Below are positions 1-64,000 of a DNA stretch of 64,000 nucleotides, one piece after another (within the stretch, counting starts at the first letter, position 1; each line of letters starts with the position of its first letter). The notes beneath the pieces are model-generated. The model was not told where the DNA came from, searched no databases, and worked only from the letters and a program-made list of their open reading frames with translations. The stretch covers positions 3,785,001-3,849,000 of the forward strand of contig NZ_CP132910.1 in assembly GCF_030846775.1 (NCBI RefSeq). Reading direction: 5' to 3'. The translations under genes and the position numbers were made by a program. Source of the DNA: Geothrix sp. 21YS21S-2. GTDB taxonomy: Bacteria > Acidobacteriota > Holophagae > Holophagales > Holophagaceae.

Positions 1-2
1 TC

Positions 3-356
3 CTGGAGATGGCCGGGCTGCTGGGCCACATCGTGCGCATGTACGGCGTCTGGCTGCAGGACAGCCTCAGCCAGGACTTCTTCGAGCGGGTCTGCAGGAT
101 CCTGGTCTACTACGTCCGCTGGAAGAAGGGGGCCTCGCCCATCGGCAAGGAGGTCACCATCAACGCCGACCTCACCCAGAACGACCTCGCCAAGCTCCTG
201 GGCCTCCATCGCGTCAGCGTCAGCAAGGCGGTGGGCCGGCTCCGGGACCAGGGGATCATCCGCCGCTTCACCAAGAACGAACTCGACATCGCCGACTTCC
301 AGGGGCTCTGCCTCCTGGGCCAGGTACCCACCCATCCACCCGGAGGAAATCCATGA
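3..356 (+). CDS. Crp/Fnr-family transcriptional regulator, C-terminal part (5' end outside window)
   Basis: The frame is open to the left edge, so only the C-terminal ~118 residues are present. They hold the end of the dimerisation helix and a winged helix-turn-helix of Crp type: LTQNDLAKLLGLHRVSVSKA followed by VGRLRDQGIIRR. In this family an N-terminal cNMP-like sensor domain precedes the HTH; that domain is not visible here. The stop codon overlaps the ferredoxin start (ATGA at 353-356), so the regulator and the redox operon behind it are translationally coupled. This suggests it controls that operon, possibly in response to oxygen, redox state or a small ligand (inference). An ATG at 9 exists but is internal to the family fold. 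Confidence 0.85.
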   Translation: MEMAGLLGHIVRMYGVWLQDSLSQDFFERVCRILVYYVRWKKGASPIGKEVTINADLTQNDLAKLLGLHRVSVSKAVGRLRDQGIIRRFTKNELDIADFQGLCLLGQVPTHPPGGNP

Positions 357-586
357 ACGCGATCCTGATCGACGAGGATCTCTGCGTCGGCTGCAAGACA
401 TGCTACAAGGCATGCTGGGCGGACGTCATCCGTTGGGACGAGGCCCGCGGGAAGCCGGTCATCGCCTACCCGGAGGACTGCGTGGTGTGCAACTTCTGCG
501 AGATCTCCTGCACGGAGGACGCGGTCAAGGTGGTGGTGGACTACAGCATCCCCTTCCCGTGCTCCTACATCGCCGGCCAGAGCTAG
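353..586 (+). CDS. 2x[4Fe-4S] ferredoxin-type electron carrier
   Basis: This 77-residue protein has two CxxCxxCxxxC cluster motifs, at Cys11/14/17/21 and Cys43/46/49/53. That is the arrangement of bacterial 2[4Fe-4S] ferredoxins and of the cluster domain of AprB-like subunits. It overlaps the regulator by ATGA and ends 13 nt before the flavoprotein, so it is very likely the electron partner of that flavoenzyme. It is about half the length of a true adenylylsulfate reductase beta subunit and lacks the AprB tail, so I do not call it aprB. Confidence 0.9.
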   Translation: MNAILIDEDLCVGCKTCYKACWADVIRWDEARGKPVIAYPEDCVVCNFCEISCTEDAVKVVVDYSIPFPCSYIAGQS

Positions 587-599
587 GAAAGGGCAGACC

Positions 600-2345
600 A
601 TGAACGAAGCCAACATCATCACGTCCGACGTCCTGGTGGTGGGCCACGGCCTGGCCGGGCTCGCAGCCGCCCTCACCGTCAAGGAGGACAACCCCGGCCT
701 TCGCGTCGTCACCGTGGACAAGTGCTTCCCGGGCTACGGAGGCAAGGCCAACAAGGGCGGGGGCCACGTGGCCTTCATCCCCGAGGGCGACGAGGAGACC
801 TACGTCCAGTACCACACGGAGAACCTGGGCGACTACCTCAACGACCAGGACATGCTGCGCATCTACGCCAACTCGACCCGGAAGACCATGGACCGCTGGG
901 AGACCTGGGGCGTGAAGTTCAAGCTCAGCCGCGAGGACTCCCTCAACGCCCACGCGATCATCCCGTGGAAGGTCACGCTGGTGGACATCGACGTCATGAT
1001 CCCCATGGCCAGGCGCGCCGCCAAGCTGGGCATCAAGAGCCACGCCAAGGTGGCCATGACGGACCTGCTCACGGAGGGCGGCCGCGTGGTGGGCGCCTTC
1101 GGCATCAGCCTGCTCACGGGCGAGCCCTGCGTGTTCAAGGCCAAGGCCGTGGTCCTGGCCTGCGGCGACCAGAACTGGTCGATCATGAACATGTGGAACG
1201 GCAAGGGCGACGGCATCGCCGCGGCCTACCGCGCCGGCGCCAAGGTGCGCAACGCCGAGTTCGGCACGTTCGTGAACCTCATGGACCGGGCCTCCAAGAC
1301 GGTGGCCTACGGCGCCGAGGACGCCCTGGTGAACGCCAAGGGCAGGGCCTGCACCATGGAGAGCCGCGCGGACCTGCCCCCCAGCATGAAGAGCGTGGTG
1401 GGCGGCATCGACCTGGGCGGCGGCCAGTCCGTGCTCATGTATCTCGAGGTGCGCGACGGCAACGGCCCCATCTACGAGGACCTGGAGAAGAACGACTTCA
1501 TCGGCTCCTGGATCGGGCGCAACCTGTGCTGCTACGGCGGCGACGCCGACGAGGCGTACTACCGCCCCCTGGCCCAGAAGTTCTGGAACGTCATCTTCAA
1601 CAAGAACCGCATGGGCGCCCCCGTGGGCGAAGGCGCCACGCGGCGCGAAGTGGTGCCCGGCGTGGTGGGCGAGTGCAGCCCCCTCTACGTGGACCACGGC
1701 ATGGCCACCACCCTCGAGGGCCTCTTCGCCGCCGGCGACATCTGCGCCAACGGCAGCGCCTGGGCCGGCGCGGTGCCCACCCCTCCGGGCCGCAACCGCG
1801 GGTCGGGGCTCATGCACGCCGTCATGACCGGCATCATCGCCGCAGGGTCCGCCGGCGCCTACGCCAGCACCCACGAGCAGGGCGAGGTGGACCCCGGCCA
1901 GGTCGAGACCTTCGCGAAGACCGTCGCGGCCCCCCTGGCCAGCGGCGGCGACCTGAGCCCCCAGGCCTACATGTGGGAGCTCAAGAGCCTCATGCAGCCC
2001 GTGGAATACACCGGCCTCAAGCGCGAGGACCGCCTCCGGAGGGCCCTGGACCGGGTGCTGGAGCTCAAGGCCCAGTTCGGCCGAATCGCGGCCAGGGATC
2101 CCCACCAGGTCATCGCCGCCAACGAGTGCCGCAGCACCGTGCTCTGCGCCGAGATGTACTTCCGCTCCTCGCTGGAGCGCAAGGAAACCCGCGGCTGGCA
2201 CATCCGGGAGGACTTCGAGGCGAGGAACGACAAGGACTTCATGAAGTGGATCGTCATGCAGGACAAGAACGGGGAGATGGACCTGACCCTGGAGCCCCTG
2301 CCCGTCGCCAACTACAGGTACCTTCCCCAGCAGGAGCAAGCATGA
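600..2345 (+). CDS. FAD-dependent oxidoreductase of the fumarate reductase/succinate dehydrogenase/AprA flavoprotein superfamily
   Basis: This is a 581-residue soluble flavoprotein. The dinucleotide-binding GxGxxG (VVGHGLAGLAAA, Gly15/17/20) is followed by a Gly-rich flavin-contact stretch near residue 47. A second FAD-binding segment (LEGLFAAGDICANG) lies near residue 375, with a closing GRNRGSG...H motif. There is no signal peptide or membrane segment, so it acts in the cytoplasm. The adjacent ferredoxin and the overall pattern resemble the AprA-like branch that pairs with small ferredoxins rather than membrane-bound SdhA/FrdA. The substrate cannot be read from the sequence. An SCP2 lipid-binding gene overlaps its end (ATGA at 2342-2345), which hints at a hydrophobic substrate (inference). 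Confidence 0.85.
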   Translation: MNEANIITSDVLVVGHGLAGLAAALTVKEDNPGLRVVTVDKCFPGYGGKANKGGGHVAFIPEGDEETYVQYHTENLGDYLNDQDMLRIYANSTRKTMDRWETWGVKFKLSREDSLNAHAIIPWKVTLVDIDVMIPMARRAAKLGIKSHAKVAMTDLLTEGGRVVGAFGISLLTGEPCVFKAKAVVLACGDQNWSIMNMWNGKGDGIAAAYRAGAKVRNAEFGTFVNLMDRASKTVAYGAEDALVNAKGRACTMESRADLPPSMKSVVGGIDLGGGQSVLMYLEVRDGNGPIYEDLEKNDFIGSWIGRNLCCYGGDADEAYYRPLAQKFWNVIFNKNRMGAPVGEGATRREVVPGVVGECSPLYVDHGMATTLEGLFAAGDICANGSAWAGAVPTPPGRNRGSGLMHAVMTGIIAAGSAGAYASTHEQGEVDPGQVETFAKTVAAPLASGGDLSPQAYMWELKSLMQPVEYTGLKREDRLRRALDRVLELKAQFGRIAARDPHQVIAANECRSTVLCAEMYFRSSLERKETRGWHIREDFEARNDKDFMKWIVMQDKNGEMDLTLEPLPVANYRYLPQQEQA

Positions 2346-2677
2346 GCGAGAATCCCTCCCCCCAGGCCTTCCTCTCCTCGACCGTCGATCGCGTGAACGC
2401 ACGCGCCGACAAATTCGCGGGCATCAACTGGACCATGGCCTACGATTTCACCGCCGACGACAACGGCACCTGGTACTTCCGGATCGTCGACGGCGTGGCC
2501 CAGCCCGTGGTGGCCGGCGTCCATGAGGCCCCCACCGTCACCGTCTCCGGGACGTACGCGGTGTTCTTCGACGTGATGACCGGCAAGAGCAACGTGGCCG
2601 TGGCCTTCATGACCGGCAAGCTGAAGTCCAAGGGCGACAACAAGGCGGGCCAGCAGTTCGCCAAGATGATGGAATAG
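2342..2677 (+). CDS. SCP2 sterol-binding domain protein
   Basis: This is a 111-residue stand-alone SCP2-type domain: an N-terminal helix, then FDxxxDDxGTWYFRI-like strands, VTVSGTYAVFFDVMTGKSN and a C-terminal KLKSKGDNK...FAKMM helix, as in bacterial SCP2 proteins. The family binds hydrophobic ligands such as acyl chains, acyl-CoA or sterol-like molecules in a tunnel. The start overlaps the flavoprotein stop (ATGA), so translation is coupled. As the last gene before a strong terminator it closes the regulator-ferredoxin-flavoprotein-SCP2 operon and may present or hold the flavoenzyme's substrate or product. Confidence 0.85.
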   Translation: MSENPSPQAFLSSTVDRVNARADKFAGINWTMAYDFTADDNGTWYFRIVDGVAQPVVAGVHEAPTVTVSGTYAVFFDVMTGKSNVAVAFMTGKLKSKGDNKAGQQFAKMME

Positions 2678-2695
2678 GTCCCCGACAAGCGTGGG

Positions 2696-2722
2696 AAGGG
2701 GGTGCGGCAGGCGCCCCCTTTT
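2696..2722 (+). terminator. Rho-independent terminator after the SCP2 gene
   Basis: A 10-bp stem (2696-2705 with 2711-2720, one G-U pair) has a 5-nt loop and is followed by TTTT. It lies 18 nt after the SCP2 stop and ends the left-edge redox operon. Confidence 0.8.
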
Positions 2723-2744
2723 CGCGTAAGGGAAGGTGGGCAGG

Positions 2745-2763
2745 TGTTCACGGCAGGTGAACA
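2745..2763. promoter_or_regulatory. Perfect 7-bp-arm palindrome, candidate operator
   Basis: TGTTCAC-N5-GTGAACA is a perfect dyad about 130 nt upstream of the chemoreceptor start and just past the terminator. It has the size of a dimeric regulator site. The binding protein is unknown and no function is shown by the sequence alone. Confidence 0.4.
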
Positions 2764-2893
2764 GTTATCCGGACCGCGGGACCCCGTGGCGGGTCCGGAA
2801 GGCCCACAGGCAGGGCGTTTCAGGCCAACCGGAAGTCTGGCATGGATGCTGCAGAAGTCCGCGCGGAAACCCATGCCTCCTCCGGAGCCCCCA

Positions 2894-4027
2894 ATGTTCG
2901 ACAAGCTGGCCCACCTGAAGATCCGTACCAAATTCGCCGCGCTGTTCGGCGCGCAGGCGCTCATGGCCCTGGCGCTCCTGGCGGCCGCCCTGGCGCGGTG
3001 CGGTGCGCCTGTCCTGTGCGCGGCCTTCCTGTGCTCGGCGGGGGCGGCCTGGGTTCTCACGTCGTTCGCGGCGCGGAACATGGAGGAGGCCGTGGGCGCC
3101 CTGGCCCAGGTCGCCCGGGGCCTCGCCGCGGGCGATCTGCGCGTGGCCTGCGCCCTGGACGCCCGGGACGAGCTGGGCGCCGTGGGCCGGGACCTGAGCC
3201 TGGCCGTGGCCAAGCTCAGGGAGGAGGTGGGCGCCATCTCCCACATGGGGGAGCGGGCCGCCTCCGGGGCCACGCAGCTTTCGGCCACCGCGGCCCAGGT
3301 GGAGGCCGCCACCCGGGAGATCAGCGCCGGGGCCGACTCCCAGCGGGTGGAGGTCGAACAGGCCAGGGGGTCCGTCCTGCAGATCGCCGACACCCTCCAT
3401 GCCATCGGCGAAGGCATCAAGGCCGACGTCGTCCAGATCACGGGGATGCTGAAGGTGGGCGAGGGCAGCTGCCGCAACGTGGACGCGTCGACCCGGGCCA
3501 TGGCCGCCATGGGCGAAAGCTCCGCCCGGGTCTCGGCCATCACCTCCGTGATCTCCGACATCGCCAACCAGACGAACCTCCTGAGCCTCAACGCCGCCAT
3601 CGAGGCCGCCAAGGCCCAGCAGTACGGCCGGGGCTTCTCGGTGGTGGCGGAAGAGGTGCGCAAGCTCGCGGAGCGCTCGGCGGGCGCCGCCCGGGAGATC
3701 GCGCACCTGATCCAGGAGAGCGGGGCGCGGGTGGAGGAGGGCGCGCGCTCCGTGGCCACGGTCCAGGCCGGCCTGGAGGAGCTCATGCAGGACATCCGGC
3801 GGCAGGCCGAGGGGGCCCGGGGCGCGCTGGTGGCGGTGGAGCGCCAGGTGGCGGAGAGCGCCGTGGCCCGGGACCGCATGGCGAGGACCCTCCGCATCAC
3901 CGAGGAGAGCGCCTCCGCCACCCACCAGCTCAGCGCCTCCATGTCCGAGACCGCCCGGACCGTGGAGGACCTTGCGGCCACCGCCAGCGAGCTGAGGGAG
4001 CTCACCCGGCGATTCCAGGTGGCATAA
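2894..4027 (+). CDS. Methyl-accepting chemotaxis protein without a sizeable sensor domain
   Basis: This 377-residue chemoreceptor-like protein has two transmembrane helices (about residues 14-34 and 40-58) separated by only a few residues, so there is essentially no periplasmic ligand domain. A HAMP-like region and a long coiled-coil signalling domain follow. The highly conserved tip ([18 protein letters not shown], then [18 protein letters not shown]) lies at about residues 220-262 and contacts CheA/CheW in this family. The ATG at 2894 is chosen because a GGAG lies just upstream and TM1 begins right after it; a GTG at 2702 would add a low-complexity leader. No che genes are nearby. It may sense membrane or cytoplasmic state. 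Confidence 0.85.
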
Positions 4028-4058
4028 TCTGGCCAAGGCGACCCGACGTCCGGACGCC

Positions 4059-5282
4059 ATGCCGGGGCCGCCCATGCTCACCATCCTCCCGCTCGCATCC
4101 TCCTTCCATTCCGCCGCCCAGGTGCGGGAGGCCGTGGCCGGCATCGGGGCCGCCCTGGAGGCGAGGGGCATCGTCCACCGCATGCTGGAGGCGCCGGGGG
4201 AGGCCAGCGCGCTGCTGATCGTCACCGGGGGCACCGAGCACCTGGCGCTGGAGGCCCTGGAAGGCCAGGAGGGGCCGGTGCTCCTCCTGGCCCACCCGAG
4301 GCAGAACTCCCTGCCGGCGGCCATGGAGGTGCTCTGCCGGCTGCGCCAGGACGGGCGCGCCGGGCGGATCCTCCTGCTGAACGACGGGGAAGAGGGCTAC
4401 GCTGCGCTGTCACGGGTGGCGGACCATCTCGCGGTGCGGGCCCAGATGAGGGCCACCCGCCTGGGGCGCATCGGGGCCCCCTCCGACTGGCTCGTGGGGA
4501 GCATGCCCGACCCGGCCCGGGTGGCCGCCGTGTGGGGTCCGCAGGTGGTGGACGTGCCCATGGAGGCGGTGCGCGACGCCATCCGGGACGCGGACCCGGA
4601 GGAGGCCGAGGCGTTGCGCCTGGACTTCTGCGGGGGCGCCGCCGGCATCCTGGAGCCCACGGCCCGGGACCTGGAACGGGCGGCCCGGGTGGGCGCGGGC
4701 CTGCGGGCCGTGGTGCGGGCCTACGACCTGGACGCCTGCAGCGTGCGGTGCTTCGACCTGGTCACCGAGCTGGCCACCACCGGGTGCCTGGCCCTGTCGG
4801 CCCTGCTGGACCAGGGCATCGTGGCGGGCTGCGAGGGCGACGTGCCCGCGGCCCTCACCATGCTCTGGATGCAGGCCGTGAGCGGCGGTCCCAGCTTCAT
4901 GGCCAACCCCCAGGACCTGGACCCCGGGGACTCCACCCTGTGGCTGGCCCACTGCACCGTCCCCCGGGGCCTGGTGAGCCGCTACAGCCTGCGGTCCCAC
5001 TTCGAGTCCGGCCTGGGCGTGGGCATCCAGGGGACCCTGCCCGAAGGCCCCGTGACCCTGGCCCGCATCGGCGGCCCCGGCCTGGAGGGCCTCTTCGTCT
5101 CCGACGGGGAGCTCCTGGCCAACGGCGACTCCCCCCAGCGCTGCCGCACCCAGGTGCAGGTGCGCCTGCAAGGGTCCGTGGCGTCCCTGCTGGAGAACCC
5201 CATGGGCAACCACCACGTCCTGGTGCCGGGGCACTGGGAGGCCCGGCTGCGGGACTACCACGCCCTCTGCGTGCGGGCCTGA
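4059..5282 (+). CDS. L-fucose/L-arabinose isomerase-fold protein
   Basis: This 407-residue protein has the C-terminal signature of the fucose isomerase superfamily: a CSVRCFDLV segment (~225-235), GCEGDVPAALTMLWMQ (~260-275), MANPQDLD (~288) and a late GNHHVLVPGH near residue 385. In true isomerases some of the acidic and His residues around these motifs bind Mn2+. N-terminally it is shorter and less conserved than FucI (~590 aa) and resembles the short 'fucose isomerase-like' proteins of unknown substrate. An alternative start is the ATG at 4074. It lies 31 nt behind the chemoreceptor, so the two may be co-transcribed. The enzyme class is supported; the substrate is not. Confidence 0.7.
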   Translation: MPGPPMLTILPLASSFHSAAQVREAVAGIGAALEARGIVHRMLEAPGEASALLIVTGGTEHLALEALEGQEGPVLLLAHPRQNSLPAAMEVLCRLRQDGRAGRILLLNDGEEGYAALSRVADHLAVRAQMRATRLGRIGAPSDWLVGSMPDPARVAAVWGPQVVDVPMEAVRDAIRDADPEEAEALRLDFCGGAAGILEPTARDLERAARVGAGLRAVVRAYDLDACSVRCFDLVTELATTGCLALSALLDQGIVAGCEGDVPAALTMLWMQAVSGGPSFMANPQDLDPGDSTLWLAHCTVPRGLVSRYSLRSHFESGLGVGIQGTLPEGPVTLARIGGPGLEGLFVSDGELLANGDSPQRCRTQVQVRLQGSVASLLENPMGNHHVLVPGHWEARLRDYHALCVRA

Positions 5283-5289
5283 ACGGGGA

Positions 5290-5315
5290 AGGGGCGCCCC
5301 CGCGGGGGCGCCCCT
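5290..5315 (+). terminator. Strong GC hairpin, intrinsic terminator-like
   Basis: An 11-bp perfect GC stem (5290-5300 with 5305-5315, loop CGCG) sits 7 nt after the isomerase-like stop. There is no clear T-run, so it is either a weak terminator or an mRNA 3'-end stabiliser in this high-GC genome. Confidence 0.6.
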
Positions 5316-5391
5316 CCTGATTCCAAATGCCTGGGCGGGACGGGGCGGCTTTTCCCCCCCGGGCGTTGCCCCCGCCGCCCCGCCCAGATGG

Positions 5392-6831
5392 CTAGAACTG
5401 GTTCCAGAGGAGCTGGTTGGTCACCTCGTGGTGGAACTGGATCTCGCAGGCCTTCACGATGGCGCCCAGGGCCTTGGGGCAGCGTTCGGCCTGGAGGAGC
5501 TTGACCTCGGCGAACTTGGCGTGGATGTCCTCGCCCAGCGCCTCGGCCAGGAACCGGGAGGCCTTGAAGAGGCGGATGGCGTCGAAGATGTTGTCGGGCA
5601 GGAAGCGGGTGCGGGGGCGCTTGGTGGTGTCCTCGGGCTCGCCGGCGGGACCTTCCAGGCCGGTCTTCAGGAGCGCGTAGTAGAGCATGTAGGGGTTCGC
5701 GTCGGGGCCCACCGAGCGCACCTCGATGCGCGCGGACTGCTCGTTGCCCAGGGGGATGCGGATCATGGAGCCGCGGTCCGTGGGGGAGACCTTGATCTGG
5801 TTGGGGGCCTCGAAGTGCGGGTCCAGGCGGCGGTAGGCGTTGACGCTGGGGTTCAGGATCAGGCAGAGGTCGGCGGCGTTGGCGAGGATGCGGTTGAGGA
5901 AGTCCCAGGCCTTGGCGGAGAGGCCGTCCCGGCCCGCGGCGTCGAAGTAGAGGTTCTTGCCGTCCTTGTTGGCCGAGATGTTGGTGTGCATGCCGTTGCC
6001 GTTCACGCCGGCCACGGGCTTGGGCAGGAAGGAGGCGGTGAGGCCCATCTGGGCGGCCACCTGGCGCGCCAGGAGCTTGTAGAGCTGCACCTGGTCGGCG
6101 GCGACGTTCAGCTCTGCGTACTTGTAGTTCATCTCGAACTGGGAGGGCGCCACCTCGGGGTGGTCCTTCTCGTTGGAGAAGCCCATGGCCCGCTGGGCCT
6201 CGGCCGAGGTGTCGATGAAGGCGCGCAGGCTGTCCCCGGGCAGGGAGTGGTAGTAGCCGCCGGTGGAGATGAACTCGAAGGCGTTGGTCTCGTGGTAGTG
6301 GCGCTCGGCGTCGCGGCCCTTGAAGAGGAAGCCCTCGATCTCGTTGGCGGCGTTCATGACGATGCCTTCCTTGGCGTAGAGCGCCTCGGTGACGTCGCGC
6401 AGCCGGGCCCGGAAGTCGGAGGCGTAGGGCGTGCCGTCCTTCTCCATGACGAAGCCGAACACCAGGACCTTGCCGGCCCCGAAGATGTCCGAGGGCAGCC
6501 AGTAGAACGCGGGCCAGTCGATGGCCAGGCGCAGGTCGGACTCGGCCTGGGCCGAGAAGCCGCGGATGGAGGAGCCGTCGAAGGTGAGGTTGTCGTACGA
6601 CTTGAGGAGGTACTTCTTGTCGTAGTCCAGCATGTGGAGCCGGCCTTCGATGTCGGTGAAGGCCACGGTCACGGCCTTGATGCGCTTCTCGCCGGCCAGG
6701 TACGCCATGCGCTCCTCGCGGATCTGGTCCAGGGGCACCCGGTCCAGGCGCTGCTGCTTGGCATGGAGGTTCATCTCCTCGAGGGTGTCGTAGGGAATCT
6801 CCAGGAAGGTCCTGAGGCTGTCGTTGGCCAT
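5392..6831 (-). CDS. glnA: Glutamine synthetase
   Basis: This ATP-dependent enzyme makes glutamine from glutamate and ammonium in the cytoplasm. The 479-residue protein shows the GS beta-grasp motif FDGSSIRGF, the metal-ligand NEIEGFLF, GNGMHTN (the usual GSGMHxH with S to N), the NPSVNAYRRL loop and RIPLGNEQSARIEVR. The Tyr-containing adenylylation motif of enteric GlnA (NLYDLPPEE) is absent, so adenylylation control is unlikely. The ATG at 6831 has a GGAG 9-10 nt upstream; the frame is open far beyond it, across dinG, but that extension is antisense to a real gene. It diverges from dinG over a 156-nt AT-rich region holding candidate promoter elements. Confidence 0.95.
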   Translation of the reverse strand: MANDSLRTFLEIPYDTLEEMNLHAKQQRLDRVPLDQIREERMAYLAGEKRIKAVTVAFTDIEGRLHMLDYDKKYLLKSYDNLTFDGSSIRGFSAQAESDLRLAIDWPAFYWLPSDIFGAGKVLVFGFVMEKDGTPYASDFRARLRDVTEALYAKEGIVMNAANEIEGFLFKGRDAERHYHETNAFEFISTGGYYHSLPGDSLRAFIDTSAEAQRAMGFSNEKDHPEVAPSQFEMNYKYAELNVAADQVQLYKLLARQVAAQMGLTASFLPKPVAGVNGNGMHTNISANKDGKNLYFDAAGRDGLSAKAWDFLNRILANAADLCLILNPSVNAYRRLDPHFEAPNQIKVSPTDRGSMIRIPLGNEQSARIEVRSVGPDANPYMLYYALLKTGLEGPAGEPEDTTKRPRTRFLPDNIFDAIRLFKASRFLAEALGEDIHAKFAEVKLLQAERCPKALGAIVKACEIQFHHEVTNQLLWNQF

Positions 6832-6848
6832 GGCGCTTTCTCCGGTGC

Positions 6849-6868
6849 GAAGCCTAAAATTTGGCTTC
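6849..6868 (-). promoter_or_regulatory. Stem-loop in the glnA 5' leader
   Basis: GAAGCC-N8-GGCTTC forms a 6-bp stem directly upstream of the glnA Shine-Dalgarno. Its AT-rich loop and position would let it influence translation start. It does not match a glutamine riboswitch that I can recognise. Confidence 0.35.
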
Positions 6869-6879
6869 TGTAGAATAAA

Positions 6880-6906
6880 ATTATGGGTATTAAGAATAAA
6901 AATCAA
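6880..6906 (-). promoter_or_regulatory. Candidate glnA promoter (TTGATT / CATAAT, 15-nt spacer)
   Basis: Read on the minus strand, TTGATT (6906-6901) and CATAAT (6885-6880) lie about 50-75 nt before the glnA start in the most AT-rich DNA of the neighbourhood. The 15-nt spacer is short, so the exact assignment is uncertain. Confidence 0.3.
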
Positions 6907-6914
6907 GAAAATTA

Positions 6915-6932
6915 TTTGACAATCTTTGACAA
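6915..6932. promoter_or_regulatory. Tandem TTTGACAA sites spaced one helical turn
   Basis: Two exact TTTGACAA octamers start at 6915 and 6925, a 10-bp period. They lie just upstream of the candidate glnA -35 box and upstream of dinG. The geometry suits cooperative binding by a regulator; no factor can be named. Confidence 0.35.
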
Positions 6933-6987
6933 GAGGTCCTGGCGGGGAGGGCTTCCTGTTTCGCCCAATTTCCGCCATTCTGGAGCC

Positions 6988-9054
6988 ATGCAGCACCCCA
7001 TGGATCCCTACTTCGCACCTCCGGAAGGCCGCATCTTCAGTTGTTTTCCCGGGGCAGAGGCCCGCGAGGGGCAGAAGGAGATGGCGGAGCTCGTGGCCGA
7101 CGCCATCAAGGAGGGGGCGGCGAAGTTCGACGCCTGGCGCAACGGGGGCGGCAACAAGGAAACGCGTCCCGACGCCCTGGTGCAGGCCATCGAGGCCGGC
7201 ACGGGCACCGGCAAGTCCCTGGGCTACCTGGTTCCGGCCCTGGCCTCCGGGCGGCGCCCGGTGGTGGTGGCCACCCGCACCAAGCAGCTCCAGCGCCAGC
7301 TCCTGGACGAGGACCTGCCCCGGGCCCGGGGCATCCTGGGCCGGGAGGTGAAGGCGGTTCTGGCCAAGGGGCGCAGCAACTACCTGTGCAAGAGCGCCTG
7401 GGAGGCCCTGGAGGCCAATCCCCAGGCGGAGTTCACCTTGGCCGACCACGGCCTCTGGCTGGCCATGGCCCGCTGGGCCAAGGAGACCGTCCAGGGCGAC
7501 CGGGAGGAGCTGGGCCGGTACGGGGAGGGGGAGTCCGAGCTCTGGGACCGCGTCAACGCCCGGGCCGAGCGGTGCACGGGGCGGCAGTGCCCCCACTACG
7601 AGGACTGCCACCTCACGGCCCTGCGCCAGGAGATCCTGGAGGCCGACCTGGTGGTGGCCAACCACGCCCTGCTGCTGGCGGACCGGGTCCTGCGGGAGTC
7701 GGCCTTCGGGCAGGTGCTGCCCGACGCGCCGGTGCTCATCCTGGACGAGGCCCACGAGATCGAGGAGCAGCTCACCGACAGCTGCTCGGAGCAGTGGAGC
7801 AACCGCGCCATGACGATGCTCTTCCGGGACATCGCCGCCGAGGCCGCCAAGGAGCCCGAGGGCGCGATGATGGACGCCCACCTGGGCCCCTGGGAGGACG
7901 CGTGGTCGGCCCTCCTGGCCGCGGTGCCCCTGGACAGCGGCACCTTCGGCTTCGAGGACGACCGGCTCAACCTGAAGCCCCTGGCGGACGCCGTGGGGGC
8001 CTGGGTGGAGGCCGGACAGGCGGCCTGGAAGGAGGCCAAGCGCCTCGCCGCCCGCCGGGTGGACGGCAACGCCGAGGACATCGGCTGGCGGAAGGTGGCC
8101 GAACGCATCGGCGTGGCCTTCGACCGCATGGAGCAGATCTTCGCCCAGCCCGCCGGCTGGGTCTCCACCATCTCCAGGGAGGGCCCCCAGATGGTGCTCT
8201 TCAAGGCCAACCCCGTGGACGTGCGGCCCTTCTTCCACCAGCACCTGCGCCGGGGCTTCGAGACGGTGATCCTGACCTCGGCCACCCTGCGGGACGGCAA
8301 GGGCTTCAAGGGCCTGAAGCTGCGCCTGGGATTCACGGAGGAGGAGGCCGACCAGAGCCGCCACGTGGAGAGCCCCTTCGACTTCCCCAACCAGGGTCTC
8401 CTCTTCATCCCCCCGGACCTCCCCGCCCGGCGCCCCGGCCGGGACGCCGTGGGCGACCCCGCCTGGGTGGAAGCCAGCCTGGACGCCATGGGCCGCCTCA
8501 TGACCGCCAGCCGCGGCCGGGCCCTGGTGCTCTTCACCAGCCGCAAGATGCTGGCCGCCTTCCGCCCCCGCCTGGAGGCCGCCCTGCCGGGCATCACCTT
8601 CTTCGTGCAGGGCGAGGGCATGACCCGTTCCGCCATGATGGAGCGCTTCAAGAAGACCCCCCACGCCGCCCTGCTGGGCCTGGCGAGCTTCTGGCAGGGG
8701 GTGGACATGCCCGGGGAGGCCCTCAGCCTGGTGATCGTCACCGCGCTGCCCTTCACCCCCCCCGACGACCCCGTCCTCCAGGCCCGGGTGCGGGAGGCGG
8801 ACAACCTCAAGCAGGGCCTGGGCTTCATCGGCATCCAGGTGCCCCAGATGACCCTCAAGCTCAAGCAGGGCATCGGCCGCCTCATCCGCACCCGCACGGA
8901 CAAGGGGGCCGTGTGCATCCTGGACCCCCGCATGATGCTCCCCCACGAGGACCCCAGCGGCAAGCGCTACGCCGCCCAGGTGCGGGCGGCGCTGCCGCCC
9001 TTTCCCCTCAGCCGGAGCTGGGAGCAGGTCGAGGCGTTCCTGAGGGCCCTCTAG
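6988..9054 (+). CDS. DinG/XPD-family ATP-dependent DNA helicase
   Basis: This is a 688-residue superfamily 2 helicase. Walker A (EAGTGTGKSLGYL) lies near residues 69-80 and the DEAH box (ILDEAHEIEEQL) near 253. Between them four cysteines (near 134, 196, 201 and 207; RCTGRQCPHYEDC) have the spacing of the XPD/DinG [4Fe-4S] cluster. Motifs V/VI are seen as GLASFWQGVDMPGEALS and QGIGRLIRTRTDKG. DinG-type enzymes unwind 5'-3' DNA with R-loops or damage-related forks. The ATG at 6988 is preferred, though its GGAG is very close; the ATG at 7000 is the alternative. It ends one base before the convergent engB stop. Confidence 0.88.
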   Translation: MQHPMDPYFAPPEGRIFSCFPGAEAREGQKEMAELVADAIKEGAAKFDAWRNGGGNKETRPDALVQAIEAGTGTGKSLGYLVPALASGRRPVVVATRTKQLQRQLLDEDLPRARGILGREVKAVLAKGRSNYLCKSAWEALEANPQAEFTLADHGLWLAMARWAKETVQGDREELGRYGEGESELWDRVNARAERCTGRQCPHYEDCHLTALRQEILEADLVVANHALLLADRVLRESAFGQVLPDAPVLILDEAHEIEEQLTDSCSEQWSNRAMTMLFRDIAAEAAKEPEGAMMDAHLGPWEDAWSALLAAVPLDSGTFGFEDDRLNLKPLADAVGAWVEAGQAAWKEAKRLAARRVDGNAEDIGWRKVAERIGVAFDRMEQIFAQPAGWVSTISREGPQMVLFKANPVDVRPFFHQHLRRGFETVILTSATLRDGKGFKGLKLRLGFTEEEADQSRHVESPFDFPNQGLLFIPPDLPARRPGRDAVGDPAWVEASLDAMGRLMTASRGRALVLFTSRKMLAAFRPRLEAALPGITFFVQGEGMTRSAMMERFKKTPHAALLGLASFWQGVDMPGEALSLVIVTALPFTPPDDPVLQARVREADNLKQGLGFIGIQVPQMTLKLKQGIGRLIRTRTDKGAVCILDPRMMLPHEDPSGKRYAAQVRAALPPFPLSRSWEQVEAFLRAL

Positions 9055-9645
9055 CTAGAGCAGGTCCAGCAGGCCGGCCACTTCCATGCGCAGCTCCGGG
9101 ATGCCGGTGCCCTTCTCGGCGCTCACCCAGGCGATGTCGCCGGTCTCCAGGTGCAGGTCCGCGGCCACGTCCCGGCGCTGGGCCAGGCTGCGCGACGGCT
9201 TCACCTGGTCGCACTTGGTGGCCACGATGCGGTAGGGCAGGTCCACGGAATGCAGCCACTCCACCATCTGGTGGTCCAGCTTCGTGGGGCCCACCTCGGC
9301 GTCCACCAGGACGTAGACCATGCGCAGGCTCTTGCGGCCCGTGAGGTAGGACTCGATCATCTCCTGCCATGTGGCGCGCTCCTTGGCGGGGCCGGTGGCG
9401 AAGCCGTAGCCGGGGAGATCCACGATCCACCGGTCGGGGCCGGTGAGGAAGACGTTGATCAGGCGGGTGCGGCCGGGGGTCTTGGACGTCTTGGCCAGGC
9501 CCTTCTGCATGCAGAGGGCGTTGAGCAGGGAGCTCTTGCCCACGTTGGACCGGCCCACGAAGGCCACTTCCGCGTGGCAGACCCCCAGGGTCCGCACGGT
9601 GGCGGCGGAAGTCACGAAGCGCGCATCTCGGAGGGGCTGGGCCAT
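9055..9645 (-). CDS. engB: Ribosome biogenesis GTPase EngB/YsxC
   Basis: This 196-residue TrmE-Era-EngA-EngB-type GTPase assists assembly of the 50S subunit. Visible motifs are G1 (VGRSNVGKSS, residues 31-39), G2/G3 (GRTRLINVF, then DLPGYGFA), G4 (ATKCDQVK, TKxD) and G5 (WVSAEKGTG). Length and order match the family. It converges with dinG: the two stops abut in the palindrome CTCTAGCTAGAG, so neither gene has room for its own terminator. Confidence 0.95.
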   Translation of the reverse strand: MAQPLRDARFVTSAATVRTLGVCHAEVAFVGRSNVGKSSLLNALCMQKGLAKTSKTPGRTRLINVFLTGPDRWIVDLPGYGFATGPAKERATWQEMIESYLTGRKSLRMVYVLVDAEVGPTKLDHQMVEWLHSVDLPYRIVATKCDQVKPSRSLAQRRDVAADLHLETGDIAWVSAEKGTGIPELRMEVAGLLDLL

Positions 9646-9703
9646 GGTTTCTCTCTCGTTTCCATGTCCAGCTTGGCAGATCCGGCGGTTTTTCTCGAAC
9701 CGA

Positions 9704-10000
9704 TCAGGCCGCGCCGCCCGCGTTGGCGCCCGCGGTGGACCGCAGCAGCTCGGGGAAGGTGTTCACGAAGCTGTGCCCGTAGCCGGGATTCTCGATGCGG
9801 AGCTTGCCGGCGTGCTCGTTGCCGATGATGGTGCGGATGCGCACGTGCTGGCCCAGTTCGGCGTCCTCCAGCAGGAAGCCGGAAACCCTCACCACCTGCG
9901 GGGTCCGCGCGCCGTCCCTGGGGAGGGCGGGCAGGCGCTCCCCGGGGCGGGAGAGGACCCGCTCGACTTCAACCCAGGTTCCTTTGGCTACGATGCACAC
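9704..10000 (-). CDS. OrtA-like small subunit (2-amino-4-oxopentanoate thiolase alpha-subunit type)
   Basis: This 98-residue protein has the OrtA pattern: an N-terminal KGTWVEVERVLSRPGERLP, then RVSGFLLEDAELGQHV, and a C-terminal IENPGYGHSFVNTFPELL. In ornithine-fermenting bacteria OrtA works with the PLP subunit OrtB to cleave 2-amino-4-oxopentanoate into alanine and acetyl-CoA. No ortB or other ort gene is adjacent, so the partner must be elsewhere or the protein has another job. The start is a GTG with AGGTGA six nt upstream. Between its start and the ftsE stop lie 272 nt without a gene. Recognition is from memory of the family pattern. Confidence 0.65.
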   Translation of the reverse strand: MCIVAKGTWVEVERVLSRPGERLPALPRDGARTPQVVRVSGFLLEDAELGQHVRIRTIIGNEHAGKLRIENPGYGHSFVNTFPELLRSTAGANAGGAA

Positions 10001-10272
10001 AAGATCACCTCTACGAAGGTTTGTCCTGATTCAAATGCATTCAACCGTTCAGACCGTCCGGCATCTGCCGGCTGCGGGAAAGCTGGTTTCACCGAAAATC
10101 ATGGCACAAATTGATAACCAAAACCCCCAAAGTTTTGCGGATCCAAAGGGATTCCAGTCGATGGCCTCCGTATGTGCAAACACGGTTTTACCAAGTGTCC
10201 AGATCGCCTCCGGACGCACCGGTCCCCGGGCCCGGGCCCCCCTGAAAATTCCCAACGGAAATTGACGCTATG
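10001..10272. other. Intergenic region, 272 nt
   Basis: No supported gene. It must hold the promoter of the OrtA-like gene. It contains a very GC-rich palindromic block (10217-10240) and a short TTGAC-N5-GTCAA dyad next to the ftsE stop; either could end ftsE transcription, but neither has a T-run. Confidence 0.5.
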
Positions 10273-11004
<732 letters not shown>

Positions 11005-11008
11005 GCCC

Positions 11009-12010
11009 CTAGCATCCCACAACCTCGGTGTACCAGCCACGGGCCCGTTCGGGGCTGATGTCCCCGTGGAGGAGGGCCCGGCCGTCCCGGAAGAGGATGA
11101 TGTTCAGGTCCCCCTCCTTGCCCGAGAGGGACAGGGGGTTGATCTTCCAGGCATTGCCCGTGCGCTTCTCGATGCGGGCCCGGAGGGCCTCCAGGTCCAG
11201 GGCGCCCGGGGGGTTCACCCGGATCTGCACGCCGTCCAGGCCGCAGAGGCGGGAGGCCTTCACGGTCCAGCGGGCGTTGAGGAACTCGGTGACCTTGTCC
11301 GTGCAGTAGCGGCAGCGGGTGGCCGGCAGGCTCAGGAACTGGCGCTCGTTCTGCCAGAAGTCGAACCGGGCCAGCTCTTTGTGGGGCTCGGTCCCGGTGA
11401 GGAGCTTGATGGCCTCCAGGGCCGCCCAGCTGCCCACGATCCCCACCGTGGGACCCAGGACGCCGGCCGTGTCGCAGGTGTCGATGTCCCCGCTGGGGGG
11501 CGGCTCCTCCATGAGGCAGCGCAGGCACGGGGTCCGGGGCGGGTCGATGGGCCAGACCAGGCCCTCCCCGCCGATGGCCCCGCAGTAGATCCAGGGGGTG
11601 CCCGTGAGGATGGCGTAGTCGTTGATGAGGTACCGGGCCTCGAAGTTGTCCGTGCCGTCCATGATGAGGTCGTAGCCGGCCAGGAGCTCCCGGGCGTTGC
11701 CGCTGGTGAGGTCCGTGACGGCCGCCTCCACCTGGATCTCCGAATTGGCCTCCCGGAGCCTCTGGGCCGCCACCTCGGCCTTGGGCCGGAACAGGTCGCC
11801 TTCCTGGAAGAGGATCTGGCGCTGGAGGTTGGAGGTCTCGACGATGTCCCGGTCGATGAGGGTCAGGAGCCCCACGCCGGCCCGGGCCAGCCAGCCCGCG
11901 ATGACCGAGCCGGTGGCGCCCACGCCCACCACCGCGACGCGGCGGGTCCGCAGCCGGGCATCGGCGGGGCCCCCCAGGAAGATCCGCTGCTTGGCGTACC
12001 GCTCTGACAT
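11009..12010 (-). CDS. ThiF/MoeB-family E1-like adenylyltransferase
   Basis: This 333-residue protein activates the C-terminal glycine of a ubiquitin-fold sulfur carrier (ThiS or MoaD type) by adenylation. It has the nucleotide loop VVGVGATGSVIAGWLARAG (~28-46), the substrate-binding DGTDNFEARYLIND (~116-129) and zinc-binding CxxC pairs at CLRC (~161) and CRYC (~232). A C-terminal extension of about 95 residues follows the second CxxC; it might be a MoaD/ThiS-like or rhodanese-derived tail, but I see no catalytic Cys loop in it. No thiS or moaD gene is adjacent. It is co-transcribed with ftsE, which is an odd pairing. Confidence 0.85.
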   Translation of the reverse strand: MSERYAKQRIFLGGPADARLRTRRVAVVGVGATGSVIAGWLARAGVGLLTLIDRDIVETSNLQRQILFQEGDLFRPKAEVAAQRLREANSEIQVEAAVTDLTSGNARELLAGYDLIMDGTDNFEARYLINDYAILTGTPWIYCGAIGGEGLVWPIDPPRTPCLRCLMEEPPPSGDIDTCDTAGVLGPTVGIVGSWAALEAIKLLTGTEPHKELARFDFWQNERQFLSLPATRCRYCTDKVTEFLNARWTVKASRLCGLDGVQIRVNPPGALDLEALRARIEKRTGNAWKINPLSLSGKEGDLNIILFRDGRALLHGDISPERARGWYTEVVGC

Positions 12011-12028
12011 TCCACCATCATAAACAAC

Positions 12029-12054
12029 AAGGGACGGATGCGTATCCGTCCCTT
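12029..12054 (-). terminator. Intrinsic terminator of the small minus-strand gene 12076-12543
   Basis: An 11-bp perfect stem (12029-12039 with 12044-12054, loop GCGT) is followed, on the minus strand, by TTGTTGTTTA. It lies between this gene's stop and the ThiF-like start. Confidence 0.75.
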
Positions 12055-12075
12055 GGGGCGATGAGCCTGTTTCGG

Positions 12076-12543
12076 TTAGTTGCCGGCGCCGTTCTGGGCT
12101 TCAGCCATGGCCTTTTCATAGTCGCTCTGGAGGCGCTGGCCGTCCGAGATGGCGAACTTGTAGATGTACTCGAAGCGGTCGGCGCCCTTGGTGAGGCCGA
12201 TGATCACTTCGTAGACGCCCTCGCCGCCCACTTCGAAGGGGGAGGCGATGACGTTGAAGGTGCCTTCCTTGGCGCCGTCGGGGATCTGGACGTCGCTGTC
12301 GCGGATGATGTCCTTGCGCTCGCCGCCGGGGGCGACGATGGAGAAGCTGAACTTGAAGATCCCGTCCATGCGGGAGAAGCGGGTGTAGAAACACACCTTG
12401 GGGAGGACGAAGGGGATCTGGGGCACCACGATGTGGTGGTCGTAGAGACCCATCAGGGAGGTCTTGCCGCCCATTTCCTGCCGGATGTCGTCGCAAAGAA
12501 GGGTGAATTCGTGCTTGGGCGCCTTGATCTGAACTTCTTGCAT
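12076..12543 (-). CDS. Small conserved protein, DUF6941-like
   Basis: This is a 155-residue soluble protein of unknown function. The N-terminal HEFTLLCDDIRQEMGGKTSL with GLYDHHIVVPQIPFVLPK resembles the family I remember as DUF6941, whose members begin with the same CDDIR...GGK pattern; this link is unverified. The middle predicts beta-rich structure. The ATG at 12543 has AGGAG at the right distance; a longer frame start exists but lacks a ribosome site. It is a monocistron with its own terminator, and its promoter region is shared with the divergent UshA-like gene. Confidence 0.6.
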   Translation of the reverse strand: MQEVQIKAPKHEFTLLCDDIRQEMGGKTSLMGLYDHHIVVPQIPFVLPKVCFYTRFSRMDGIFKFSFSIVAPGGERKDIIRDSDVQIPDGAKEGTFNVIASPFEVGGEGVYEVIIGLTKGADRFEYIYKFAISDGQRLQSDYEKAMAEAQNGAGN

Positions 12544-12653
12544 GGGATCTCCTGGTTGAACTGCAAGTCTACCTCCAGTGTGCTTCCACTCCAAGCAAAG
12601 TGCGCCGGAAGCCTCCTCCGGTTATCTTAGGGAGACCAAGAATCCTGGGGGGA

Positions 12654-14267
12654 ATGGTGCTTCGTGCCGTCGGAATCCTGCTGTGCGCCGCCTTCCTGCA
12701 TGCCCAGGAGGTGCGGCTGCAGATACTCGGCACCACCGACGTCCGTGGGCACGTTTTGCCCCAGGACACCTTCACCCTCCAGCCGGCCCCCGGCGGGTGG
12801 GCCCGGCTGGGGAGCCTGGTCCGCACCCTGAGGGCCGCCAACCCCAACACGATCCTGGTGGACTGCGGCGACGGCACCCAGGGGGAGCCCATCAACTACG
12901 TGTGGAGCCACCTGAAGCCGGGCTCCCCGGAGCCCACCATGGCCGTCATGAACGCCCTGGGCTACAACGCCATGGTGGTGGGGCACCAGGAGTTCGACAA
13001 CGGGTTCAAGCTCCTCCGGACCATGGAGGAGCAGGCCCAGTTCCCGTGGCTGGCCGCGAACGTCTTCTTCGCCGGCACGGACAAGCGCGCCTTCACGCCC
13101 TACCTCAAGGTGGAGGTGGGCGGCGTGCAGGTGGCCATCCTGGGCCTGGTGACCCAGGCCCTTCCCAGGCTGGTCGGACGCGAGACGACGGAGGGCCTGA
13201 GCTTCCAGGACCCGGTCCAGGCGGCCCGGGACCTCATCCCCCGGCTGCGCGAGCACGAGAAGGTGGACCTGGTGGTGGTGGCCCTCCACGGCGGCGTGGG
13301 CGACGCGCCCTGCGGCACGGACCTGGAGAACCAGGCCACGTGCCTGGCCGACCAGGTCAAGGGCATCGACCTGATCCTCGCCGGCCACACCGGCCAGCAG
13401 GTCGCCGTCCGGCGCAACGGGGTCCCCATCCTCCAGGCCGGCACCGGAGGGCAGGCCCTGGGCGTGGCGGAGGTGGTCCTGCGGCGCGCCCGGTCCCGCT
13501 GGGAGGTGGCCGCCTGCGAGGCCCGCCTCGCCGCGCCCGCCGCCGACCTGGAGCCGGATCCCGCCGTCCTGCAGGCCACCGCGGACCTGCGGGCCTTCAC
13601 CGACACCTACCTGAACACCCTGGCCACCAACCTGGCCACGGACCTGGACGGCCGCTGGTGCCGCATGGAGGACACCCCCCTGGCCCACCTCCTGCACACC
13701 GTGGTGCGCCAGGCCACCGGCGCCCAGATCACCGCCGTGCCCGCGCCGCCCTCGAAGGTCTTCATCCCCAAGGGCCCCACCTCCGTGCGCCAGTTCTACG
13801 CCCTGGCCCCCACCGAGGAGCCCGTGGTCCGGATCCGCGTGGACGGGCGCCAGCTCAAGGCCTACCTGGAACAGGCGGCGCGGACCTTCAACTTCAGCCA
13901 CCAGCCCGACCTCTTCCGGCGCGGCGCCTCCCCGGACGCCTTCGACACCCTGGACGGCTGCGCCTACGCCCTGGACCTCTCCCGGGCCCCGGGGTCCCGG
14001 GTGGTCAAGCTCACCTACCAGGGCCAGCCGGTGAAGGACGACCAGGTCTTCACCCTGGGCCTGCCCGCGCGGCGCCTGGCGGGGGAGGGCGGCTACCTGG
14101 AGGCCATGGGCTGGAAGGGCGCGCCCGACCTCGTCACGCCCTCCTCCCTGCGCAACCTCCTCCTGGCCCACGTGCTCTCCCGGCCCTCCCTGGCCCCGGG
14201 CACCTCGGACAACTGGCGGATCATCCCCGCCCTGGACCGGGAGCGGGTGCTCGCCCAGCAACCCTGA
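12654..14267 (+). CDS. Secreted 5'-nucleotidase/UshA-like metallophosphoesterase
   Basis: This 537-residue protein has an N-terminal signal peptide (MVLRAVGILLCAAFLHAQ). The calcineurin-like domain shows LQILGTTDVRGH (usual DxH with the first Asp context kept), VDCGDGTQG, VVGHQEFD (GNHE replaced by GHQE), VVALHGG and DLILAGHTGQ. The C-terminal 5'-nucleotidase domain (from about residue 310) supplies the substrate pocket, with the NFSHQPDLF region and GLPARRLAGEGG. The family removes phosphate from nucleotides or UDP-sugars in the periplasm. The Asn-to-His change in the GNHE motif may alter catalysis. Start 12654 follows a G-rich ribosome site. Confidence 0.85.
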   Translation: MVLRAVGILLCAAFLHAQEVRLQILGTTDVRGHVLPQDTFTLQPAPGGWARLGSLVRTLRAANPNTILVDCGDGTQGEPINYVWSHLKPGSPEPTMAVMNALGYNAMVVGHQEFDNGFKLLRTMEEQAQFPWLAANVFFAGTDKRAFTPYLKVEVGGVQVAILGLVTQALPRLVGRETTEGLSFQDPVQAARDLIPRLREHEKVDLVVVALHGGVGDAPCGTDLENQATCLADQVKGIDLILAGHTGQQVAVRRNGVPILQAGTGGQALGVAEVVLRRARSRWEVAACEARLAAPAADLEPDPAVLQATADLRAFTDTYLNTLATNLATDLDGRWCRMEDTPLAHLLHTVVRQATGAQITAVPAPPSKVFIPKGPTSVRQFYALAPTEEPVVRIRVDGRQLKAYLEQAARTFNFSHQPDLFRRGASPDAFDTLDGCAYALDLSRAPGSRVVKLTYQGQPVKDDQVFTLGLPARRLAGEGGYLEAMGWKGAPDLVTPSSLRNLLLAHVLSRPSLAPGTSDNWRIIPALDRERVLAQQP

Positions 14268-14304
14268 CGGGATTCGCGGCATCCAATCCCCATTGGGGGG
14301 AAAC

Positions 14305-15282
14305 GTGGAACTGACCAGGATCGGCCTCGGCACCTATCTGGGCGCGCCCGACGCGGCCACGGACGCGGGCTACGAAGCCTCGGCGCGCGCCTTCGCCGAA
14401 GGCGGAGGCAACGTCTTCGACACCGCCGCCAACTACCGGGGGGGCCGCTCGGAGCGGGCCCTGGGCAGGGCCTTCGCGGGCCGGCCCCGGGAGGGCTTCT
14501 TCGTGAGCACCAAGGCCGGGTACCTCCCCATGGGGGACGGCGGGGAGTCGCCCCGGGACTGGTTCCAGCGGGTGCTGGCGGGCCCGGGGATCCTCGCAGC
14601 CGCCGACGTGGTCGACGGCTGCCACGCCATGACGCCCCGGTACCTCGCGCACCAGCTGGGGGTCTCCCTGGAGGCCCTGGGCGTGGCCCGGGTGGACCTG
14701 TTCCACCTGCACAACCCCGAGCAGCAGCTTCCCGCCATCGGCCGCCCCGCCTTCCGGGAGGCCATCCGGAAGGCCTTCGGAGCCTGCGAGGACCTGGCGG
14801 CCCGCGGGCTCCTGGCGGAATACGGCTGCGCCACCTGGAACGGCTTCCGCGCCGCCCCCGGGGCCCCGGACCACCTGAGCCTGGAGGAGCTCCTGGAGGA
14901 CGCCGAGGCCGTGGGCGGCCCCGCCCACCGGTTCCGCTGGATCCAGCTGCCCCTCAACCTGGCCATGCCCGAGGCCTTCACCGCCGCCACCCAGCCCTTC
15001 GGGGGCCGGCTCCTGACCCCCCTGGAGGCCGCCCGGGCCGCGGGCCTCAAGGTGCAGGTGTCGGGCAGCCTCATGCAGGCCCGGATCCTGTCCCGGCTGC
15101 CCGCGGCCCTCTTCCCCGGCTGCGCCACCCCGTCCCAGGGGGCCCTGCAGTTCGCCAGCTCCTGCCCCGGCGTGACCTCGGCGCTCTGCGGCATGAGCCG
15201 GCCCGCCCACGTGGCCGAGAACCTCCCCGTCCTGGCCCTGCCCAGGGCGAGGGAAGAGGAACTGCGCGCCCTCGTGGGATGA
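14305..15282 (+). CDS. Aldo/keto reductase
   Basis: This 325-residue TIM-barrel oxidoreductase has the AKR pattern: GLGTYLGAPD near the N-terminus, FDTAANYRGGRSERALG (catalytic Asp and Tyr at about 40 and 45), STKAGY (Lys) and a DLFHLHNPEQQ strand with the fourth-site His. The NADPH-binding end is visible but atypical. It is most like the small AKR branch that includes L-fucose/galactose dehydrogenase-type enzymes; the substrate is unknown. The GTG at 14305 is used because GGGGGGA precedes it. It follows the nucleotidase by 37 nt and the next gene starts 7 nt after it, so these probably form one transcript. Confidence 0.8.
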   Translation: MELTRIGLGTYLGAPDAATDAGYEASARAFAEGGGNVFDTAANYRGGRSERALGRAFAGRPREGFFVSTKAGYLPMGDGGESPRDWFQRVLAGPGILAAADVVDGCHAMTPRYLAHQLGVSLEALGVARVDLFHLHNPEQQLPAIGRPAFREAIRKAFGACEDLAARGLLAEYGCATWNGFRAAPGAPDHLSLEELLEDAEAVGGPAHRFRWIQLPLNLAMPEAFTAATQPFGGRLLTPLEAARAAGLKVQVSGSLMQARILSRLPAALFPGCATPSQGALQFASSCPGVTSALCGMSRPAHVAENLPVLALPRAREEELRALVG

Positions 15283-15289
15283 TGTCCCC

Positions 15290-15853
15290 ATGTTCGTGCT
15301 CGCCATCTCCCCCGGTGAAGGCTTCGACCCGCCCCGCTGGGAACGGGTGCTGGCCTCGGGGGTGGACGCCTTCATGATCCGGGAGCCCGGACTGGAGGCC
15401 GCGCCGCTCCTGCGCGCCGCGCGCTGGGTGCGGGACCGCGCCCCCGGCGTCGAGCTGTGGGTCAACGGGCGCCTGGACGTGGCCCTGGCCGCGGGCTGCG
15501 GCCTCCACGCCGGCGAGGCCCATCCGGAGGTGCCGGAGGGCCTCCTGCCCCTGTCGCGGCCCATCCACGAACCCGCCCAGATCCCCGGCAGGGCCGGGGC
15601 GGCCCAGCTGATCCTCTCGCCCATCTTCGCGGTGCCGGGGAAGGGGCCCGCGTGGGGCGCCGGTCAGCTCAAGGACGTGCTGGACGGGATGCCCGCAGGC
15701 GCGTTCCGGGCCCTGGCCCTGGGGGGGATCACACCCGGGAACGCGGCGGCCCTCCGGCATCCCAGGCTGGCGGGAGTGGCCCTGATCCGGGGACTGTGGA
15801 TGGCCAGGGACCCGAAAGGGGCCATCCAGGACCTGCGGAATGCATGGACTTGA
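15290..15853 (+). CDS. TenI/ThiE-like TIM-barrel protein
   Basis: This 187-residue protein matches the thiamine-phosphate synthase superfamily: DAFMIREPGLEAAPLLRAA, LWVNGRLDVALAAGCGLHAG, LILSPIFAVPGKG and ALGGITPGNAA. In active ThiE the strand-4 motif is NDR, where Asp binds Mg-pyrophosphate; here it reads NGR. This favours a TenI-like aminothiazole tautomerase or an inactive homologue rather than ThiE. It lies 7 nt behind the aldo/keto reductase. No other thi gene is in the window apart from the distant ThiF/MoeB homologue. Confidence 0.75.
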   Translation: MFVLAISPGEGFDPPRWERVLASGVDAFMIREPGLEAAPLLRAARWVRDRAPGVELWVNGRLDVALAAGCGLHAGEAHPEVPEGLLPLSRPIHEPAQIPGRAGAAQLILSPIFAVPGKGPAWGAGQLKDVLDGMPAGAFRALALGGITPGNAAALRHPRLAGVALIRGLWMARDPKGAIQDLRNAWT

Positions 15854-15864
15854 ATCCCCTTCAT

Positions 15865-15976
15865 TTCTCAGCGCCGCTGTGTTTGATCCCTTTCCTGGGT
15901 GCTTCCGCGCATGGAAATCAAGCGCCGGCAAGGCATGGAAAAAATCAAACGCAGAGGCGCAGAGGATCGCTGAGAA
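15865..15976. repeat. Imperfect inverted repeat between convergent genes
   Basis: Arms 15865-15895 and 15937-15976 pair through TTCTCAGCG/CGCTGAGAA and GTTTGAT/ATCAAAC, with a 9-nt indel in one arm. The unit looks like a dispersed REP-type hairpin and lies in the 141-nt gap between two convergent genes, so it can also act as a bidirectional transcription end. Confidence 0.55.
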
Positions 15977-15994
15977 CAGATTTCCAATGCCTTT

Positions 15995-16969
15995 TTAAAG
16001 TCCGGCGAACCGGTCCGTCGCAGCCACCAGCGCCCTGCAGTTGGGGGCGTCGAAGGCGCTGTGGCCGCAGTCGGGGGTGATCACCAGGTCGGCCTCGGGC
16101 CAGGCGCGGTGCAGGGCCCAGGCGCTCTCCATGGGGCACACCACGTCGTAGCGGCCCTGGACGATGACGCCGGGGATGTGGCGGATCTTCGAGGCGTCGC
16201 GCAGGAGCTGGTCCTCGGGGTCGAACCAGCCCTTGTTCACGAAGTAGTGGCACTCGATGCGCGCGAAGGCCAGGGCGAACTCGTCCTCCTCGTAGTGGCC
16301 GGTGAAGTCGGCGTCGGGGACGAGCTTGCTGGTGCCGCCCTCCCAGCCGCTCCAGGTCTTGGCGGCCGCAAGGCGCACGGCGGCGTCGGGGCTCGTGAGG
16401 CGCTTGTGGTAGGCGCTGAGCAGGTCGCCGCGCTCGGCCTCGGGGATGTGGGCCAGGTAGGGCTCCCAGGCGTCGGGGTAGAGGATGGAGGCGCCGCGCT
16501 GGTAGAACCAGTCGATCTCCTGCTTGCGCAGCAGGAAGATGCCCCTGAGCACCAGCTCGGTGCAGGCCTCGGGGTGCTTCTCGGCGTAGGCCAGGGCCAG
16601 GGTGGAGCCCCAGGAGCCGCCGAACACCTGCCACTTCGCGATGCCCAGGTGGACGCGCAGCTTCTCGGTGTCGGCCACCAGGTCCCAGGTGGTGTTGTCC
16701 TCGAGGCTCGCGTAGGGCGTGCTCTTGCCGCAGCCGCGCTGGTCGAAGAGGATGATGCGGTACTTCTCCGGGTGGAAGAAGCGCCGCTGCTTGGGGTCGC
16801 TGCCGCCGCCGGGGCCGCCGTGGAGGAACACCACGGGCTTGCCCTTGGGGTTGCCGCTCTCCTCGTAGTACAGGTCGTGGGTGGCGGAGACCTTGAGCCG
16901 GCCGGTGGCGTACGGCTCGATGGGCGGATACAGCCAGGTGAGGGGGTCCTTGACGGGATGGGGGTTCAT
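15995..16969 (-). CDS. pip: Proline iminopeptidase
   Basis: This 324-residue alpha/beta hydrolase of peptidase family S33 releases N-terminal proline from peptides in the cytoplasm. Family motifs are clear: HGGPGGG (oxyanion region), DQRGCGKSTP, the nucleophile elbow GGSWGS (Ser near residue 110), the cap-domain ECHYF near 215, the acid in VQGRYDVVCP (~265) and the catalytic His in DCGHSAFD (~295). The ATG at 16969 follows GGAG; a longer frame start at 17011 lacks one. It diverges from the DUF2339 gene. Confidence 0.93.
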   Translation of the reverse strand: MNPHPVKDPLTWLYPPIEPYATGRLKVSATHDLYYEESGNPKGKPVVFLHGGPGGGSDPKQRRFFHPEKYRIILFDQRGCGKSTPYASLEDNTTWDLVADTEKLRVHLGIAKWQVFGGSWGSTLALAYAEKHPEACTELVLRGIFLLRKQEIDWFYQRGASILYPDAWEPYLAHIPEAERGDLLSAYHKRLTSPDAAVRLAAAKTWSGWEGGTSKLVPDADFTGHYEEDEFALAFARIECHYFVNKGWFDPEDQLLRDASKIRHIPGVIVQGRYDVVCPMESAWALHRAWPEADLVITPDCGHSAFDAPNCRALVAATDRFAGL

Positions 16970-17083
16970 GGATTCTCCAGGGGTCGGGAACCCGGGGGCC
17001 GGGTTGAACAACTATAGGCAATTTCCGGCTGCGCGGGATGCCGGGTTATAGTGGATTTTCCGTCGATCAGCGAGAGGTGCAGC

Positions 17084-20000
17084 TTGGAAGCCTTGTTCAT
17101 CTTCGCGGCATTCGTATGGCTCCTCCTGGAGACCCTCCAGAGGAGGTCCCGCGTCTCCCGGCTGGAATCCGACCTGGACTTCCTGAGGTCCGAGCTGGAA
17201 GCGCTTCGCGGCGCCCGGCCTCCGGCCAAACCCGTGGAACGTCCCGCCCGCATGGGGGACACCGCCCCGGTGGTGGTGCCCCAGTGGATCAGGGAGCTGC
17301 CCGCGCCGCCCCGGCCCGAACCCCCGCCGGTCCCGGCCCCCGCCGGGCCCGAGCCCCCGCCGCTCCCGCCCGTGGCCCGTCCCCTGCCGCCTCCCCCACC
17401 GCCCCAGCCTCCCCCCCCGCCGCCTCCTCCCGCCGAGCCCCGCAAGCCCTTCGACTGGGAGTCCCTGGTGGGGGTCAAGCTCTTCTCCTATGTCGCCGGC
17501 GTCGCCCTGCTGGTGGCGGCGGTGGCCTTCCTGAAGTACGGCGTGGAGCACGGCTGGCTCGGGGCCCCGGTGCGCATGGCCATCGGCCTCCTGGTGGGCG
17601 TGGGGCTGCTGGCGGGGTGCGAGACGGGGCGCGCGCGGGCGTACGCCGTCACGGCCCAGGCCCTGACGGCCGCGGGCATCGCCACGCTCTTCTCCACCTT
17701 CTACGCGGCCTCGGCCCTGTGGCACCTGCTGCCCGCGGCGGCCTCCTTCGCGCTCATGGCCCTGGTGACGGCGGTGGCCGTGGGCCTCTCCATCCGCAGG
17801 GACTCGGTGTTCATCGCCCTCCTGGGCCTCCTGGGGGGCTTCGCAACCCCGCTCCTGCTGTCCACGGGGGAGGACCATCCCATCGGCCTGTTCGGCTACC
17901 TCGCGCTCCTGAACGTGGGGCTGGGGTGGGTGGCCTACCGCAAGCGCTGGCCCCTGCTCACGGCCCTCACGCTGGCCTTCACGGCGCTGTACCAGCTGGG
18001 CTGGGTGCTGAGGTTCCTGGACGAGTCCAAGCTGGGCATCGGCCTGGGGGTCTTCCTCCTGTTCCCGCTGCTGGGGCTGGGCGCCCTGTTCCTGTCCCGG
18101 GACCGGGAGGCCCCGGCGCTCTTCCGGCACACGGCGTCCCTCTCCGCGCTCCCGCCGGTTCTCTTCGCCGTGCACATGGCCATGAACCCGGTGTACGGGC
18201 AGCACTTCGGCCTCATGTTCGGGTTCCTGTTCCTGGTGGCCGCGGGCCTGGCGGCCGTGGCCCTCCTGCGGGGGCCGGAGTGGCTCCACGCTCTGGGCGC
18301 GGCGGCCGTGCTCCTCATCTTCGCCACCTGGCTGGCCTTCAGCTACACCTCGGACGCCTGGCCCGGCATCCTCGGGTTCACGGCGCTCTTCGCGGCGCTG
18401 TACCTGGCGGTCCCATGGATCCAGGCGCGGCTCAAGGTCAAGCGCCCCTTCCTGGGCGCGGGCCTCCTGGCCGTCCACGCCGCTCCGCTTCTCATGGGCG
18501 CCTTCACCGCCCTGGTCTTCCTGGAGCCCGCCACCGCGGCGCCCCTGGCGCTGTTCGGTGCGGTCCTGCTGGTGCTGGCCATGGCCGCGGCTTTCGCCAT
18601 CCGGTTCGGGGAGGGGACGGTGTGGTTCCTGGCCGCCCTCTTCGCGCTGGCCGCGGAGACGGCGTGGTCCATGCGCCACCTGGACGCGGGGAGCCTCCTG
18701 CCGGCGCTGCTCGTCTACGGCGGCTTCAGCCTCGTCTTCCTGGGGGTGCCCCTCCTGGCGGCGCGGCGGGGCCGGCCCCTGGAGCCCGAGGGCAGCGGGG
18801 CCATCCTGGTCTTCCTCAGCGTCGGGCTCCTGTTCTTCCTGGCCGGGCCCGGCGTGGCCCCCCACAGCCTGGGCGTGCTCGCCGCGCTCCTGGGCGTGCT
18901 GAACCTGGGGCTGCTGTACGAAGCCGGCCAGGGGCGGCGCCCCGTGCTCTGCGTCCTGGGACTGGCCTTCAGCTTCCTGGCCCTGGTGGCCTGGTGGGCC
19001 AGCGCTCCGGTGAGCGGCCAACTGATGCCGGCCCTGGCGGTGGTCCTGGGCTTCAGCCTGCTGGTGCTGGGCGGGACCGTGTTCCTGCGGGAGCGCCTCG
19101 AAGCCTCCCCCCTGGGCGCCAAGGGCAGCCCCGAGACCCTCATGGGCCTCACGGGCCTCCTCTTCCTGCTGCCCGTGGCAGGCGACCACCGCCTGGCCGA
19201 GCCCCCCTGGCCCTTCCTGGCGGTGCTCGGCGTCCTCGGGCTGGCCATGGGCGTGGCGGCCCTGCGCCTGAGGCGGGGCGCCCTGCTCGCGGGCTGCGCC
19301 GTGATCACCCAGGGGGTGCTGGGGGTGTGGATCCTGAGCGGCGCCCGCACGGGTCCCGCCACGCTCCTGGCCCCCTGGACTGCCCTGGCCTTCGCGGCCC
19401 TGGGCTACGTCTGGTTCGAGCTGTCCCGCGGCCGCGGGGACGCCCTGTTCACGCTGGCCGCGGGGCTGGGCCTGGTCGCCGCGCAGCTGGTGATGGCGGC
19501 GTACAAGGACCACGCGGCCCATCCCTCCCTGGCGGTCCAGGTGATCGTGCACGCCGCCCTGGGACTGGGGCTCCTGGCCCTGGCCCGGCGCGGCAGGGCG
19601 CAGGCCTGGACCGTGGTCCTGGCAGGCTCCACCGGCCTGGTGCTCCTGGCCCTGGCCGACCCCCTGCGCCTTCCGTCCCACGCCGCGGCCCTGCTGGCGG
19701 TGGCCGCGCCCCTCTACGCCATGCAACTCGTCTACCCGCTCCTGCTGGGCGACGAGGGCGGAGAGACGCGTCTGCCCTGGATCGCCGCGGTGTTGGCCAG
19801 CGCCGTGTTCTTCCTGGCGGCGCGGCCCGCGCTGGGCGTGCTGGGGTACGCGAGCTTCATCGGCGCCCTGCCCGTGGCCCAGGCCCTCCTCCTGGCCCCC
19901 CACGTCCTGCGCATGCGCGGGCTCCAGGGGCCCCGGGCCCTGGCCAACCTGGCCCTGGTGGCGGGGGCGGCGCTGGCGTTCATCACCGTGGCCATCCCCC

Positions 20001-20677
20001 TCCAGCTGGACAACGAGTGGATCACCCTGGGCTGGGCGCTCCTGGCCGCGGCCCTGGCCTGGCTCTACACGCGGGTTCCCCACAAGGGGCTGCTCGCGTG
20101 GTGCGGGGGGCTCTTCGCCGCGGTCTTCGCGCGGCTGGTGCTCAACCCGGCCGTGTTCTCCTACCACCCCCGGGGCGGGATGGTGGTGCTCAACTGGTAC
20201 CTCTATGCGTACCTCGTGCCCGCGGTGTGCTTCTTCGCTGCCGCGCGCCTGCTGAAGGACCGGGACGACCGCTTCCTGCCCGCCATGCCCGGGCTCTCCC
20301 GCATCCTGCCCGCCGGGGGCGCGGTGCTGCTGTTCCTGCTGCTCAACATCGAGATCGCCGACGCCTTCAGCACCGGGCCCGTGCTCACCTTCAACCTGGC
20401 CCACGGGAGCCTCGCCCAGGACCTGAGCTACACCATCGGCTGGGCCGTGTTCGCCATCCTCATGCTGGTGGCGGGGGTCACGTCCCGCAGCCGGGTGTCG
20501 CGGGTGGCGGCCATCCTGCTTCTGACGGCGACGGTCCTCAAGGCCTTCCTGCACGACCTCTCCAGCCTCAGCGGGCTCTACCGGGTGGCCTCCTTCGTGG
20601 GGCTCGCCATGTGCCTTGCCGGGGTGGCGGTCATCCTGCAGAAGTTCGTGCTGCGCCGCGGGGAGGCCTCCGAATGA
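17084..20677 (+). CDS. Giant polytopic membrane protein, DUF2339 family
   Basis: This protein of about 1197 residues has one N-terminal helix, a short coiled coil (residues ~18-42), a Pro-rich linker (~65-130) and then some thirty hydrophobic segments to the end, starting at the conserved WESLVGVKLFSYVAGVALL. This is the layout of DUF2339 membrane proteins, whose function is not established. A TTG at 17084 is preferred because GAGAGG lies 6 nt upstream; the GTG at 17051 is the alternative. The end overlaps the DUF3999 gene by ATGA, a pairing seen in many bacteria, so the two probably form one envelope complex. Confidence 0.8.
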   Translation: MEALFIFAAFVWLLLETLQRRSRVSRLESDLDFLRSELEALRGARPPAKPVERPARMGDTAPVVVPQWIRELPAPPRPEPPPVPAPAGPEPPPLPPVARPLPPPPPPQPPPPPPPPAEPRKPFDWESLVGVKLFSYVAGVALLVAAVAFLKYGVEHGWLGAPVRMAIGLLVGVGLLAGCETGRARAYAVTAQALTAAGIATLFSTFYAASALWHLLPAAASFALMALVTAVAVGLSIRRDSVFIALLGLLGGFATPLLLSTGEDHPIGLFGYLALLNVGLGWVAYRKRWPLLTALTLAFTALYQLGWVLRFLDESKLGIGLGVFLLFPLLGLGALFLSRDREAPALFRHTASLSALPPVLFAVHMAMNPVYGQHFGLMFGFLFLVAAGLAAVALLRGPEWLHALGAAAVLLIFATWLAFSYTSDAWPGILGFTALFAALYLAVPWIQARLKVKRPFLGAGLLAVHAAPLLMGAFTALVFLEPATAAPLALFGAVLLVLAMAAAFAIRFGEGTVWFLAALFALAAETAWSMRHLDAGSLLPALLVYGGFSLVFLGVPLLAARRGRPLEPEGSGAILVFLSVGLLFFLAGPGVAPHSLGVLAALLGVLNLGLLYEAGQGRRPVLCVLGLAFSFLALVAWWASAPVSGQLMPALAVVLGFSLLVLGGTVFLRERLEASPLGAKGSPETLMGLTGLLFLLPVAGDHRLAEPPWPFLAVLGVLGLAMGVAALRLRRGALLAGCAVITQGVLGVWILSGARTGPATLLAPWTALAFAALGYVWFELSRGRGDALFTLAAGLGLVAAQLVMAAYKDHAAHPSLAVQVIVHAALGLGLLALARRGRAQAWTVVLAGSTGLVLLALADPLRLPSHAAALLAVAAPLYAMQLVYPLLLGDEGGETRLPWIAAVLASAVFFLAARPALGVLGYASFIGALPVAQALLLAPHVLRMRGLQGPRALANLALVAGAALAFITVAIPLQLDNEWITLGWALLAAALAWLYTRVPHKGLLAWCGGLFAAVFARLVLNPAVFSYHPRGGMVVLNWYLYAYLVPAVCFFAAARLLKDRDDRFLPAMPGLSRILPAGGAVLLFLLLNIEIADAFSTGPVLTFNLAHGSLAQDLSYTIGWAVFAILMLVAGVTSRSRVSRVAAILLLTATVLKAFLHDLSSLSGLYRVASFVGLAMCLAGVAVILQKFVLRRGEASE

Positions 20678-22554
20678 TGCGCCTCCTCCTCTCCGGGATC
20701 CTCTGCCTGACCCTGGCGGCCCAGACCCGCCAGATCCGGCCCGCCGGCGCCGGGCCCCAGCGCCTGGACGTGGACCTGGCCCTGCTGGGCGCCACGCGCA
20801 ACGCCCTCGCCGACCTGCGCATCCGGGACGCCGCGGGTCGGGAGATCCCCTACGTCCTGGTGCCCCCGGACCCCCGGGCCGCGGTGTGGGTCCCCGCGCG
20901 CATGCTCCCGCTGCCCGCGACCAAGACCAGTAGCGGCGTGGAACTGGACCTGGGCGCGCCCCTGGCCACCTCCCGCCTGCGCCTGGAGGGCCTGCGCCCG
21001 CCCTTCCTGAAGCGGTTCCGCCTGGAGGGCAGCGGGGACCGGCAGCGGTGGACGGAGCTGGTGAAGGCCGGCAGCGTCTTCGACCTGCCCGGCGAAGGCC
21101 TGCGGCTGCTGGAGGTGGCGTTCCCGGAAGGGGACTACCGCTACCTGCGCATCGTGTGGGATGACCGCTCCAGTGCGCCGGCCCCGGCCCCCGGGGCGGC
21201 CTTCCTGCTCAAGTCCCGCTCCGCCCCGGTCCTGCCGGTGGCCGAGCTGCCCTTCCTGCGGCGCCCCTCCGAGCCCGGCGTGAGCCGCTTCACCCTGCGG
21301 CTCCCGGGGCCGCGCATCCCCCTGCGGGCCCTGGTGCTCACCGTGGCCGGGGACGGACCCATCCTGCGGGAGGCCCAGGTCACCGAGCCCCGCCTCTCCG
21401 CGTCCAGCCTGGCCCCCCGGACCCTGGGCGCAGCGCGCCTGCGGCGCGCCCAGGGCGGCGCGGCTTACGACCTGCGGATCCCCGTGGAGGCCCCGGAAGG
21501 CTCCGAGATCGACCTGCGCGTGCAGGACGGCGACAACCCCGGCCTGGAGCTCACCGGCGTGCGCGCCGAGCTGGAACCCCAGCCCTGGATCTACTTCGAG
21601 GCCCCGGACAACGGGACCCTCACCGCCCGGTGCGGCGACCCCCGCCTTCGGGCGCCCAGCTACGACCTGGAGGCGCGCAGGGACCTGCTCTCCCGCGCCC
21701 CCGCGGCCCGGGCCTCCTGGGGGCCGGAGGTGGCCGCGCCCCCCGCGCCCGCCGCGGCGCTGGACGGGGGCGTGGGCGCGAGCCTGGACGCCGCCGGCTT
21801 CCGCTTCCGGCGCCATGTGCCCGCCGGGGCCCCCGGGCTCTCCGCTCTCGCGCTGGACGCCCACGTGCTGGCCACCAGCCCCCGGCTCCAGGACCTGCGC
21901 CTCCTGGACAGCGGGGGACGGCAGATCCCCTACCTGCTGGAATCCCGCGACGAGCCCCTCTCCCTCCCGCTGGTCTGGCCCAGGGGCGCCGCGAAGGACC
22001 GCGTCACCACCTACCGCATCCAGCTGCCCCAGGCGGGGATCCCCGCCTCGCGGCTGGTGCTGGAGACCGGGGCCCGCGTCTTCCGGCGCCGGGTGCGGGT
22101 CCTGGACGGTGAACCTCCCCAGGTGCGCGCCGTGGCCGACTGGAGCCACGGGGATCCCGGGGCGCCGGCCCAGGCCCTGGTGATCCCGCTGCCCCAGGCG
22201 GGGCGCGACCTCGCCGTGGAGGTGGAGGAGGGCGACAACCAGCCCCTGGCCATCGACTCGGCCCGCCTCCTGCTGCCGTCCTGGCGGCTGCGCTTCTTCC
22301 GGCCCGCGGACGCGTTCCTGCTGTGCTACGGCCGCTCGCTGGAAGCACCGGACTACGACCTGGCCCTCCTGGCCGGGCGCCTGCGGGATTCCCCGGCCCA
22401 GGAGATCGCGCTGGCCGCAGGGACCGAACCCGCCCCGGCGGGGACGGGCACGGGCATGAAGGCGGTGTTCTGGGGCGCCCTGGTGCTCGCCGTCGCGGGG
22501 CTTCTCTTTATGCTGGCCCGGGTCCTGGGCAAGGATGCAAAGGATCCTCTCTAG
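20674..22554 (+). CDS. DUF3999-type exported protein with C-terminal membrane anchor
   Basis: This 626-residue protein has a signal peptide (MMRLLLSGILCLTLAAQ), a large beta-rich periplasmic part containing two similar halves (each with a DLRIRD/LRLLDSGGRQIPYLL-like element and a VEEGDN/VQDGDN motif), and one C-terminal transmembrane helix near residues 595-618 followed by a basic tail. This matches DUF3999, which usually accompanies DUF2339. Translation is coupled to the upstream gene (ATGA at 20674-20677, GGGAGG upstream). The internal repeat and jelly-roll-like strands suggest binding of a sugar or glycan; that is inference. Confidence 0.75.
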   Translation: MMRLLLSGILCLTLAAQTRQIRPAGAGPQRLDVDLALLGATRNALADLRIRDAAGREIPYVLVPPDPRAAVWVPARMLPLPATKTSSGVELDLGAPLATSRLRLEGLRPPFLKRFRLEGSGDRQRWTELVKAGSVFDLPGEGLRLLEVAFPEGDYRYLRIVWDDRSSAPAPAPGAAFLLKSRSAPVLPVAELPFLRRPSEPGVSRFTLRLPGPRIPLRALVLTVAGDGPILREAQVTEPRLSASSLAPRTLGAARLRRAQGGAAYDLRIPVEAPEGSEIDLRVQDGDNPGLELTGVRAELEPQPWIYFEAPDNGTLTARCGDPRLRAPSYDLEARRDLLSRAPAARASWGPEVAAPPAPAAALDGGVGASLDAAGFRFRRHVPAGAPGLSALALDAHVLATSPRLQDLRLLDSGGRQIPYLLESRDEPLSLPLVWPRGAAKDRVTTYRIQLPQAGIPASRLVLETGARVFRRRVRVLDGEPPQVRAVADWSHGDPGAPAQALVIPLPQAGRDLAVEVEEGDNQPLAIDSARLLLPSWRLRFFRPADAFLLCYGRSLEAPDYDLALLAGRLRDSPAQEIALAAGTEPAPAGTGTGMKAVFWGALVLAVAGLLFMLARVLGKDAKDPL

Positions 22555-23032
22555 GGCCGGATCACTGCCTGGCCGGTGCTTCCTGATGTGCGCTCTTCAT
22601 GTGGCTCATTTCCGCCCTCACTCGTAACGCATCCGGGAAATACCTTGTAATAGCATCCAGGACGGAACCTTCCATCCTTCATGGCTTCATGGCCCCAGCG
22701 TTTGGATTTTTCTGCCGGAATTCAGGCAGAGCGTCCATTCCCAATTCGCCTGGATTCTTCAGTAGAAGAGAACAAACGCTGCGGCGCTGGGGTCTTGCCG
22801 GGGACTGCAAAGAGAGAATTGATGCCAAGCCCGTTGGCCAAGGTCCCTGGGAAGAATCGCGTAGAACGGTTCGGCGGAGAATTTACACCGTTCACGGAAA
22901 TCGAGCATTTTCCCCAATCGAAATCGCTAAAATTGCCTGAATCCATCAACGCTCTCGAGCATGCCTTCGCGCCGGTTTGATCCTGGCCGTTTCCAACTCA
23001 CACCCACAAACCCCCTTGATCAGGGATGGCTT
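22555..23032. other. Non-coding leader upstream of the RHS gene, 478 nt
   Basis: Base composition falls below that of the flanking genes and codon structure disappears. Short frames here have no ribosome sites or family resemblance. It probably holds the RHS promoter and old island-junction DNA. I see no tRNA, integrase or att-like repeat in it. Confidence 0.5.
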
Positions 23033-26000
23033 ATGTTCAACTTTGCCATCAATTGTCCTGGGCTTGCTCCTTCAATCCGGCAGGCGTTCATAGCCTTCCT
23101 TCTCGTCTGCGCCCTACCCTTAAGCGCACAGTCCTACCAGAGCAGTTTTTCGGATGTCAAGTTTGACCGGGCCAAAGGACCTGTGACCGTAAGTGCCGGC
23201 GTCAACGTGGACGTCGCATCCGGTGCCGCGAGCATGGAGATCCCGTTCGGCCCAGGCATCGGCCAGCGCGGGCTGAATTTCCGTCCAACCCTGAGCCTGC
23301 GGGTCGCACCCCAGGTGGGCGTCAGTTCCACCTTCGAAACGTATGTGGCCCAAGTCAGCAGCGCGGGAACCTTGTATTACAACACCAACACGGTGGACAC
23401 GATGTACCAGCGGGGCCACGGAACCTCGACGTTCTTTCCGGGCACCTTCGATCTTGCCCTTGGAAGCACGGACGAGAGTCAGAGCGCATACAGTCTCCCT
23501 GGCGGGGGTGGATCCGTCATCGGCACGGTGCCGCCGGGAATGACCACCACCGCTGCCCAACAGCTCCTCACGCAGTTTGGCGTTCCTGGAAGCCTGGGGC
23601 TGCTTTCTGGCGACGTGGGCTCTCCGACCGGACCGTTCATCCAGATGGGGTCCTCGGGCGCTCTCATCCTTGGGATCCAGGATGCTGCCGGGGACGTGCA
23701 GGACTGGCTCTATCATGAAAGCATCGACACGCTTGCCATCCAGCACCGCTGGCCCCGGCGGATCCTGGTGGTGCAGGGGGAAGTGGCATACGAAATGGCC
23801 TACGTGAGCCATCGCTTCCGGAGTCAGATCCGCCCGTACCTCGTGAACACATCCAGGACTTCCCTCTTCAGCGCCCACTATGCCCTCACCCACATTCGCA
23901 ACCGGTTCGGGGAGCGCATCGATTTCGCCTATGCCTCCGACGGGATCGGGTACACGGCCACCTGGAGCACAAATCCCTCCGTAGGCATCCAGGTCGCCGT
24001 CGTGGGATCCGCCGCGGCACCCTCCATGCCGAGCCTGGTGTCCAGCGGCTATTCCATGGGGTCCCTCACCCAGGTGCGGGTCTCCTACCTGGGCATCAGT
24101 CACCCCGTCTCCAGCTTCCTCCTGGACCTGGGTTGCCCCAAGGGCCTGGAGGCGCTGACGCTGGAATCTGGGGGACAACCGGGAAGCGCCATAACCCAAC
24201 AACTTCATGGTCAGCGGAAGATGAATGTGTTGTGGGGTGAAGCCGCCCTCTGCCTCCAGCCCGTGAAGATCCTCCAGGAGGACACAACCGAAACGGTCCA
24301 GTTCACCTATGCCTCGGCCGGCGCCACGGCGACCTGGGACGGCGTCAGCCTCTCCCCGACGGTCCTGCGCAACATCACCCTGCCAAACCGCATCATCACC
24401 CTGAACTGGAAGGCCTACACCTACCAGGCAAACAGCGCGCCCAATGCCTGGGGCATCGCCCCTTCCAGCCAGCGCCGCCCGTCCTGGACGTTCGGCGTGT
24501 ATGCGCTGACCGATACCGACCTGGTTTCCGGCACCGAGCGAAGCACGAGTTATACACGGGTCGTCCCGCAACTCAACTGGCTAACGGAGGTCCCTCCCAT
24601 CGGGACCGACCTGACAGAAGCCTGGGTCTCCACGGCCTTCTACACCGCCGTCGCGACCCCGGATGGCCAGGTCGTCCTGCACCGCTTCGCGGAGCCCGAC
24701 CCCACCAATGGGATGCGCTTCCTCGCCTATTTGAAACATGTGGAACGCGAGGCACGGTACTACGCGGCCGGCGTGGCCTGGGAGGCGGATCTGGCCATTA
24801 CCGACCCGAGCTACAGCTCCGCCTACAAATGGGTCGTGAAGGACCGCTTCAGCGCCCACGCCTCCGGCAACGCCAGCGGCGCGCTGACGGACTACCCCGT
24901 GCCCTATCCCACGCGAACCCGAACCTGGGACAAGGATTCCCAGACCTTCACCGCGGAGGAGACGACGAACTGGGATGCGGCGAACCTGGGGTGGACGGTG
25001 ACCCACCGGACCACGGCCCTTAATGCCAGCCCCTCCCTGGCCTTCGATCCCCTGAATCTCGCCAGCCAAGGTTCAGGCTGGAGCTCCCCGGGAGCCTCCT
25101 CAGGCACCGAGGACCTGGTGACCCGGACCCTGGACTCGAGAATCCCCCAATGGCTACTGAACCGGGTGGCTACGGAAACCACGTCCCGGGGGACCGACGG
25201 GACGCTGAACGGCTCGACCGGAAACCCTCCACCCAAGATCACCCGGGACCAGGACGGCGTCCTGAACACCCTCCGGTCCGTGACCATCGGGGACCCCGCC
25301 GTCCTCGCCGTGACCACCACCCTGGACTACCAAGGCACCTCCGGCCTTACCGCCGCAGAACTCCAGAAGGCGACCCTCACGAGCCCGAACGGTCTTGCCT
25401 TCAGCGGCAGCATGGGTGTTGCCAGCTACGGCTACGACATCAATGGCTTCCTTTCGAGCATCGGGATCCGTCCCAACGCCGGCCTGATTCTCACGTCCCG
25501 CCAGGACCAGGACGAGATCGGCCGGCCAACGGCCCAGTATGACGCTGACAACCGAGCCACCGGGCTTTCCTGGGACGGGGCGGGACGCCTTACGCACATC
25601 GCACCTCCCGGAACCCAGGCCACGGACATCGCCTATGACGACAGCTCCCACCGCGGCATCACCGTGACCCGCGGCGCCCAGGTCCAGGTACTGCGCTACA
25701 ACGGCTTCGGGGAACTCGTCGTGGAACGGCGGAGGGACCCCAATGGCACCTGGTCCCATAAGATCCACGGCTACGACGGTGCCGGCCGCCCCACCGGGGA
25801 GACCGTATGGCTCCTGGGGGACGGGGCCGATCACGAGACCCAGTGGACGCTCCCGAACCTGACCCGGCTGGTGAGCGTAACGGTGACGATCCCCGGGGAG
25901 TCCGTATGTAAGAAGTGGGGGGCCATCAATCCCGACACGGGCGAAAGGGCCTGCGTCCAGTGGCAGACCTCCCCCCCGACCACCACCACCACTGAGTACG

Positions 26001-28468
26001 CTGCCCTTTACAAAGGTTCCTCGCTGACATATGACGCCCGGGGCCGGGCCGATACCGCCGTCGATCCCGCTGGGGTCACCAGTGTGACGACCTACCCGGC
26101 GTCGGCGGGTTTCAAGAAGGTGGTGACTGTTGCCGGCAACCGGGTCACCCAGTTCCTCCACGATGCCGCCGGCCGCTTGAAGGCCGTCACGGATGCCCTG
26201 GGCCAGGTCGCCAACTACAGCTACGACGCATCCAACCGCCTCACCGGTGTGACCCAGGCCAGCGGTTCCCATACCCAGAGCCGGACCTGGACTTATAATT
26301 CCCTGGGCTGGCTCGCGGCCCTTGACCAGCCTGAAAGCGGGACAACCACCTATTCCGGGTGGACCGTCGGGGGCAAGCCCCAGACCACGAACTACAACGG
26401 CAGGACCGTGACCGCGGTTCCCGATTGGATGGGCCGGGTGCTTGCCGTCACCTCCAGCGACGGAACCGTGAACCAGAGCTTCACCTATGACACGGCTGCG
26501 GGCGGCCTGGGCAAGCCAGCCTGGAGCCAGGACGGTCAGGTCCAGACCTCGTATGGGTACGAAGGTGCCACAGGCCGGCTCAATTCGCTGACCACGGTGG
26601 CCGCGGGGCAGACCATCACCCAGAGCTTCGGGTATGACGCCTACGGCAATCGCTCATCGGGTTCCACGGGACACGCGGGGTGGACCCAGAGCTATTTCGA
26701 CGCCACAGGCCATCCGCGGCTCCTTTCAGCCGGGGGACAGACCATTGCGGATACCAGTGACTGGTCCTCCAGCTTCGATTCCGTGAGTTGGCTGCCCAAG
26801 GCCGTGTCCTTCGGGAACGGGGCATCCAGCAATTTCTCCTACGGCCCGGACCAGATGCGGCTCGGCACCCTGGAGCATTTCGGTGCGGGCAAAGTGGCCC
26901 TCGAGCGCTGGGGCTATTCCTATGACGGCGCCGGGAATCTGTCCCAGGTGTTGGATCTCCGGACCCTGGGCACGGACCTCTTCGGCTATGACGTCCTCAA
27001 CCGCCTCATCTCCGCCGCCGTCCAGAGTCCGTCCTATGGCGAGCAGGACCAGCTCTTCACCTACGATGCCTTCGGGAACCGGATCAGTGGGACGACCACC
27101 AGTCCGGGTACGGTTTGCCCGAACACCGCCTATGTGAACTTCGATCCCAACGATGCGGCGTTGTGGGCCCACAACCGGCTGCCCGTCCAGATGGCCAACG
27201 GGGCGTATACGGGGGCCCTGTATGACGCCCAGGGCAACCTCACCCAAGTCTTCGAGAAGCCTGGCGATTCCAGCAAGGTCATCACCCTGACCTACGATGC
27301 GCTGGGCCGCGTCATGAGCGTGGCCCACTCCTCCAAGGGGATCCAGGAGCTCTACCAATACCGGGCCGACGGCCTTCGGACCGTCATCCAGGATTACCTC
27401 TGGGGGACCTACCAGAAATCCCAGATCCAGATCTACAATGATGCTCGTCAGCTGGTGAGCCAGTGGGAGGTCAGCACCAGCGGTTCTTTGACATGGAAGC
27501 GGGATGTCCTCTATGTGGGCACCCAGGGTGCGGCGGAACTGGATTCCGCGGGCCTCCACGTCACCCAGGTGGACCACCTGGGAAGTCCACGGGTAGTGAC
27601 AGGCCCGACGGGGGCGCTCGAATCGCGGCAGAAATTCCTGCCGTTCGGCGAGCTGCTCGAGCAGGCCGGGGCCTTCAAGACGGCCAAGGGCTATACCGGA
27701 CACGAGCAGACGGATGCGTCGGGGTTGATCTACATGCAGGCGCGGTTCTATCTGCCGCAATACGGGCGCTTTGCCAGCCCGGACCCGGCGAGGGACCAGC
27801 ATTTTGAGTTCACGCAGAGTTGGGACATCAACAGCTATGTTCGGAACAACCCTGTGATGGCGACGGATCCGACAGGCCTTCAAGAGGTCCCCAAAGATAC
27901 GAGCCAAGTCGAAGAAAAAGCCCCGGTGAAACCGGCAAAGAGAGAAGATTCCGGTTTCGGCGATATGTCCATGAGAAATAAGGAGAATAGGGTTGCGGCG
28001 CAAACAAAACCAGATCCATCGCGTCCGCCTCAAAAACTTACTAAGGCGGAAGTTGCTGAAAATTACAAAAAACTAGGGTTCGACCCTAATGGGAAGGGCG
28101 AAGGATTGACAGCCGCGCTGAACCCCGCGAAGGCTGCCGCAGCAGCAATAGCTGCACGAATTGCACTTGAAGATTCTAAGAAGCTGTTTCCTTCGCAACT
28201 AGGTCTTGGGGATGAGAGAGATGCAGCTAGACACGCCCTGTGGAGTTTCCACTTGACTAAGATGATCGGTGCAGATGGTGCAAAATTAATTACAGACGCT
28301 CATGAAAGGGATGACTCGCCTGCTGGAGAACGTCTGCAAGATTTATATAACAATAAGGTTGGTCGCGAAATGGCTCTTGATAGGAGCATCAACGTGAAAC
28401 CTGAAGTAGCTGTAATGAATGCCATTAGTGGAGGAAGACTCATGACAAGCATTCCAGAGGTGCAATGA
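23033..28468 (+). CDS. Secreted RHS/YD-repeat polymorphic toxin with DUF6973-like tip
   Basis: This 1811-residue protein has a signal peptide (~1-30, cleavage after LPLSAQ), an N-terminal beta-rich region, many YD repeats (for example YSYDASNRLTGV, YDALGRVMSV, YNSLGWLAAL) and the RHS core (DHLGSPRVV, YTGHEQTDASGLIYMQARFY, FASPDP, NPVMATDPTGL ending at residue 1616). The last 195 residues differ in base composition (AT-rich) and codon use. They hold a conserved DAARHALWSFHL...DAHE...DLYNNKVGREMA pattern that resembles DUF6973. RHS shells encapsulate such tips and release them as toxins in competition. Sec export rather than a VgrG/PAAR head is indicated. The ATG at 23033 has AGGGA upstream; a small immunity-like gene overlaps its end. 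Confidence 0.88.
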   Translation: MFNFAINCPGLAPSIRQAFIAFLLVCALPLSAQSYQSSFSDVKFDRAKGPVTVSAGVNVDVASGAASMEIPFGPGIGQRGLNFRPTLSLRVAPQVGVSSTFETYVAQVSSAGTLYYNTNTVDTMYQRGHGTSTFFPGTFDLALGSTDESQSAYSLPGGGGSVIGTVPPGMTTTAAQQLLTQFGVPGSLGLLSGDVGSPTGPFIQMGSSGALILGIQDAAGDVQDWLYHESIDTLAIQHRWPRRILVVQGEVAYEMAYVSHRFRSQIRPYLVNTSRTSLFSAHYALTHIRNRFGERIDFAYASDGIGYTATWSTNPSVGIQVAVVGSAAAPSMPSLVSSGYSMGSLTQVRVSYLGISHPVSSFLLDLGCPKGLEALTLESGGQPGSAITQQLHGQRKMNVLWGEAALCLQPVKILQEDTTETVQFTYASAGATATWDGVSLSPTVLRNITLPNRIITLNWKAYTYQANSAPNAWGIAPSSQRRPSWTFGVYALTDTDLVSGTERSTSYTRVVPQLNWLTEVPPIGTDLTEAWVSTAFYTAVATPDGQVVLHRFAEPDPTNGMRFLAYLKHVEREARYYAAGVAWEADLAITDPSYSSAYKWVVKDRFSAHASGNASGALTDYPVPYPTRTRTWDKDSQTFTAEETTNWDAANLGWTVTHRTTALNASPSLAFDPLNLASQGSGWSSPGASSGTEDLVTRTLDSRIPQWLLNRVATETTSRGTDGTLNGSTGNPPPKITRDQDGVLNTLRSVTIGDPAVLAVTTTLDYQGTSGLTAAELQKATLTSPNGLAFSGSMGVASYGYDINGFLSSIGIRPNAGLILTSRQDQDEIGRPTAQYDADNRATGLSWDGAGRLTHIAPPGTQATDIAYDDSSHRGITVTRGAQVQVLRYNGFGELVVERRRDPNGTWSHKIHGYDGAGRPTGETVWLLGDGADHETQWTLPNLTRLVSVTVTIPGESVCKKWGAINPDTGERACVQWQTSPPTTTTTEYAALYKGSSLTYDARGRADTAVDPAGVTSVTTYPASAGFKKVVTVAGNRVTQFLHDAAGRLKAVTDALGQVANYSYDASNRLTGVTQASGSHTQSRTWTYNSLGWLAALDQPESGTTTYSGWTVGGKPQTTNYNGRTVTAVPDWMGRVLAVTSSDGTVNQSFTYDTAAGGLGKPAWSQDGQVQTSYGYEGATGRLNSLTTVAAGQTITQSFGYDAYGNRSSGSTGHAGWTQSYFDATGHPRLLSAGGQTIADTSDWSSSFDSVSWLPKAVSFGNGASSNFSYGPDQMRLGTLEHFGAGKVALERWGYSYDGAGNLSQVLDLRTLGTDLFGYDVLNRLISAAVQSPSYGEQDQLFTYDAFGNRISGTTTSPGTVCPNTAYVNFDPNDAALWAHNRLPVQMANGAYTGALYDAQGNLTQVFEKPGDSSKVITLTYDALGRVMSVAHSSKGIQELYQYRADGLRTVIQDYLWGTYQKSQIQIYNDARQLVSQWEVSTSGSLTWKRDVLYVGTQGAAELDSAGLHVTQVDHLGSPRVVTGPTGALESRQKFLPFGELLEQAGAFKTAKGYTGHEQTDASGLIYMQARFYLPQYGRFASPDPARDQHFEFTQSWDINSYVRNNPVMATDPTGLQEVPKDTSQVEEKAPVKPAKREDSGFGDMSMRNKENRVAAQTKPDPSRPPQKLTKAEVAENYKKLGFDPNGKGEGLTAALNPAKAAAAAIAARIALEDSKKLFPSQLGLGDERDAARHALWSFHLTKMIGADGAKLITDAHERDDSPAGERLQDLYNNKVGREMALDRSINVKPEVAVMNAISGGRLMTSIPEVQ

Positions 28469-28797
28469 TGAAATCAATCTTGAAGAAAATTAACTTTTTT
28501 ATCGTATATTTGTTTATAGCTTTAGTCACCTATAAAGCAGTTTGGGTTCGAATAGTGATGCAAAATAATTCAACTGAGCCAGTGGTTGTTAATGCGATTG
28601 AACGCGATGATAGGCAATTATGGGGTGGAATTATAAAACCACATGATTCATCGAGTTTTCATTTTATTCCAAAATTTGATGGGGTTGCCCGATTTGAGTG
28701 TGTTAAAGAAAATGAAAAATATGTTGTAAGCAGCGAGTATTATACAAGGAGGTTTGGTGGGGTTATTGTTGTTGATGTTGGCGAACCTAAAAAATAG
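28465..28797 (+). CDS. Candidate immunity protein of the RHS tip (membrane-anchored, 110 aa)
   Basis: The gene overlaps the RHS stop by ATGA and is AT-rich like the tip, as is usual for toxin-immunity pairs. The product has one N-terminal membrane helix (about residues 8-27, INFFIVYLFIALVTYKAVWV) and a small, probably beta-rich extracytoplasmic domain. I do not recognise the family. Its role as antidote is inferred from position. A membrane-tethered antidote would fit a toxin that acts in the periplasm or at the membrane. Confidence 0.55.
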   Translation: MMKSILKKINFFIVYLFIALVTYKAVWVRIVMQNNSTEPVVVNAIERDDRQLWGGIIKPHDSSSFHFIPKFDGVARFECVKENEKYVVSSEYYTRRFGGVIVVDVGEPKK

Positions 28798-29393
28798 TTG
28801 GCGCAATCAGAATTTCTAACTAAGGCGACACTGCTTAAGATCGGATTTACAAATTCCCAAGCCACCGACTTGGCGGCGGCTCATATCACTGCTCAACAAT
28901 TAGGTGCGGCAGTTATAACGCATGAGCACCGTGGTGAGACCGATCGGGCTGGCGGTGACGCATCTGGTGTTCAAGCTGGAATCATTGCGTTGATGAACCG
29001 AACTATTTCGGAGGGCTGGAAAAATTTCAACGATGGCGAAGCAAGGGCTGCTGTTTCCCAAGAAGGGCTAAGCGCTTCAAGTAATACTCTTCTTCAGGCA
29101 CTTACTGCGAAGCATCAGTTTGATTCCTTAACGGGTCCAGGCAATAAGAGCAACCGTGGATTTATCTCTGACCTATTGCTTGGGGGGACTCAGATTCAGG
29201 ATACTCATATGCAATAAACAAAATAAACAGCTTTGGAACAACTGGCATACAATCCTTTAGGCAAATATGGTCGAGTCCAACTTCAATGAAATATGACCTT
29301 GGAGGGCGAACAAGATTCCATGGCGCTGGAAAATCGGAGTCAGGTGGGATTGTGATCGGTGGTCATGTTTTCTTCCAGGAGGGGTATCAATGA
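28798..29393 (+). pseudogene. Displaced RHS tip 2 (orphan toxin domain, one frameshift)
   Basis: This frame starts directly after the stop of the previous immunity gene, as TTG GCG CAA, with no ribosome site. The Leu-x-Gln fits the end of the RHS core (DPTGLQ), so this is a tip without a shell. The frame runs to 29217, but the sensible reading continues in another frame from the G6 run at 29182-29187 (one lost G) through GYSYAINKINSFGTTGIQ and SGGIVIGGHVFFQEGYQ to a TGA at 29391-29393. That stop overlaps the next immunity start (ATGA). The domain is not recognised. It is silent unless recombined onto the core. Confidence 0.6.
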
Positions 29394-29842
29394 GAATTGT
29401 TCAAATCGTGTTAATGGGAATACTTTCATCTCTGGCGTGCGTTGCGCAGGTTGCTGAATGCAAGGTCGGTATTGATTCCAAAAAAGTAGTCATTTGGTTT
29501 GATGGTAAAAAGCGAGAGCTTCGTGGCGATGCTCTACCCCTGGATGACTTGGTTTTCAAGGTGGAGCCAAAACCTGCGTCAGTTATACAAAATGTCTATG
29601 TGTGGGAGATAGCAGAGGACCCGACCATGGAAAATGAATTCGGAAAATGCTTTAGTATGTCGGGGCACCGAATTGAATTTCACCCTAAGGATATGGTTGT
29701 AAATGTGCTAAAGGGTGATGACCTCGTTGTTTGGGGATCAAAAATTACCAAGGGAGATAAGACGATTCTGAAGGTCAAGAAAATTCGAGGTCTTTCCGAA
29801 TTTCCAAATGCCCAGGAGGCTGTATTCCGCTCGGTTCAATAA
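29390..29842 (+). CDS. Candidate immunity protein 2 (exported, 150 aa)
   Basis: The product has an N-terminal hydrophobic export signal (MRIVQIVLMGILSSLACVAQ) and a compact alpha/beta domain of about 125 residues rich in Lys, Asp and Val. Cleavage could be by signal peptidase I; the SLAC site is a poor lipobox. It is coupled by ATGA to the displaced tip 2, which is the standard order toxin then immunity. The family is unknown. An intact, exported antidote beside a broken toxin is the pattern expected when selection keeps protection against kin that still use this tip. Confidence 0.55.
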   Translation: MRIVQIVLMGILSSLACVAQVAECKVGIDSKKVVIWFDGKKRELRGDALPLDDLVFKVEPKPASVIQNVYVWEIAEDPTMENEFGKCFSMSGHRIEFHPKDMVVNVLKGDDLVVWGSKITKGDKTILKVKKIRGLSEFPNAQEAVFRSVQ

Positions 29843-29845
29843 CCA

Positions 29846-30342
29846 TTGTCGCAAACAGATGCCTCTGGAGCCCCCGGAGACCCAATCCCACCCTCTCCAC
29901 CTACCATGATTGCGGCCATCGGCGACAATCCACCGCCGCCACCTGGTTACGACTCGGTCAATTGGCGAACTGGGTTCTGGGACAACGGGAAGACCGTCCT
30001 CGTGATCCCGAAACTGGGGACCGGTACACGATTCATCCAGAAGACAGTGGGCATTGGCGCCATTGGGATGTGCAGGATAAGGATGGAAACGATAAAGGGT
30101 CCTCACCGCCGAATGCAAGAAAGCCGAGGCCAAATCAAAAGAAAGTCGATCCAAAGAAGGGCCAAAGCTCTGAGGATCCGAGCGGCAATGCTGCGCCCTG
30201 GGATCCAAACAAGACCTATCCCCCCTCACAGAGAAGACTCCCAAGCGTGCATGACATGTACATTTTCCCGCTGTTTGGGCCGGCACCCACGTTGACGCCG
30301 AGTCCGTCGTTCACGCCTTTACCTGCATTTGTCCCGGCGTGA
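29846..30342 (+). pseudogene. Displaced RHS tip 3 (orphan toxin domain, one frameshift)
   Basis: The reading begins TTG TCG CAA right after the preceding stop, again Leu-x-Gln as at the RHS core end. The first frame gives DNPPPPPGYDSVNWRTGFW and DNGKTVL. After one lost base near 30000 the other frame continues RDPETGDRYTIHPEDSGHW, RHWDVQDKDGND, and a Pro-rich end, stopping at 30340-30342. The short Trp/His-rich GHWRHWD domain resembles small RHS/CDI tip domains of nuclease type, but I cannot name the family. The stop lies a few codons before the HTH gene behind it. Confidence 0.6.
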
Positions 30343-30368
30343 TCTATGCGATGGAATTGGAGGAATGC

Positions 30369-30824
30369 ATGAAGATCTCGCAGGCGATAAGAGATAAGAG
30401 ACTGGAACTGGGCTTCTCAGAGTCAGAGGTGGCCAAGGCTGCAGGGATTTCCCTGGATTCGTACTGGGACATAGAAAATCACGATGAGGAAATATACCTT
30501 TCAGTGTCGTTCGAGGAAGCGGCAATCCTCTGCAGGAAGATTGAGTTAGATGTCTTAGGCCTCATTCGTGAGAGCAACCCGCTCCTTCCATTTCTACTGG
30601 ACACAGAGTATGAGGGTGAAGCTGGAGAAAACTGGTTTCATCAAAGGCGTATGGAACTTGGATGGAGCCTCGAAGAACTGAACGATTATCTCGGGTTCAA
30701 ATCCGAGTTTCTAAATGAACTCGATGTGTCCCCTTTTGCCTGGAAGTCCCTTTCGATTTCCGACCTCATTCGGCTCTGTATCTGCTTAAAAGTTCCTTTG
30801 GCCTCCATCAACCCACAAGGGTAG
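30369..30824 (+). CDS. Two-HTH XRE-like protein, candidate immunity 3
   Basis: This 151-residue protein has an N-terminal XRE-type helix-turn-helix (ISQAIRDKRLELGFSESEVA, about residues 3-22) and a second, similar unit near residues 95-130 (RRMELGWSLEELNDYLGF). Acidic residues dominate the middle. The ATG at 30369 has GGAGG five nt upstream; a GTG at 30339 in the same frame overlaps the stop of tip 3 (GTGA), so coupling is possible. Its place as third partner in a toxin-immunity row suggests it neutralises tip 3; acidic HTH folds can mimic DNA. Alternatively it regulates the island. Confidence 0.6.
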   Translation: MKISQAIRDKRLELGFSESEVAKAAGISLDSYWDIENHDEEIYLSVSFEEAAILCRKIELDVLGLIRESNPLLPFLLDTEYEGEAGENWFHQRRMELGWSLEELNDYLGFKSEFLNELDVSPFAWKSLSISDLIRLCICLKVPLASINPQG

Positions 30825-31416
30825 ACCTGCGCTCAGGCCACGGTTTCTAGGCTGGGCATATCTGCCATGCCTCAAAGAGACTGATTTGCGCGCCGACCCA
30901 CCCGATCGAGGGCGCCGGCCGGCTCGCCCCGTGCAAAGCCCGCGCCTCCGTTCCGCTGCGCTGCACTCCAGCACGCCCTTTGCGTCGGGGCGCCCGTGAG
31001 GCCCCCCGTCCCACGCGGTCGTGCAGAGGGTAAGCGGCGGCCTCGGACGGCGTCAACGCTGCAAGCCCAACGGGTCCCTCCATTTCGTCCGTCCAGCATC
31101 CATCCTCGCCATCCGCGGGGGTCGGCAGTCGTCGCAATTTCGATAAGGCAGCCTTATCCAAAATGGTTTTTGCTGAACCCCTCGTGGCCTGCGGCCCCGA
31201 GCGTTTCATCAAAAACTCCCGCCGCCTGCCTAGACATAAGCAAGCCTATATCTCCCGCCGCGAAGGGCTCTTTGGCTTCGAGGCAGGTTCGTCCCCATCG
31301 AAGGGGTTGGGCAATAGCGGCCTTGCCTGCGACTCCAGCGCATCGTCCGGCTCGCCCTCGGCAGGAGTGTCAACGGCCAATTGACCCCCTGAATGCGGGG
31401 CACTCATCCCAAAGGC
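30825..31416. other. Gene-poor spacer with possible decayed mobile DNA, 592 nt
   Basis: No supported gene. High GC returns abruptly after the island. The block near 31368-31395 (TGTCAACGGCCAATTGACCC) looks like the terminus of an IS21-type element, but no transposase is present and no second end was seen. A 121-codon minus-strand frame (30847-31212) has the skewed composition of a chance frame. Confidence 0.4.
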
Positions 31417-32583
31417 CTAGACGAAGATCTCCAACACCCCATTGGAAACCAGCATCCCCCGGGCGCTGAACCGCAGGACCTCCCCGTCCCTCAGCAGGAT
31501 CCCCGCCTTCACGAAGGGCTCCAGCTGCGCCTCCCAGGCCTCCGCCAGAGGCGTCAGGTTCAGGGCTGCGGCCCGGGCCCGGAGCTCGCCCCAGTGCACG
31601 CCGCGGTGCATGCGCAGGCCAAGGAGGGGCAGCTCGGCCAGGGCCTCGGCGGCGTCCAGCTCCTGGACCTCGGCGCGGCCCCGGTCCTCGGCCCAGGCGG
31701 TGATGACGCCGCTCTCGGTCCACCGCCAGTCGCCCAGCTGGGAGGCGGCGTTGGGTCCCAGGCCCAGGTAGGGCCGGCGCTCCCAGTAGCGGCTGTTGTG
31801 GATGGATTCCTGGCCGGGGCGGGCGTAGTTGCTCACCTCGTAGGGGGCCAGGCCCAGGCGGGGCACCTCGGCCTGCAGGGCCTCGAACACGTCCGCCGTC
31901 TCGTCCTCCGTGGGGAGGGCGAGCTTTCCGGAATCCACCTGGCCCCGCAGCGGGCAGGCCTTGTCCAGGTCCAGGAGGTAGATGGAGAGGTGGGACGCGC
32001 CGGCCTCCACCAGGGTGCGGGCGTCCCGCAGCACCCGGTCCAGGCGCTGGCCGGGAATGCCCACCATGAGATCGGCGCTCACCCGGGAGAACCCGGCGCG
32101 CCGCGCCCAGTCCAGGGCCTCCAGGGCGGCGGCGGAATCGTGGATGCGCCCCAGGCGCTCCAGGAGGACGTCGTCCAGGGCCTGCACGCCGAAGCTGACG
32201 CGGTCCCAGCCCAGGGCCCGGGCGGCTTCCAGCCAGGGCAGGTCGAGGGTTCCGGGGTTGGCCTCCAGGGTGGCTTCGGCGAGCCGCAGATCGAAGGCCT
32301 CCCGCGCCGCGCCGGTGAGCCGCGCGAGCTCGGGGGCCGTCAGGAGGGAAGGGGTGCCGCCGCCCAGGTACAGGGTGTCCACCCGGGGCCGGCCCAGGCG
32401 CCCGCCCCAGTCCCGCACGTCCCGCTCGAGGCGCCCGAGCACGGCCTCCTTCAGGGACTCGTCCCGGGTGGTGACGAAGGAGCAGTAGGTGCAGCGGTCC
32501 CGGCAGAAGGGAACGTGGAGGTAGAGCCCCAGGGGCTCGCGCGCGGCGGCCTCCCTCAGGCGGCTAGTCGAAATGGGTATCAA
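31417..32583 (-). CDS. hemW: Radical SAM protein HemW/HemN family
   Basis: This 388-residue protein has the radical-SAM CxxxCxxC ([11 protein letters not shown], near residue 27), GGGTPSLL (~75), an EANPGTLD strand (~107), SFGVQALDD (~129), DLMVGIPGQ and a C-terminal HemN domain ([10 protein letters not shown] onward). HemW homologues insert heme into proteins; true coproporphyrinogen oxidases carry an extra N-terminal region that is absent here. The start is weak: a TTG at 32583, 20 nt inside the gmhA end, is the only good candidate; no ATG precedes the SAM motif. It is co-transcribed with gmhA. Confidence 0.8.
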
Positions 32584-33130
32584 GGGCCTCGCACCAGAAG
32601 TGGTAGGTCATGAGGTGGATCTCCTGGATCCGGGCCGTCACCGGGCTGGGCACCACGAGGACGTCGTCGGCGAGGGCCTTGAGCTTGCCGCCGTCCCGGC
32701 CCGTGAGGACCAGGGTGCGCATGCCCAGCTTCTTCGCGGCCTCGACGGCCAGGATGATGTTGGGGCTGTTCCCGCTGGTGGAGATGCCCACCAGGAGGTC
32801 CCCGGGCCGGCCCAGGGCCTCCACCTGCCGGCTGAAGACCTGGTCGAAGCCGTAGTCGTTGCCGATGGCCGTGAGCGCGGAGGTGTCCACGGTGAGGGCG
32901 ATGCCAGCGAGGGCCCGGCGCTCCTTCACGTAGCGCCCGCTCAGCTCCGCGGCGAAGTGCTGGGCGTCGGCGGCGCTGCCGCCGTTGCCGCACACGAGGA
33001 TCCGGCAGCCCCGCTTGAGGCGCTCGGCCATGTCGGCGGCCTGCGCGACGATGTGGTCGGCCTCCTGGGCGAAGAAGGCCTTCTTGAGGGTGATGGATTC
33101 TTCCACATGCTGGAGGAGCAGGTTCTTCAT
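32564..33130 (-). CDS. gmhA: Sedoheptulose-7-phosphate isomerase
   Basis: This 188-residue SIS-domain enzyme converts sedoheptulose 7-phosphate to D-glycero-D-manno-heptose 7-phosphate, the first step of ADP-heptose synthesis for LPS core. Motifs: [16 protein letters not shown] (~48-63), the Thr/Ser phosphate loop [10 protein letters not shown] (~114-123), the catalytic acid region at SGRYV and ALTAIGND, and the C-terminal [13 protein letters not shown] (~173-185) with the active-site His. Length matches the family. LPS core synthesis supports an outer membrane. It diverges from the Hpt gene. Confidence 0.92.
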
Positions 33131-33214
33131 GGGTTTCCTTTCGCTGGCCCAAGTTTGACGGGTCGGGGGCCCCGTTTCAAATCACCATGTAATAATGGCC
33201 CCCAGGAGGATCCC

Positions 33215-33622
33215 ATGGTTCCCGACACCGATCCCGGCTTCCACGGCGACGATCCTGTTCTTTCCAGCCTCGACATGGAGGTCATGGACCAGCTGCTGGG
33301 CCTGGACGACGGCGAGCTGGGGCTCCTGGAGGAGATGCTGGGCCTCTACAAGGAGGACACCCCCGGGCGCATCGAGGCCATCGGCGTCGCGCTGGCCGCC
33401 GGGGACATGGCGGACATGGCGGACGTGGCCCACGCGGTGAAGGGCTCCGCGGGCACCATGGGCGCCCCCAAGGTGCGGGCCGTGGCCGCCCTCCTGGAGA
33501 GCGGCGGGCGCATGGGCAGGTGGGACACGCCCGCGGCCGGCCTGCTGGAGCAGCTGAAGGCGGCCTACGCGGATTCCGTGACGGCGCTGGAGACGTTCGT
33601 GGCCCGGCGCAAGGCGGGCTGA
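33215..33622 (+). CDS. Histidine phosphotransfer (Hpt) domain protein
   Basis: This is a 135-residue single-domain Hpt protein. The phosphoacceptor motif is VAHAVKGSAGTMGA with His73, followed by the expected helices. Such proteins shuttle phosphoryl groups between a hybrid kinase and a response regulator. The ATG at 33215 is preceded by AGGAGG. It lies 14 nt before the DinB-UPF0158 fusion gene, so both may be co-transcribed. No kinase is adjacent; possible partners are hybrid or receiver proteins elsewhere, for example the receiver at 51058-53415 (speculative). Confidence 0.85.
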   Translation: MVPDTDPGFHGDDPVLSSLDMEVMDQLLGLDDGELGLLEEMLGLYKEDTPGRIEAIGVALAAGDMADMADVAHAVKGSAGTMGAPKVRAVAALLESGGRMGRWDTPAAGLLEQLKAAYADSVTALETFVARRKAG

Positions 33623-33636
33623 CCCGGGAGGAAACC

Positions 33637-34491
33637 GTGGACGCGCACCTGGACCGGCTCTTCAACCATCTGGAATGGGCGGACGGGAGACTGATCGAGG
33701 CCCTGGAGGAGGCGCCGGGGGACGCGTTGCGGCTCCTCTGCCACGTCCTGGGCGCCGAGGCGACCTGGCTGGGCCGCATCCGGTGCGGGACCCAGGCCAA
33801 GGCGGCCCCCTGGCCGGGCCTGACCCTCGCGGAGTGCAGGTCCCTGGCCCAGGCCAACGCCGCGGGCTACCGGGAGGTGCTGAGAACCTCCACCGCCAGC
33901 GGCCTTGCCGCGCCGGTGCACTACGAGAACCTCAAGGGCGTGGAGTTCTGGACCCCCCTGCGGGACATCCTCCTCCACGTGGCCACCCACGGCGTCCACC
34001 ACCGGGGCCAGATCTCCCTGCTGCTGCGGCAGTCGGGTCGGGAGCCGGTGGACGTGGGGTTCATCACCTTCGCCCGGGAGGAGGAGGATCCGGGCCGGTA
34101 CGCCTACCTGGAGGTGGCGGCCGCGGATCTGGTGGAGGCCCTGGAGGCCAACGGGTCCGACCTGGCCTGGTTCCTGGATCTCGAGACCGGCGAGGTGCTG
34201 CCGGAGGCCGGCAAGGGCCGCAACGGCGAGGACCTGCTCCCCGTCGAGCCCCTGGCGCCCCGCGACCGGTTCGCCATCCTGGAGGACTTCGTGGAGGCCC
34301 TGCCGGAAGGCGAGGCCGCCCGGGCCCTGGGGCGGGCCCTGCGGCTGCCCAAGCCCTTCCGGGCCTTCCGGGACACCCTGAGGGACTTCCCGGACCTGGA
34401 GCAGCGGTGGCACGCCTTCAGCGAGGCCGGCCTGCGGAAGCTGGCCCAGGGCTGGCTCGACGAGAACGTGCCGGGTGCCCGCCTGATCTGA
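33637..34491 (+). CDS. DinB-fold domain fused to a UPF0158-like domain
   Basis: This 284-residue protein starts at a GTG with GGGAGG upstream. Residues 1-150 form a DinB/YfiT-like four-helix bundle with metal-type histidines (LFNHLEWADGRL near 8 and HGVHHRGQISLL near 120). Residues ~165-284 match the UPF0158 pattern: AADLVEALEANG, WFLDLETGEVL, then RPFRAFRDTL-like KPFRAFRDTLRDFPDLEQRW and a final SEAGLRKLAQGWL. DinB-fold proteins often are thiol-dependent transferases; UPF0158 function is unknown. I do not recall this fusion as a standard architecture. It converges with the lytic transglycosylase, with stops 4 nt apart. Confidence 0.75.
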   Translation: MDAHLDRLFNHLEWADGRLIEALEEAPGDALRLLCHVLGAEATWLGRIRCGTQAKAAPWPGLTLAECRSLAQANAAGYREVLRTSTASGLAAPVHYENLKGVEFWTPLRDILLHVATHGVHHRGQISLLLRQSGREPVDVGFITFAREEEDPGRYAYLEVAAADLVEALEANGSDLAWFLDLETGEVLPEAGKGRNGEDLLPVEPLAPRDRFAILEDFVEALPEGEAARALGRALRLPKPFRAFRDTLRDFPDLEQRWHAFSEAGLRKLAQGWLDENVPGARLI

Positions 34492-34495
34492 CCGG

Positions 34496-35335
34496 TCAGA
34501 ACACCTTCACTCCGGCGGTGCCCTTGGGTGGCGGCATGTCGCTGATCTGGGTGCGCCCGGTGGCGTCCACCCACTGGAAGAGCTTGCTGGTGCGGGGCTG
34601 GGGCTCGGGCGCGGCGTCCGGGGCCACGGCCTTCTCGCTCACCTCGAAGCCGCCCCGGCCCTTCTTCAGAAGGGCCATGGAGCCGGCGGCGCCGGGATCC
34701 GGCTGGACCAGGCGCTTGGCATAGAGGTTCATCACCCGGGGCACGTAGGCACGGGTCTCCGCGAAGGGGGGGATGCCCTTGTACTTGATGACGTTGTTCT
34801 CGCCCGAGTTGTAGGCGGCCACCACCCGGGGCAGGTCGCCCTGGAAGGCGTTCATGAGCCAGCGCAGGTACTTCACGCCACCGGTGATGTTCTGCCGGGG
34901 GTCGAAGGGGTCCAGGACGCCGAAGCGCTCGGCGGTCTGGGGCATGAGCTGCATGAGGCCCAGGGCCCCCGCGCGGCTGCGGGCCTTGGTGTAGAAGGCG
35001 CTCTCGGCCTGGATGATGGCCCGGGCCAGGTAGGGGTCCACGCCCTCGGTGGCGGCGATGGCGTCCACCATGGCCAGCAGCTCGGGACTCTTGAGGACCT
35101 TGGCCATCTCGGACGAGCTGATGGCCAGCCGGATATGGCCCACGCCCACGTGCTTGAGGGTGAGCCCCTGGCCCTTCATGTAGGAGGGGGGCAGGTTGTT
35201 GATGACGGTGTTGCCGTTCTTGTCGAAGTACGTGTAGAGGTAGGTCTGGCCTCGCTTGGCAGGGCCGTCCGCATGGGCCGCGCCCGTCAGGGCGGGACCG
35301 GCGAGCGAGAGGATGGCGAGGGCGGCGCGTTTCAT
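34496..35335 (-). CDS. Lytic transglycosylase (SLT domain) with two DUF4124-like segments
   Basis: This 279-residue exported murein hydrolase has a signal peptide (MKRAALAILSLAGPALTGAA). A DUF4124-like strand motif (YTYFDKNGNTVINNLPP, ~35-50) comes before the SLT domain, whose catalytic Glu lies in ARAIIQAESAFYTKA (~108-122), with GALGLMQLMPQTA, NITGGVKYLRWL and VAAYNSGENNV. A second DUF4124-like motif (FQWVDATGRTQISDMPP) closes the protein near 255-272. The family cleaves glycan strands to 1,6-anhydro ends. It is last in the leuS-pyrE-adenosyltransferase operon. Confidence 0.88.
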   Translation of the reverse strand: MKRAALAILSLAGPALTGAAHADGPAKRGQTYLYTYFDKNGNTVINNLPPSYMKGQGLTLKHVGVGHIRLAISSSEMAKVLKSPELLAMVDAIAATEGVDPYLARAIIQAESAFYTKARSRAGALGLMQLMPQTAERFGVLDPFDPRQNITGGVKYLRWLMNAFQGDLPRVVAAYNSGENNVIKYKGIPPFAETRAYVPRVMNLYAKRLVQPDPGAAGSMALLKKGRGGFEVSEKAVAPDAAPEPQPRTSKLFQWVDATGRTQISDMPPPKGTAGVKVF

Positions 35336-35359
35336 TGGCAATTAATCCCAATACCCAGT

Positions 35360-35917
35360 TTAACCCTGCTGCCTAGGGATCCACTTCACATCCTCCACCC
35401 CCGCGACCGCGTTGGCGGCCCGGGCCAGGGAGAAGAGCCAGTCGCTGAGCCGGTTCAGGTAGATGAGGACGTCGGCGGGAACGGTCTCCGCGGCGCTGAG
35501 GGAAACCACGTCACGTTCGGCCCTCCGACAGACCGTTCGGGCCCAGTGGGCGTAGGCGGAACCTTGGCAGCCCCCCGGAAGCACGAAGGCCGTCATGGGC
35601 GGCGCCAGGGAGGTGAGCCGGTCGATGTCCGCTTCCATCTCCGCGATGGACCAGGTGCGCCGGGTCATGCGCTGGTCCAGGAGCCCCGCGCACTGGGGCG
35701 GGGTGGCGAGCATGGCCCCCAGGGAGAAGAGGTCGTGCTGCACCGCCTGGATGTGCCCGGACAGGTCCGGGGGCAGGTGGAGGCCCAGGACGCCCAGGAG
35801 GCTGTTCAGCTCGTCCACGGTGCCGTAGGCCGCCAGGCGGAGGTGGTCCTTGGGCACCCGCTCCCCCCCGAAGAGCCCCGAGATCCCTTCGTCGCCGGTG
35901 CGCGTATAGATCTTCAT
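35360..35917 (-). CDS. PduO-type cob(I)alamin adenosyltransferase
   Basis: This 185-residue protein transfers the adenosyl group from ATP to cob(I)alamin to make coenzyme B12. The N-terminal ATP loop (MKIYTRTGDEGISGLFGG) and GTVDELNSLLG are family hallmarks. The C-terminal part has RRAERDVVSL and LNRLSDWLFSLAR helices. The CAxxxD-like helical core is present. Its start lies 7 nt after pyrE, within the leuS operon. A GTG at 35923 is an alternative start. Confidence 0.9.
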   Translation of the reverse strand: MKIYTRTGDEGISGLFGGERVPKDHLRLAAYGTVDELNSLLGVLGLHLPPDLSGHIQAVQHDLFSLGAMLATPPQCAGLLDQRMTRRTWSIAEMEADIDRLTSLAPPMTAFVLPGGCQGSAYAHWARTVCRRAERDVVSLSAAETVPADVLIYLNRLSDWLFSLARAANAVAGVEDVKWIPRQQG

Positions 35918-35924
35918 CCCCACC

Positions 35925-36548
35925 TCACTCGTGCCGTTTGCTCCACGCCACGGTATCAGCCCGCCACTCCTTCAGCGACTCCATATCGCGCTCCTCCAGG
36001 ATCCCCTTCTCCCGGGCCCTGGCGGCCAGCTCCGGGAAGGTGGCCAGCACCTTCAGGTCCACGCCGGCCTCCCGGAAGGCGGCCGCGGCCTGGGGCAGGT
36101 CGTAGCTGAACAGCGCCAGCACCTCCACCACCTGGGCGTCCTCGTGGCGCAGGGCCTCCACGCACTTGATGCTGGAACCGCCGGTGGAGATGAGGTCCTC
36201 GATGAGCACCACCCGGTGGCCGTCGGTGTGGGGCCCCTCCACCTGGCGGCCCATGCCGTGCTTCTTGGGTTCGGGGCGCACGTAGGCCATGGGCAGGTCC
36301 AGCTCGTCGGCCACCAGGGCGGCCCAGGCGATGCCGGCGGTGCTGGTGCCGGCGATGAGCGTGGGATCGGCCAGGGCCGCGGCCTCGGCCAGGGCCCGGC
36401 GGATCCGCCCGCGCAGCTCCGGGAAGCCCAGGAGCTGGCGGTTGTCGCAGTAGATGGGGGAGCGCAGGCCCGAGGCCCAGGTGAAGGGGCTCCTGGGGGA
36501 GAGGCGCACGGCGCCCGCGTCCAGGAGACCTGCGGCGAGATCGAGCAT
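35925..36548 (-). CDS. pyrE: Orotate phosphoribosyltransferase
   Basis: This 207-residue enzyme condenses orotate with PRPP to orotidine 5'-monophosphate in pyrimidine synthesis. The PRPP-binding motif VVLIEDLISTGGSSI (~113-127) and the flexible-loop PEPKKHGMGRQVEG (~93-106) are clear. SPIYCDNRQL near residue 30 is the usual N-terminal feature. AAGGAG precedes the ATG. The gap to leuS is 9 nt. Confidence 0.93.
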   Translation of the reverse strand: MLDLAAGLLDAGAVRLSPRSPFTWASGLRSPIYCDNRQLLGFPELRGRIRRALAEAAALADPTLIAGTSTAGIAWAALVADELDLPMAYVRPEPKKHGMGRQVEGPHTDGHRVVLIEDLISTGGSSIKCVEALRHEDAQVVEVLALFSYDLPQAAAAFREAGVDLKVLATFPELAARAREKGILEERDMESLKEWRADTVAWSKRHE

Positions 36549-36557
36549 GGGGGCTCC

Positions 36558-38981
36558 TTATTTGACGACGATGCTGACCAGCTTGCCGCCGGGGGGCACC
36601 ACCACCTTGACGATTTCCCTGCCCTCCATGTGGTGGAGCGCCTCGGGGCAGGCCAGGGCCGCGGCGCGGCGTTCCTCCTCGGTGGCCGAGGCCGGCACCA
36701 GGATGCGGCCGCGGACCTTGCCGTTCACCTGCACCACCACCGTCACCTCGTCGGCCGACAGCCACGCGGGGTCCGCCACGGGCCAGGCGGCGTGCATGCA
36801 GAAGCCCTCGTGGCCCAGGGTCGCCCACAGCTGCTCGGCCAGGTGGGGCGCGGCCGGGCTCAGCATGAGGGTGAAGACCTCGAGCGCGTGCTGCATGACG
36901 GCGCCGCGGTGCGGGGCGTCCGCGGGCAGGTCGGCCAGGGCGTTGGAGGTCTCCATGAGGCTGGATACCAGGGTGTTGAACTGGTAGCGGTGGTCCAGGT
37001 CGTCGGTGACCTTGTGGAGGGTCTGGTTCAGCTTGACCAGGAGGGTCTTCTCCTCGGCGGTGAGCTGGTCCTTGGCGGGGATGGCCTCCTTCGTGGGCAC
37101 GTGCTCCTCCACCATGCGCGTGGAGCGGCGCAGGAAGCGGGTGGCCCCCTCGATGCCCTCGAAGCCGGTCCAGTCGATCTCCTTCTCGATGGGCGCCGCG
37201 AAGATCATGAAGAGACGCAGGGCGTCCGTGCCGTACTTGGCGATCACCTCGTCGGGATCCACGATGTTGCCCTTGGACTTGGACATCTTGAAGCCGTCCT
37301 TGAGCACCATGCCCTGGCAGATGAGCTTCCTGAAGGGCTCGTCGCCCGAGGCCAGGCCCAGGTCGCGCATGATCTTGTGGAAGTACCGGGCGTAGATGAG
37401 GTGCATGGTGGCGTGCTCGATGCCGCCGATGTAGAGGTCCACCGGGCTCCAGGCGTCGGCCTCGGCCTTGGCGAAGGGGAGGGTCTCGTTCTTCGGGTCC
37501 AGGTAGCGCATCCAGTACCAGCTGGAGTCCACGAAGGTGTCCATGGTGTCCGTCTCGCGCCGCGCGGGCTTGCCGCACGCGGGGCAGGGGCAGTCCAGGA
37601 AGGTGCGGGAGGTGAGCAGGGGGGAGGCCCCGGCGCCCGCGAAGGCCACGTCCTCGGGGAGGCGGATGGGCAGGTTCTCCGCCTTCTCGGGCACCACGCC
37701 GCAGTCCGGGCAGTGCACCGTGGGGATGGGCGTGCCCCAGTAGCGCTGGCGGGAGAGGCCCCAGTCCTTGAGCTTGAAGGTGATGGCCTTCTCGGCGCGG
37801 CCTCCGAGCTTCCGGACCATCGCGTCCACGGCCTCGTCCGAGGTCAGGCCGTCGAACTCGCCGGAGTTCACGAGGATCCCGGGCTCCCAGGGGTTGGCGC
37901 TCTCGATGACCTTGGGGATGGGCAGGCCGTACTTCTCGGCGAATTCATGGTCCCGCTCGTCGTGGGCGGGCACGCCCATGACCGCCCCGGTGCCGTAGTC
38001 CATGAGGACGTAGTTGGCGGCGAAGATGGGGATCCTCTCCCCGGTGAAGGGGTGGATGGCCTCCAGCCTCGAGCGGCAGCCCAGCTTGATGTCGCTCATG
38101 AGCCGGTCCTCCCGGCTCATGGCGGCCACCTGGTCGCAGAAGGCCTTGAGGGCGGGATCGGACTGGGCCGCCTTGAGGATGAAGGGGTGCTCCGTGGACA
38201 GGGCCATGAAGGTCACGCCGCACAGGGTGTCCAGGCGGGTGGTGAAGACCGACACCTCGCTGCCGTCGGCGAGGTCGAAGGTGAGGCGGGCCCCTTCGGA
38301 CTTGCCGATCCAGTGCCGCTGCATGGCCTTGACGTTCTCGGGCCAGTCCAGCTGGCCGTGGCCGCTGAGGAGCTCGTCGGCGTACTTGGTGATGGCGAAG
38401 AAGTACTGCTCCAGCGCCTTCTGCACCACCGGGTGCCCGGTGCGCTCGTCCTTGCCGTCCACCACCTGCTCGTTGGCCAGCACCGTGCCCAGGGCCTCGC
38501 ACCAGTTCACGTTGCGCAGCGCCCGGAACACGTCGCCGCGTTCCCACATCTTCAGGAAGAACCACTGGTTCCACTTGTAGTACTCGGGCAGGAAGGTGGC
38601 GATCTCCCGGTCCCAGTCGTAGCTGATGCCCATCTTCTGGATCTGGCCCTTCATCTCCTGGATGTTGGCCCGGGTCCAGATGGCGGGGTGGATGCCGTTC
38701 TTGATGGCCGCGTTCTCCGCCGGCATCCCGAAGGAGTCCCAGCCCAGCGGATTCATGACCTTGTCCCCCCGCATGCGCCGGAACCGCGCCACCACGTCGC
38801 CCAGCGTGTAGTTGCGCACGTGCCCCATGTGGATGCGCCCGCTGGGGTAGGGGAGCATGACGAGCATGTAGAAAGTACGGTCACTGGGCTTGAGCTCGGA
38901 CGCGCGGGGCGCGCGGAAGGCCTGCGCCTCCATCCAGCGCTGCTGGATCAGGGATTCCTGGTGCAGGGGATCGAACGGCAT
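36558..38981 (-). CDS. leuS: Leucyl-tRNA synthetase
   Basis: This 807-residue class I synthetase charges tRNA-Leu. The HIGH motif reads HMGH (51-54, in GRIHMGHVRNYT), the KMSKS motif reads KMSKS (~565-569), and the CP1 editing domain lies between (TRLDTLCGVTF, with the conserved Thr-rich site, and PAHDERD). The CxxC...CxxC zinc module (PDCG, then CPACG, near 420-455) is present. The C-terminal domain ends at the stop with no truncation. It is the first gene of a four-gene operon with pyrE, the adenosyltransferase and the lytic transglycosylase. Confidence 0.97.
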   Translation of the reverse strand: MPFDPLHQESLIQQRWMEAQAFRAPRASELKPSDRTFYMLVMLPYPSGRIHMGHVRNYTLGDVVARFRRMRGDKVMNPLGWDSFGMPAENAAIKNGIHPAIWTRANIQEMKGQIQKMGISYDWDREIATFLPEYYKWNQWFFLKMWERGDVFRALRNVNWCEALGTVLANEQVVDGKDERTGHPVVQKALEQYFFAITKYADELLSGHGQLDWPENVKAMQRHWIGKSEGARLTFDLADGSEVSVFTTRLDTLCGVTFMALSTEHPFILKAAQSDPALKAFCDQVAAMSREDRLMSDIKLGCRSRLEAIHPFTGERIPIFAANYVLMDYGTGAVMGVPAHDERDHEFAEKYGLPIPKVIESANPWEPGILVNSGEFDGLTSDEAVDAMVRKLGGRAEKAITFKLKDWGLSRQRYWGTPIPTVHCPDCGVVPEKAENLPIRLPEDVAFAGAGASPLLTSRTFLDCPCPACGKPARRETDTMDTFVDSSWYWMRYLDPKNETLPFAKAEADAWSPVDLYIGGIEHATMHLIYARYFHKIMRDLGLASGDEPFRKLICQGMVLKDGFKMSKSKGNIVDPDEVIAKYGTDALRLFMIFAAPIEKEIDWTGFEGIEGATRFLRRSTRMVEEHVPTKEAIPAKDQLTAEEKTLLVKLNQTLHKVTDDLDHRYQFNTLVSSLMETSNALADLPADAPHRGAVMQHALEVFTLMLSPAAPHLAEQLWATLGHEGFCMHAAWPVADPAWLSADEVTVVVQVNGKVRGRILVPASATEEERRAAALACPEALHHMEGREIVKVVVPPGGKLVSIVVK

Positions 38982-39091
38982 GGGGCAGCCTCGCGGTAAA
39001 CGATTAGTTTACCGGAGGGGGGGGGTATGGCCAAGGGACGGGCTCTTGCTCAACCCTTCAAGGGACTTGCACCCGATAGGCGTGCAGACTC

Positions 39092-39358
39092 CTCGTTTGA
39101 CTGGGTGGGCCCGCCCTTCGGATGATTGCGCCTACCCACTCCGCATTGAACCGACGGTGTGAAGTCCCATAGAACAACCCCAACGCCGAGGACGCCGGGA
39201 AGCCGAGGAACGCCGAGAATAAGCTCTATTTTCCTCGGCGAACCTCGGCACCCCGGCGTCCTCGGCGATGGGCATTTTCTTGCCTGACCACACGTTCTTG
39301 CCATTGCGTGGTGGGTCGGCGCATTCAACCGAAGGGCCGGCCCACCCCGTCGAACGAG
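39092..39358. repeat. Nested palindromic (MITE-like) element, 267 bp
   Basis: The ends CTCGTT...AACGAG open a pair of ~57-bp imperfect inverted repeats (39092-39148 and 39302-39358; about 80% match by eye). Inside is a second hairpin (39184-39219 against 39232-39267) built from CGCCGAGG/CCTCGGCG blocks around an AT-rich loop. There is no coding capacity. Its right end sits exactly where a Bro-N-like frame is cut off. The shape is that of a non-autonomous transposable or REP-type element. No target-site duplication is obvious. Confidence 0.6.
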
Positions 39359-39579
39359 GGCTCAGCCTTGGGGCTGGGGACTGACTGGACGAGGCGGAGG
39401 AGGATCTCGGCCGTCGCGACGTCCGACAAGTCATTCTTGCCATCGGAAGCCGGTAGCTTCAGTCGGTAACATTTTGCAACCACCTCGCTGCCCCCCCTGG
39501 ACCGACGGTTCTTCAACACTTTCCAGTAGTTGCGTGCCGCCTGGTGATTTCCTGCCCATTCCGTCTCCCGAACGTCCGC
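39358..39579 (-). pseudogene. Bro-N / phage antirepressor-type gene remnant
   Basis: In one minus-strand frame the sequence reads QAARNYWKVLKNR, then GSEVVAKCYRLKLPASDGK, LSDVATAEILLRL and QSVPSPKAEP. This strongly resembles Bro-N-domain proteins (RNYWKVLKNRL...LKMxAxDGKxRLTDVADxETLxRLIQSIPSPKAEP). The N-terminal part is missing, and the C-terminal side ends at the palindromic element. A bar of about 70 residues remains, so it is a dead fragment of phage or mobile origin. Confidence 0.6.
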
Positions 39580-40341
39580 TCAGGGTTGCGCCGGTTCCGC
39601 CGTCCGCCGGTAGAAGATCACCTCAGACCCGAACCTCGGGCTCCAGCTCATCTTCCAGCGCTCCCGGCCTTCCACCTCGAACCAGGGGTTTGGCGGCAGG
39701 CCCTTCATGATCATCACGATCCCGCGCAGGTTCTTCGCGCGGGAAAGGCGCTCGGCCACGGTCTTCAGGAGCTCGTCCGAGTAGAACACCGAGTCCATGT
39801 AGACCACGGTGGCGTCCGCATAGTCGGCCTGGGCCATGTCCTGCTCCCGGAGGTCCAGGGTCCTGCCCTGAAGGAGGCCCTGCTCCTCCATCCGCTTCCG
39901 GGCGGCCTTCCCGACCGCGACGCGGGAGGCCGCCAGCTCCACGCCCACGGCCCTGCGCAGCGGCGTGGTGAGGAGGGCCTGCATGAGGAAGTAGCCCCTG
40001 CCGCTGCCCAGGTCGTAGAGCACGTCGTCCTTGCCGACTCCCAGCCGCTTGAGCATGAGGTCGGTGGTGGCGGGCGCGGGCTCGCCGTAGATGTGGGCCT
40101 TGTCCTCCTTGAGGCCGGCCTCTCCGTGGGAGGCGTTCACCCTTTTGCGTTCCTCGTCCGGGGTCTCCCTGCGGAAATCGTCGATGGAACTGTTGGGAAT
40201 CTGCTCGAAGATGTCGTCCAGGTGGGCCGTGGCCACCCGCCATGACATCACGGGGGCCGGGGTGGCGACCTGGGGCGCCCTGCAGCCGGACACGGCAAGC
40301 ACCAGGAACAGAGCCAGGAGGAAGGGGCGCTTGATCATCAT
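39580..40341 (-). CDS. Predicted lipoprotein with class I SAM-methyltransferase (DOT1-like) fold
   Basis: This 253-residue protein begins with a lipoprotein signal (LALFLVLAVSGC, lipobox VSGC, Cys near residue 20). It is followed by a Rossmann-type methyltransferase domain: IYGEPAPATTDLMLKRL, motif I VLYDLGSGRGYFLMQAL (~110-126), an acidic residue after strand 2 in RAVGVELAASRV, and LREQDMAQADYADATVVYMDS (motif II/IV). The pattern resembles the DOT1-like lysine methyltransferase family. S-adenosylmethionine is not thought to exist outside the cytoplasm, so export of such a domain is odd; it may have lost catalysis or the signal may be a mimic. Ribosome site is weak. Confidence 0.65.
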   Translation of the reverse strand: MMIKRPFLLALFLVLAVSGCRAPQVATPAPVMSWRVATAHLDDIFEQIPNSSIDDFRRETPDEERKRVNASHGEAGLKEDKAHIYGEPAPATTDLMLKRLGVGKDDVLYDLGSGRGYFLMQALLTTPLRRAVGVELAASRVAVGKAARKRMEEQGLLQGRTLDLREQDMAQADYADATVVYMDSVFYSDELLKTVAERLSRAKNLRGIVMIMKGLPPNPWFEVEGRERWKMSWSPRFGSEVIFYRRTAEPAQP

Positions 40342-40452
40342 GGAATTCGACCCAATAAAATAATCATTGAATTAAAATGGCCTCCCCAACCCCTTTGTCA
40401 ACCCCGCCTCTTCATGAAAGGGATGAATTTCTGTCTTTTATCCTTTTACATA

Positions 40453-40502
40453 CCCGTTCATCCCCGGGAAATTAAATGCTTAATTCGCCGGGGATGAACG
40501 GG
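40453..40502. other. 15-bp perfect hairpin at the group II intron insertion site
   Basis: Arms 40453-40467 and 40488-40502 match perfectly; the 20-nt AT-rich loop can pair further. The intron starts 12 nt after the second arm. Some bacterial introns home next to hairpins, so this could be part of the target. Confidence 0.6.
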
Positions 40503-41107
40503 GATGGACGGGGAGTGCGCCAGGCCAAGCCTGGGCGAGGAGGATGGATGACCTAAGACAGACTGAAACCTCGCAATGGAGCCCAGCGGGGAGGCAGCAA
40601 GCCCCGCCCGGCAAAGCTGGCCAGCAGCCGGAACCGAGTCTTGCGTGGGGAAGGGCGACCGACCTCGTGAAGCGTAGACAGGGAGTGCATGGGCCGTGTG
40701 ATGGAGCCCCGAAAGCATCCAACCGTGGGAGTCGACGCCGTTCTCCGATCGGAAGACAGCACCCGAAGGTCGCAAGGGCCTGACCGTAGGGTCCCACCGG
40801 GGTCATAGAGCAGGGCACGTGCACAGGGGTTCCCCAGGAACCTGGGAGATCCAGCCATCTCCGCCAACAACCCAGTGGTGAGGGAAGCCACGTAAAACGA
40901 ACCCAGGCTCGCCGGGGGGTGCCGCCCCCGGCGGGAGCGAACAGCCGGCACAGGGCGGTACCGCAAACTGAAGGAAACGAAGGAGCGCGGGAGGGGTGGC
41001 CGGAAGTCGGAGCAGCTCATAGTAGCGATGATCGCGGGGAACCGGGCCGCCGGGACCCGCTGGAGCCAAGGAGCTGCCGGATCACGGAACCGTTGAAGGG
41101 AAAGATA

Positions 41108-42438
41108 ATGGGTGCAATGACATCCAACAGCGTCTCCACGAAACAACAACGGATCGCAGAACTGGCCAGGATCCACCCGGAGGTGGCTTTCACCTCCTTG
41201 GCCTACCACATGGACCTGGACTGGATGAAGGAAGCCTTCGGGCGCACCCGCAAGGATGGGGCGACCGGGGTGGACGGCGTGACGGGCAAGGAATACGGGG
41301 AAAACCTGGAGTCCAACCTCCAGAGCCTCCTGAACCGGGCTAAGAACGGCGACACCTACAAGGCCCCTCCAGTCCGGAGAACCTACATCCCGAAAGGGGA
41401 TGGCAGCCAACGCCCCCTGGGCATTCCCGCCTTCGAAGACAAGGTCCTGCAAAGGGCCGTGGTGATGGTGATGGAACCGCTCTATGAGCAGGACTTCCTG
41501 GACTGCTCCTACGGGTTCAGGCCCGGGCGCTCCGCGCACATGGCGCTGGAGGCGATTTGGCAGGGGTTGATGGACATGGGGGGAGGCTGGGTGCTTGACG
41601 TGGATATCCGTAAGTATTTCGATACTTTGGACCACGGGAAGCTGCGGGAAATCCTTGACCTGCGGATGAAGGACGGCGTTCTGAGGCGCCTGATCGGCAA
41701 ATGGCTCAACGCGGGCGTGCTGGAGAAAGGATGCATCACGCACCCGGAAACCGGCTCGCCCCAGGGCGGGGTGGTCAGTCCGATGCTCGCCAACATCTAC
41801 CTCACGAGGTGGTGCTGGACGTGTGGTTTGAAAGGGAGGTCAAGCCCCGACTCCGGGGTCGGGCCTTCCTGGTGCGCTACGCGGACGACTTCGTGATGGG
41901 CTTTGCCCAGGAGGAGGATGCCAAGCGGGTTATGGAAGTCCTGCCCAAGCGGTTCGAGCGGTATGGCCTGACGATCCACCCGGATAAGACCCGGCTGGTG
42001 GAGTTCTGGAAGCCGAGGGAGCCCAGGGACCCCAATGGGGGACCAGGCCACTTCGACTTCCTGGGATTCACCCACTACTGGGCCACGGCCAAGAACGGCC
42101 GGTGGGTGGTGAAGCGGAAGACCGCGAAGAGCCGGATGAGTCGGGCGCTCACGAAGATCGGGGAGTGGATGGCCAAACACCGCCACCTCCCGGTGCGCGA
42201 GCAATGGCGGACGATCAACCAGAAACTGGTCGGTCACTTCAGGTATTACGGGATCACGGGGAACTCCAGGGCCCTGGCGCACTTCCGCTATGAAGTTGGG
42301 CGAAGGTGGCGTGGATGGCTCAACCGGAGGTCCCAGCGGGCCCGCATGACCTGGGATCGCATGAACAAGCTTCTGGCTCGGTTCCCACTGGCCCCAGCCA
42401 TCAGTTACGCATCGAAACTACGTCCTCAGCGACCGTGA
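41108..42438 (+). pseudogene. ltrA: Group II intron reverse transcriptase/maturase, frameshifted
   Basis: Reading starts at the ATG 41108 and covers RT blocks 0-5: [55 protein letters not shown] and [16 protein letters not shown]. At 41811-41813 one base is missing: 'NIYL' is followed by a wrong frame, while the other frame continues [17 protein letters not shown], then YADDFVM (RT catalytic site), the thumb/domain X (GHFRYYGITGNSRALAHF) and the end at 42438. There is no endonuclease domain. With the base restored the protein would be about 443 residues, normal for the family. Confidence 0.85.
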
Positions 42439-42442
42439 CGAG

Positions 42443-42476
42443 GAGCCGGATGCGGTAGTCCCGCACGTCCGGATCT
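42443..42476 (+). ncRNA. Group II intron domain V
   Basis: A 34-nt hairpin with the catalytic AGC near its base and a 4-nt terminal loop, directly after the maturase stop. It closely matches the domain V consensus of bacterial introns, which supports an active ribozyme core. Confidence 0.8.
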
Positions 42477-42532
42477 GAGGGGGGCCGGGGGCGCAAGCTC
42501 CCCGGCCTACCCGACTAAAAAAGATAAATAAA

Positions 42533-43621
42533 TCAAATATCTTCGTCATCCTTGGCCGCCTGCCTCACCAGTTGCCCGCAGGCCCCGGCCACGTCCTGGC
42601 CCCGGCTCCGCCGGACGCTGACCGTGATGCCCCGGCCCGCCAGGATCCCGCACAGCTCCACGATCCGTTCCTCCGTGGGCGGCTCGAAGCCCGAGCCCTC
42701 GTGGGGGTTGAACGGGATGAGGTTCACCTTGGACGGGAACCGCGCGGCGAAGGCCGCCAGCCGCGCCCCGTCCTCCAGCGCGTCGGTGACGCCCTTCAGC
42801 AGGACGTATTCCAGCGTGATCTTCTCCCCGTGCTCCAGGGGGAAGGCGCCCAGGACGGCGGCCAGGGCCTCCAGGTTCCATGCCCGGTTCACGGGCATGA
42901 TGCTGGAGCGGTAGGCGTCGGTGGTGGCGTTGAGGCTCAGCGCCAGGCGGGGCCTGGGCTTGAACCCGGCCAGGCGCTGGATGCCGGTGACCAGCCCGGA
43001 GGTGGACAGGGTGATGCGCTTGGGGGAGATGCCCAGGCCGGCGGGATCCGTGAGGAGGGCGAAGGCCGCCATGAGGTTGTCCAGGTTGTGCAGCGGCTCG
43101 CCCATGCCCATGAAGACCAGGTTCACCGCCTCGTCCGGGCCGTGGCCGTGGGCGTTGAGCATCGCCACCACCTGGCCGGCAATCTCGCCGGGGGTGAGGT
43201 TGCGCCTGATGCCCATGAGGCCCGTGGCGCAGAAGGTGCAGCCCATGGCGCAGCCCACCTGGCTGGAGAGGCACAGGGTGGTGCGCTTGCCGTAGGGCAT
43301 GTGGACGCCCTCCACCTGGGCGCCGTCCTCCAGCAGGAAGGCGTGCTTGGTGGAGCCGTCCGCCGACGGCACGCTCTCGCTGACGGCGGGCCAGGAGAGA
43401 AGCACCTCGCGCTCCAGGCGGATGCGCAGGGCCTTGGAGAGGTTCGTGAACTGCTCCCAGGCGGTCCACCGCATGCGGTAGAGGCCGTGGTGCAGCTGGG
43501 CGGCCCGGAAGGAGCTCTCGCCCATGGAGGCCACCAGGGCCTTCAGGCGCGGGAGGTCCATGCCGGCGGCGTTGGGGCGGGGACCCGCGGCAAGTTCGGG
43601 GGCGGGCTCGTGGAAGGTCAC
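42533..43621 (-). CDS. rlmN: Dual-specificity RNA methyltransferase RlmN
   Basis: This radical-SAM enzyme methylates C2 of A2503 in 23S rRNA (and A37 in some tRNAs). The SAM-cluster motif CAMGCTFCATG is near residue 105, with GMGEPLHNLDNL (~175), STSGLVTGI and LSLNATTDAYRS downstream; the second cysteine needed for methyl transfer is in RSRGQDVAGACGQL at the C-terminus. The GTG at 43621 overlaps the upstream stop (GTGA) and gives 362 residues; an ATG at 43561 is also possible but has no ribosome site. Confidence 0.93.
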   Translation of the reverse strand: MTFHEPAPELAAGPRPNAAGMDLPRLKALVASMGESSFRAAQLHHGLYRMRWTAWEQFTNLSKALRIRLEREVLLSWPAVSESVPSADGSTKHAFLLEDGAQVEGVHMPYGKRTTLCLSSQVGCAMGCTFCATGLMGIRRNLTPGEIAGQVVAMLNAHGHGPDEAVNLVFMGMGEPLHNLDNLMAAFALLTDPAGLGISPKRITLSTSGLVTGIQRLAGFKPRPRLALSLNATTDAYRSSIMPVNRAWNLEALAAVLGAFPLEHGEKITLEYVLLKGVTDALEDGARLAAFAARFPSKVNLIPFNPHEGSGFEPPTEERIVELCGILAGRGITVSVRRSRGQDVAGACGQLVRQAAKDDEDI

Positions 43622-43899
43622 ATCGAGATCCGGAAGGTGCGCAGGAAGGCCTTGTCCGCTTCGCTCCACGCGCCTTCGTCGCCTTCGGGGGCGGGCAGGG
43701 TGAAGCCGGGGGCGGTGTCCTCGTCCTCCTCCTCCCGGCGGTGCAGGGCCACCGTGGCCTCCAGCACCAGGGCGATGTCGAAGCCCTTGTCCTGGATCGC
43801 CCGGGCCAGGGCCCGGGTCTCCTCGTCCTTGGCCAGGGCCTGGACCATGGCGGTGCCCAGGCGGTCCACGATCTCTCGAAGGTTCTCTGGGATCTTCAT
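43618..43899 (-). CDS. Small hypothetical protein (93 aa)
   Basis: The product begins with a helical part (MKIPENLREIVDRLGTAMVQ) and ends acidic. No motif or family is recognised. Its ATG at 43899 has GGAGG at 5 nt distance. It sits 43 nt behind the MscS-type gene and its TGA overlaps the rlmN start, so it belongs to the dedA-mscS-rlmN row. The frame shows the same G/C third-position bias as its neighbours, which supports a real gene. Confidence 0.6.
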   Translation of the reverse strand: MKIPENLREIVDRLGTAMVQALAKDEETRALARAIQDKGFDIALVLEATVALHRREEEDEDTAPGFTLPAPEGDEGAWSEADKAFLRTFRISM

Positions 43900-43942
43900 G
43901 GCCGCCTCCGCTTCCATAGTAATGCCTGCTGGAAGGGCAATG

Positions 43943-45358
43943 TCACAGACGGAACCAGTTCTTGATCTGGGCGAGCCACTCCTCGCGCCTGGAATCGGCC
44001 TTGGGGGCCTCGTTCATGCGCCTGGACCTGGACTCCATGAGATCCACCAGCCGTTCCACCACCTGGGGATTGCGCTGGACGCACTTCTCGAAGGCGGCCT
44101 TGGGCAGCTCCACCAGTTCGCAGGGGGACGTGGCCACCACCGTGGCGCTGCGCACGGCGCCGGTGAGCAGGGAGCCTTCCCCGAACCAGTCGCCGGGCCT
44201 CAGCTCGGCCAGCACGTCCCAGTAGAGGCCCGTGTAGGGGTCGGTGCGTTCGTCCACGCGCACCACCTGGAGCGAACCCTGCATGACCATGAAGAGCGAT
44301 TCGCCCAGGTCCCCTGCCCGGATGACGCCCTCGCCGGGGGCGGCCCGGCGCAGGATCATGCTTTCCCGGAGTTCGCCGGCCCATTCCCCGGGCAGTCCGA
44401 TCCGGTCCAGGATCTCGGGGACGGCCCCCTCCGGAAGGACGATGGGGACGGAGCGGGGGGTGGTGGCCCCGTGCGGCCCGAGGAGGGGCACGCCCCGGCG
44501 GTTCAGGATGGTCTGGGCCAGGCGCACGGCCAGGAAGTTGGCGGCCCGCCCGTGGCGCCAGCCCAGGGCCCACCAGCGCAGCTCCAGCACCACGCCGCCC
44601 ATGTCGAAGCTGTGGGTGACCACCTCGGGCTTGCGGTGGGGGTAGTGGGGAATGCCGCCCAGGGCCTGTTCCAGGGCGGCCACGGTGTCGACCATGGGGC
44701 CGTGGGGCTCCACGGTCACCTTCAGGGTGCGGCGGTGGAGACCGGAGGGGGCGTAGAGGTTCGTGACCACGGCCTGGGCCAGGACGCGGTTGGGAAACAC
44801 GGTGGTGTCGCCGTTCTCCGTGACGATCTGCACGGACCGCCAGGTCATGGTCTCCACCTGGCCGATGAACGTCTCCTGCCCCGAGGCGTTGCGCAGGTTG
44901 CCGGTGACTTCGATCCAGTCCCCGGGCCGGAAGGCCTCGTCCAGGTGGAGGGAGATGCCCGCGAAGAGGTTGCCCAGGGTCTCCTGGAGCGAGAGGCCCA
45001 CGACGGCCGCCGCGATGGCGCCGGTGCCCAGGATGGCCCCCAGGTTCACGCCGCCGGCCTTGTGCAGCAGGAGCACCGCCGCCCCCACGTACAGCGCGAA
45101 GACCACCAGGTCCCGGGCGAACCCGGGCACCGCGGTCTCCCGGTTGCTAAGCAGGGGGTCCAGCAGGATGTAGGTGAAGATGCGGATCCCCAGGTAGGCG
45201 CCCACGATCCAGAAGAGGCTCCCCGCCGCCTGGATGAACCGGGGATGCGCGTGCTGGGTGCCCAGCACGTAGGCGCCCAGGCCCAGGGCCAGGAGCAGCA
45301 GGCCGAAGGCCGCGATCCTGCGGGTGGAACTCACGGCCGTGCGGAGGTCTCGGAACAT
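43943..45358 (-). CDS. MscS-type channel with cyclic-nucleotide-binding domain
   Basis: This 471-residue protein has four membrane helices (about residues 12-30, 45-65, 80-100 and 108-128), the last being the MscS pore helix with a Gly/Ala pattern (GAILGTGAIAAAVVGLSLQ). It is followed by the beta domain (FRPGDWIEVTG, TVFPNRVLAQAVVTNL). From about residue 335 a cNMP-binding domain follows: GEGVIRAGDLGESLFMVMQG, then GDWFGEGSLLTG and RSATVVATSPCELV. This is the bCNG channel architecture: a mechanosensitive-type pore gated or tuned by nucleotides. It lies 10 nt behind dedA. Confidence 0.88.
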   Translation of the reverse strand: MFRDLRTAVSSTRRIAAFGLLLLALGLGAYVLGTQHAHPRFIQAAGSLFWIVGAYLGIRIFTYILLDPLLSNRETAVPGFARDLVVFALYVGAAVLLLHKAGGVNLGAILGTGAIAAAVVGLSLQETLGNLFAGISLHLDEAFRPGDWIEVTGNLRNASGQETFIGQVETMTWRSVQIVTENGDTTVFPNRVLAQAVVTNLYAPSGLHRRTLKVTVEPHGPMVDTVAALEQALGGIPHYPHRKPEVVTHSFDMGGVVLELRWWALGWRHGRAANFLAVRLAQTILNRRGVPLLGPHGATTPRSVPIVLPEGAVPEILDRIGLPGEWAGELRESMILRRAAPGEGVIRAGDLGESLFMVMQGSLQVVRVDERTDPYTGLYWDVLAELRPGDWFGEGSLLTGAVRSATVVATSPCELVELPKAAFEKCVQRNPQVVERLVDLMESRSRRMNEAPKADSRREEWLAQIKNWFRL

Positions 45359-45368
45359 GCCTAGGATA

Positions 45369-46016
45369 TTAACGCTTCCGGAGGTGACTCCAAAGGAACC
45401 ACACGATCCCCGCGAGGATCACGGCCCCGATGACCAGGTCGAACCGGTGGAACCAGACGCCCAGGGTGTCCCACTTCTCCCCCAGCTTGAAGCCCACCCA
45501 GGCCAGGCCCAGGCACCAGGGGAGGCTGCCGGCGAAGGTGTAGAGGTGGAACGTCCTGCGGTCCATCCTGGCGATGCCGGCGGGCAGGGCGATGAAGGTG
45601 CGGATCACCGGGAGCATGCGCCCGATGAGGATGGCCCAGCGGCCGAACTTCTCGAAGAACCGGTGGGCCTGGTCCAGGTGGTCGAGGTTGAGGAAGATGT
45701 ACTTCCCGTACCGTTCCACCGCCTTGCGTCCGCCCCAGGCCCCCAGTTCGTAGGCGGGGATGGAGCCCAGGTTGCAGCCCAGGGCGCCGAAGACGCCCGC
45801 GATCCAGACCTGGGTCATCGGGCTGCCCGCCCCCAGGCCCAGGAAGGTCATCTGCCCCTTGAAGGCCAGGAACCCGGCGAAGGGCATGATCACTTCACTG
45901 GGGAGGGGGATGCAGGCGCTCTCGATGCCCATGAGCAGGGAGACCCCCATGGGGCCCATGGCCGCCATCATGGCGGTCATCCAGACGATGATCGGTGCAA
46001 GGATTTTATGAAGCAA
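45369..46016 (-). CDS. DedA-family membrane protein
   Basis: This 215-residue integral membrane protein has the DedA signature: ESACIPLPSEVIMPFAGFLA near residues 32-51, GALGCNLGSIPAYELGAWGG (~79-98), FFEKFGRWAILIGRMLPVIR (~120-139, the conserved Arg-containing GRxxP) and FIALPAGIARM. DedA proteins are membrane transporters needed for undecaprenyl-phosphate or lipid recycling and proton-motive-force homeostasis. It starts an operon with the MscS-type channel, divergent from smpB. Confidence 0.9.
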   Translation of the reverse strand: MLHKILAPIIVWMTAMMAAMGPMGVSLLMGIESACIPLPSEVIMPFAGFLAFKGQMTFLGLGAGSPMTQVWIAGVFGALGCNLGSIPAYELGAWGGRKAVERYGKYIFLNLDHLDQAHRFFEKFGRWAILIGRMLPVIRTFIALPAGIARMDRRTFHLYTFAGSLPWCLGLAWVGFKLGEKWDTLGVWFHRFDLVIGAVILAGIVWFLWSHLRKR

Positions 46017-46061
46017 AGGGGTCTCCTGAACCCTCTAGCCTAACCTGGATAGACTGGAATC

Positions 46062-46517
46062 ATGACTGAAGACCTGGTCCGCAACCGGAAGGCCCTGCAC
46101 GCTTTCCACATCGTCGACACCTGGGAGGCCGGCGTGGCCCTCCTGGGAACGGAAGTGAAATCGCTGCGCGGCGGCCACGGCCAGCTGCAGGACGCCTTCG
46201 TGGACATCACCGGGGGCGAGCTCTGGCTGAAGCAGGCCAACATAAGCCCTTATGAATTCGGGACCTACGCCAACCACGACCCCCTGCGGCCCCGCAAGCT
46301 GCTGCTGAACCGCGCCGAGATCGACAAGATCGTCTCCAGGGCCACCCGCAAGGGCTACACCGTGATCCCGCTGGCCATCTACCTCACGCCCAGGGGCAAG
46401 ATCAAGGTCCGCATCGCCCTGGCCGAAGGCAAGACCCTGGGCGACAAGCGCGAGGCCCTGAAGGAGCGGGAGCAGAAGCGGGAAATGGACCGGGTGCGGA
46501 AAGGGGACAGGGAATGA
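46062..46517 (+). CDS. smpB: SsrA-binding protein
   Basis: This 151-residue protein escorts tmRNA to stalled ribosomes. Typical pattern: NRKALHAFHIVDTWEAGVAL, LLGTEVKSLRGGHGQLQDA (~27-45), ANISPYEFGTYANHDPLRPRKLLL, RATRKGYTVIPLAIYL and a basic helical tail (KREMDRVRKGDRE). No ssrA gene is seen nearby. The stop overlaps the next gene (ATGA at 46514-46517). Confidence 0.95.
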   Translation: MTEDLVRNRKALHAFHIVDTWEAGVALLGTEVKSLRGGHGQLQDAFVDITGGELWLKQANISPYEFGTYANHDPLRPRKLLLNRAEIDKIVSRATRKGYTVIPLAIYLTPRGKIKVRIALAEGKTLGDKREALKEREQKREMDRVRKGDRE

Positions 46518-46834
46518 AGGACGTTCATGAAGCGTTGAATCTCAGGGAGGCCAACATGGTGGCCACCTACCTGGAGGACCAGGGCATCCTCGCCGATGTG
46601 CGCGGGGGCGCCTACCAGGCCGTGGTGGGCGAGCTCAGCAACATCCGCGGCACGCTGCCCAGGGTCTGGGTCCTGGAGGACGGCGACGCGGAACGTGCGG
46701 CCCGGCTGGTGGCCACCTTCGTGGCCTCCCTGCGCGCCACGCCCGAAGGCGAACCGTGGGTCTGCGCCTGCGGGGAGACGCTCGAACCCCAGTTCCAGTC
46801 CTGCTGGAAATGCCAGGCACCCAAGCCGGTCTAG
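46514..46834 (+). CDS. DUF2007-type small protein with C-terminal zinc ribbon
   Basis: This 106-residue protein has an N-terminal DUF2007-like alpha/beta domain (YLEDQGILADVRGGAYQAV...RVWVLEDGDAERAARLV). A C-terminal CxC-x12-CxxC knuckle (VCACGETLEPQFQSCWKC) probably binds zinc. The function is unknown. It is translationally coupled to smpB (ATGA). Its stop overlaps the rseP stop in a CTAG palindrome, so the two genes converge without a spacer. Confidence 0.75.
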   Translation: MKDVHEALNLREANMVATYLEDQGILADVRGGAYQAVVGELSNIRGTLPRVWVLEDGDAERAARLVATFVASLRATPEGEPWVCACGETLEPQFQSCWKCQAPKPV

Positions 46835-47955
46835 TGTCTGAGCTTCCAGATGTCCTGGAAGATGATCAGGGCGAACAGGCACACGAAGAACAGGAACCCG
46901 CCCGTGAGGATCCGTTCCTTCACCAGGTTCGACAGGTCCTTCCCGCGGATCTTCTCGAAGATCAGCAGCGCCGCGTGGCCGCCGTCCAGGAAGGGGATGG
47001 GCAGGGCGTTGAGCACGGCGAGGTTCATGGAGATCAGGGCGATGAGGCCCATGAACTGCATGAGGCCGGCCTTCGCCGCCCTGCTGCCGGCCCGGACGAT
47101 GGTGATGGGGCCGCCCACCTCCTTGAAGCTGACCTTGTGGGTGACGAGCTTGCCGAAGTTCCCCAGGATCTCCCAGCCGAGGCGGGCGCTGCCCACCACC
47201 GCGAAATAGGCGCCGGAACCCAGGTCCCTGGCCTGCAGGGGGCGCTTGTCATAGACCCAGCTGGAGGGCTCGAAGGCCACGCCGATCTTGCCGGCTCCGC
47301 CGACGTCCTTGGGGGTCACGGTGAGGGTGCGGTTGATGCCCTCCCGCTCCACGGCCACCTCGATGGGCTGGCCGACCCGGGCCCGGATGTACGTGATGGC
47401 CTCCTCGTTGCTGCTGCCCGGGAATTTCAGCTCCCCGAAGCGGGTGATCTGGTCGCCGGCCTTCAGGCCGCCCTGGGCGCCGGGCATGTCCGAGCTCACG
47501 TCCACCACCAGGAGGGGGGAGGGAAGCGGGCGCGCGGCCGTGGTGCGGGCGTTGTTGACGCCCAGGAAGAAGAAGACCACCACCGTGATGAGGATGTTGG
47601 CCAGGATGCCGCCGGAGTAGAAGGCCAGGCGCTTCCAGGCGGGCTGGGCCAGGAAGCCGTGGGGGTCCTCGGCGTCGGGTTCCTCGGGGTTGTAGCCGGC
47701 CAGGCGAACGTAGCCGCCTAGCGGAAGGAGGGACAAACGGACGTCCGTCTCGTTCCAGGCGAACCCGGCCACCCGGGGGCCGAAGCCCAGGGAGAAGACC
47801 TCCACGGGCAAGCCCATCCACTTGGCGACCAGGAAGTGGCCCAGTTCGTGGAAGAAGATGAGGCCCACCAGGAGCACCACCGGTCCCCAGAAGCCGGCGC
47901 CGGGAATGAAGGAGACCAGGAGGAGGGCCGGTGCCGTATAGAGCAATCGCTTCAT
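46831..47955 (-). CDS. rseP: Site-2 membrane metalloprotease RseP
   Basis: This 374-residue integral membrane protease cleaves anti-sigma factors and signal-peptide remnants within the bilayer. The zinc motif is FFHELGHF (HExxH at 36-40). One PDZ domain lies about residues 130-215 (DMPGAQGGLKAGDQITRFG). The third zinc ligand is in LNALPIPFLDGGH near residue 325. E. coli RseP has two PDZ domains; only one is seen here, as in many non-enteric homologues. It overlaps dxr (ATGA at 47952-47955) and ends the uppS-cdsA-dxr-rseP operon. Confidence 0.93.
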   Translation of the reverse strand: MKRLLYTAPALLLVSFIPGAGFWGPVVLLVGLIFFHELGHFLVAKWMGLPVEVFSLGFGPRVAGFAWNETDVRLSLLPLGGYVRLAGYNPEEPDAEDPHGFLAQPAWKRLAFYSGGILANILITVVVFFFLGVNNARTTAARPLPSPLLVVDVSSDMPGAQGGLKAGDQITRFGELKFPGSSNEEAITYIRARVGQPIEVAVEREGINRTLTVTPKDVGGAGKIGVAFEPSSWVYDKRPLQARDLGSGAYFAVVGSARLGWEILGNFGKLVTHKVSFKEVGGPITIVRAGSRAAKAGLMQFMGLIALISMNLAVLNALPIPFLDGGHAALLIFEKIRGKDLSNLVKERILTGGFLFFVCLFALIIFQDIWKLRH

Positions 47956-49121
47956 GGGTTTCCTTGGCGGGTGTGGTGAGAAATCCAGGTTCTGGCTTGG
48001 ACCCGGGCCTGCCGGTCAATATCCATCACCTGATCCAAAGTATGGGCCGGTTCGGCCGGGATGGCGGCCAGGATGGCCCCGCAGCAGGCCTGGATCCGCC
48101 AGAAGCCGATCCGGCCGTCCAGGAAGGCGGCCACCGCTTCCTCATTGGCGGCATTGAGGATAGCGGGGGCGGTGCCGTCGGCCGCGAGGGCCTGGTAGGC
48201 CAGGGCGAGGCAGGGGAATCTGGTGAGGTCGGGGGGCTCGAAGGTCCAGGCGCGGGCGGCGTCCCAGTCGTAGGGCGGCACCGGACCGGGCAGGCGATCG
48301 GGATGCAGCAGGGCGTACTGGATGGGCAGCTTCATGTCGTTGGCGCACACCTGAAGCTGGTAGGTGCCGTCATGGAACCCCACCATGGCGTGCACCTGGC
48401 TCTGGGGGTGGATGGTCACCGCGATCTGGTCCGCAGACAGGCCGAAGAGGTAGGCGGCTTCGATCACCTCCAGGCCCTTGTTCATCAGGGTGGCGGAATC
48501 GATGGTGATCTTGGGCCCCATCTTCCAGGTGGGATGGTTGAGGGCCTGCTCGATGGTGGCGTCGTGCACCCGCTGCAGGTCCCAGTCCCGGAAGGGGCCG
48601 CCGCTGGCGGTGATGCGCACCTCCCGCACGGCCCCGGGGGCGTGGCCGGCCAGGAGCTGGTGCAGGGCCGCATGTTCGGAATCCACGGGCAGCAGCTCGC
48701 CGCCGCCGGCTTCCAGCGCCTGGCGCATGAGGGCGCCGCCCACCACCAGGCTCTCCTTGTTGGCCACGCACACGCGCAGGCCGGCCCGCAGGGCGGCCTC
48801 GGCGCTGGCCAGGCCCGCGGCCCCCACCACGGCGGCCAGCAGGGTGTCGGCCCCGGATTCCAGGGCGCAGGCCTGGAGGCCGTCCATGCCGTGGAGGATG
48901 TCGGGCCGGTAGGAGAGCTGGCCGGCCAGCCACTGGGCGTCCTCAGGCCGGGAGAGGGAGACCAGCCGGGGCCGGAACCGCTCGCACTGGGCCAGGAGGA
49001 GGTCCCGGTTGCGGCCCGCGGCCAGGGCGGCGACCTCCAGGCGGTCCGGATGGGCCGCCACCACGTCCAGGGTGGAGGTTCCGATGGAGCCGGTGGATCC
49101 CAGGAGGGCGACCTTGCGCAT
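47952..49121 (-). CDS. dxr: 1-deoxy-D-xylulose 5-phosphate reductoisomerase
   Basis: This 389-residue enzyme makes 2-C-methyl-D-erythritol 4-phosphate, the committed step of the MEP isoprenoid pathway. Seen: the NADPH loop GSTGSIGTSTLDV (8-20), ANKESLVVGG (~119), the metal/substrate residues PVDSEHAALHQ (~144), ITASGGPFRD (~169), HPTWKMGPKITIDSATLMNKGLEVIEA region and HPQSQVHAMV. Start is 3 nt after the cdsA stop. It follows uppS and cdsA, joining isoprenoid supply with its use. Confidence 0.95.
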   Translation of the reverse strand: MRKVALLGSTGSIGTSTLDVVAAHPDRLEVAALAAGRNRDLLLAQCERFRPRLVSLSRPEDAQWLAGQLSYRPDILHGMDGLQACALESGADTLLAAVVGAAGLASAEAALRAGLRVCVANKESLVVGGALMRQALEAGGGELLPVDSEHAALHQLLAGHAPGAVREVRITASGGPFRDWDLQRVHDATIEQALNHPTWKMGPKITIDSATLMNKGLEVIEAAYLFGLSADQIAVTIHPQSQVHAMVGFHDGTYQLQVCANDMKLPIQYALLHPDRLPGPVPPYDWDAARAWTFEPPDLTRFPCLALAYQALAADGTAPAILNAANEEAVAAFLDGRIGFWRIQACCGAILAAIPAEPAHTLDQVMDIDRQARVQARTWISHHTRQGNP

Positions 49122-49124
49122 GGG

Positions 49125-50030
49125 TCAGTTCAGTCCGTGGACGAAGTGGATGTAGGCGTAGAACACCGGCGCGGCGAAGGCCAGGCTGTCCAGCCGGTCC
49201 AGCATGCCGCCGTGGCCGGGGATGGAGATCCCGCCCATGTTGGAGTCCTTGGCGCCCGCGCTGCGCTTCCACATGCTCTCGACCAGGTCGCCCATGAGGC
49301 CGGCCACGCCTAGGAGGAGGCCGATGGCCAGCGCGTCCAGGGGCGTCCACTCGGTGTAGACGAAGGCCCGGATGAGGAAGGCCGCCAGGACGTTGCCCGC
49401 GAGGTTGCCGCCCACCCCTTCCCAGGTCTTCTTGGGGCTCACCCGGGGCGCCAGCTTGTGCCGGCCCAGGAGGCTGCCCACGAAGTAGGCGCAGGTGTCG
49501 CCGATCCAGGTGATGAGGAACAGGGCCAGAACGAGGCGCCCGCCGGTGTTGGACAGGGTCGTCTCGCTGAACATGAAGAGCTTCATCATGAACCCGGTGC
49601 CCAGGCCCAGGTAGACGGCTCCCATCCAGGTGATGGCCTGGCTGGGGAGGGCCTTTTCCAGGTCCCGGTCGAAAAGGAGGGCGCCGAAATGGATGACCAG
49701 GGCGGAACCCGTCAACACCAGCCACAGGGGCAGGGGGTCCGTGGGGTCCCGGCCCAGGAGGTAGAAGTGCAGGAGGAAGGCCCAGCCCGCCAGGGTGCCG
49801 GCGAGGAAGGAGGGGTTGAAGCCCATCTTCCGGCCCATGAGGGTGAACTCGTGCATGGCCATGAGCAGGGCCCCGGCCAGGAGGCCCAGGAACACGGCCT
49901 TGGCCCAGTACTGGGCACCCAGGTAGAGCAGGGTGAAGAAGAAGATCGCGAACACCAGGGCGGTGCCCACCCGGACGGCAAGGTTGCCCTTGTCGATGCC
50001 GGCGCGCTTGGGGGGTGGGGCAGGGGTCAT
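49125..50030 (-). CDS. cdsA: Phosphatidate cytidylyltransferase
   Basis: This 301-residue integral membrane enzyme makes CDP-diacylglycerol from CTP and phosphatidic acid. It has about eight membrane helices. The CdsA signature near the C-terminus reads SMWKRSAGAKDSNM followed by PGHGGMLDRLDS, with the key Lys-Asp and HGGxxDRxD. An extra N-terminal stretch (MTPAPPPKRAGIDKGN) is soluble. It sits between uppS and dxr, the usual order in many bacteria. Confidence 0.93.
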   Translation of the reverse strand: MTPAPPPKRAGIDKGNLAVRVGTALVFAIFFFTLLYLGAQYWAKAVFLGLLAGALLMAMHEFTLMGRKMGFNPSFLAGTLAGWAFLLHFYLLGRDPTDPLPLWLVLTGSALVIHFGALLFDRDLEKALPSQAITWMGAVYLGLGTGFMMKLFMFSETTLSNTGGRLVLALFLITWIGDTCAYFVGSLLGRHKLAPRVSPKKTWEGVGGNLAGNVLAAFLIRAFVYTEWTPLDALAIGLLLGVAGLMGDLVESMWKRSAGAKDSNMGGISIPGHGGMLDRLDSLAFAAPVFYAYIHFVHGLN

Positions 50031-50041
50031 GGGGACTCCGC

Positions 50042-50728
50042 TCAGATTCCGCCGAAGCGGCGCTCGCGCTGGGAATAGGCTTCGAGGGCTTCCCGGAGCT
50101 GGGGGCCCCTGAAATCGGGCCAGAGGCACTCGGTCATGTAGAACTCGGCGTAGGCGGCCTGCCAGAGCAGGAAGTTGGAGATGCGCAGCTCCCCGGAGGT
50201 GCGGATGAGCAGGTCCACGTCCGGCGCGCCGGCGGTCCACAGGCGGCTGGCCAGGGCCGCCTCGTCCATCTCCGCGGGCGGGACCCCGTCCTCGATGCAC
50301 TTCCGGGCCGCGGTGGCCAGCTCCAGCCGGGAGCCGTAGTTCACGGCCAGGTGGAAGACCATCCCGGTGTGGCCGGCGGTCTGGAGCTCCAGGGTGCGCA
50401 GGTCCTTGAGGATCCCCTCGGGAAGCCCTTCCGGGGCCCCCAGGTGGTGGAACCGGATGCCCCGCTTCTTCAACTTGGGCAGGAACATCCTGAGATACAT
50501 CCGCAGGAGGGCCATGAGGACGGCCACCTCCTGGGCGGGGCGCTTCCAGTTCTCGGTGGAGAAGGCGTACAGGGTGAGGTGCCCGATGCCGGCGTCGGAG
50601 GCGGCGTCCAGGATGTCCTGGACCGCGCGCACGCCCTCCTTGTGGCCCTTGATGCGGGGCCAGCCCCGCTGGGCAGCCCAGCGGCCGTTGCCGTCCATTA
50701 TGAGAGCGACGTGGCGGGGGATGCTCAC
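50042..50728 (-). CDS. uppS: Undecaprenyl diphosphate synthase (isoprenyl transferase)
   Basis: This 228-residue cis-prenyltransferase makes the C55 lipid carrier for peptidoglycan and LPS. The family motif MDGNGRWAAQRGWPRIKGH (11-29) contains the catalytic Asp, and AFSTENWKRP (~69-78), HLAVNYGSR (~140) and the C-terminal DLLIRTSGELRISNFLLWQ (~181-199) are diagnostic. It heads the uppS-cdsA-dxr-rseP operon. Its start region is partly duplicated 107 nt upstream. Confidence 0.95.
   Translation of the reverse strand: MSIPRHVALIMDGNGRWAAQRGWPRIKGHKEGVRAVQDILDAASDAGIGHLTLYAFSTENWKRPAQEVAVLMALLRMYLRMFLPKLKKRGIRFHHLGAPEGLPEGILKDLRTLELQTAGHTGMVFHLAVNYGSRLELATAARKCIEDGVPPAEMDEAALASRLWTAGAPDVDLLIRTSGELRISNFLLWQAAYAEFYMTECLWPDFRGPQLREALEAYSQRERRFGGI
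50703..50728. repeat. Direct repeat, copy 1 (uppS 5' end)
   Basis: 26-nt sequence covering the first codons of uppS, repeated identically at 50810-50835. Confidence 0.8.
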
Positions 50729-50780
50729 TGGACCTCCCCCTCAAGGCCGCGGCCGAGCGGGCCCGGGTGGGAAGTCTCGC

Positions 50781-50799
50781 GTATCCGCGCAGCGGATAC
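50781..50799. promoter_or_regulatory. Short hairpin between the two repeat copies
   Basis: GTATCCGC-GCA-GCGGATAC is an 8-bp perfect dyad upstream of uppS. It could be an operator or a leader hairpin; nothing in the sequence decides which. Confidence 0.35.
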
Positions 50800-50809
50800 C
50801 GAGAAGATT

Positions 50810-50835
50810 AGAGCGACGTGGCGGGGGATGCTCAC
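50810..50835. repeat. Direct repeat, copy 2 (ectopic uppS start)
   Basis: Exact 26-nt copy of 50703-50728. It includes the uppS start context but the frame after it does not continue as uppS, so it is a tandem-duplication scar. Confidence 0.8.
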
Positions 50836-51057
50836 AGGGTCATCCGGGGAGCGGAAACGTGGATGTTCAAACCGGGCATCTCCAGGCGATTGACACGAAG
50901 GGCGGCCCGGGAGGGCACGCGGCAGACGGGTAAGGCGAATTCTAACATGGGCCGTCCCGCCCCAAGATTGAGCCGGCGACAAATTCGCTTCGCTTGTTGC
51001 GTTGGAATTACAGGGATACGGTAATCTAGAGCATTCCTTGGAAATGGGAAACCCCTG

Positions 51058-53415
51058 ATGGTTCAATTCAACACGCGCGCGAACGAGATCCTGCTGAAGC
51101 TGGTCTACTACGGGCCGGGGCTTTCAGGCAAGACGACCAACCTCCAGGCGCTCCACGCCATGTGCTCCGAATCCAACCGGGGCGAGATGTTCTCCGTGAA
51201 CACCCAGGAGGACCGGACGCTGTTCTTCGACCTGCTGCCCATCAACCTGGGCTACATCTACGGGAACGCCATCCACCTCCAGATCTACACGGTGCCGGGG
51301 CAGGTGCAGTACGACGCCAGCCGCCGGGTGGTGCTCGGCGGGTCGGACGGCGTGGTCTTCGTGGCCGATTCCAGCGAAGCCAAGATGCAGGAGAACGTCG
51401 ATTCGCTCTCCAACCTCTACCACAACCTCAACGCGAACCGGCTCAACATCAAGCAGATCCCCTTCGTCCTCCAGTACAACAAGCGGGACCTGGACGACGC
51501 CATGCCCGTGGGGGTCATGAACCGCCGGCTCAACTTCCGGTCGGTGCCCTACTTCGAGTCCGTGGCCAACCGCGGGGACGGGGTGCTGGACACCTTCCTC
51601 TCCATCGCCCGGGAGACCGTGGGCACGACCTTCAAGAAATACCACCTGGACAAGAAGATCAAGGACTTCGAGGAGATGCTCAATCTCATCGATTCCAACA
51701 TCAAGTCCAGCATGCACGAGCTGCCCAGGGCTTCCGAGCCGGTGGCGCCCCCGCAGGAATCCACCGTGCTCCGGCACAGCGGCGTCTCCATCACGGACCT
51801 GGCCCCCGGCAAGGTGGCCGATGCCCAGGACCTCCTGGAGGACGCCCTCACCTCCAACATGGAGACCGCCCGGCTCTACTCCGAATTGCGCACCGTGAAG
51901 GACGCCCTGGAGAAGAAGAACGAGGAGCTGCGCCAGATCTACGGGCAGCTCGAGCGCGCCAACCAGGACAACCTCAAGACCCGCCGCTACCTGGAGGGCC
52001 TGATCCAGAGCGTGGGCGAGGCCATCGTCTCCTTCAGCGCCGACGGCAGGATCCTCACGTGGAATTCCGCCGCCGAGCAGATCTTCGGGTACGCCCGGGC
52101 GGAGATCGTCGGACGCACCATGCAGCAGCTGGCCCCGGCCTCCCGCGCCGGCGAGCTGGAACAGGCCATCGCCCAGGTCGGGAAGGGCCAGCTCATCCGC
52201 GACGTGGCCACGGTGCGCCTGCGCAAGGACGGCACGGAGTTCCCCGCCCGGGTCACCTATGCCCCGATCCGCGGCAGCGACGACCGGGTGCTGGCCTACT
52301 CCGCCCTGATCCGGGACGAAGGGGAGCGCCAGGCCCTGGAGGCCCGGCTCAACGACGCGCAGGGCATGGCCGCCCTGGCCCGCATCCTGCCACCCATGCT
52401 CAACGAGGTCGCCAACCGGCTCAGCCCGATGGTGCTCCAGCGGGACCTGCTCCTGGAGGAGTCCGATGCCGCCATGGCGCCGCGCCTGTCCAAGGTCCTG
52501 TCCGGAGTGGACCACGCGCAGCTGCTCCTGAAGCCGCTGTTCATGCTCTTCTCCCCCTCCTCGCCCCGGATGGACGACGCCAGCCTCAACGAGGTGGTGC
52601 AGGACTGCGCCCGGCGCGTGGAGGGAGAAGCCGCCGCGGCCGGCGTCTCGATGGAGCTGTCCCTCGACCCCGCCCTCCAGCGCACCTCGCTTGACGCCGG
52701 GATGGTGCGGGAAGCCGTCCTCTGCCTTCTCCGCACGGGGATCCGGGCCTCGGCCCGGTCCGCCGCCCGGCGCCTCCGGGTGGGCACCCGGCAGACGGCC
52801 ACGGGCCAGCAGCTGGTGGCGCAGGACACCGGACCGGCCCTTTCCGAAGCCGATTCGCGCAGGATCTTCGATCTGGCCCAGGCCACCGATGTGGACTCCC
52901 TGGGCATGTGCGTCGTCGCCTCGGTGGCGAAGGCCCACGGCGGAAAGGTCACCGTCCGCAGCCAGGAAGGACTCGGGAACGCATATCTGGTGGAGTTGTC
53001 CATGGTCCAAGCCCCGTCCCCGTCAGCCCCCGCGAACCTGGAGGGTGCCCGCATCCTCGTGGTGGACGACGAGCAGTTCCTCCTGGAATGCCTCGTGGAC
53101 GCCATCGAGTCCTGGGGCTGCCAGGTCACTCCCTGCTCCCTGGCGGCCGAAGCCATCCAGAAGCTCCAGGGCGGCACCTACGACCTCATCGTCTCCGACA
53201 TCCGCATGCCGGGCCTCAGCGGGATCCAGCTCTTCGAGTGGATCCAGGAGCACCAGGCCGGCATGGCCAGCCGGATCCTGTTCACCACCGGCGACTCCTT
53301 CGACCCCGAGACCCGGAGCTTCCTGGAGCAGGCCAAGCTCCCCCACCTGGGCAAGCCCTTCGACCTGAAGAAGCTCAGGCAGGCCATCTCGGACCTGAAG
53401 GCCTCGAACGGCTAG
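51058..53415 (+). CDS. Fusion protein: MglA-type GTPase, coiled coil, PAS, degenerate histidine kinase, receiver
   Basis: This protein has 785 residues. Residues 1-~195 are an MglA/Arf-like small GTPase: P-loop YYGPGLSGKTTNL (19-26), TVPGQVQYDASRR in place of the usual DxxG switch 2, and NKRD (141-144). A coiled coil spans ~255-310. A PAS domain lies at ~312-425 (IVSFSADGRILTWNSAAEQIF). The kinase-like region (~435-660) lacks a phospho-His in the H-box helix and lacks the N-box Asn; only a DTGP and a late G-box remain. A receiver domain (~666-785) keeps DDE and the phospho-Asp (D714 in VSDIRMPG) and Lys (GKPFD). MglA sets cell polarity in gliding bacteria. The fusion suggests that GTP state and phosphorylation are read in one chain. 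Confidence 0.8.
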   Translation: MVQFNTRANEILLKLVYYGPGLSGKTTNLQALHAMCSESNRGEMFSVNTQEDRTLFFDLLPINLGYIYGNAIHLQIYTVPGQVQYDASRRVVLGGSDGVVFVADSSEAKMQENVDSLSNLYHNLNANRLNIKQIPFVLQYNKRDLDDAMPVGVMNRRLNFRSVPYFESVANRGDGVLDTFLSIARETVGTTFKKYHLDKKIKDFEEMLNLIDSNIKSSMHELPRASEPVAPPQESTVLRHSGVSITDLAPGKVADAQDLLEDALTSNMETARLYSELRTVKDALEKKNEELRQIYGQLERANQDNLKTRRYLEGLIQSVGEAIVSFSADGRILTWNSAAEQIFGYARAEIVGRTMQQLAPASRAGELEQAIAQVGKGQLIRDVATVRLRKDGTEFPARVTYAPIRGSDDRVLAYSALIRDEGERQALEARLNDAQGMAALARILPPMLNEVANRLSPMVLQRDLLLEESDAAMAPRLSKVLSGVDHAQLLLKPLFMLFSPSSPRMDDASLNEVVQDCARRVEGEAAAAGVSMELSLDPALQRTSLDAGMVREAVLCLLRTGIRASARSAARRLRVGTRQTATGQQLVAQDTGPALSEADSRRIFDLAQATDVDSLGMCVVASVAKAHGGKVTVRSQEGLGNAYLVELSMVQAPSPSAPANLEGARILVVDDEQFLLECLVDAIESWGCQVTPCSLAAEAIQKLQGGTYDLIVSDIRMPGLSGIQLFEWIQEHQAGMASRILFTTGDSFDPETRSFLEQAKLPHLGKPFDLKKLRQAISDLKASNG

Positions 53416-53419
53416 GAGC

Positions 53420-54547
53420 CTAGTCCGCCCACGCGCGTATCTGGTCCCACACGTCGGATTCCGCGCAGTCGCCGTTGAGGATGATGGCGAACACGTGCCC
53501 CTTGCCGTCCCGCGTCTGCAGGTAGCCGCACGCGCTCCAGACCCCGTTGAGGTGCCCGGTCTTGACCCGGATCCTCCGGGCCAGCGCGGCGTCCTTGATG
53601 TGGAGGCGGAAGGGCTCGCCGCCGATGATCTTGAGGGAGCCGACCATCTCGGGGCCCACCTCGAAGTCGTGCCACGCGGCCCGCAGGACGATGGCCAGGG
53701 TGCGCGCCGAAAGGCGGTTCTCCTTGCTCAGGCCCGAGCCGTCGGTGATGGCCACCTTGTCCGGGCCCAGGCCCAGCATGGTCGAATAGAAGCCCTGGAT
53801 CTGCCTCACGCCCTGGGGCCAGGTGCCCCCGCCGAAGCGCTTGACCAGCATCTCGATCATGAAGTTGTTGGAGAACTTGTTGATGCCGCCCACGATGTCC
53901 CGCAGGGGCGGGGAGCGGAAGCCCAGGAGCTTGCGGGGTTCCCCGGCCTCCGCCGCGGCGCCCTCGATGACGATGCCGTCCTGCCTGAGGATCCGCGTGA
54001 GGGTGTCGGCGGCGTACCGCTCCGGCTCGGACACCATGCGCCCCCGGTCCCGGTTGAAGTTCACCGAGAGGGGCAGGACCGGCGGGGTGGTGTTGGCCGA
54101 GGTGTTCTCCCACCCGTTGCCGAAGTGCTGGTCGTCGAAGGCGGACTGGTCCAGGCGCACCCGGCCCTTCACGGCGGTGACCCCCCGGGCCTTCAGTTCC
54201 TCGGCCAGCAGCCAGATCCGCTCGGACGTGAGGAGGGGATCCCCGCCCCCCTTGAAGACGAGGTCCCCCGCCACCGTCGAGCCCCGCAGATCCCCCCACA
54301 CCTCCGTCTCGATCTCGTAGTCCGGCTTCCAGGTCTTGAGCAGGGCATAGGTGGAGAGCACTTTCGTGGTGGAGGCCGGCACCAGGGCGCGGTCCGTCTC
54401 GTAGCCCTCCAGGAGCTTGCCGGTCTGCAGGTCCCAGAGGCCGGCGGAGGCCCGCACGGACCGGGCCTCCATGCGGCGGCCCCAGGCCGGGAGGTCGGCC
54501 GCCGCGGGCAGGGCCAGGAGGAGACAGGCGAGGATGGGCCGGATCAT
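53420..54547 (-). CDS. dacB: D-Ala-D-Ala carboxypeptidase/endopeptidase, PBP4 (DacB) type
   Basis: This 375-residue exported penicillin-binding protein has a signal peptide (MIRPILACLLLALPAAA). The three active-site motifs are PASTTKVLSTY (STTK near residue 60), SNN in KFSNNFMIEML (~223) and KTG in RVKTGHLNGV (~338). The PBP4 family (S13) trims or hydrolyses peptidoglycan peptides. It is shorter than E. coli DacB (~477 aa), lacking part of the insert domains. It lies 5 nt behind the pseudopilin gene, and its stop is 4 nt from the convergent MglA-fusion stop. Confidence 0.92.
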   Translation of the reverse strand: MIRPILACLLLALPAAADLPAWGRRMEARSVRASAGLWDLQTGKLLEGYETDRALVPASTTKVLSTYALLKTWKPDYEIETEVWGDLRGSTVAGDLVFKGGGDPLLTSERIWLLAEELKARGVTAVKGRVRLDQSAFDDQHFGNGWENTSANTTPPVLPLSVNFNRDRGRMVSEPERYAADTLTRILRQDGIVIEGAAAEAGEPRKLLGFRSPPLRDIVGGINKFSNNFMIEMLVKRFGGGTWPQGVRQIQGFYSTMLGLGPDKVAITDGSGLSKENRLSARTLAIVLRAAWHDFEVGPEMVGSLKIIGGEPFRLHIKDAALARRIRVKTGHLNGVWSACGYLQTRDGKGHVFAIILNGDCAESDVWDQIRAWAD

Positions 54548-54552
54548 GCGCG

Positions 54553-55110
54553 TTACGGGTTGGTGCCGGTGTTCGCCGACCCCGCGGTCTTGGGCGCGTC
54601 GGGCTTCTTGGCGGCATCGTTGGCGGCCCCCAGGACGCCGGCGGCCGTGGGGGCCCCCGGCACCCCGAGCAGGTTCCCGGCCGCGGAGAAGGCCCAGTCG
54701 CTCGTGAGGGTCTTGCCGTTGTAGATCCGGTAGCTGTTCTCCTGGACCTTCGTCTTCACCCCCACGATGGGCAGCCCCGTGGTGTCCCCGGAGGCCCCGG
54801 CCTGGACGGCGGTGATGAGGTCCCAGTCCCCTTCCCGGCTCATGGGGTCCTTGTAGACCCTGCGCACCACCGGGGGCCGCATCTTGCCCAGGTCCTCGAG
54901 GCTGAGGGGGTAGCCGCCGGTCTTGGCCCGGTAGGCGCGGATGCCCGCGGCCATGGCCTCGCCCCGGAAGATGAGCTCGGCCTCCTGGTCCCGCTGGACC
55001 TCGGCCTTGAGGGAGGGCAGGGCGGCGGTGAGGAGGATCCCCATGGCCACGATGATCGCCAGCAGCATGGCCAGGATGAAGCCCCGTTCCCTCGTGGTGT
55101 CGCGTGCCAT
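54553..55110 (-). CDS. Type II secretion/type IV pilin-like (pseudopilin) protein
   Basis: This 185-residue protein has an N-terminal prepilin signal: a basic leader, then RGFILAMLLAIIVAMGILLTAA. Gly|Phe is the prepilin peptidase site, followed by the hydrophobic helix. The Glu normally at position 5 of the mature protein is absent (Met there), as in some minor pseudopilins. The rest has a GspG-like RAYRAKTGGYPLSLEDLGKM helix/loop and a disordered Ala-rich tail. Its partners (prepilin peptidase, GspE and others) are not in the window. Confidence 0.8.
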   Translation of the reverse strand: MARDTTRERGFILAMLLAIIVAMGILLTAALPSLKAEVQRDQEAELIFRGEAMAAGIRAYRAKTGGYPLSLEDLGKMRPPVVRRVYKDPMSREGDWDLITAVQAGASGDTTGLPIVGVKTKVQENSYRIYNGKTLTSDWAFSAAGNLLGVPGAPTAAGVLGAANDAAKKPDAPKTAGSANTGTNP

Positions 55111-55157
55111 CCGGACCTCCGGCCCCCAGCTTACCTCAGGATGCAGCCAGCCGATCT

Positions 55158-56756
55158 TTAGTGCCGCGATTTGAGAATCTGGATGAGCCGGGTCACGAGC
55201 TGGGGGTCGAATTGCACGCCGGCCAGCCGTTCCAGCTCCGCCTCCGCCTGGACCGGGGTCTTGGCCGGCCGGTAGGGGGTTTCGGAAATCATCATTTCGT
55301 AGGCCTCCACCAGATGGATGATGCGGCTGCCCATGGGGATGGCCTCGCCCTTCAGGCCGTCCGGATAGCCGCCGCCGTCCCAGTGCTCGTGGTGGTGGCG
55401 GATGATGTGTAGAACGTCAAAGGGGAAATAGAGGTCCTTCAGGAAGGTGGAGGCCAGGAGGGGGTGCTGGCGCACCTTCTCCAGCTCCTCGGCGGTGAGC
55501 CGGGGCTTGTCCAGCACCCGGTAGTCCAGGAGGAGGGTGCCCACGTCGTGGAGGATGGCGGAGATGCTCACGGCCTCCACGGCGGACGTGGGCAGGTCCA
55601 CCTTCCTGGCCAGGTCCCGCGAGAGCTCGGCGGTATTGATGCTATGGGTCTTCAACGACGGGATCCGGCCCTCGGCGGAGGCCAGGATGCGGTGGCTCAC
55701 GGAAAGGAAGGCCTGATGGTACCGCTCGTGGAGGCCCGCTTCCTGGAGGTAGAAGCCCAGCATCCGGGAGACCTGGCGCACGAGATCCTGCTCATGCATG
55801 GAGAAGGGGCGGTCCTCCAGACGGAAGAGCATGAGGAGGTTTTCCCCGCCCGCCTCCTCCTCCAGCAGCACGGGCAGGAGGGTGGCGAAGTGCCCGGAGA
55901 CGGGCTCCCGCTCCATCCACTCCGAGCGGGTCAGGAGCCGGAGTTCCGTTTCCTTCACATGGGGCGCCTGGGTCAGGACCTGGCGAACGACCTGCTGCTT
56001 CAGGTCCGCGGAAAGGGGCAGGCGGCTATAGATGAGCAGGGGCCGGGCGTCCAGGGCGTCATTGAGCCACAGGGCCACCGCGGCGGAGGGGACCATCTGG
56101 CAGAGCAGGCTGGCGGCTTCCCAGAAGAAGGTCTGCTGCTCCGGGATGACGGCCTCCATCTCCTCCAGGGGAAGGGCCGAGGCCTCCGGTTTCTCCACCT
56201 GCACCATGGCGCCGGATGGGGGCGCCGCGACGCGAAGGGCCGGCACCTCGTCCACCGCGGGGGCCTCCTGCGCGGGTTCGGGCCGGGGGGAGGGGACGGG
56301 AAAGGCATTGAGCGCCAGGGCGATCTCGGTGCAGATGGTCTGCACCACGGCGTCCTGCCGCTCGGGGTCGTAGGCTCCGCCCTTGGAGGGGTCCCGCTGG
56401 AGGAGCAGGGCCTTCCATTCGCCGCGGTCGTAGATGGGCGAAAGGTAGAACCGCGGCACATGGGCGGCGCCGTGGCCGAAGGGCTTGAGCTCCGGGTAGT
56501 TCCGGGGATCGTTCACCGCCAGGCTGCGGCGTTCCCGGGCCACCAGGACCAGCATGGGGTCCTGGGGCGCGATGCGATCCGGGGGCGGCAGGGTGCGGGG
56601 CCAGCCGTAGTGGCTGACCAGGTCGAAGGAGCCGGTGGCCGGGTCCTTCAGGTAGAGCGCGGCCTTCGTGCTGCCCAGATCCTCCAGGCAACGGTAGATC
56701 AGTTGGGCGAGCCGCTGGATGAGGGGATCGCTGAGACTGCGTAGGCTTGGCAGCAT
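55158..56756 (-). CDS. GAF-type sensor with HD-GYP phosphodiesterase domain
   Basis: This 532-residue protein has GAF-like sensory regions in its N-terminal half (about residues 10-160 and 210-340) joined by a Pro-rich linker. The C-terminal HD-GYP domain (~350-532) shows ILHDVGTLLLDYRVLDKP, the catalytic HHHEHWDGGGYPDGLKG (HExWDGxGYPxGL) and RIIHLVEAYEMM. HD-GYP enzymes hydrolyse cyclic di-GMP. The HD pair is kept. It precedes the pseudopilin gene by 47 nt on the same strand. Confidence 0.85.
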   Translation of the reverse strand: MLPSLRSLSDPLIQRLAQLIYRCLEDLGSTKAALYLKDPATGSFDLVSHYGWPRTLPPPDRIAPQDPMLVLVARERRSLAVNDPRNYPELKPFGHGAAHVPRFYLSPIYDRGEWKALLLQRDPSKGGAYDPERQDAVVQTICTEIALALNAFPVPSPRPEPAQEAPAVDEVPALRVAAPPSGAMVQVEKPEASALPLEEMEAVIPEQQTFFWEAASLLCQMVPSAAVALWLNDALDARPLLIYSRLPLSADLKQQVVRQVLTQAPHVKETELRLLTRSEWMEREPVSGHFATLLPVLLEEEAGGENLLMLFRLEDRPFSMHEQDLVRQVSRMLGFYLQEAGLHERYHQAFLSVSHRILASAEGRIPSLKTHSINTAELSRDLARKVDLPTSAVEAVSISAILHDVGTLLLDYRVLDKPRLTAEELEKVRQHPLLASTFLKDLYFPFDVLHIIRHHHEHWDGGGYPDGLKGEAIPMGSRIIHLVEAYEMMISETPYRPAKTPVQAEAELERLAGVQFDPQLVTRLIQILKSRH

Positions 56757-56841
56757 GGATGCGGACCGTGAGTTTTGGGCCCGGAGGCCACTGGAAGCGT
56801 TATCCGGTATCCTACGCGCTGGGGCTGGCGGCGTCCAATGT

Positions 56842-57045
56842 TCAGGCCCGGCTCACCATGATCGCCTGGGGCCCCCGGGCTCCCTGGGTGATTTCGAACT
56901 GGACCCGCGCATTGATGTCGAGGGTCCTGAAGCCGCCCGCCTGCACCGAGGTGTGGTGGACGAAGATGTCCGGCCCCCCCTCGTCGGGCGTGATGAATCC
57001 GAAACCCTTCTGGGCGCTGAAGCTCTTGACGAAACCAGACGACAT
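56842..57045 (-). CDS. Cold-shock domain protein 1
   Basis: This 67-residue CspA-type RNA/DNA chaperone has the OB-fold motifs [12 protein letters not shown] and DIFVHHTSVQ. It is the most divergent of three tandem paralogues (GFVKSFSAQ instead of GTVKWFNAE), with the RNP1 Trp missing. It starts at 57045 after GAGGAAGG. Confidence 0.9.
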   Translation of the reverse strand: MSSGFVKSFSAQKGFGFITPDEGGPDIFVHHTSVQAGGFRTLDINARVQFEITQGARGPQAIMVSRA

Positions 57046-57124
57046 ATCGCCTTCCTCGGCGGGCCTACCGCACGGCAAGACTATCGGCGCGAACTGCCGG
57101 ATTCAATAATGTCACTTTCATGCC

Positions 57125-57154
57125 AAAAAAAGAGGGCGGCCATCACAGCCGCCC
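57125..57154 (-). terminator. Rho-independent terminator after cold-shock gene 2
   Basis: A 7-bp GGGCGGC/GCCGCCC stem with a 7-nt loop is followed on the minus strand by TCTTTTTTT. It lies between cold-shock genes 2 and 1, so gene 1 needs its own promoter. Confidence 0.85.
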
Positions 57155-57174
57155 CCCCGATGTTCCGGCCGGTC

Positions 57175-57378
57175 CTACAGCTTGACGACGTTGGTGGCCT
57201 GGGGGCCCTTCTGGCCCTGCGCGACCTCGAAACTCACCCGCTGGTTCTCGGTGAGGGTGCGGAAGCCGCGATCCTGGATCGCGGAATGATGGACGAACAG
57301 ATCGGCGCCACCCCCATCGGGGGTGATGAAGCCGAATCCCTTTTCAGCGTTGAACCACTTGACGGTGCCTTCGGACAT
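57175..57378 (-). CDS. Cold-shock domain protein 2
   Basis: This 67-residue protein has [21 protein letters not shown] and [10 protein letters not shown], the complete CspA RNA-binding motifs. It is nearly identical to paralogue 3. AGGAAA precedes the ATG. Confidence 0.93.
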
Positions 57379-57574
57379 GGTGTCTTTCCTGCGGGGGCCT
57401 GCCCCTTTTCGCCTGGGGTTTTCCATTCAGGGTCCTTGCCAGGCCAAGGCGCCGGGGGGAGCGGAACTCCCGGGGATACATGAACATGGCCCGCCCAGAG
57501 AGCGGATCACCCCTGGGATCATAACCCAGCGGGAGCTCCCTTTCAACGGCGGCGGGGGAGGGAACGTACATGAA

Positions 57575-57598
57575 ACGGCCCCCGCGCTGGGGGGCCGT
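57575..57598 (-). terminator. Hairpin terminator after cold-shock gene 3
   Basis: A 9-bp stem (57575-57583 with 57590-57598) lies just after the cold-shock gene 3 stop and is followed on the minus strand by TTTC. It is probably an intrinsic terminator, weaker than the one behind gene 2. Confidence 0.55.
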
Positions 57599-57603
57599 CC
57601 GGG

Positions 57604-57807
57604 CTACAGCTTGACGACGTTGGTGGCCTGGGGCCCCTTCTGGCCCTGCGCGACATCGAAGCTCACACGCTGGTTCTCCTGGAGGGTGCGGAAGCCCCGG
57701 TCCTGGATGGCGGTGTGGTGAACGAACAGATCGGCGCCACCCTCATCGGGGGTGATGAAACCGAAGCCCTTTTCAGCGTTGAACCACTTGACGGTGCCCT
57801 GAGCCAT
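57604..57807 (-). CDS. Cold-shock domain protein 3
   Basis: This 67-residue CspA-type protein ([30 protein letters not shown]) has AGGAAG five nt upstream. Paralogues 2 and 3 differ at about nine positions, indicating a recent tandem duplication. The upstream 290-nt gap to the SDR gene (57808-58096) holds the divergent promoters and probably a long csp leader. Confidence 0.93.
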
Positions 57808-58096
57808 TGCAACTTCCTAGAAAAATGATCCTGGGTAGGGGTATCGCCAGGCGCCTCCCAGGTGAGGATCCGTGGCACCAGGACAGAGCCGTTCGAGAAC
57901 GGCGGGGTCCGGGTTGGGAGATGAGAAATAGATTAGGCCATGAGAATAAACCAGGAATCTGAAAAGTTCCCCAAGAATCCACAGGAATTTTGAGTTTTTT
58001 TTCGGGGCCCGTGCGCCACCTTCGCCTCCGGTTCCCAAATATCTGGCCCCCGGGGATATCCTTAGGTTCTACCCCTGCAGACACGGAGAGACCGCC

Positions 58097-58870
58097 ATGC
58101 GTCCTGACCATCCCATCGCCCTCATCACCGGCGCCTCCTCCGGGTTCGGGGAAGCAACTGCGCGCCTGCTCGCAGCCCAGGGCTGCCACCTGGCGCTGGG
58201 CGCGCGGCGCGTGGAGAAGGTGCGCGCCCTGGCCGAGGAACTGGCCGCCAGGCATGGGGTCCGGACCTTCGCCGGCGCCCTGGACACCCGGGTCACCGCC
58301 AGCGTCGACCGCTTCGTGGCCGAGGCGGCCGAGGCCCTGGGCGGGCTCCACGTGGTGGTGGCCAACGCCGGCCTCGCCCGGGGAACCGACCGCATGGACT
58401 CCGTCCTCGAGGAGGACTGGCAGGCCATGCTCCACACCAACGTGGAAGGCGTCATCCGCACCCTCAAGGCGACCCTCCCCCATGTCCGCAAGAGCGGCTG
58501 GGGACACTACTTCACCGTCGGGTCCACCGCCGGCCACTGGGTCTATGAAGGCGGCGGCGCCTACTGCGCCTCCAAGCACGCCCTCAAGGCCCTCACCCGC
58601 ACCCTCCGCCTGGAGCTCTGCGGAGAACCCATCCGCATCACGGAGGTGGACCCCGGCATGGCCGTGACCGAGTTCTCCCTGGTGCGCCTGCGGGACACCG
58701 AGAAGGCCGACTCGGTCTACAAGGGCGTGGAGCCCCTGGATGCCAACGATGTGGCCGAGTGCATCCGCTGGTCCCTGACGCTCCCGGACCACGTGAACAT
58801 CGACCAGATCATCGTCAAGTGCCGCGACCAGGCCAGCCACAACGGCACGAAGATCCACCGCCGCGCATAA
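58097..58870 (+). CDS. Short-chain dehydrogenase/reductase (YdfG-like)
   Basis: This 257-residue Rossmann enzyme has the cofactor motif TGASSGFGEATA (11-22), an Arg pair after strand 2 (ARRVEK, favouring NADP), NAG at VVANAGLARG (~93), the catalytic Ser in VGSTAGHW, and YCASK (Tyr/Lys ~155-159). The C-terminal EVDPGMAVTEFSLVR resembles YdfG, which oxidises 3-hydroxy acids and L-allo-threonine. The substrate here is unknown. It is transcribed alone, divergent from csp gene 3. Confidence 0.88.
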   Translation: MRPDHPIALITGASSGFGEATARLLAAQGCHLALGARRVEKVRALAEELAARHGVRTFAGALDTRVTASVDRFVAEAAEALGGLHVVVANAGLARGTDRMDSVLEEDWQAMLHTNVEGVIRTLKATLPHVRKSGWGHYFTVGSTAGHWVYEGGGAYCASKHALKALTRTLRLELCGEPIRITEVDPGMAVTEFSLVRLRDTEKADSVYKGVEPLDANDVAECIRWSLTLPDHVNIDQIIVKCRDQASHNGTKIHRRA

Positions 58871-59008
58871 GCGCCGGAAGGTCGTCTGGGCAAAAGGGGA
58901 CCTCCGGGTTCCCTTCCGCTCCTTTTAACCAACGCGCGGCCATGCCCGGCGAGGCCTGGCGCGGCAAAGCTGGCCACCTGCCCCGGTTTTGTGCCATCAT
59001 GGAGATCT

Positions 59009-59545
59009 ATGCCGGCACCTTCCTCCATACTCCTTCTCCATGGCCTGGGAGGAAGCGGTCTCGGAACCGTCAGACTCCTGGAAGAACGCCTCCAAGCCGG
59101 AGGCTGGGAGAACGCCGTCTTCCTCCGCCCCACCCTCCAGGCCGTCCACCTGCCCCCCGAGGGCAAGCCCATGGACCGCGTCTTCGTGCAGGCCTGGGAT
59201 GAGATGAATGCCTTCCTGGGCACGCGGGTGCCCCACCTGACCGTGGGCTTCAGCTTCGGAGGCCTGCTGGCGGCCTTCGCCCCGTCCCCCCTGCGCCTCT
59301 CGGTCTGCAGCCCCTGGTCCCAGCTGACCCCCGACGCCATCCAGCGCGCCGCCTCCCGCCCGGAGTGGCGCGTGCTGCACGGCCAGGAGGACACCCTGGT
59401 GCCCCCCACCCAGCACCTGCAGCTGCTCCCCGACGCGATTCCCGTAACCCTCGACCCCACGGGCACCCACGACTTCGACGCGTGGATGCCTCGGATCGTG
59501 GACTGGATCTACGCCAGCTGGGACGCGTTCCAGGTGAGCAAGTAG
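59009..59545 (+). CDS. Small alpha/beta-hydrolase
   Basis: This 178-residue protein has an HGLGGSGLGTVRLLEERL oxyanion region, a nucleophile elbow GFSFGG (Ser near residue 77), and C-terminal Asp and His in LHGQEDTLVP and TGTHDF. This is a minimal hydrolase fold, similar to the RBBP9/YdeN or short esterase groups. The ATG at 59009 follows GGAG. The substrate is unknown. Confidence 0.75.
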   Translation: MPAPSSILLLHGLGGSGLGTVRLLEERLQAGGWENAVFLRPTLQAVHLPPEGKPMDRVFVQAWDEMNAFLGTRVPHLTVGFSFGGLLAAFAPSPLRLSVCSPWSQLTPDAIQRAASRPEWRVLHGQEDTLVPPTQHLQLLPDAIPVTLDPTGTHDFDAWMPRIVDWIYASWDAFQVSK

Positions 59546-59567
59546 GGGGCCCCTGGCACGTGGACAG

Positions 59568-59816
59568 CTAGGCCGCGTGGTTCTCGTTGGGCTCGTGGGG
59601 CTTTTCCGCGCAGCCGCAAGGACGCGCGTCCGCGGCCGCTTCCGAAAGGGCGGCCATGTCCACCCAGTGCGCCTTGCAGGTTCCGGTGGAGGCCCTCTTC
59701 ACGTGCACCTGCGCCTTGTCGTGGTCCAGGTCGAGGCCAATGACGGTCACCAGCGCCGAGATGCCTCCCCCCGCGGGTTTCCAGATCATGCACACGCCAG
59801 GGCGGATTCCATCCAT
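59568..59816 (-). CDS. Small hypothetical protein (82 aa)
   Basis: The protein starts MDGIRPGVCMIWKPAGGGIS, with a possible small beta domain, and ends in a Cys/His-rich tail (ARPCGCAEKPHEPNENHAA) that might bind metal. No family is recognised. AAAGAGG precedes the ATG at 59816. Frame composition fits the genome's coding bias. Confidence 0.5.
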   Translation of the reverse strand: MDGIRPGVCMIWKPAGGGISALVTVIGLDLDHDKAQVHVKRASTGTCKAHWVDMAALSEAAADARPCGCAEKPHEPNENHAA

Positions 59817-59864
59817 GTCAAACCTCTTTCTGTTTATTTTCGCGCCAAATGGCTCGGAATGCAA

Positions 59865-60746
59865 TCAATTGCCTAGCCAAATGAAATGGCGCAGAAGGGG
59901 GATCTGCAGGTTGGCGTGGAGGGCGAAGGAGAGCACGAAGCCCACCAGGAGGCCATAGGAAAGGCGCCTGAAGGGCAGGGGCCTTTCCAGGCGCTGCCAG
60001 ACCCAGCCCCAGGCCAGGCCCAGGAGGAGACCCCACGCCCAGCCCCACTGGGGCTGGTAGGCCACGAAGAGCAGCGCCAGGGCCGCGTAGAGGGCCTTCA
60101 TGGGGATCCGGCACCCCAGGCGCAGCAGGGGCCGGAGGTAGGCGAGGGCCGCGCCCAGGCCCCAGGCGGCCAGATCCGGGGCCCAGCCGGGGTTGGCCGA
60201 GTAGTCCCACCAGGGCTTGGCCAGCACCAGGCCCAGGGCCAGGGCCGCCAGGAAGGCCCGGGGGGGCGGGGCCTCGCAGGTCTTGAAGGGCACCGGCTTG
60301 AGGTAGCCGAAGGCGCCCAGGAAGGCGAAGAGGCTGGCTCCGGCCAGGGGCATGACGGGGTGGAGGAAGCCCATGAGCTGCCAGGCGCCGATGCGCAGCC
60401 AGATGAGGGCCCCGTCCTCGCGGAGGGGATCCTTCAGGGCCACCCACAGGGAGGCGACCCCCATGACGGCCACCAGGCCGCTGGGCACCAGGTCGGGCGT
60501 GCTCCAGTGCTCCAGGTTGAGGCCCCGCATGAACAGGAGGGCTGCCAGGAGGCCAACGGACGCCAGGGGCCGGGTGGGCACGGCGTCGAAGGTGCGGGGC
60601 CGGTGGCGCTTGAGCACGACCGGCAGCGGCAGGAGGACCACGGGGATCATCAGGATCCAGAAGCGCGGTCCCTGGAATTCCAGGCCATAGACGGCCAGGC
60701 CGTGCACCAGCCCGCCAAGGTAGAGGAACAGCCATGCTGCGATCAT
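59865..60746 (-). CDS. Polytopic membrane protein of unknown function (293 aa)
   Basis: Eight or nine hydrophobic helices are spread over the length, with several Trp/Pro-rich loops. I recognise no family. It is the third gene of a coupled operon: its ATG overlaps the metallophosphoesterase stop (ATGA at 60743-60746). The context suggests a role in making, flipping or modifying an envelope polymer together with the LTA-synthase-like gene (inference). Confidence 0.65.
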   Translation of the reverse strand: MIAAWLFLYLGGLVHGLAVYGLEFQGPRFWILMIPVVLLPLPVVLKRHRPRTFDAVPTRPLASVGLLAALLFMRGLNLEHWSTPDLVPSGLVAVMGVASLWVALKDPLREDGALIWLRIGAWQLMGFLHPVMPLAGASLFAFLGAFGYLKPVPFKTCEAPPPRAFLAALALGLVLAKPWWDYSANPGWAPDLAAWGLGAALAYLRPLLRLGCRIPMKALYAALALLFVAYQPQWGWAWGLLLGLAWGWVWQRLERPLPFRRLSYGLLVGFVLSFALHANLQIPLLRHFIWLGN

Positions 60747-62107
60747 GGACGCTCCAGGCGGACGGTCCGTACGCTGTGCGCCGGAAGCGGGAGGCGGACC
60801 CGGTATCGGAAGGCCTTTCCGGCGGGGAGGACGCCCACCAGGACGCCCTGGTCGGGCCGCAGGCCGGGGGTCGCGCCCTCGAGCGTCACCTGCACGCTCT
60901 CGAAGGACTCGTTGAGGTCGTTGCGGGCCTCCACGGCGCCGCCGGGCAGGGCGCGCGCGTGGAGCCCGCCCAGGGGCACGCTGGCGACGGGGTTGGGACG
61001 GCCCGTGCCCGCGAGGTCGTAGGTCTCGCTCACCAGGCGGCCCTCCGTGAAGCGGATGATGCGGTAGCCGTGGTATTGATGCGGCCAGCGGGTGACCTGT
61101 CTCAGCTCGTTGCCCAGGGCGGTCACCACCGCGTAGTGGGTGCCCGGGAAGTCGGCGCGGTCGTCGCGCAGGGCGCCCTTCTCGTCGAAGATGGCGTCGG
61201 AGTGCCAGTGCCCGCTGAGCACCAGGGGCACGCGGTGGACGCGGCAGAGCTCCATGAAGGGCAGGCGGTAGCCGTTGAGGAACCCGCCGCTGCCGCCGGC
61301 CTCGCCGTGGATGGCGGGTCCCGCGGGCATCACCGGGTGGTGCACCTGGATGACGGGGGTGCGCCCTTCGAGGTGCTCCAGCTCATTCCTGATCCAGTGG
61401 AATTCGGAAGGCGTGAACTGGTCCCGTCCGTGGGCGGAATCCAGGCTCAGGACCCGCAGGGGGCCCAGGTCGGCCCGCTGCGGGCCGGGCCCGAAGGCCC
61501 TCAGATAGGCGGCCCAGCCCTTGCGCTCGTGGTTTCCAGGCGCCGCCAGGAAGGGCATCTCGAGGCGGCCGAGGTTCTCCAGGAGGAAGGCGTACCACTC
61601 GGCCCGCACGTCGTACGAGATGTCCCCGGTGCCCAGCACCGCCGCGGGCTGCAGCAGGTTCATCTCCTCGATGAACTGGGGCAGGAGGTCCTCCTTGCCC
61701 GGCGGCGGGAAGTCCCCGGCCTGGACGATGAAGAAGGACGCCGGCCAGGTCCTGCGCACGAACACGGCCCCGGGCTGGCGCAGGTCCTGGCTGGAGGTGC
61801 GCACGCGCAGGGCGTAGCGCCCGTCCTTCAGGTCGGGGATCCGCGTCGTCAGGCAGAGGATGTTGCCCCGCCACCACCGGGTGGGCGCGGCCAGGGGGAA
61901 GTCCGCGCCCGCGTCGTCCTCCAGGCTCAGCTGGGCGGCCGGCGCGGCCCAGGGCAGGCTCGTGCGCAGGTACACCTCCAGTTTCGTGCCGGGCTCCTGC
62001 ACCTGGGGGGTGCCCAGGCGCGGCCGGTCCAGGCGCACCCGGAGGGGCAGCCCCGTGGCGACGATGATCGTCGCGCCCAGCGCCAGCAGGAGTCCCCAGG
62101 CCCTCAT
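60743..62107 (-). CDS. Exported metallophosphoesterase
   Basis: This 454-residue protein has an N-terminal anchor or signal (MRAWGLLLALGATIIVATGL), a beta-rich front domain (~30-125) and a calcineurin-like domain: GTGDISYD (~160), APGNHERKG (~190), VIQVHHPVMP (~257) and SGHWHSD (~300). The usual first DxH motif is replaced by VQAGDF, so metal binding may differ. AAGGAG precedes the ATG at 62107, which overlaps the stop of the sulfatase gene (ATGA). It may hydrolyse phosphodiesters in the periplasm. Confidence 0.8.
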   Translation of the reverse strand: MRAWGLLLALGATIIVATGLPLRVRLDRPRLGTPQVQEPGTKLEVYLRTSLPWAAPAAQLSLEDDAGADFPLAAPTRWWRGNILCLTTRIPDLKDGRYALRVRTSSQDLRQPGAVFVRRTWPASFFIVQAGDFPPPGKEDLLPQFIEEMNLLQPAAVLGTGDISYDVRAEWYAFLLENLGRLEMPFLAAPGNHERKGWAAYLRAFGPGPQRADLGPLRVLSLDSAHGRDQFTPSEFHWIRNELEHLEGRTPVIQVHHPVMPAGPAIHGEAGGSGGFLNGYRLPFMELCRVHRVPLVLSGHWHSDAIFDEKGALRDDRADFPGTHYAVVTALGNELRQVTRWPHQYHGYRIIRFTEGRLVSETYDLAGTGRPNPVASVPLGGLHARALPGGAVEARNDLNESFESVQVTLEGATPGLRPDQGVLVGVLPAGKAFRYRVRLPLPAHSVRTVRLERP

Positions 62108-64000
62108 GGCCGCTCCTTCAGGGGCTTGTTGTGGGACAGCAGGAACTTCGACCACTGGTGGAACCCCTCGGCCAGCCCCCGCATGCGCGCGACGCGCCCC
62201 GGCTCGGAGGCCGCAAGGTCCTCCGGGTCCCTGCGGTCGGTGCGGAAAAGCTGCGCGCGGCCCCCGGGATCCACGGTGAGGTACCAGTCGCCCTGCAGGA
62301 GCCCGATGCGGGGGGGCCTGCGGAACGTGGTGAAGGCGAACGCGGCGGAGCGCTCCTGGAAGGCCGGGTCCAGGGCGTCCTTGCCCAGCGTGGCGGTGCG
62401 CCACGGCACGCCCAGCAGGCTCGACAGGGTGGGCAGGAGGTCCATCTGGGTGGCCACGGCGTGCACGCGCCGCGGCTTGAGGAGGCCGGGGGCGTAGATG
62501 AGGAGGGGCACGTTGTGGATGGCCAGCTTGAGGTCGCCGAAGCGCTTGTCGACGTCGTTGCGGAAGGCGTCGTCGAAGCGCGGGTCCTCGGTGCCCCGGG
62601 GCAGGCCGTGGTCGCCCCACAGGACGAAGACGGTGTTGGCGAACCAGGGCTCCCGGCGCGCCCCCTCGAAGAACGCCTCCAGGCTGTAGTCCATGAGGCG
62701 GACCGCGTTGAACTCGTCGTTGCCGGTGAACCCGCCCCTGGCCAGGCTCGCCGCGTCCCGTTCGGCCTTGCGGAAGTCCTTGAGATGCTTGGGTATCGTG
62801 AAGGGCGGATGGTTGCCCGAGGTCTGGATGTAGCTCCAGAAGGGCGCGGGCTGGGCCCGGAGGTGCTCGCCGGCCTCCCGCAGGAGGTCGGCGTCGCTGA
62901 TGCCCCACACGTCCACCACGGGGCTCCGGAACGAGCCTTCCTCGTGGATCTTCAGCCCCGGGAAGTTCTTCTTGAGCACGCCGCGGATCTGCGCCCAGTT
63001 GGCGCTGCCGCCCAGGAAGAAGGTCTTGGAATACGCGTCCAGCCCGGAGAGGACGGTGCCCTGGTCGAGGAGGAGCGGGTTGCGGGTGGCGTTCTCCACC
63101 GCGCTCACGTCGGGCACGCCGAAGAGCGTGGCGAACATGCTGCGGCTGGTGTTCTCCATGGCGACGTAGTACCGGTCGAAGAAGATGCCCTCGCGGCAGA
63201 GCTTGTCGAAGTACGGCGTGGGATCCAGGGGGTTGCCCTGGATGCCGGTCTTGAAGGAGGCGAAGCTCTCCAGCTGGATGAAGACCACGTTGGGCCGGAG
63301 GGCCGGGTCGATGAGGGGCCGCGGGACGCCTTCCCGGCGCAGGGTGGGCAGGCCCTCGGCGTCCACGGCCGCGGGGATGCCGAAGTAGGCCGCCATCGCG
63401 GGCGCCGTCTCCCGAACCTTCGCCAGGTCGTAGCCCCCGTCCATGTCCCGCCGCGTCTCCAGGAAGAACAGCACGGGGTTGAGGGCCAGGTGGGCCTGGA
63501 AGGCGCCCGGGAGCTCGAAGGCCTCCGCCCAGCGCAGCGGATACGCCGACCAGCGGCCCCACATGAGCGCCAGGAGGCCCAAGGCTGCCAGGGCGTGGAG
63601 AGCCTTCCGTCCGCGGGGGACGGGGGCCGTCAGCTCCAGCCTGCGCGCCACGGCCCGGAGGCCCCAGGCGGCCAGGGCCATGAAGGCGCCAAGGGCCAGG
63701 GCGATGCGGACCACGGGGTAGCTCTGCCAGACCATCTGCAGGCTGGTGCCGGCGTTCTCCAGGAACATCACCAGCGTGCCGTTGAGGCGGGTGTGGATGT
63801 AGGCGTACGCCACGAAATCGACCACGTAGGCCAGGAGCACGGCGACCAGGGCGGCCAGGGCGTAAGCGGCCCAGATGCGCCGGGCGGACCTCATGCCGAA
63901 GCCGTAGCCGCGGCAGAAGCCGTGGTGGAGGCCCGCCAGGACCAGGAACCCGTAGAGCCAGGCCCGGGCCTCCACGGTGTCGACCATGGCCACCAGGATG
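62104..64000 (-). CDS. LTA synthase-like sulfatase/phosphoglycerol transferase (5' end outside window)
   Basis: At least 629 residues. The frame is open to the right edge, so the true start may lie beyond it. The visible N-terminal half has about four membrane helices. The extracytoplasmic sulfatase domain contains PNVVFIQLESFASFKTG (~first metal site, ESF), the nucleophile region MENTSRSMFATLFGVPD, ILGxSANW-like GGSANWAQIRGVLKK, VFVLWGDHGLPRG (metal-binding Asp-His) and a late VPLLIYAPGL. LtaS enzymes polymerise glycerol phosphate; Gram-negative homologues such as OpgB/MdoB add phosphoglycerol to periplasmic glycans. The following metallophosphoesterase and membrane protein are coupled to it. 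Confidence 0.82.
   Translation of the reverse strand, partial: ILVAMVDTVEARAWLYGFLVLAGLHHGFCRGYGFGMRSARRIWAAYALAALVAVLLAYVVDFVAYAYIHTRLNGTLVMFLENAGTSLQMVWQSYPVVRIALALGAFMALAAWGLRAVARRLELTAPVPRGRKALHALAALGLLALMWGRWSAYPLRWAEAFELPGAFQAHLALNPVLFFLETRRDMDGGYDLAKVRETAPAMAAYFGIPAAVDAEGLPTLRREGVPRPLIDPALRPNVVFIQLESFASFKTGIQGNPLDPTPYFDKLCREGIFFDRYYVAMENTSRSMFATLFGVPDVSAVENATRNPLLLDQGTVLSGLDAYSKTFFLGGSANWAQIRGVLKKNFPGLKIHEEGSFRSPVVDVWGISDADLLREAGEHLRAQPAPFWSYIQTSGNHPPFTIPKHLKDFRKAERDAASLARGGFTGNDEFNAVRLMDYSLEAFFEGARREPWFANTVFVLWGDHGLPRGTEDPRFDDAFRNDVDKRFGDLKLAIHNVPLLIYAPGLLKPRRVHAVATQMDLLPTLSSLLGVPWRTATLGKDALDPAFQERSAAFAFTTFRRPPRIGLLQGDWYLTVDPGGRAQLFRTDRRDPEDLAASEPGRVARMRGLAEGFHQWSKFLLSHNKPLKERP

Follow-up and report, generated by a model that had tools for sequence, protein, structure and literature searches.

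An MglA-type GTPase fused to a PAS domain, a histidine-less kinase fold and a receiver in Geothrix sp. 21YS21S-2, with orthologs across its class: a candidate regulator of type IV filaments

MglA, a Ras-like GTPase that steers bacterial movement, is ordinarily a stand-alone protein. A single open reading frame of Geothrix sp. 21YS21S-2 appears to join it to two-component domains, and it raises the questions of whether the fusion is genuine, whether its kinase is active, and in which direction a signal would pass along the chain. We analysed the frame within a 64,000-nucleotide stretch of the genome (hereafter, the window), for which a first-pass annotation had proposed a GTPase, coiled coil, PAS, kinase-like region and receiver, in that order. 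Pfam, phmmer and AlphaFold/Foldseek analyses recovered the same order.

Domain anatomy of the fusion protein

The gene and its features, all on the forward strand, are as follows.

51058..53415, +: whole gene, 785 aa, ATG start; MglA GTPase, coiled coil, PAS, His-less DHp/CA and receiver
51058..51642, +: Group 1-type MglA GTPase domain, aa 1-195 (phmmer, G1-G5 motifs, Group 1 criteria of PMC4316618)
51112..51141, +: P-loop GPGLSGKTTN, aa 19-28 (motif reading)
51214..51216, +: Arg53, next to the G2 Thr, at the position of the intrinsic arginine finger (motif reading, ortholog alignment)
51289..51303, +: G3 motif TVPGQ, aa 78-82, with Gln82 (motif reading, ortholog alignment)
51478..51489, +: G4 motif NKRD, aa 141-144 (motif reading, ortholog alignment)
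51823..52017, +: long signalling helix or coiled coil, aa 256-320 (AlphaFold model)
51829..51888, +: junction motif [DE]LLxxAhxxNMExAxLYxxL, aa 258-277, common to PAS- and GAF-type MglA fusions
51991..52317, +: PAS domain, aa 312-420 (Pfam PF00989, E 1.3e-15)
52318..52551, +: DHp-like two-helix region, aa 421-498 (AlphaFold helices 421-460 and 474-498; Foldseek)
52402..52404, +: Asn449, at the phospho-His column (ortholog alignment)
52414..52416, +: Asn453, at the H+4 position of the HisKA phosphatase residue, in every receiver-bearing ortholog (ortholog alignment)
52573..53001, +: CA/HATPase-like domain, aa 506-648, with Thr560 for the N-box Asn and degraded G boxes
53047..53409, +: receiver domain, aa 664-784 (PF00072 at aa 666-777, E 9.6e-20), key residues intact

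The N-terminal start (MVQFNT..LLKLVYYGPG) is common to nearly all orthologs. The GTPase domain aligns over aa 5-194 with Myxococcus xanthus MglA (6h17; phmmer E 9.3e-54), and both the P-loop and the NKxD motif read by the first-pass annotation are present; along with Arg53 and TVPGQ, they are near-invariant across orthologs. Group 1 MglA proteins are recognized by an Arg next to the G2 Thr and by TVPGQ in G3 (PMC4316618), and by its sequence the fused GTPase is of this group. The 2014 survey of prokaryotic Ras-like proteins that defined the MglA groups took MglA as a single-domain protein of 150-240 aa and excluded proteins of >240 aa, a definition that the 785-aa fusion falls outside. With the three other MglA proteins of the same genome, the fused domain shares 48-49% identity. 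The genome encodes one MglB, adjoining a free mglA, and no MglB/roadblock gene adjoins the fusion gene at its locus. A separate set of MglA proteins (L003, L004, L058-L064, L079, L080) carries long acidic or proline-rich tails with a conserved, beta-rich-looking C-terminal segment (for example ..VPVVLDRSLF..VEIRLKLYLK); two copies are found in the genome studied here (C1:3552927 and C1:99954).

A Pfam search of the whole chain, a check that the annotation had proposed, identified the PAS and receiver domains, with no HisKA match anywhere in the 785 aa and a HATPase_c score just below the cut-off (26.3 versus 26.4 bits). The AlphaFold model, built from a 14-row alignment (pTM 0.36), is poor in the GTPase part (pLDDT <50) and good elsewhere, where it shows the long helix, PAS, receiver and a kinase region with a DHp plus CA fold. 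Foldseek matches of the model include ZraS, HK853, LOV/FixL-type kinases and the His-less DivL (4q20). The receiver was described earlier as intact, and D670/D671, D714, T743/T744 and K766 are indeed all present.

Retention of kinase and receiver residues

The sequence of the window protein suggests that its kinase fold is catalytically inactive, as first proposed: Asn449 occupies the phospho-His column, Thr560 the N-box Asn column, and the G1 (DTGPA) and G2 (SLGM) boxes are both degraded. This description does not extend to the orthologous group as a whole. Among 70 surveyed orthologs, 55 with a receiver, the phospho-His is retained in 39/39 genomes of a Geothrix-like genus (g4, a label that rests on Geothrix rubra, L046, sharing the same motifs) and in one g10 genome, and the N-box Asn in 33 of the 39; the other six, whose N-box is altered, still have the His. 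A kinase dead throughout the group is thus ruled out. All 15 genomes of six other genera, including all six of the window's genus, have Asn at the phospho-His column. One f3 row that scored as His is an alignment artefact, as the DHp is gone there, and was excluded. The basal forks of the tree lack resolution and are compatible with one loss followed by reversion or with several losses.

Residues on the receiver side follow a different pattern. Asp714 is retained in 55/55 receiver-bearing orthologs, as is Asn453, including the 15/15 in which the phospho-His is replaced by Asn. The HisKA phosphatase motif has Thr or Asn at H+4 (PMC3510030), and by sequence Asn453 would be this residue. In the receiver-less genus g11, His, Glu and Asn453 are all lost (5/5 genomes), although the joint loss of receiver and ExxN motif there counts as a single event. 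Because all 55 receiver-bearing orthologs keep Asn453 and g11 lost it with the receiver, the surface that faces the receiver seems to have been preserved, without catalysis, in proteins that have a receiver. Alternatively, the ExxN motif may be retained for structure or docking, given that most orthologs also retain the Glu, a residue that matters to the kinase reaction and not to the phosphatase reaction. Pairwise dN/dS is <1 in every domain and comparison. In most pairs the GTPase has the smallest values (about 0.00-0.11), whereas those of DHp/CA range over 0.03-0.66, the top value of 0.66 falling in the DHp of one g1 pair.

Distribution, gene neighbourhood and related fusions

We found an ortholog in 77 of the 93 genomes of the class by hand count: 65/77 in the window's family (f1), 7/7 in family f3 and 5/9 in family f2. 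Orthologs within the window's family, for example those of Geothrix rubra and of Holophagaceae MAGs, are 63-96% identical. The gene whose frequency the first-pass annotation had left to a survey is thus conserved class-wide rather than a one-off, and the single-chain link itself stands. One further Holophagaceae-type ortholog, with uppS, lies on a contig labelled as a Deltaproteobacteria MAG (L042), a label that is probably wrong.

The architecture varies. Most f1 orthologs are full length (~785 aa); the receiver is absent from 5/5 g11 genomes (656-663 aa); f3 proteins (~630 aa) have no receiver, have largely lost the DHp and keep the HATPase; f2 proteins comprise GTPase, coil and PAS only (~407 aa); and single g2 and g10 genomes lack both kinase and receiver. 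No kinase remnant was found downstream of the short forms in three loci checked. In two f3 genomes the receiver-less fusion is followed at 0.7-1.2 kb, in the same orientation, by a free receiver-like gene of ~121 aa (L142:2209-2571, L143:2421-2783) that has Glu at the expected phospho-Asp. The low dN/dS of the GTPase and the truncated orthologs point to GTPase-coil-PAS as the core of the protein, with the GTPase as its likely output.

In nearly all Holophagaceae loci checked, the fusion gene lies beside the same divergent cluster:

46831..50728, -: uppS-cdsA-dxr-rseP-like cluster, upstream of the fusion, same gene order

We take these gene names from sequence recognition rather than from a family search. 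The receiver-less g11 gene adjoins the same cluster, and therefore its receiver was lost in place. In all five f2 genomes with the gene, the ortholog directly follows a pilin gene (gap roughly 15-30 bp) as the last gene of a run, which is pilB/gspE-pilC/gspF-pilin in 4/5 and contains an FHA-T2SSE gene in the fifth (L066). This latter gene (L066:1359-2813) joins an FHA domain to a T2SSE ATPase and directly precedes the pilin and GTPase-PAS genes. The f2 operon ATPase scores 618 bits with the PilB model and 599 bits with the GspE model, both below cut-off, and judging by sequence the operon could encode a type II secretion-type filament instead of a pilus. That the f2 ortholog closes a pilus-type operon in 5/5 genomes lends independent support to a role in motility or pili, the motility side of the polarity or motility switch suggested initially; polarity control stays a proposal.

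The genome studied here encodes four PilT-family ATPases above cut-off. Near the fusion, a pseudopilin-like ORF (RGFILAMLLAIIVAMGILLTAALP..; 54553-55110, reverse strand), also there in two close relatives (L039, L043), gave no Pfam match. Elsewhere in the window, an 1835-aa ORF (22961-28468, forward strand) has a start resembling that of a large secreted protein and is followed by small ORFs.

A second fusion type, MglA-coil-GAF-HisKA-HATPase (~700-750 aa), occurs in other families of Acidobacteriota, the phylum to which our fusion survey was confined. It has no receiver, and HisKA and HATPase_c score above the Pfam cut-off in four examples. Several of these proteins have intact H, N, G1 and G2 boxes and others have broken ones, suggesting that the kinase failed more than once among MglA fusions. 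No pilB or pilC was found near GAF-type fusion genes in 13 loci. In an unrooted tree, the fused GTPases split from free-standing MglA (support 100/99) and the PAS-type fusions form a clade (99/96). The junction motif, placed where the helix starts, recurs in both types; this favours a single fused ancestor without proving it.

Direction of signalling and comparison with known systems

We consider it about an even chance that the GTPase is the output, its state being set by PAS and by a His-less kinase fold that reads the receiver, and that it acts on type IV filaments. The PAS domain would sense an internal cue, and the receiver would obtain its phosphate in trans, from a different kinase or from a phosphorelay. 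Predicted to make no phosphate itself while retaining the DHp helices and the H+4 Asn, the kinase fold would dock its own receiver, read its phosphorylation state and perhaps remove the phosphate. The long helix and junction motif would then convey the states of PAS and receiver back to the GTPase, and this would change how it cycles between GTP and GDP or how it reaches GAP and effectors, the most likely effector being the type IV filament machinery. The signal direction, phosphorylation in trans, phosphatase or reader activity and pilus control are the parts of this scheme that we infer.

We favour this reading because the Group 1 GTPase residues are intact, because Asn453 and Asp714 are kept wherever a receiver is present and Asn453 is lost with it in g11, because the predicted DHp-CA fold has DivL among its matches, because the f2 gene ends a pilus-type operon, and because the genome has PilT-family ATPases and a free mglA-mglB pair. 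The GTPase is placed as the output since kinase and receiver are missing in f2 and in the single g2 and g10 genomes, and the receiver in f3 and g11; were the kinase the output, the truncated forms would have lost it. Against the reading stand the pilus operon link being in another family, whereas in the window's family the gene adjoins uppS-cdsA-dxr, the ambiguous type of the f2 operon, the single-event co-loss in g11, the mostly kept Glu, the missing adjacent MglB and the poorly modelled GTPase.

The opposite direction, in which the GTP/GDP state of the GTPase would be the input that controls the sensor-kinase module, with kinase or receiver passing the signal on, seems to us unlikely. An N-terminal position is usual for sensors in ordinary kinases, the receiver residues are invariant, and GAF-type fusions with intact boxes and no receiver could have a kinase output; however, the kinase of the window's genus is predicted to be incapable of autophosphorylation, and orthologs persist without kinase or receiver while the GTPase is the most constrained part.

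It is rather improbable that the protein is a working phosphorelay hybrid, in which the g4 His is autophosphorylated or phosphorylated by a partner protein and a free Hpt feeds the receiver of the window's genus. Retention of His in every g4 genome, even in those with a changed N-box, and the existence of Hpt genes in the genome fit such a relay; Asn at the phospho-His column in the whole of the window's genus does not. The Hpt gene that the annotation had offered as the donor (33215-33622) is real, but it lies 17 kb away and the genome has five Hpt domains in all. Finding no link to the fusion, we rejected it as an unsupported partner.

We think it somewhat less probable still that kinase and receiver are a decaying remnant and only GTPase-PAS matters. 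Several lineages have lost one or the other, and dN/dS rises in the DHp of the one g1 pair, yet purifying values in all comparisons, the universal retention of Asp714 and Asn453 and an intact open frame across dozens of genomes run counter to decay. There is next to no probability that chance, a frameshift or faulty assembly joined mglA to an adjacent hybrid kinase gene. The ortholog survey refutes this: dozens of independent genomes, some of them complete single contigs, have the same fusion with conserved synteny, and the identity and dN/dS of the orthologs rule out chance.

Compared with free MglA of M. xanthus and Thermus thermophilus, the fused GTPase is alike in G1-G5, the Arg beside the G2 Thr and TVPGQ, and possibly in a type IV pilus link. 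It differs in its added coiled coil, PAS, kinase fold and receiver, its separate lineage and the lack of an adjacent MglB. In M. xanthus, phosphorelay control of MglA runs through several separate proteins. RomR and the fusion both represent a Group 1 MglA influenced by a receiver, but RomR is a separate protein with the order REC-linker-RomR-C (PMC3441718), whereas the fusion has a different domain order and a single chain that carries receiver, GTPase, PAS and kinase fold together. In actinobacterial conservons (AGPS), a sensor histidine kinase is likewise coupled with a GTPase of the MglA family, there through separate operon genes for the CvnA kinase, CvnB roadblock, CvnC and the CvnD Group 2 GTPase (PMC4316618, PMC13343842). 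The fusion, a single Group 1 chain with no adjoining roadblock, is ruled out as a conservon member by its GTPase group (TVPGQ) and gene layout. After the GTPase, the domain order is that of hybrid histidine kinases (PAS-HisKA-HATPase-REC), from which the protein of the window's genus differs in lacking the phospho-His, N-box and G2 and in having the extra N-terminal GTPase.

Caulobacter DivL, which acts on CckA, is like our protein a histidine kinase fold without the phospho-His; to our knowledge, it has no GTPase and no fused receiver. One DivL study describes its catalytic domain as repurposed to sense response-regulator phosphorylation (PMC4211667). By analogy, the His-less DHp is best read as a DivL-like reader or phosphatase, as part of the GTPase-output reading. 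More tentatively, the protein may be a switch of reversed flow, in which the His-less fold senses whether the receiver of its own chain is phosphorylated and signals backward through PAS and the long helix to the GTP state of MglA, joining phosphorelay and Ras-like polarity control so as to steer type IV filaments.

Control of MglA by two-component parts is known; what appears new is that such parts lie in one chain with the GTPase. Full-text searches of open-licence papers found no MglA-kinase fusion, in keeping with the earlier proposal that the link of GTPase, sensor and receiver is new. Our results suggest that a whole MglA group was missed, since the main survey kept only short GTPases. 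In research on bacterial polarity, phosphorelay control of MglA is a central question, and with the natural variants (kinase kept, catalysis lost, receiver lost, GTPase-PAS only) the setting of a Ras-like GTPase by phosphorylation can be tested directly. For the Acidobacteriota, the fusion provides a candidate pilus or polarity regulator.
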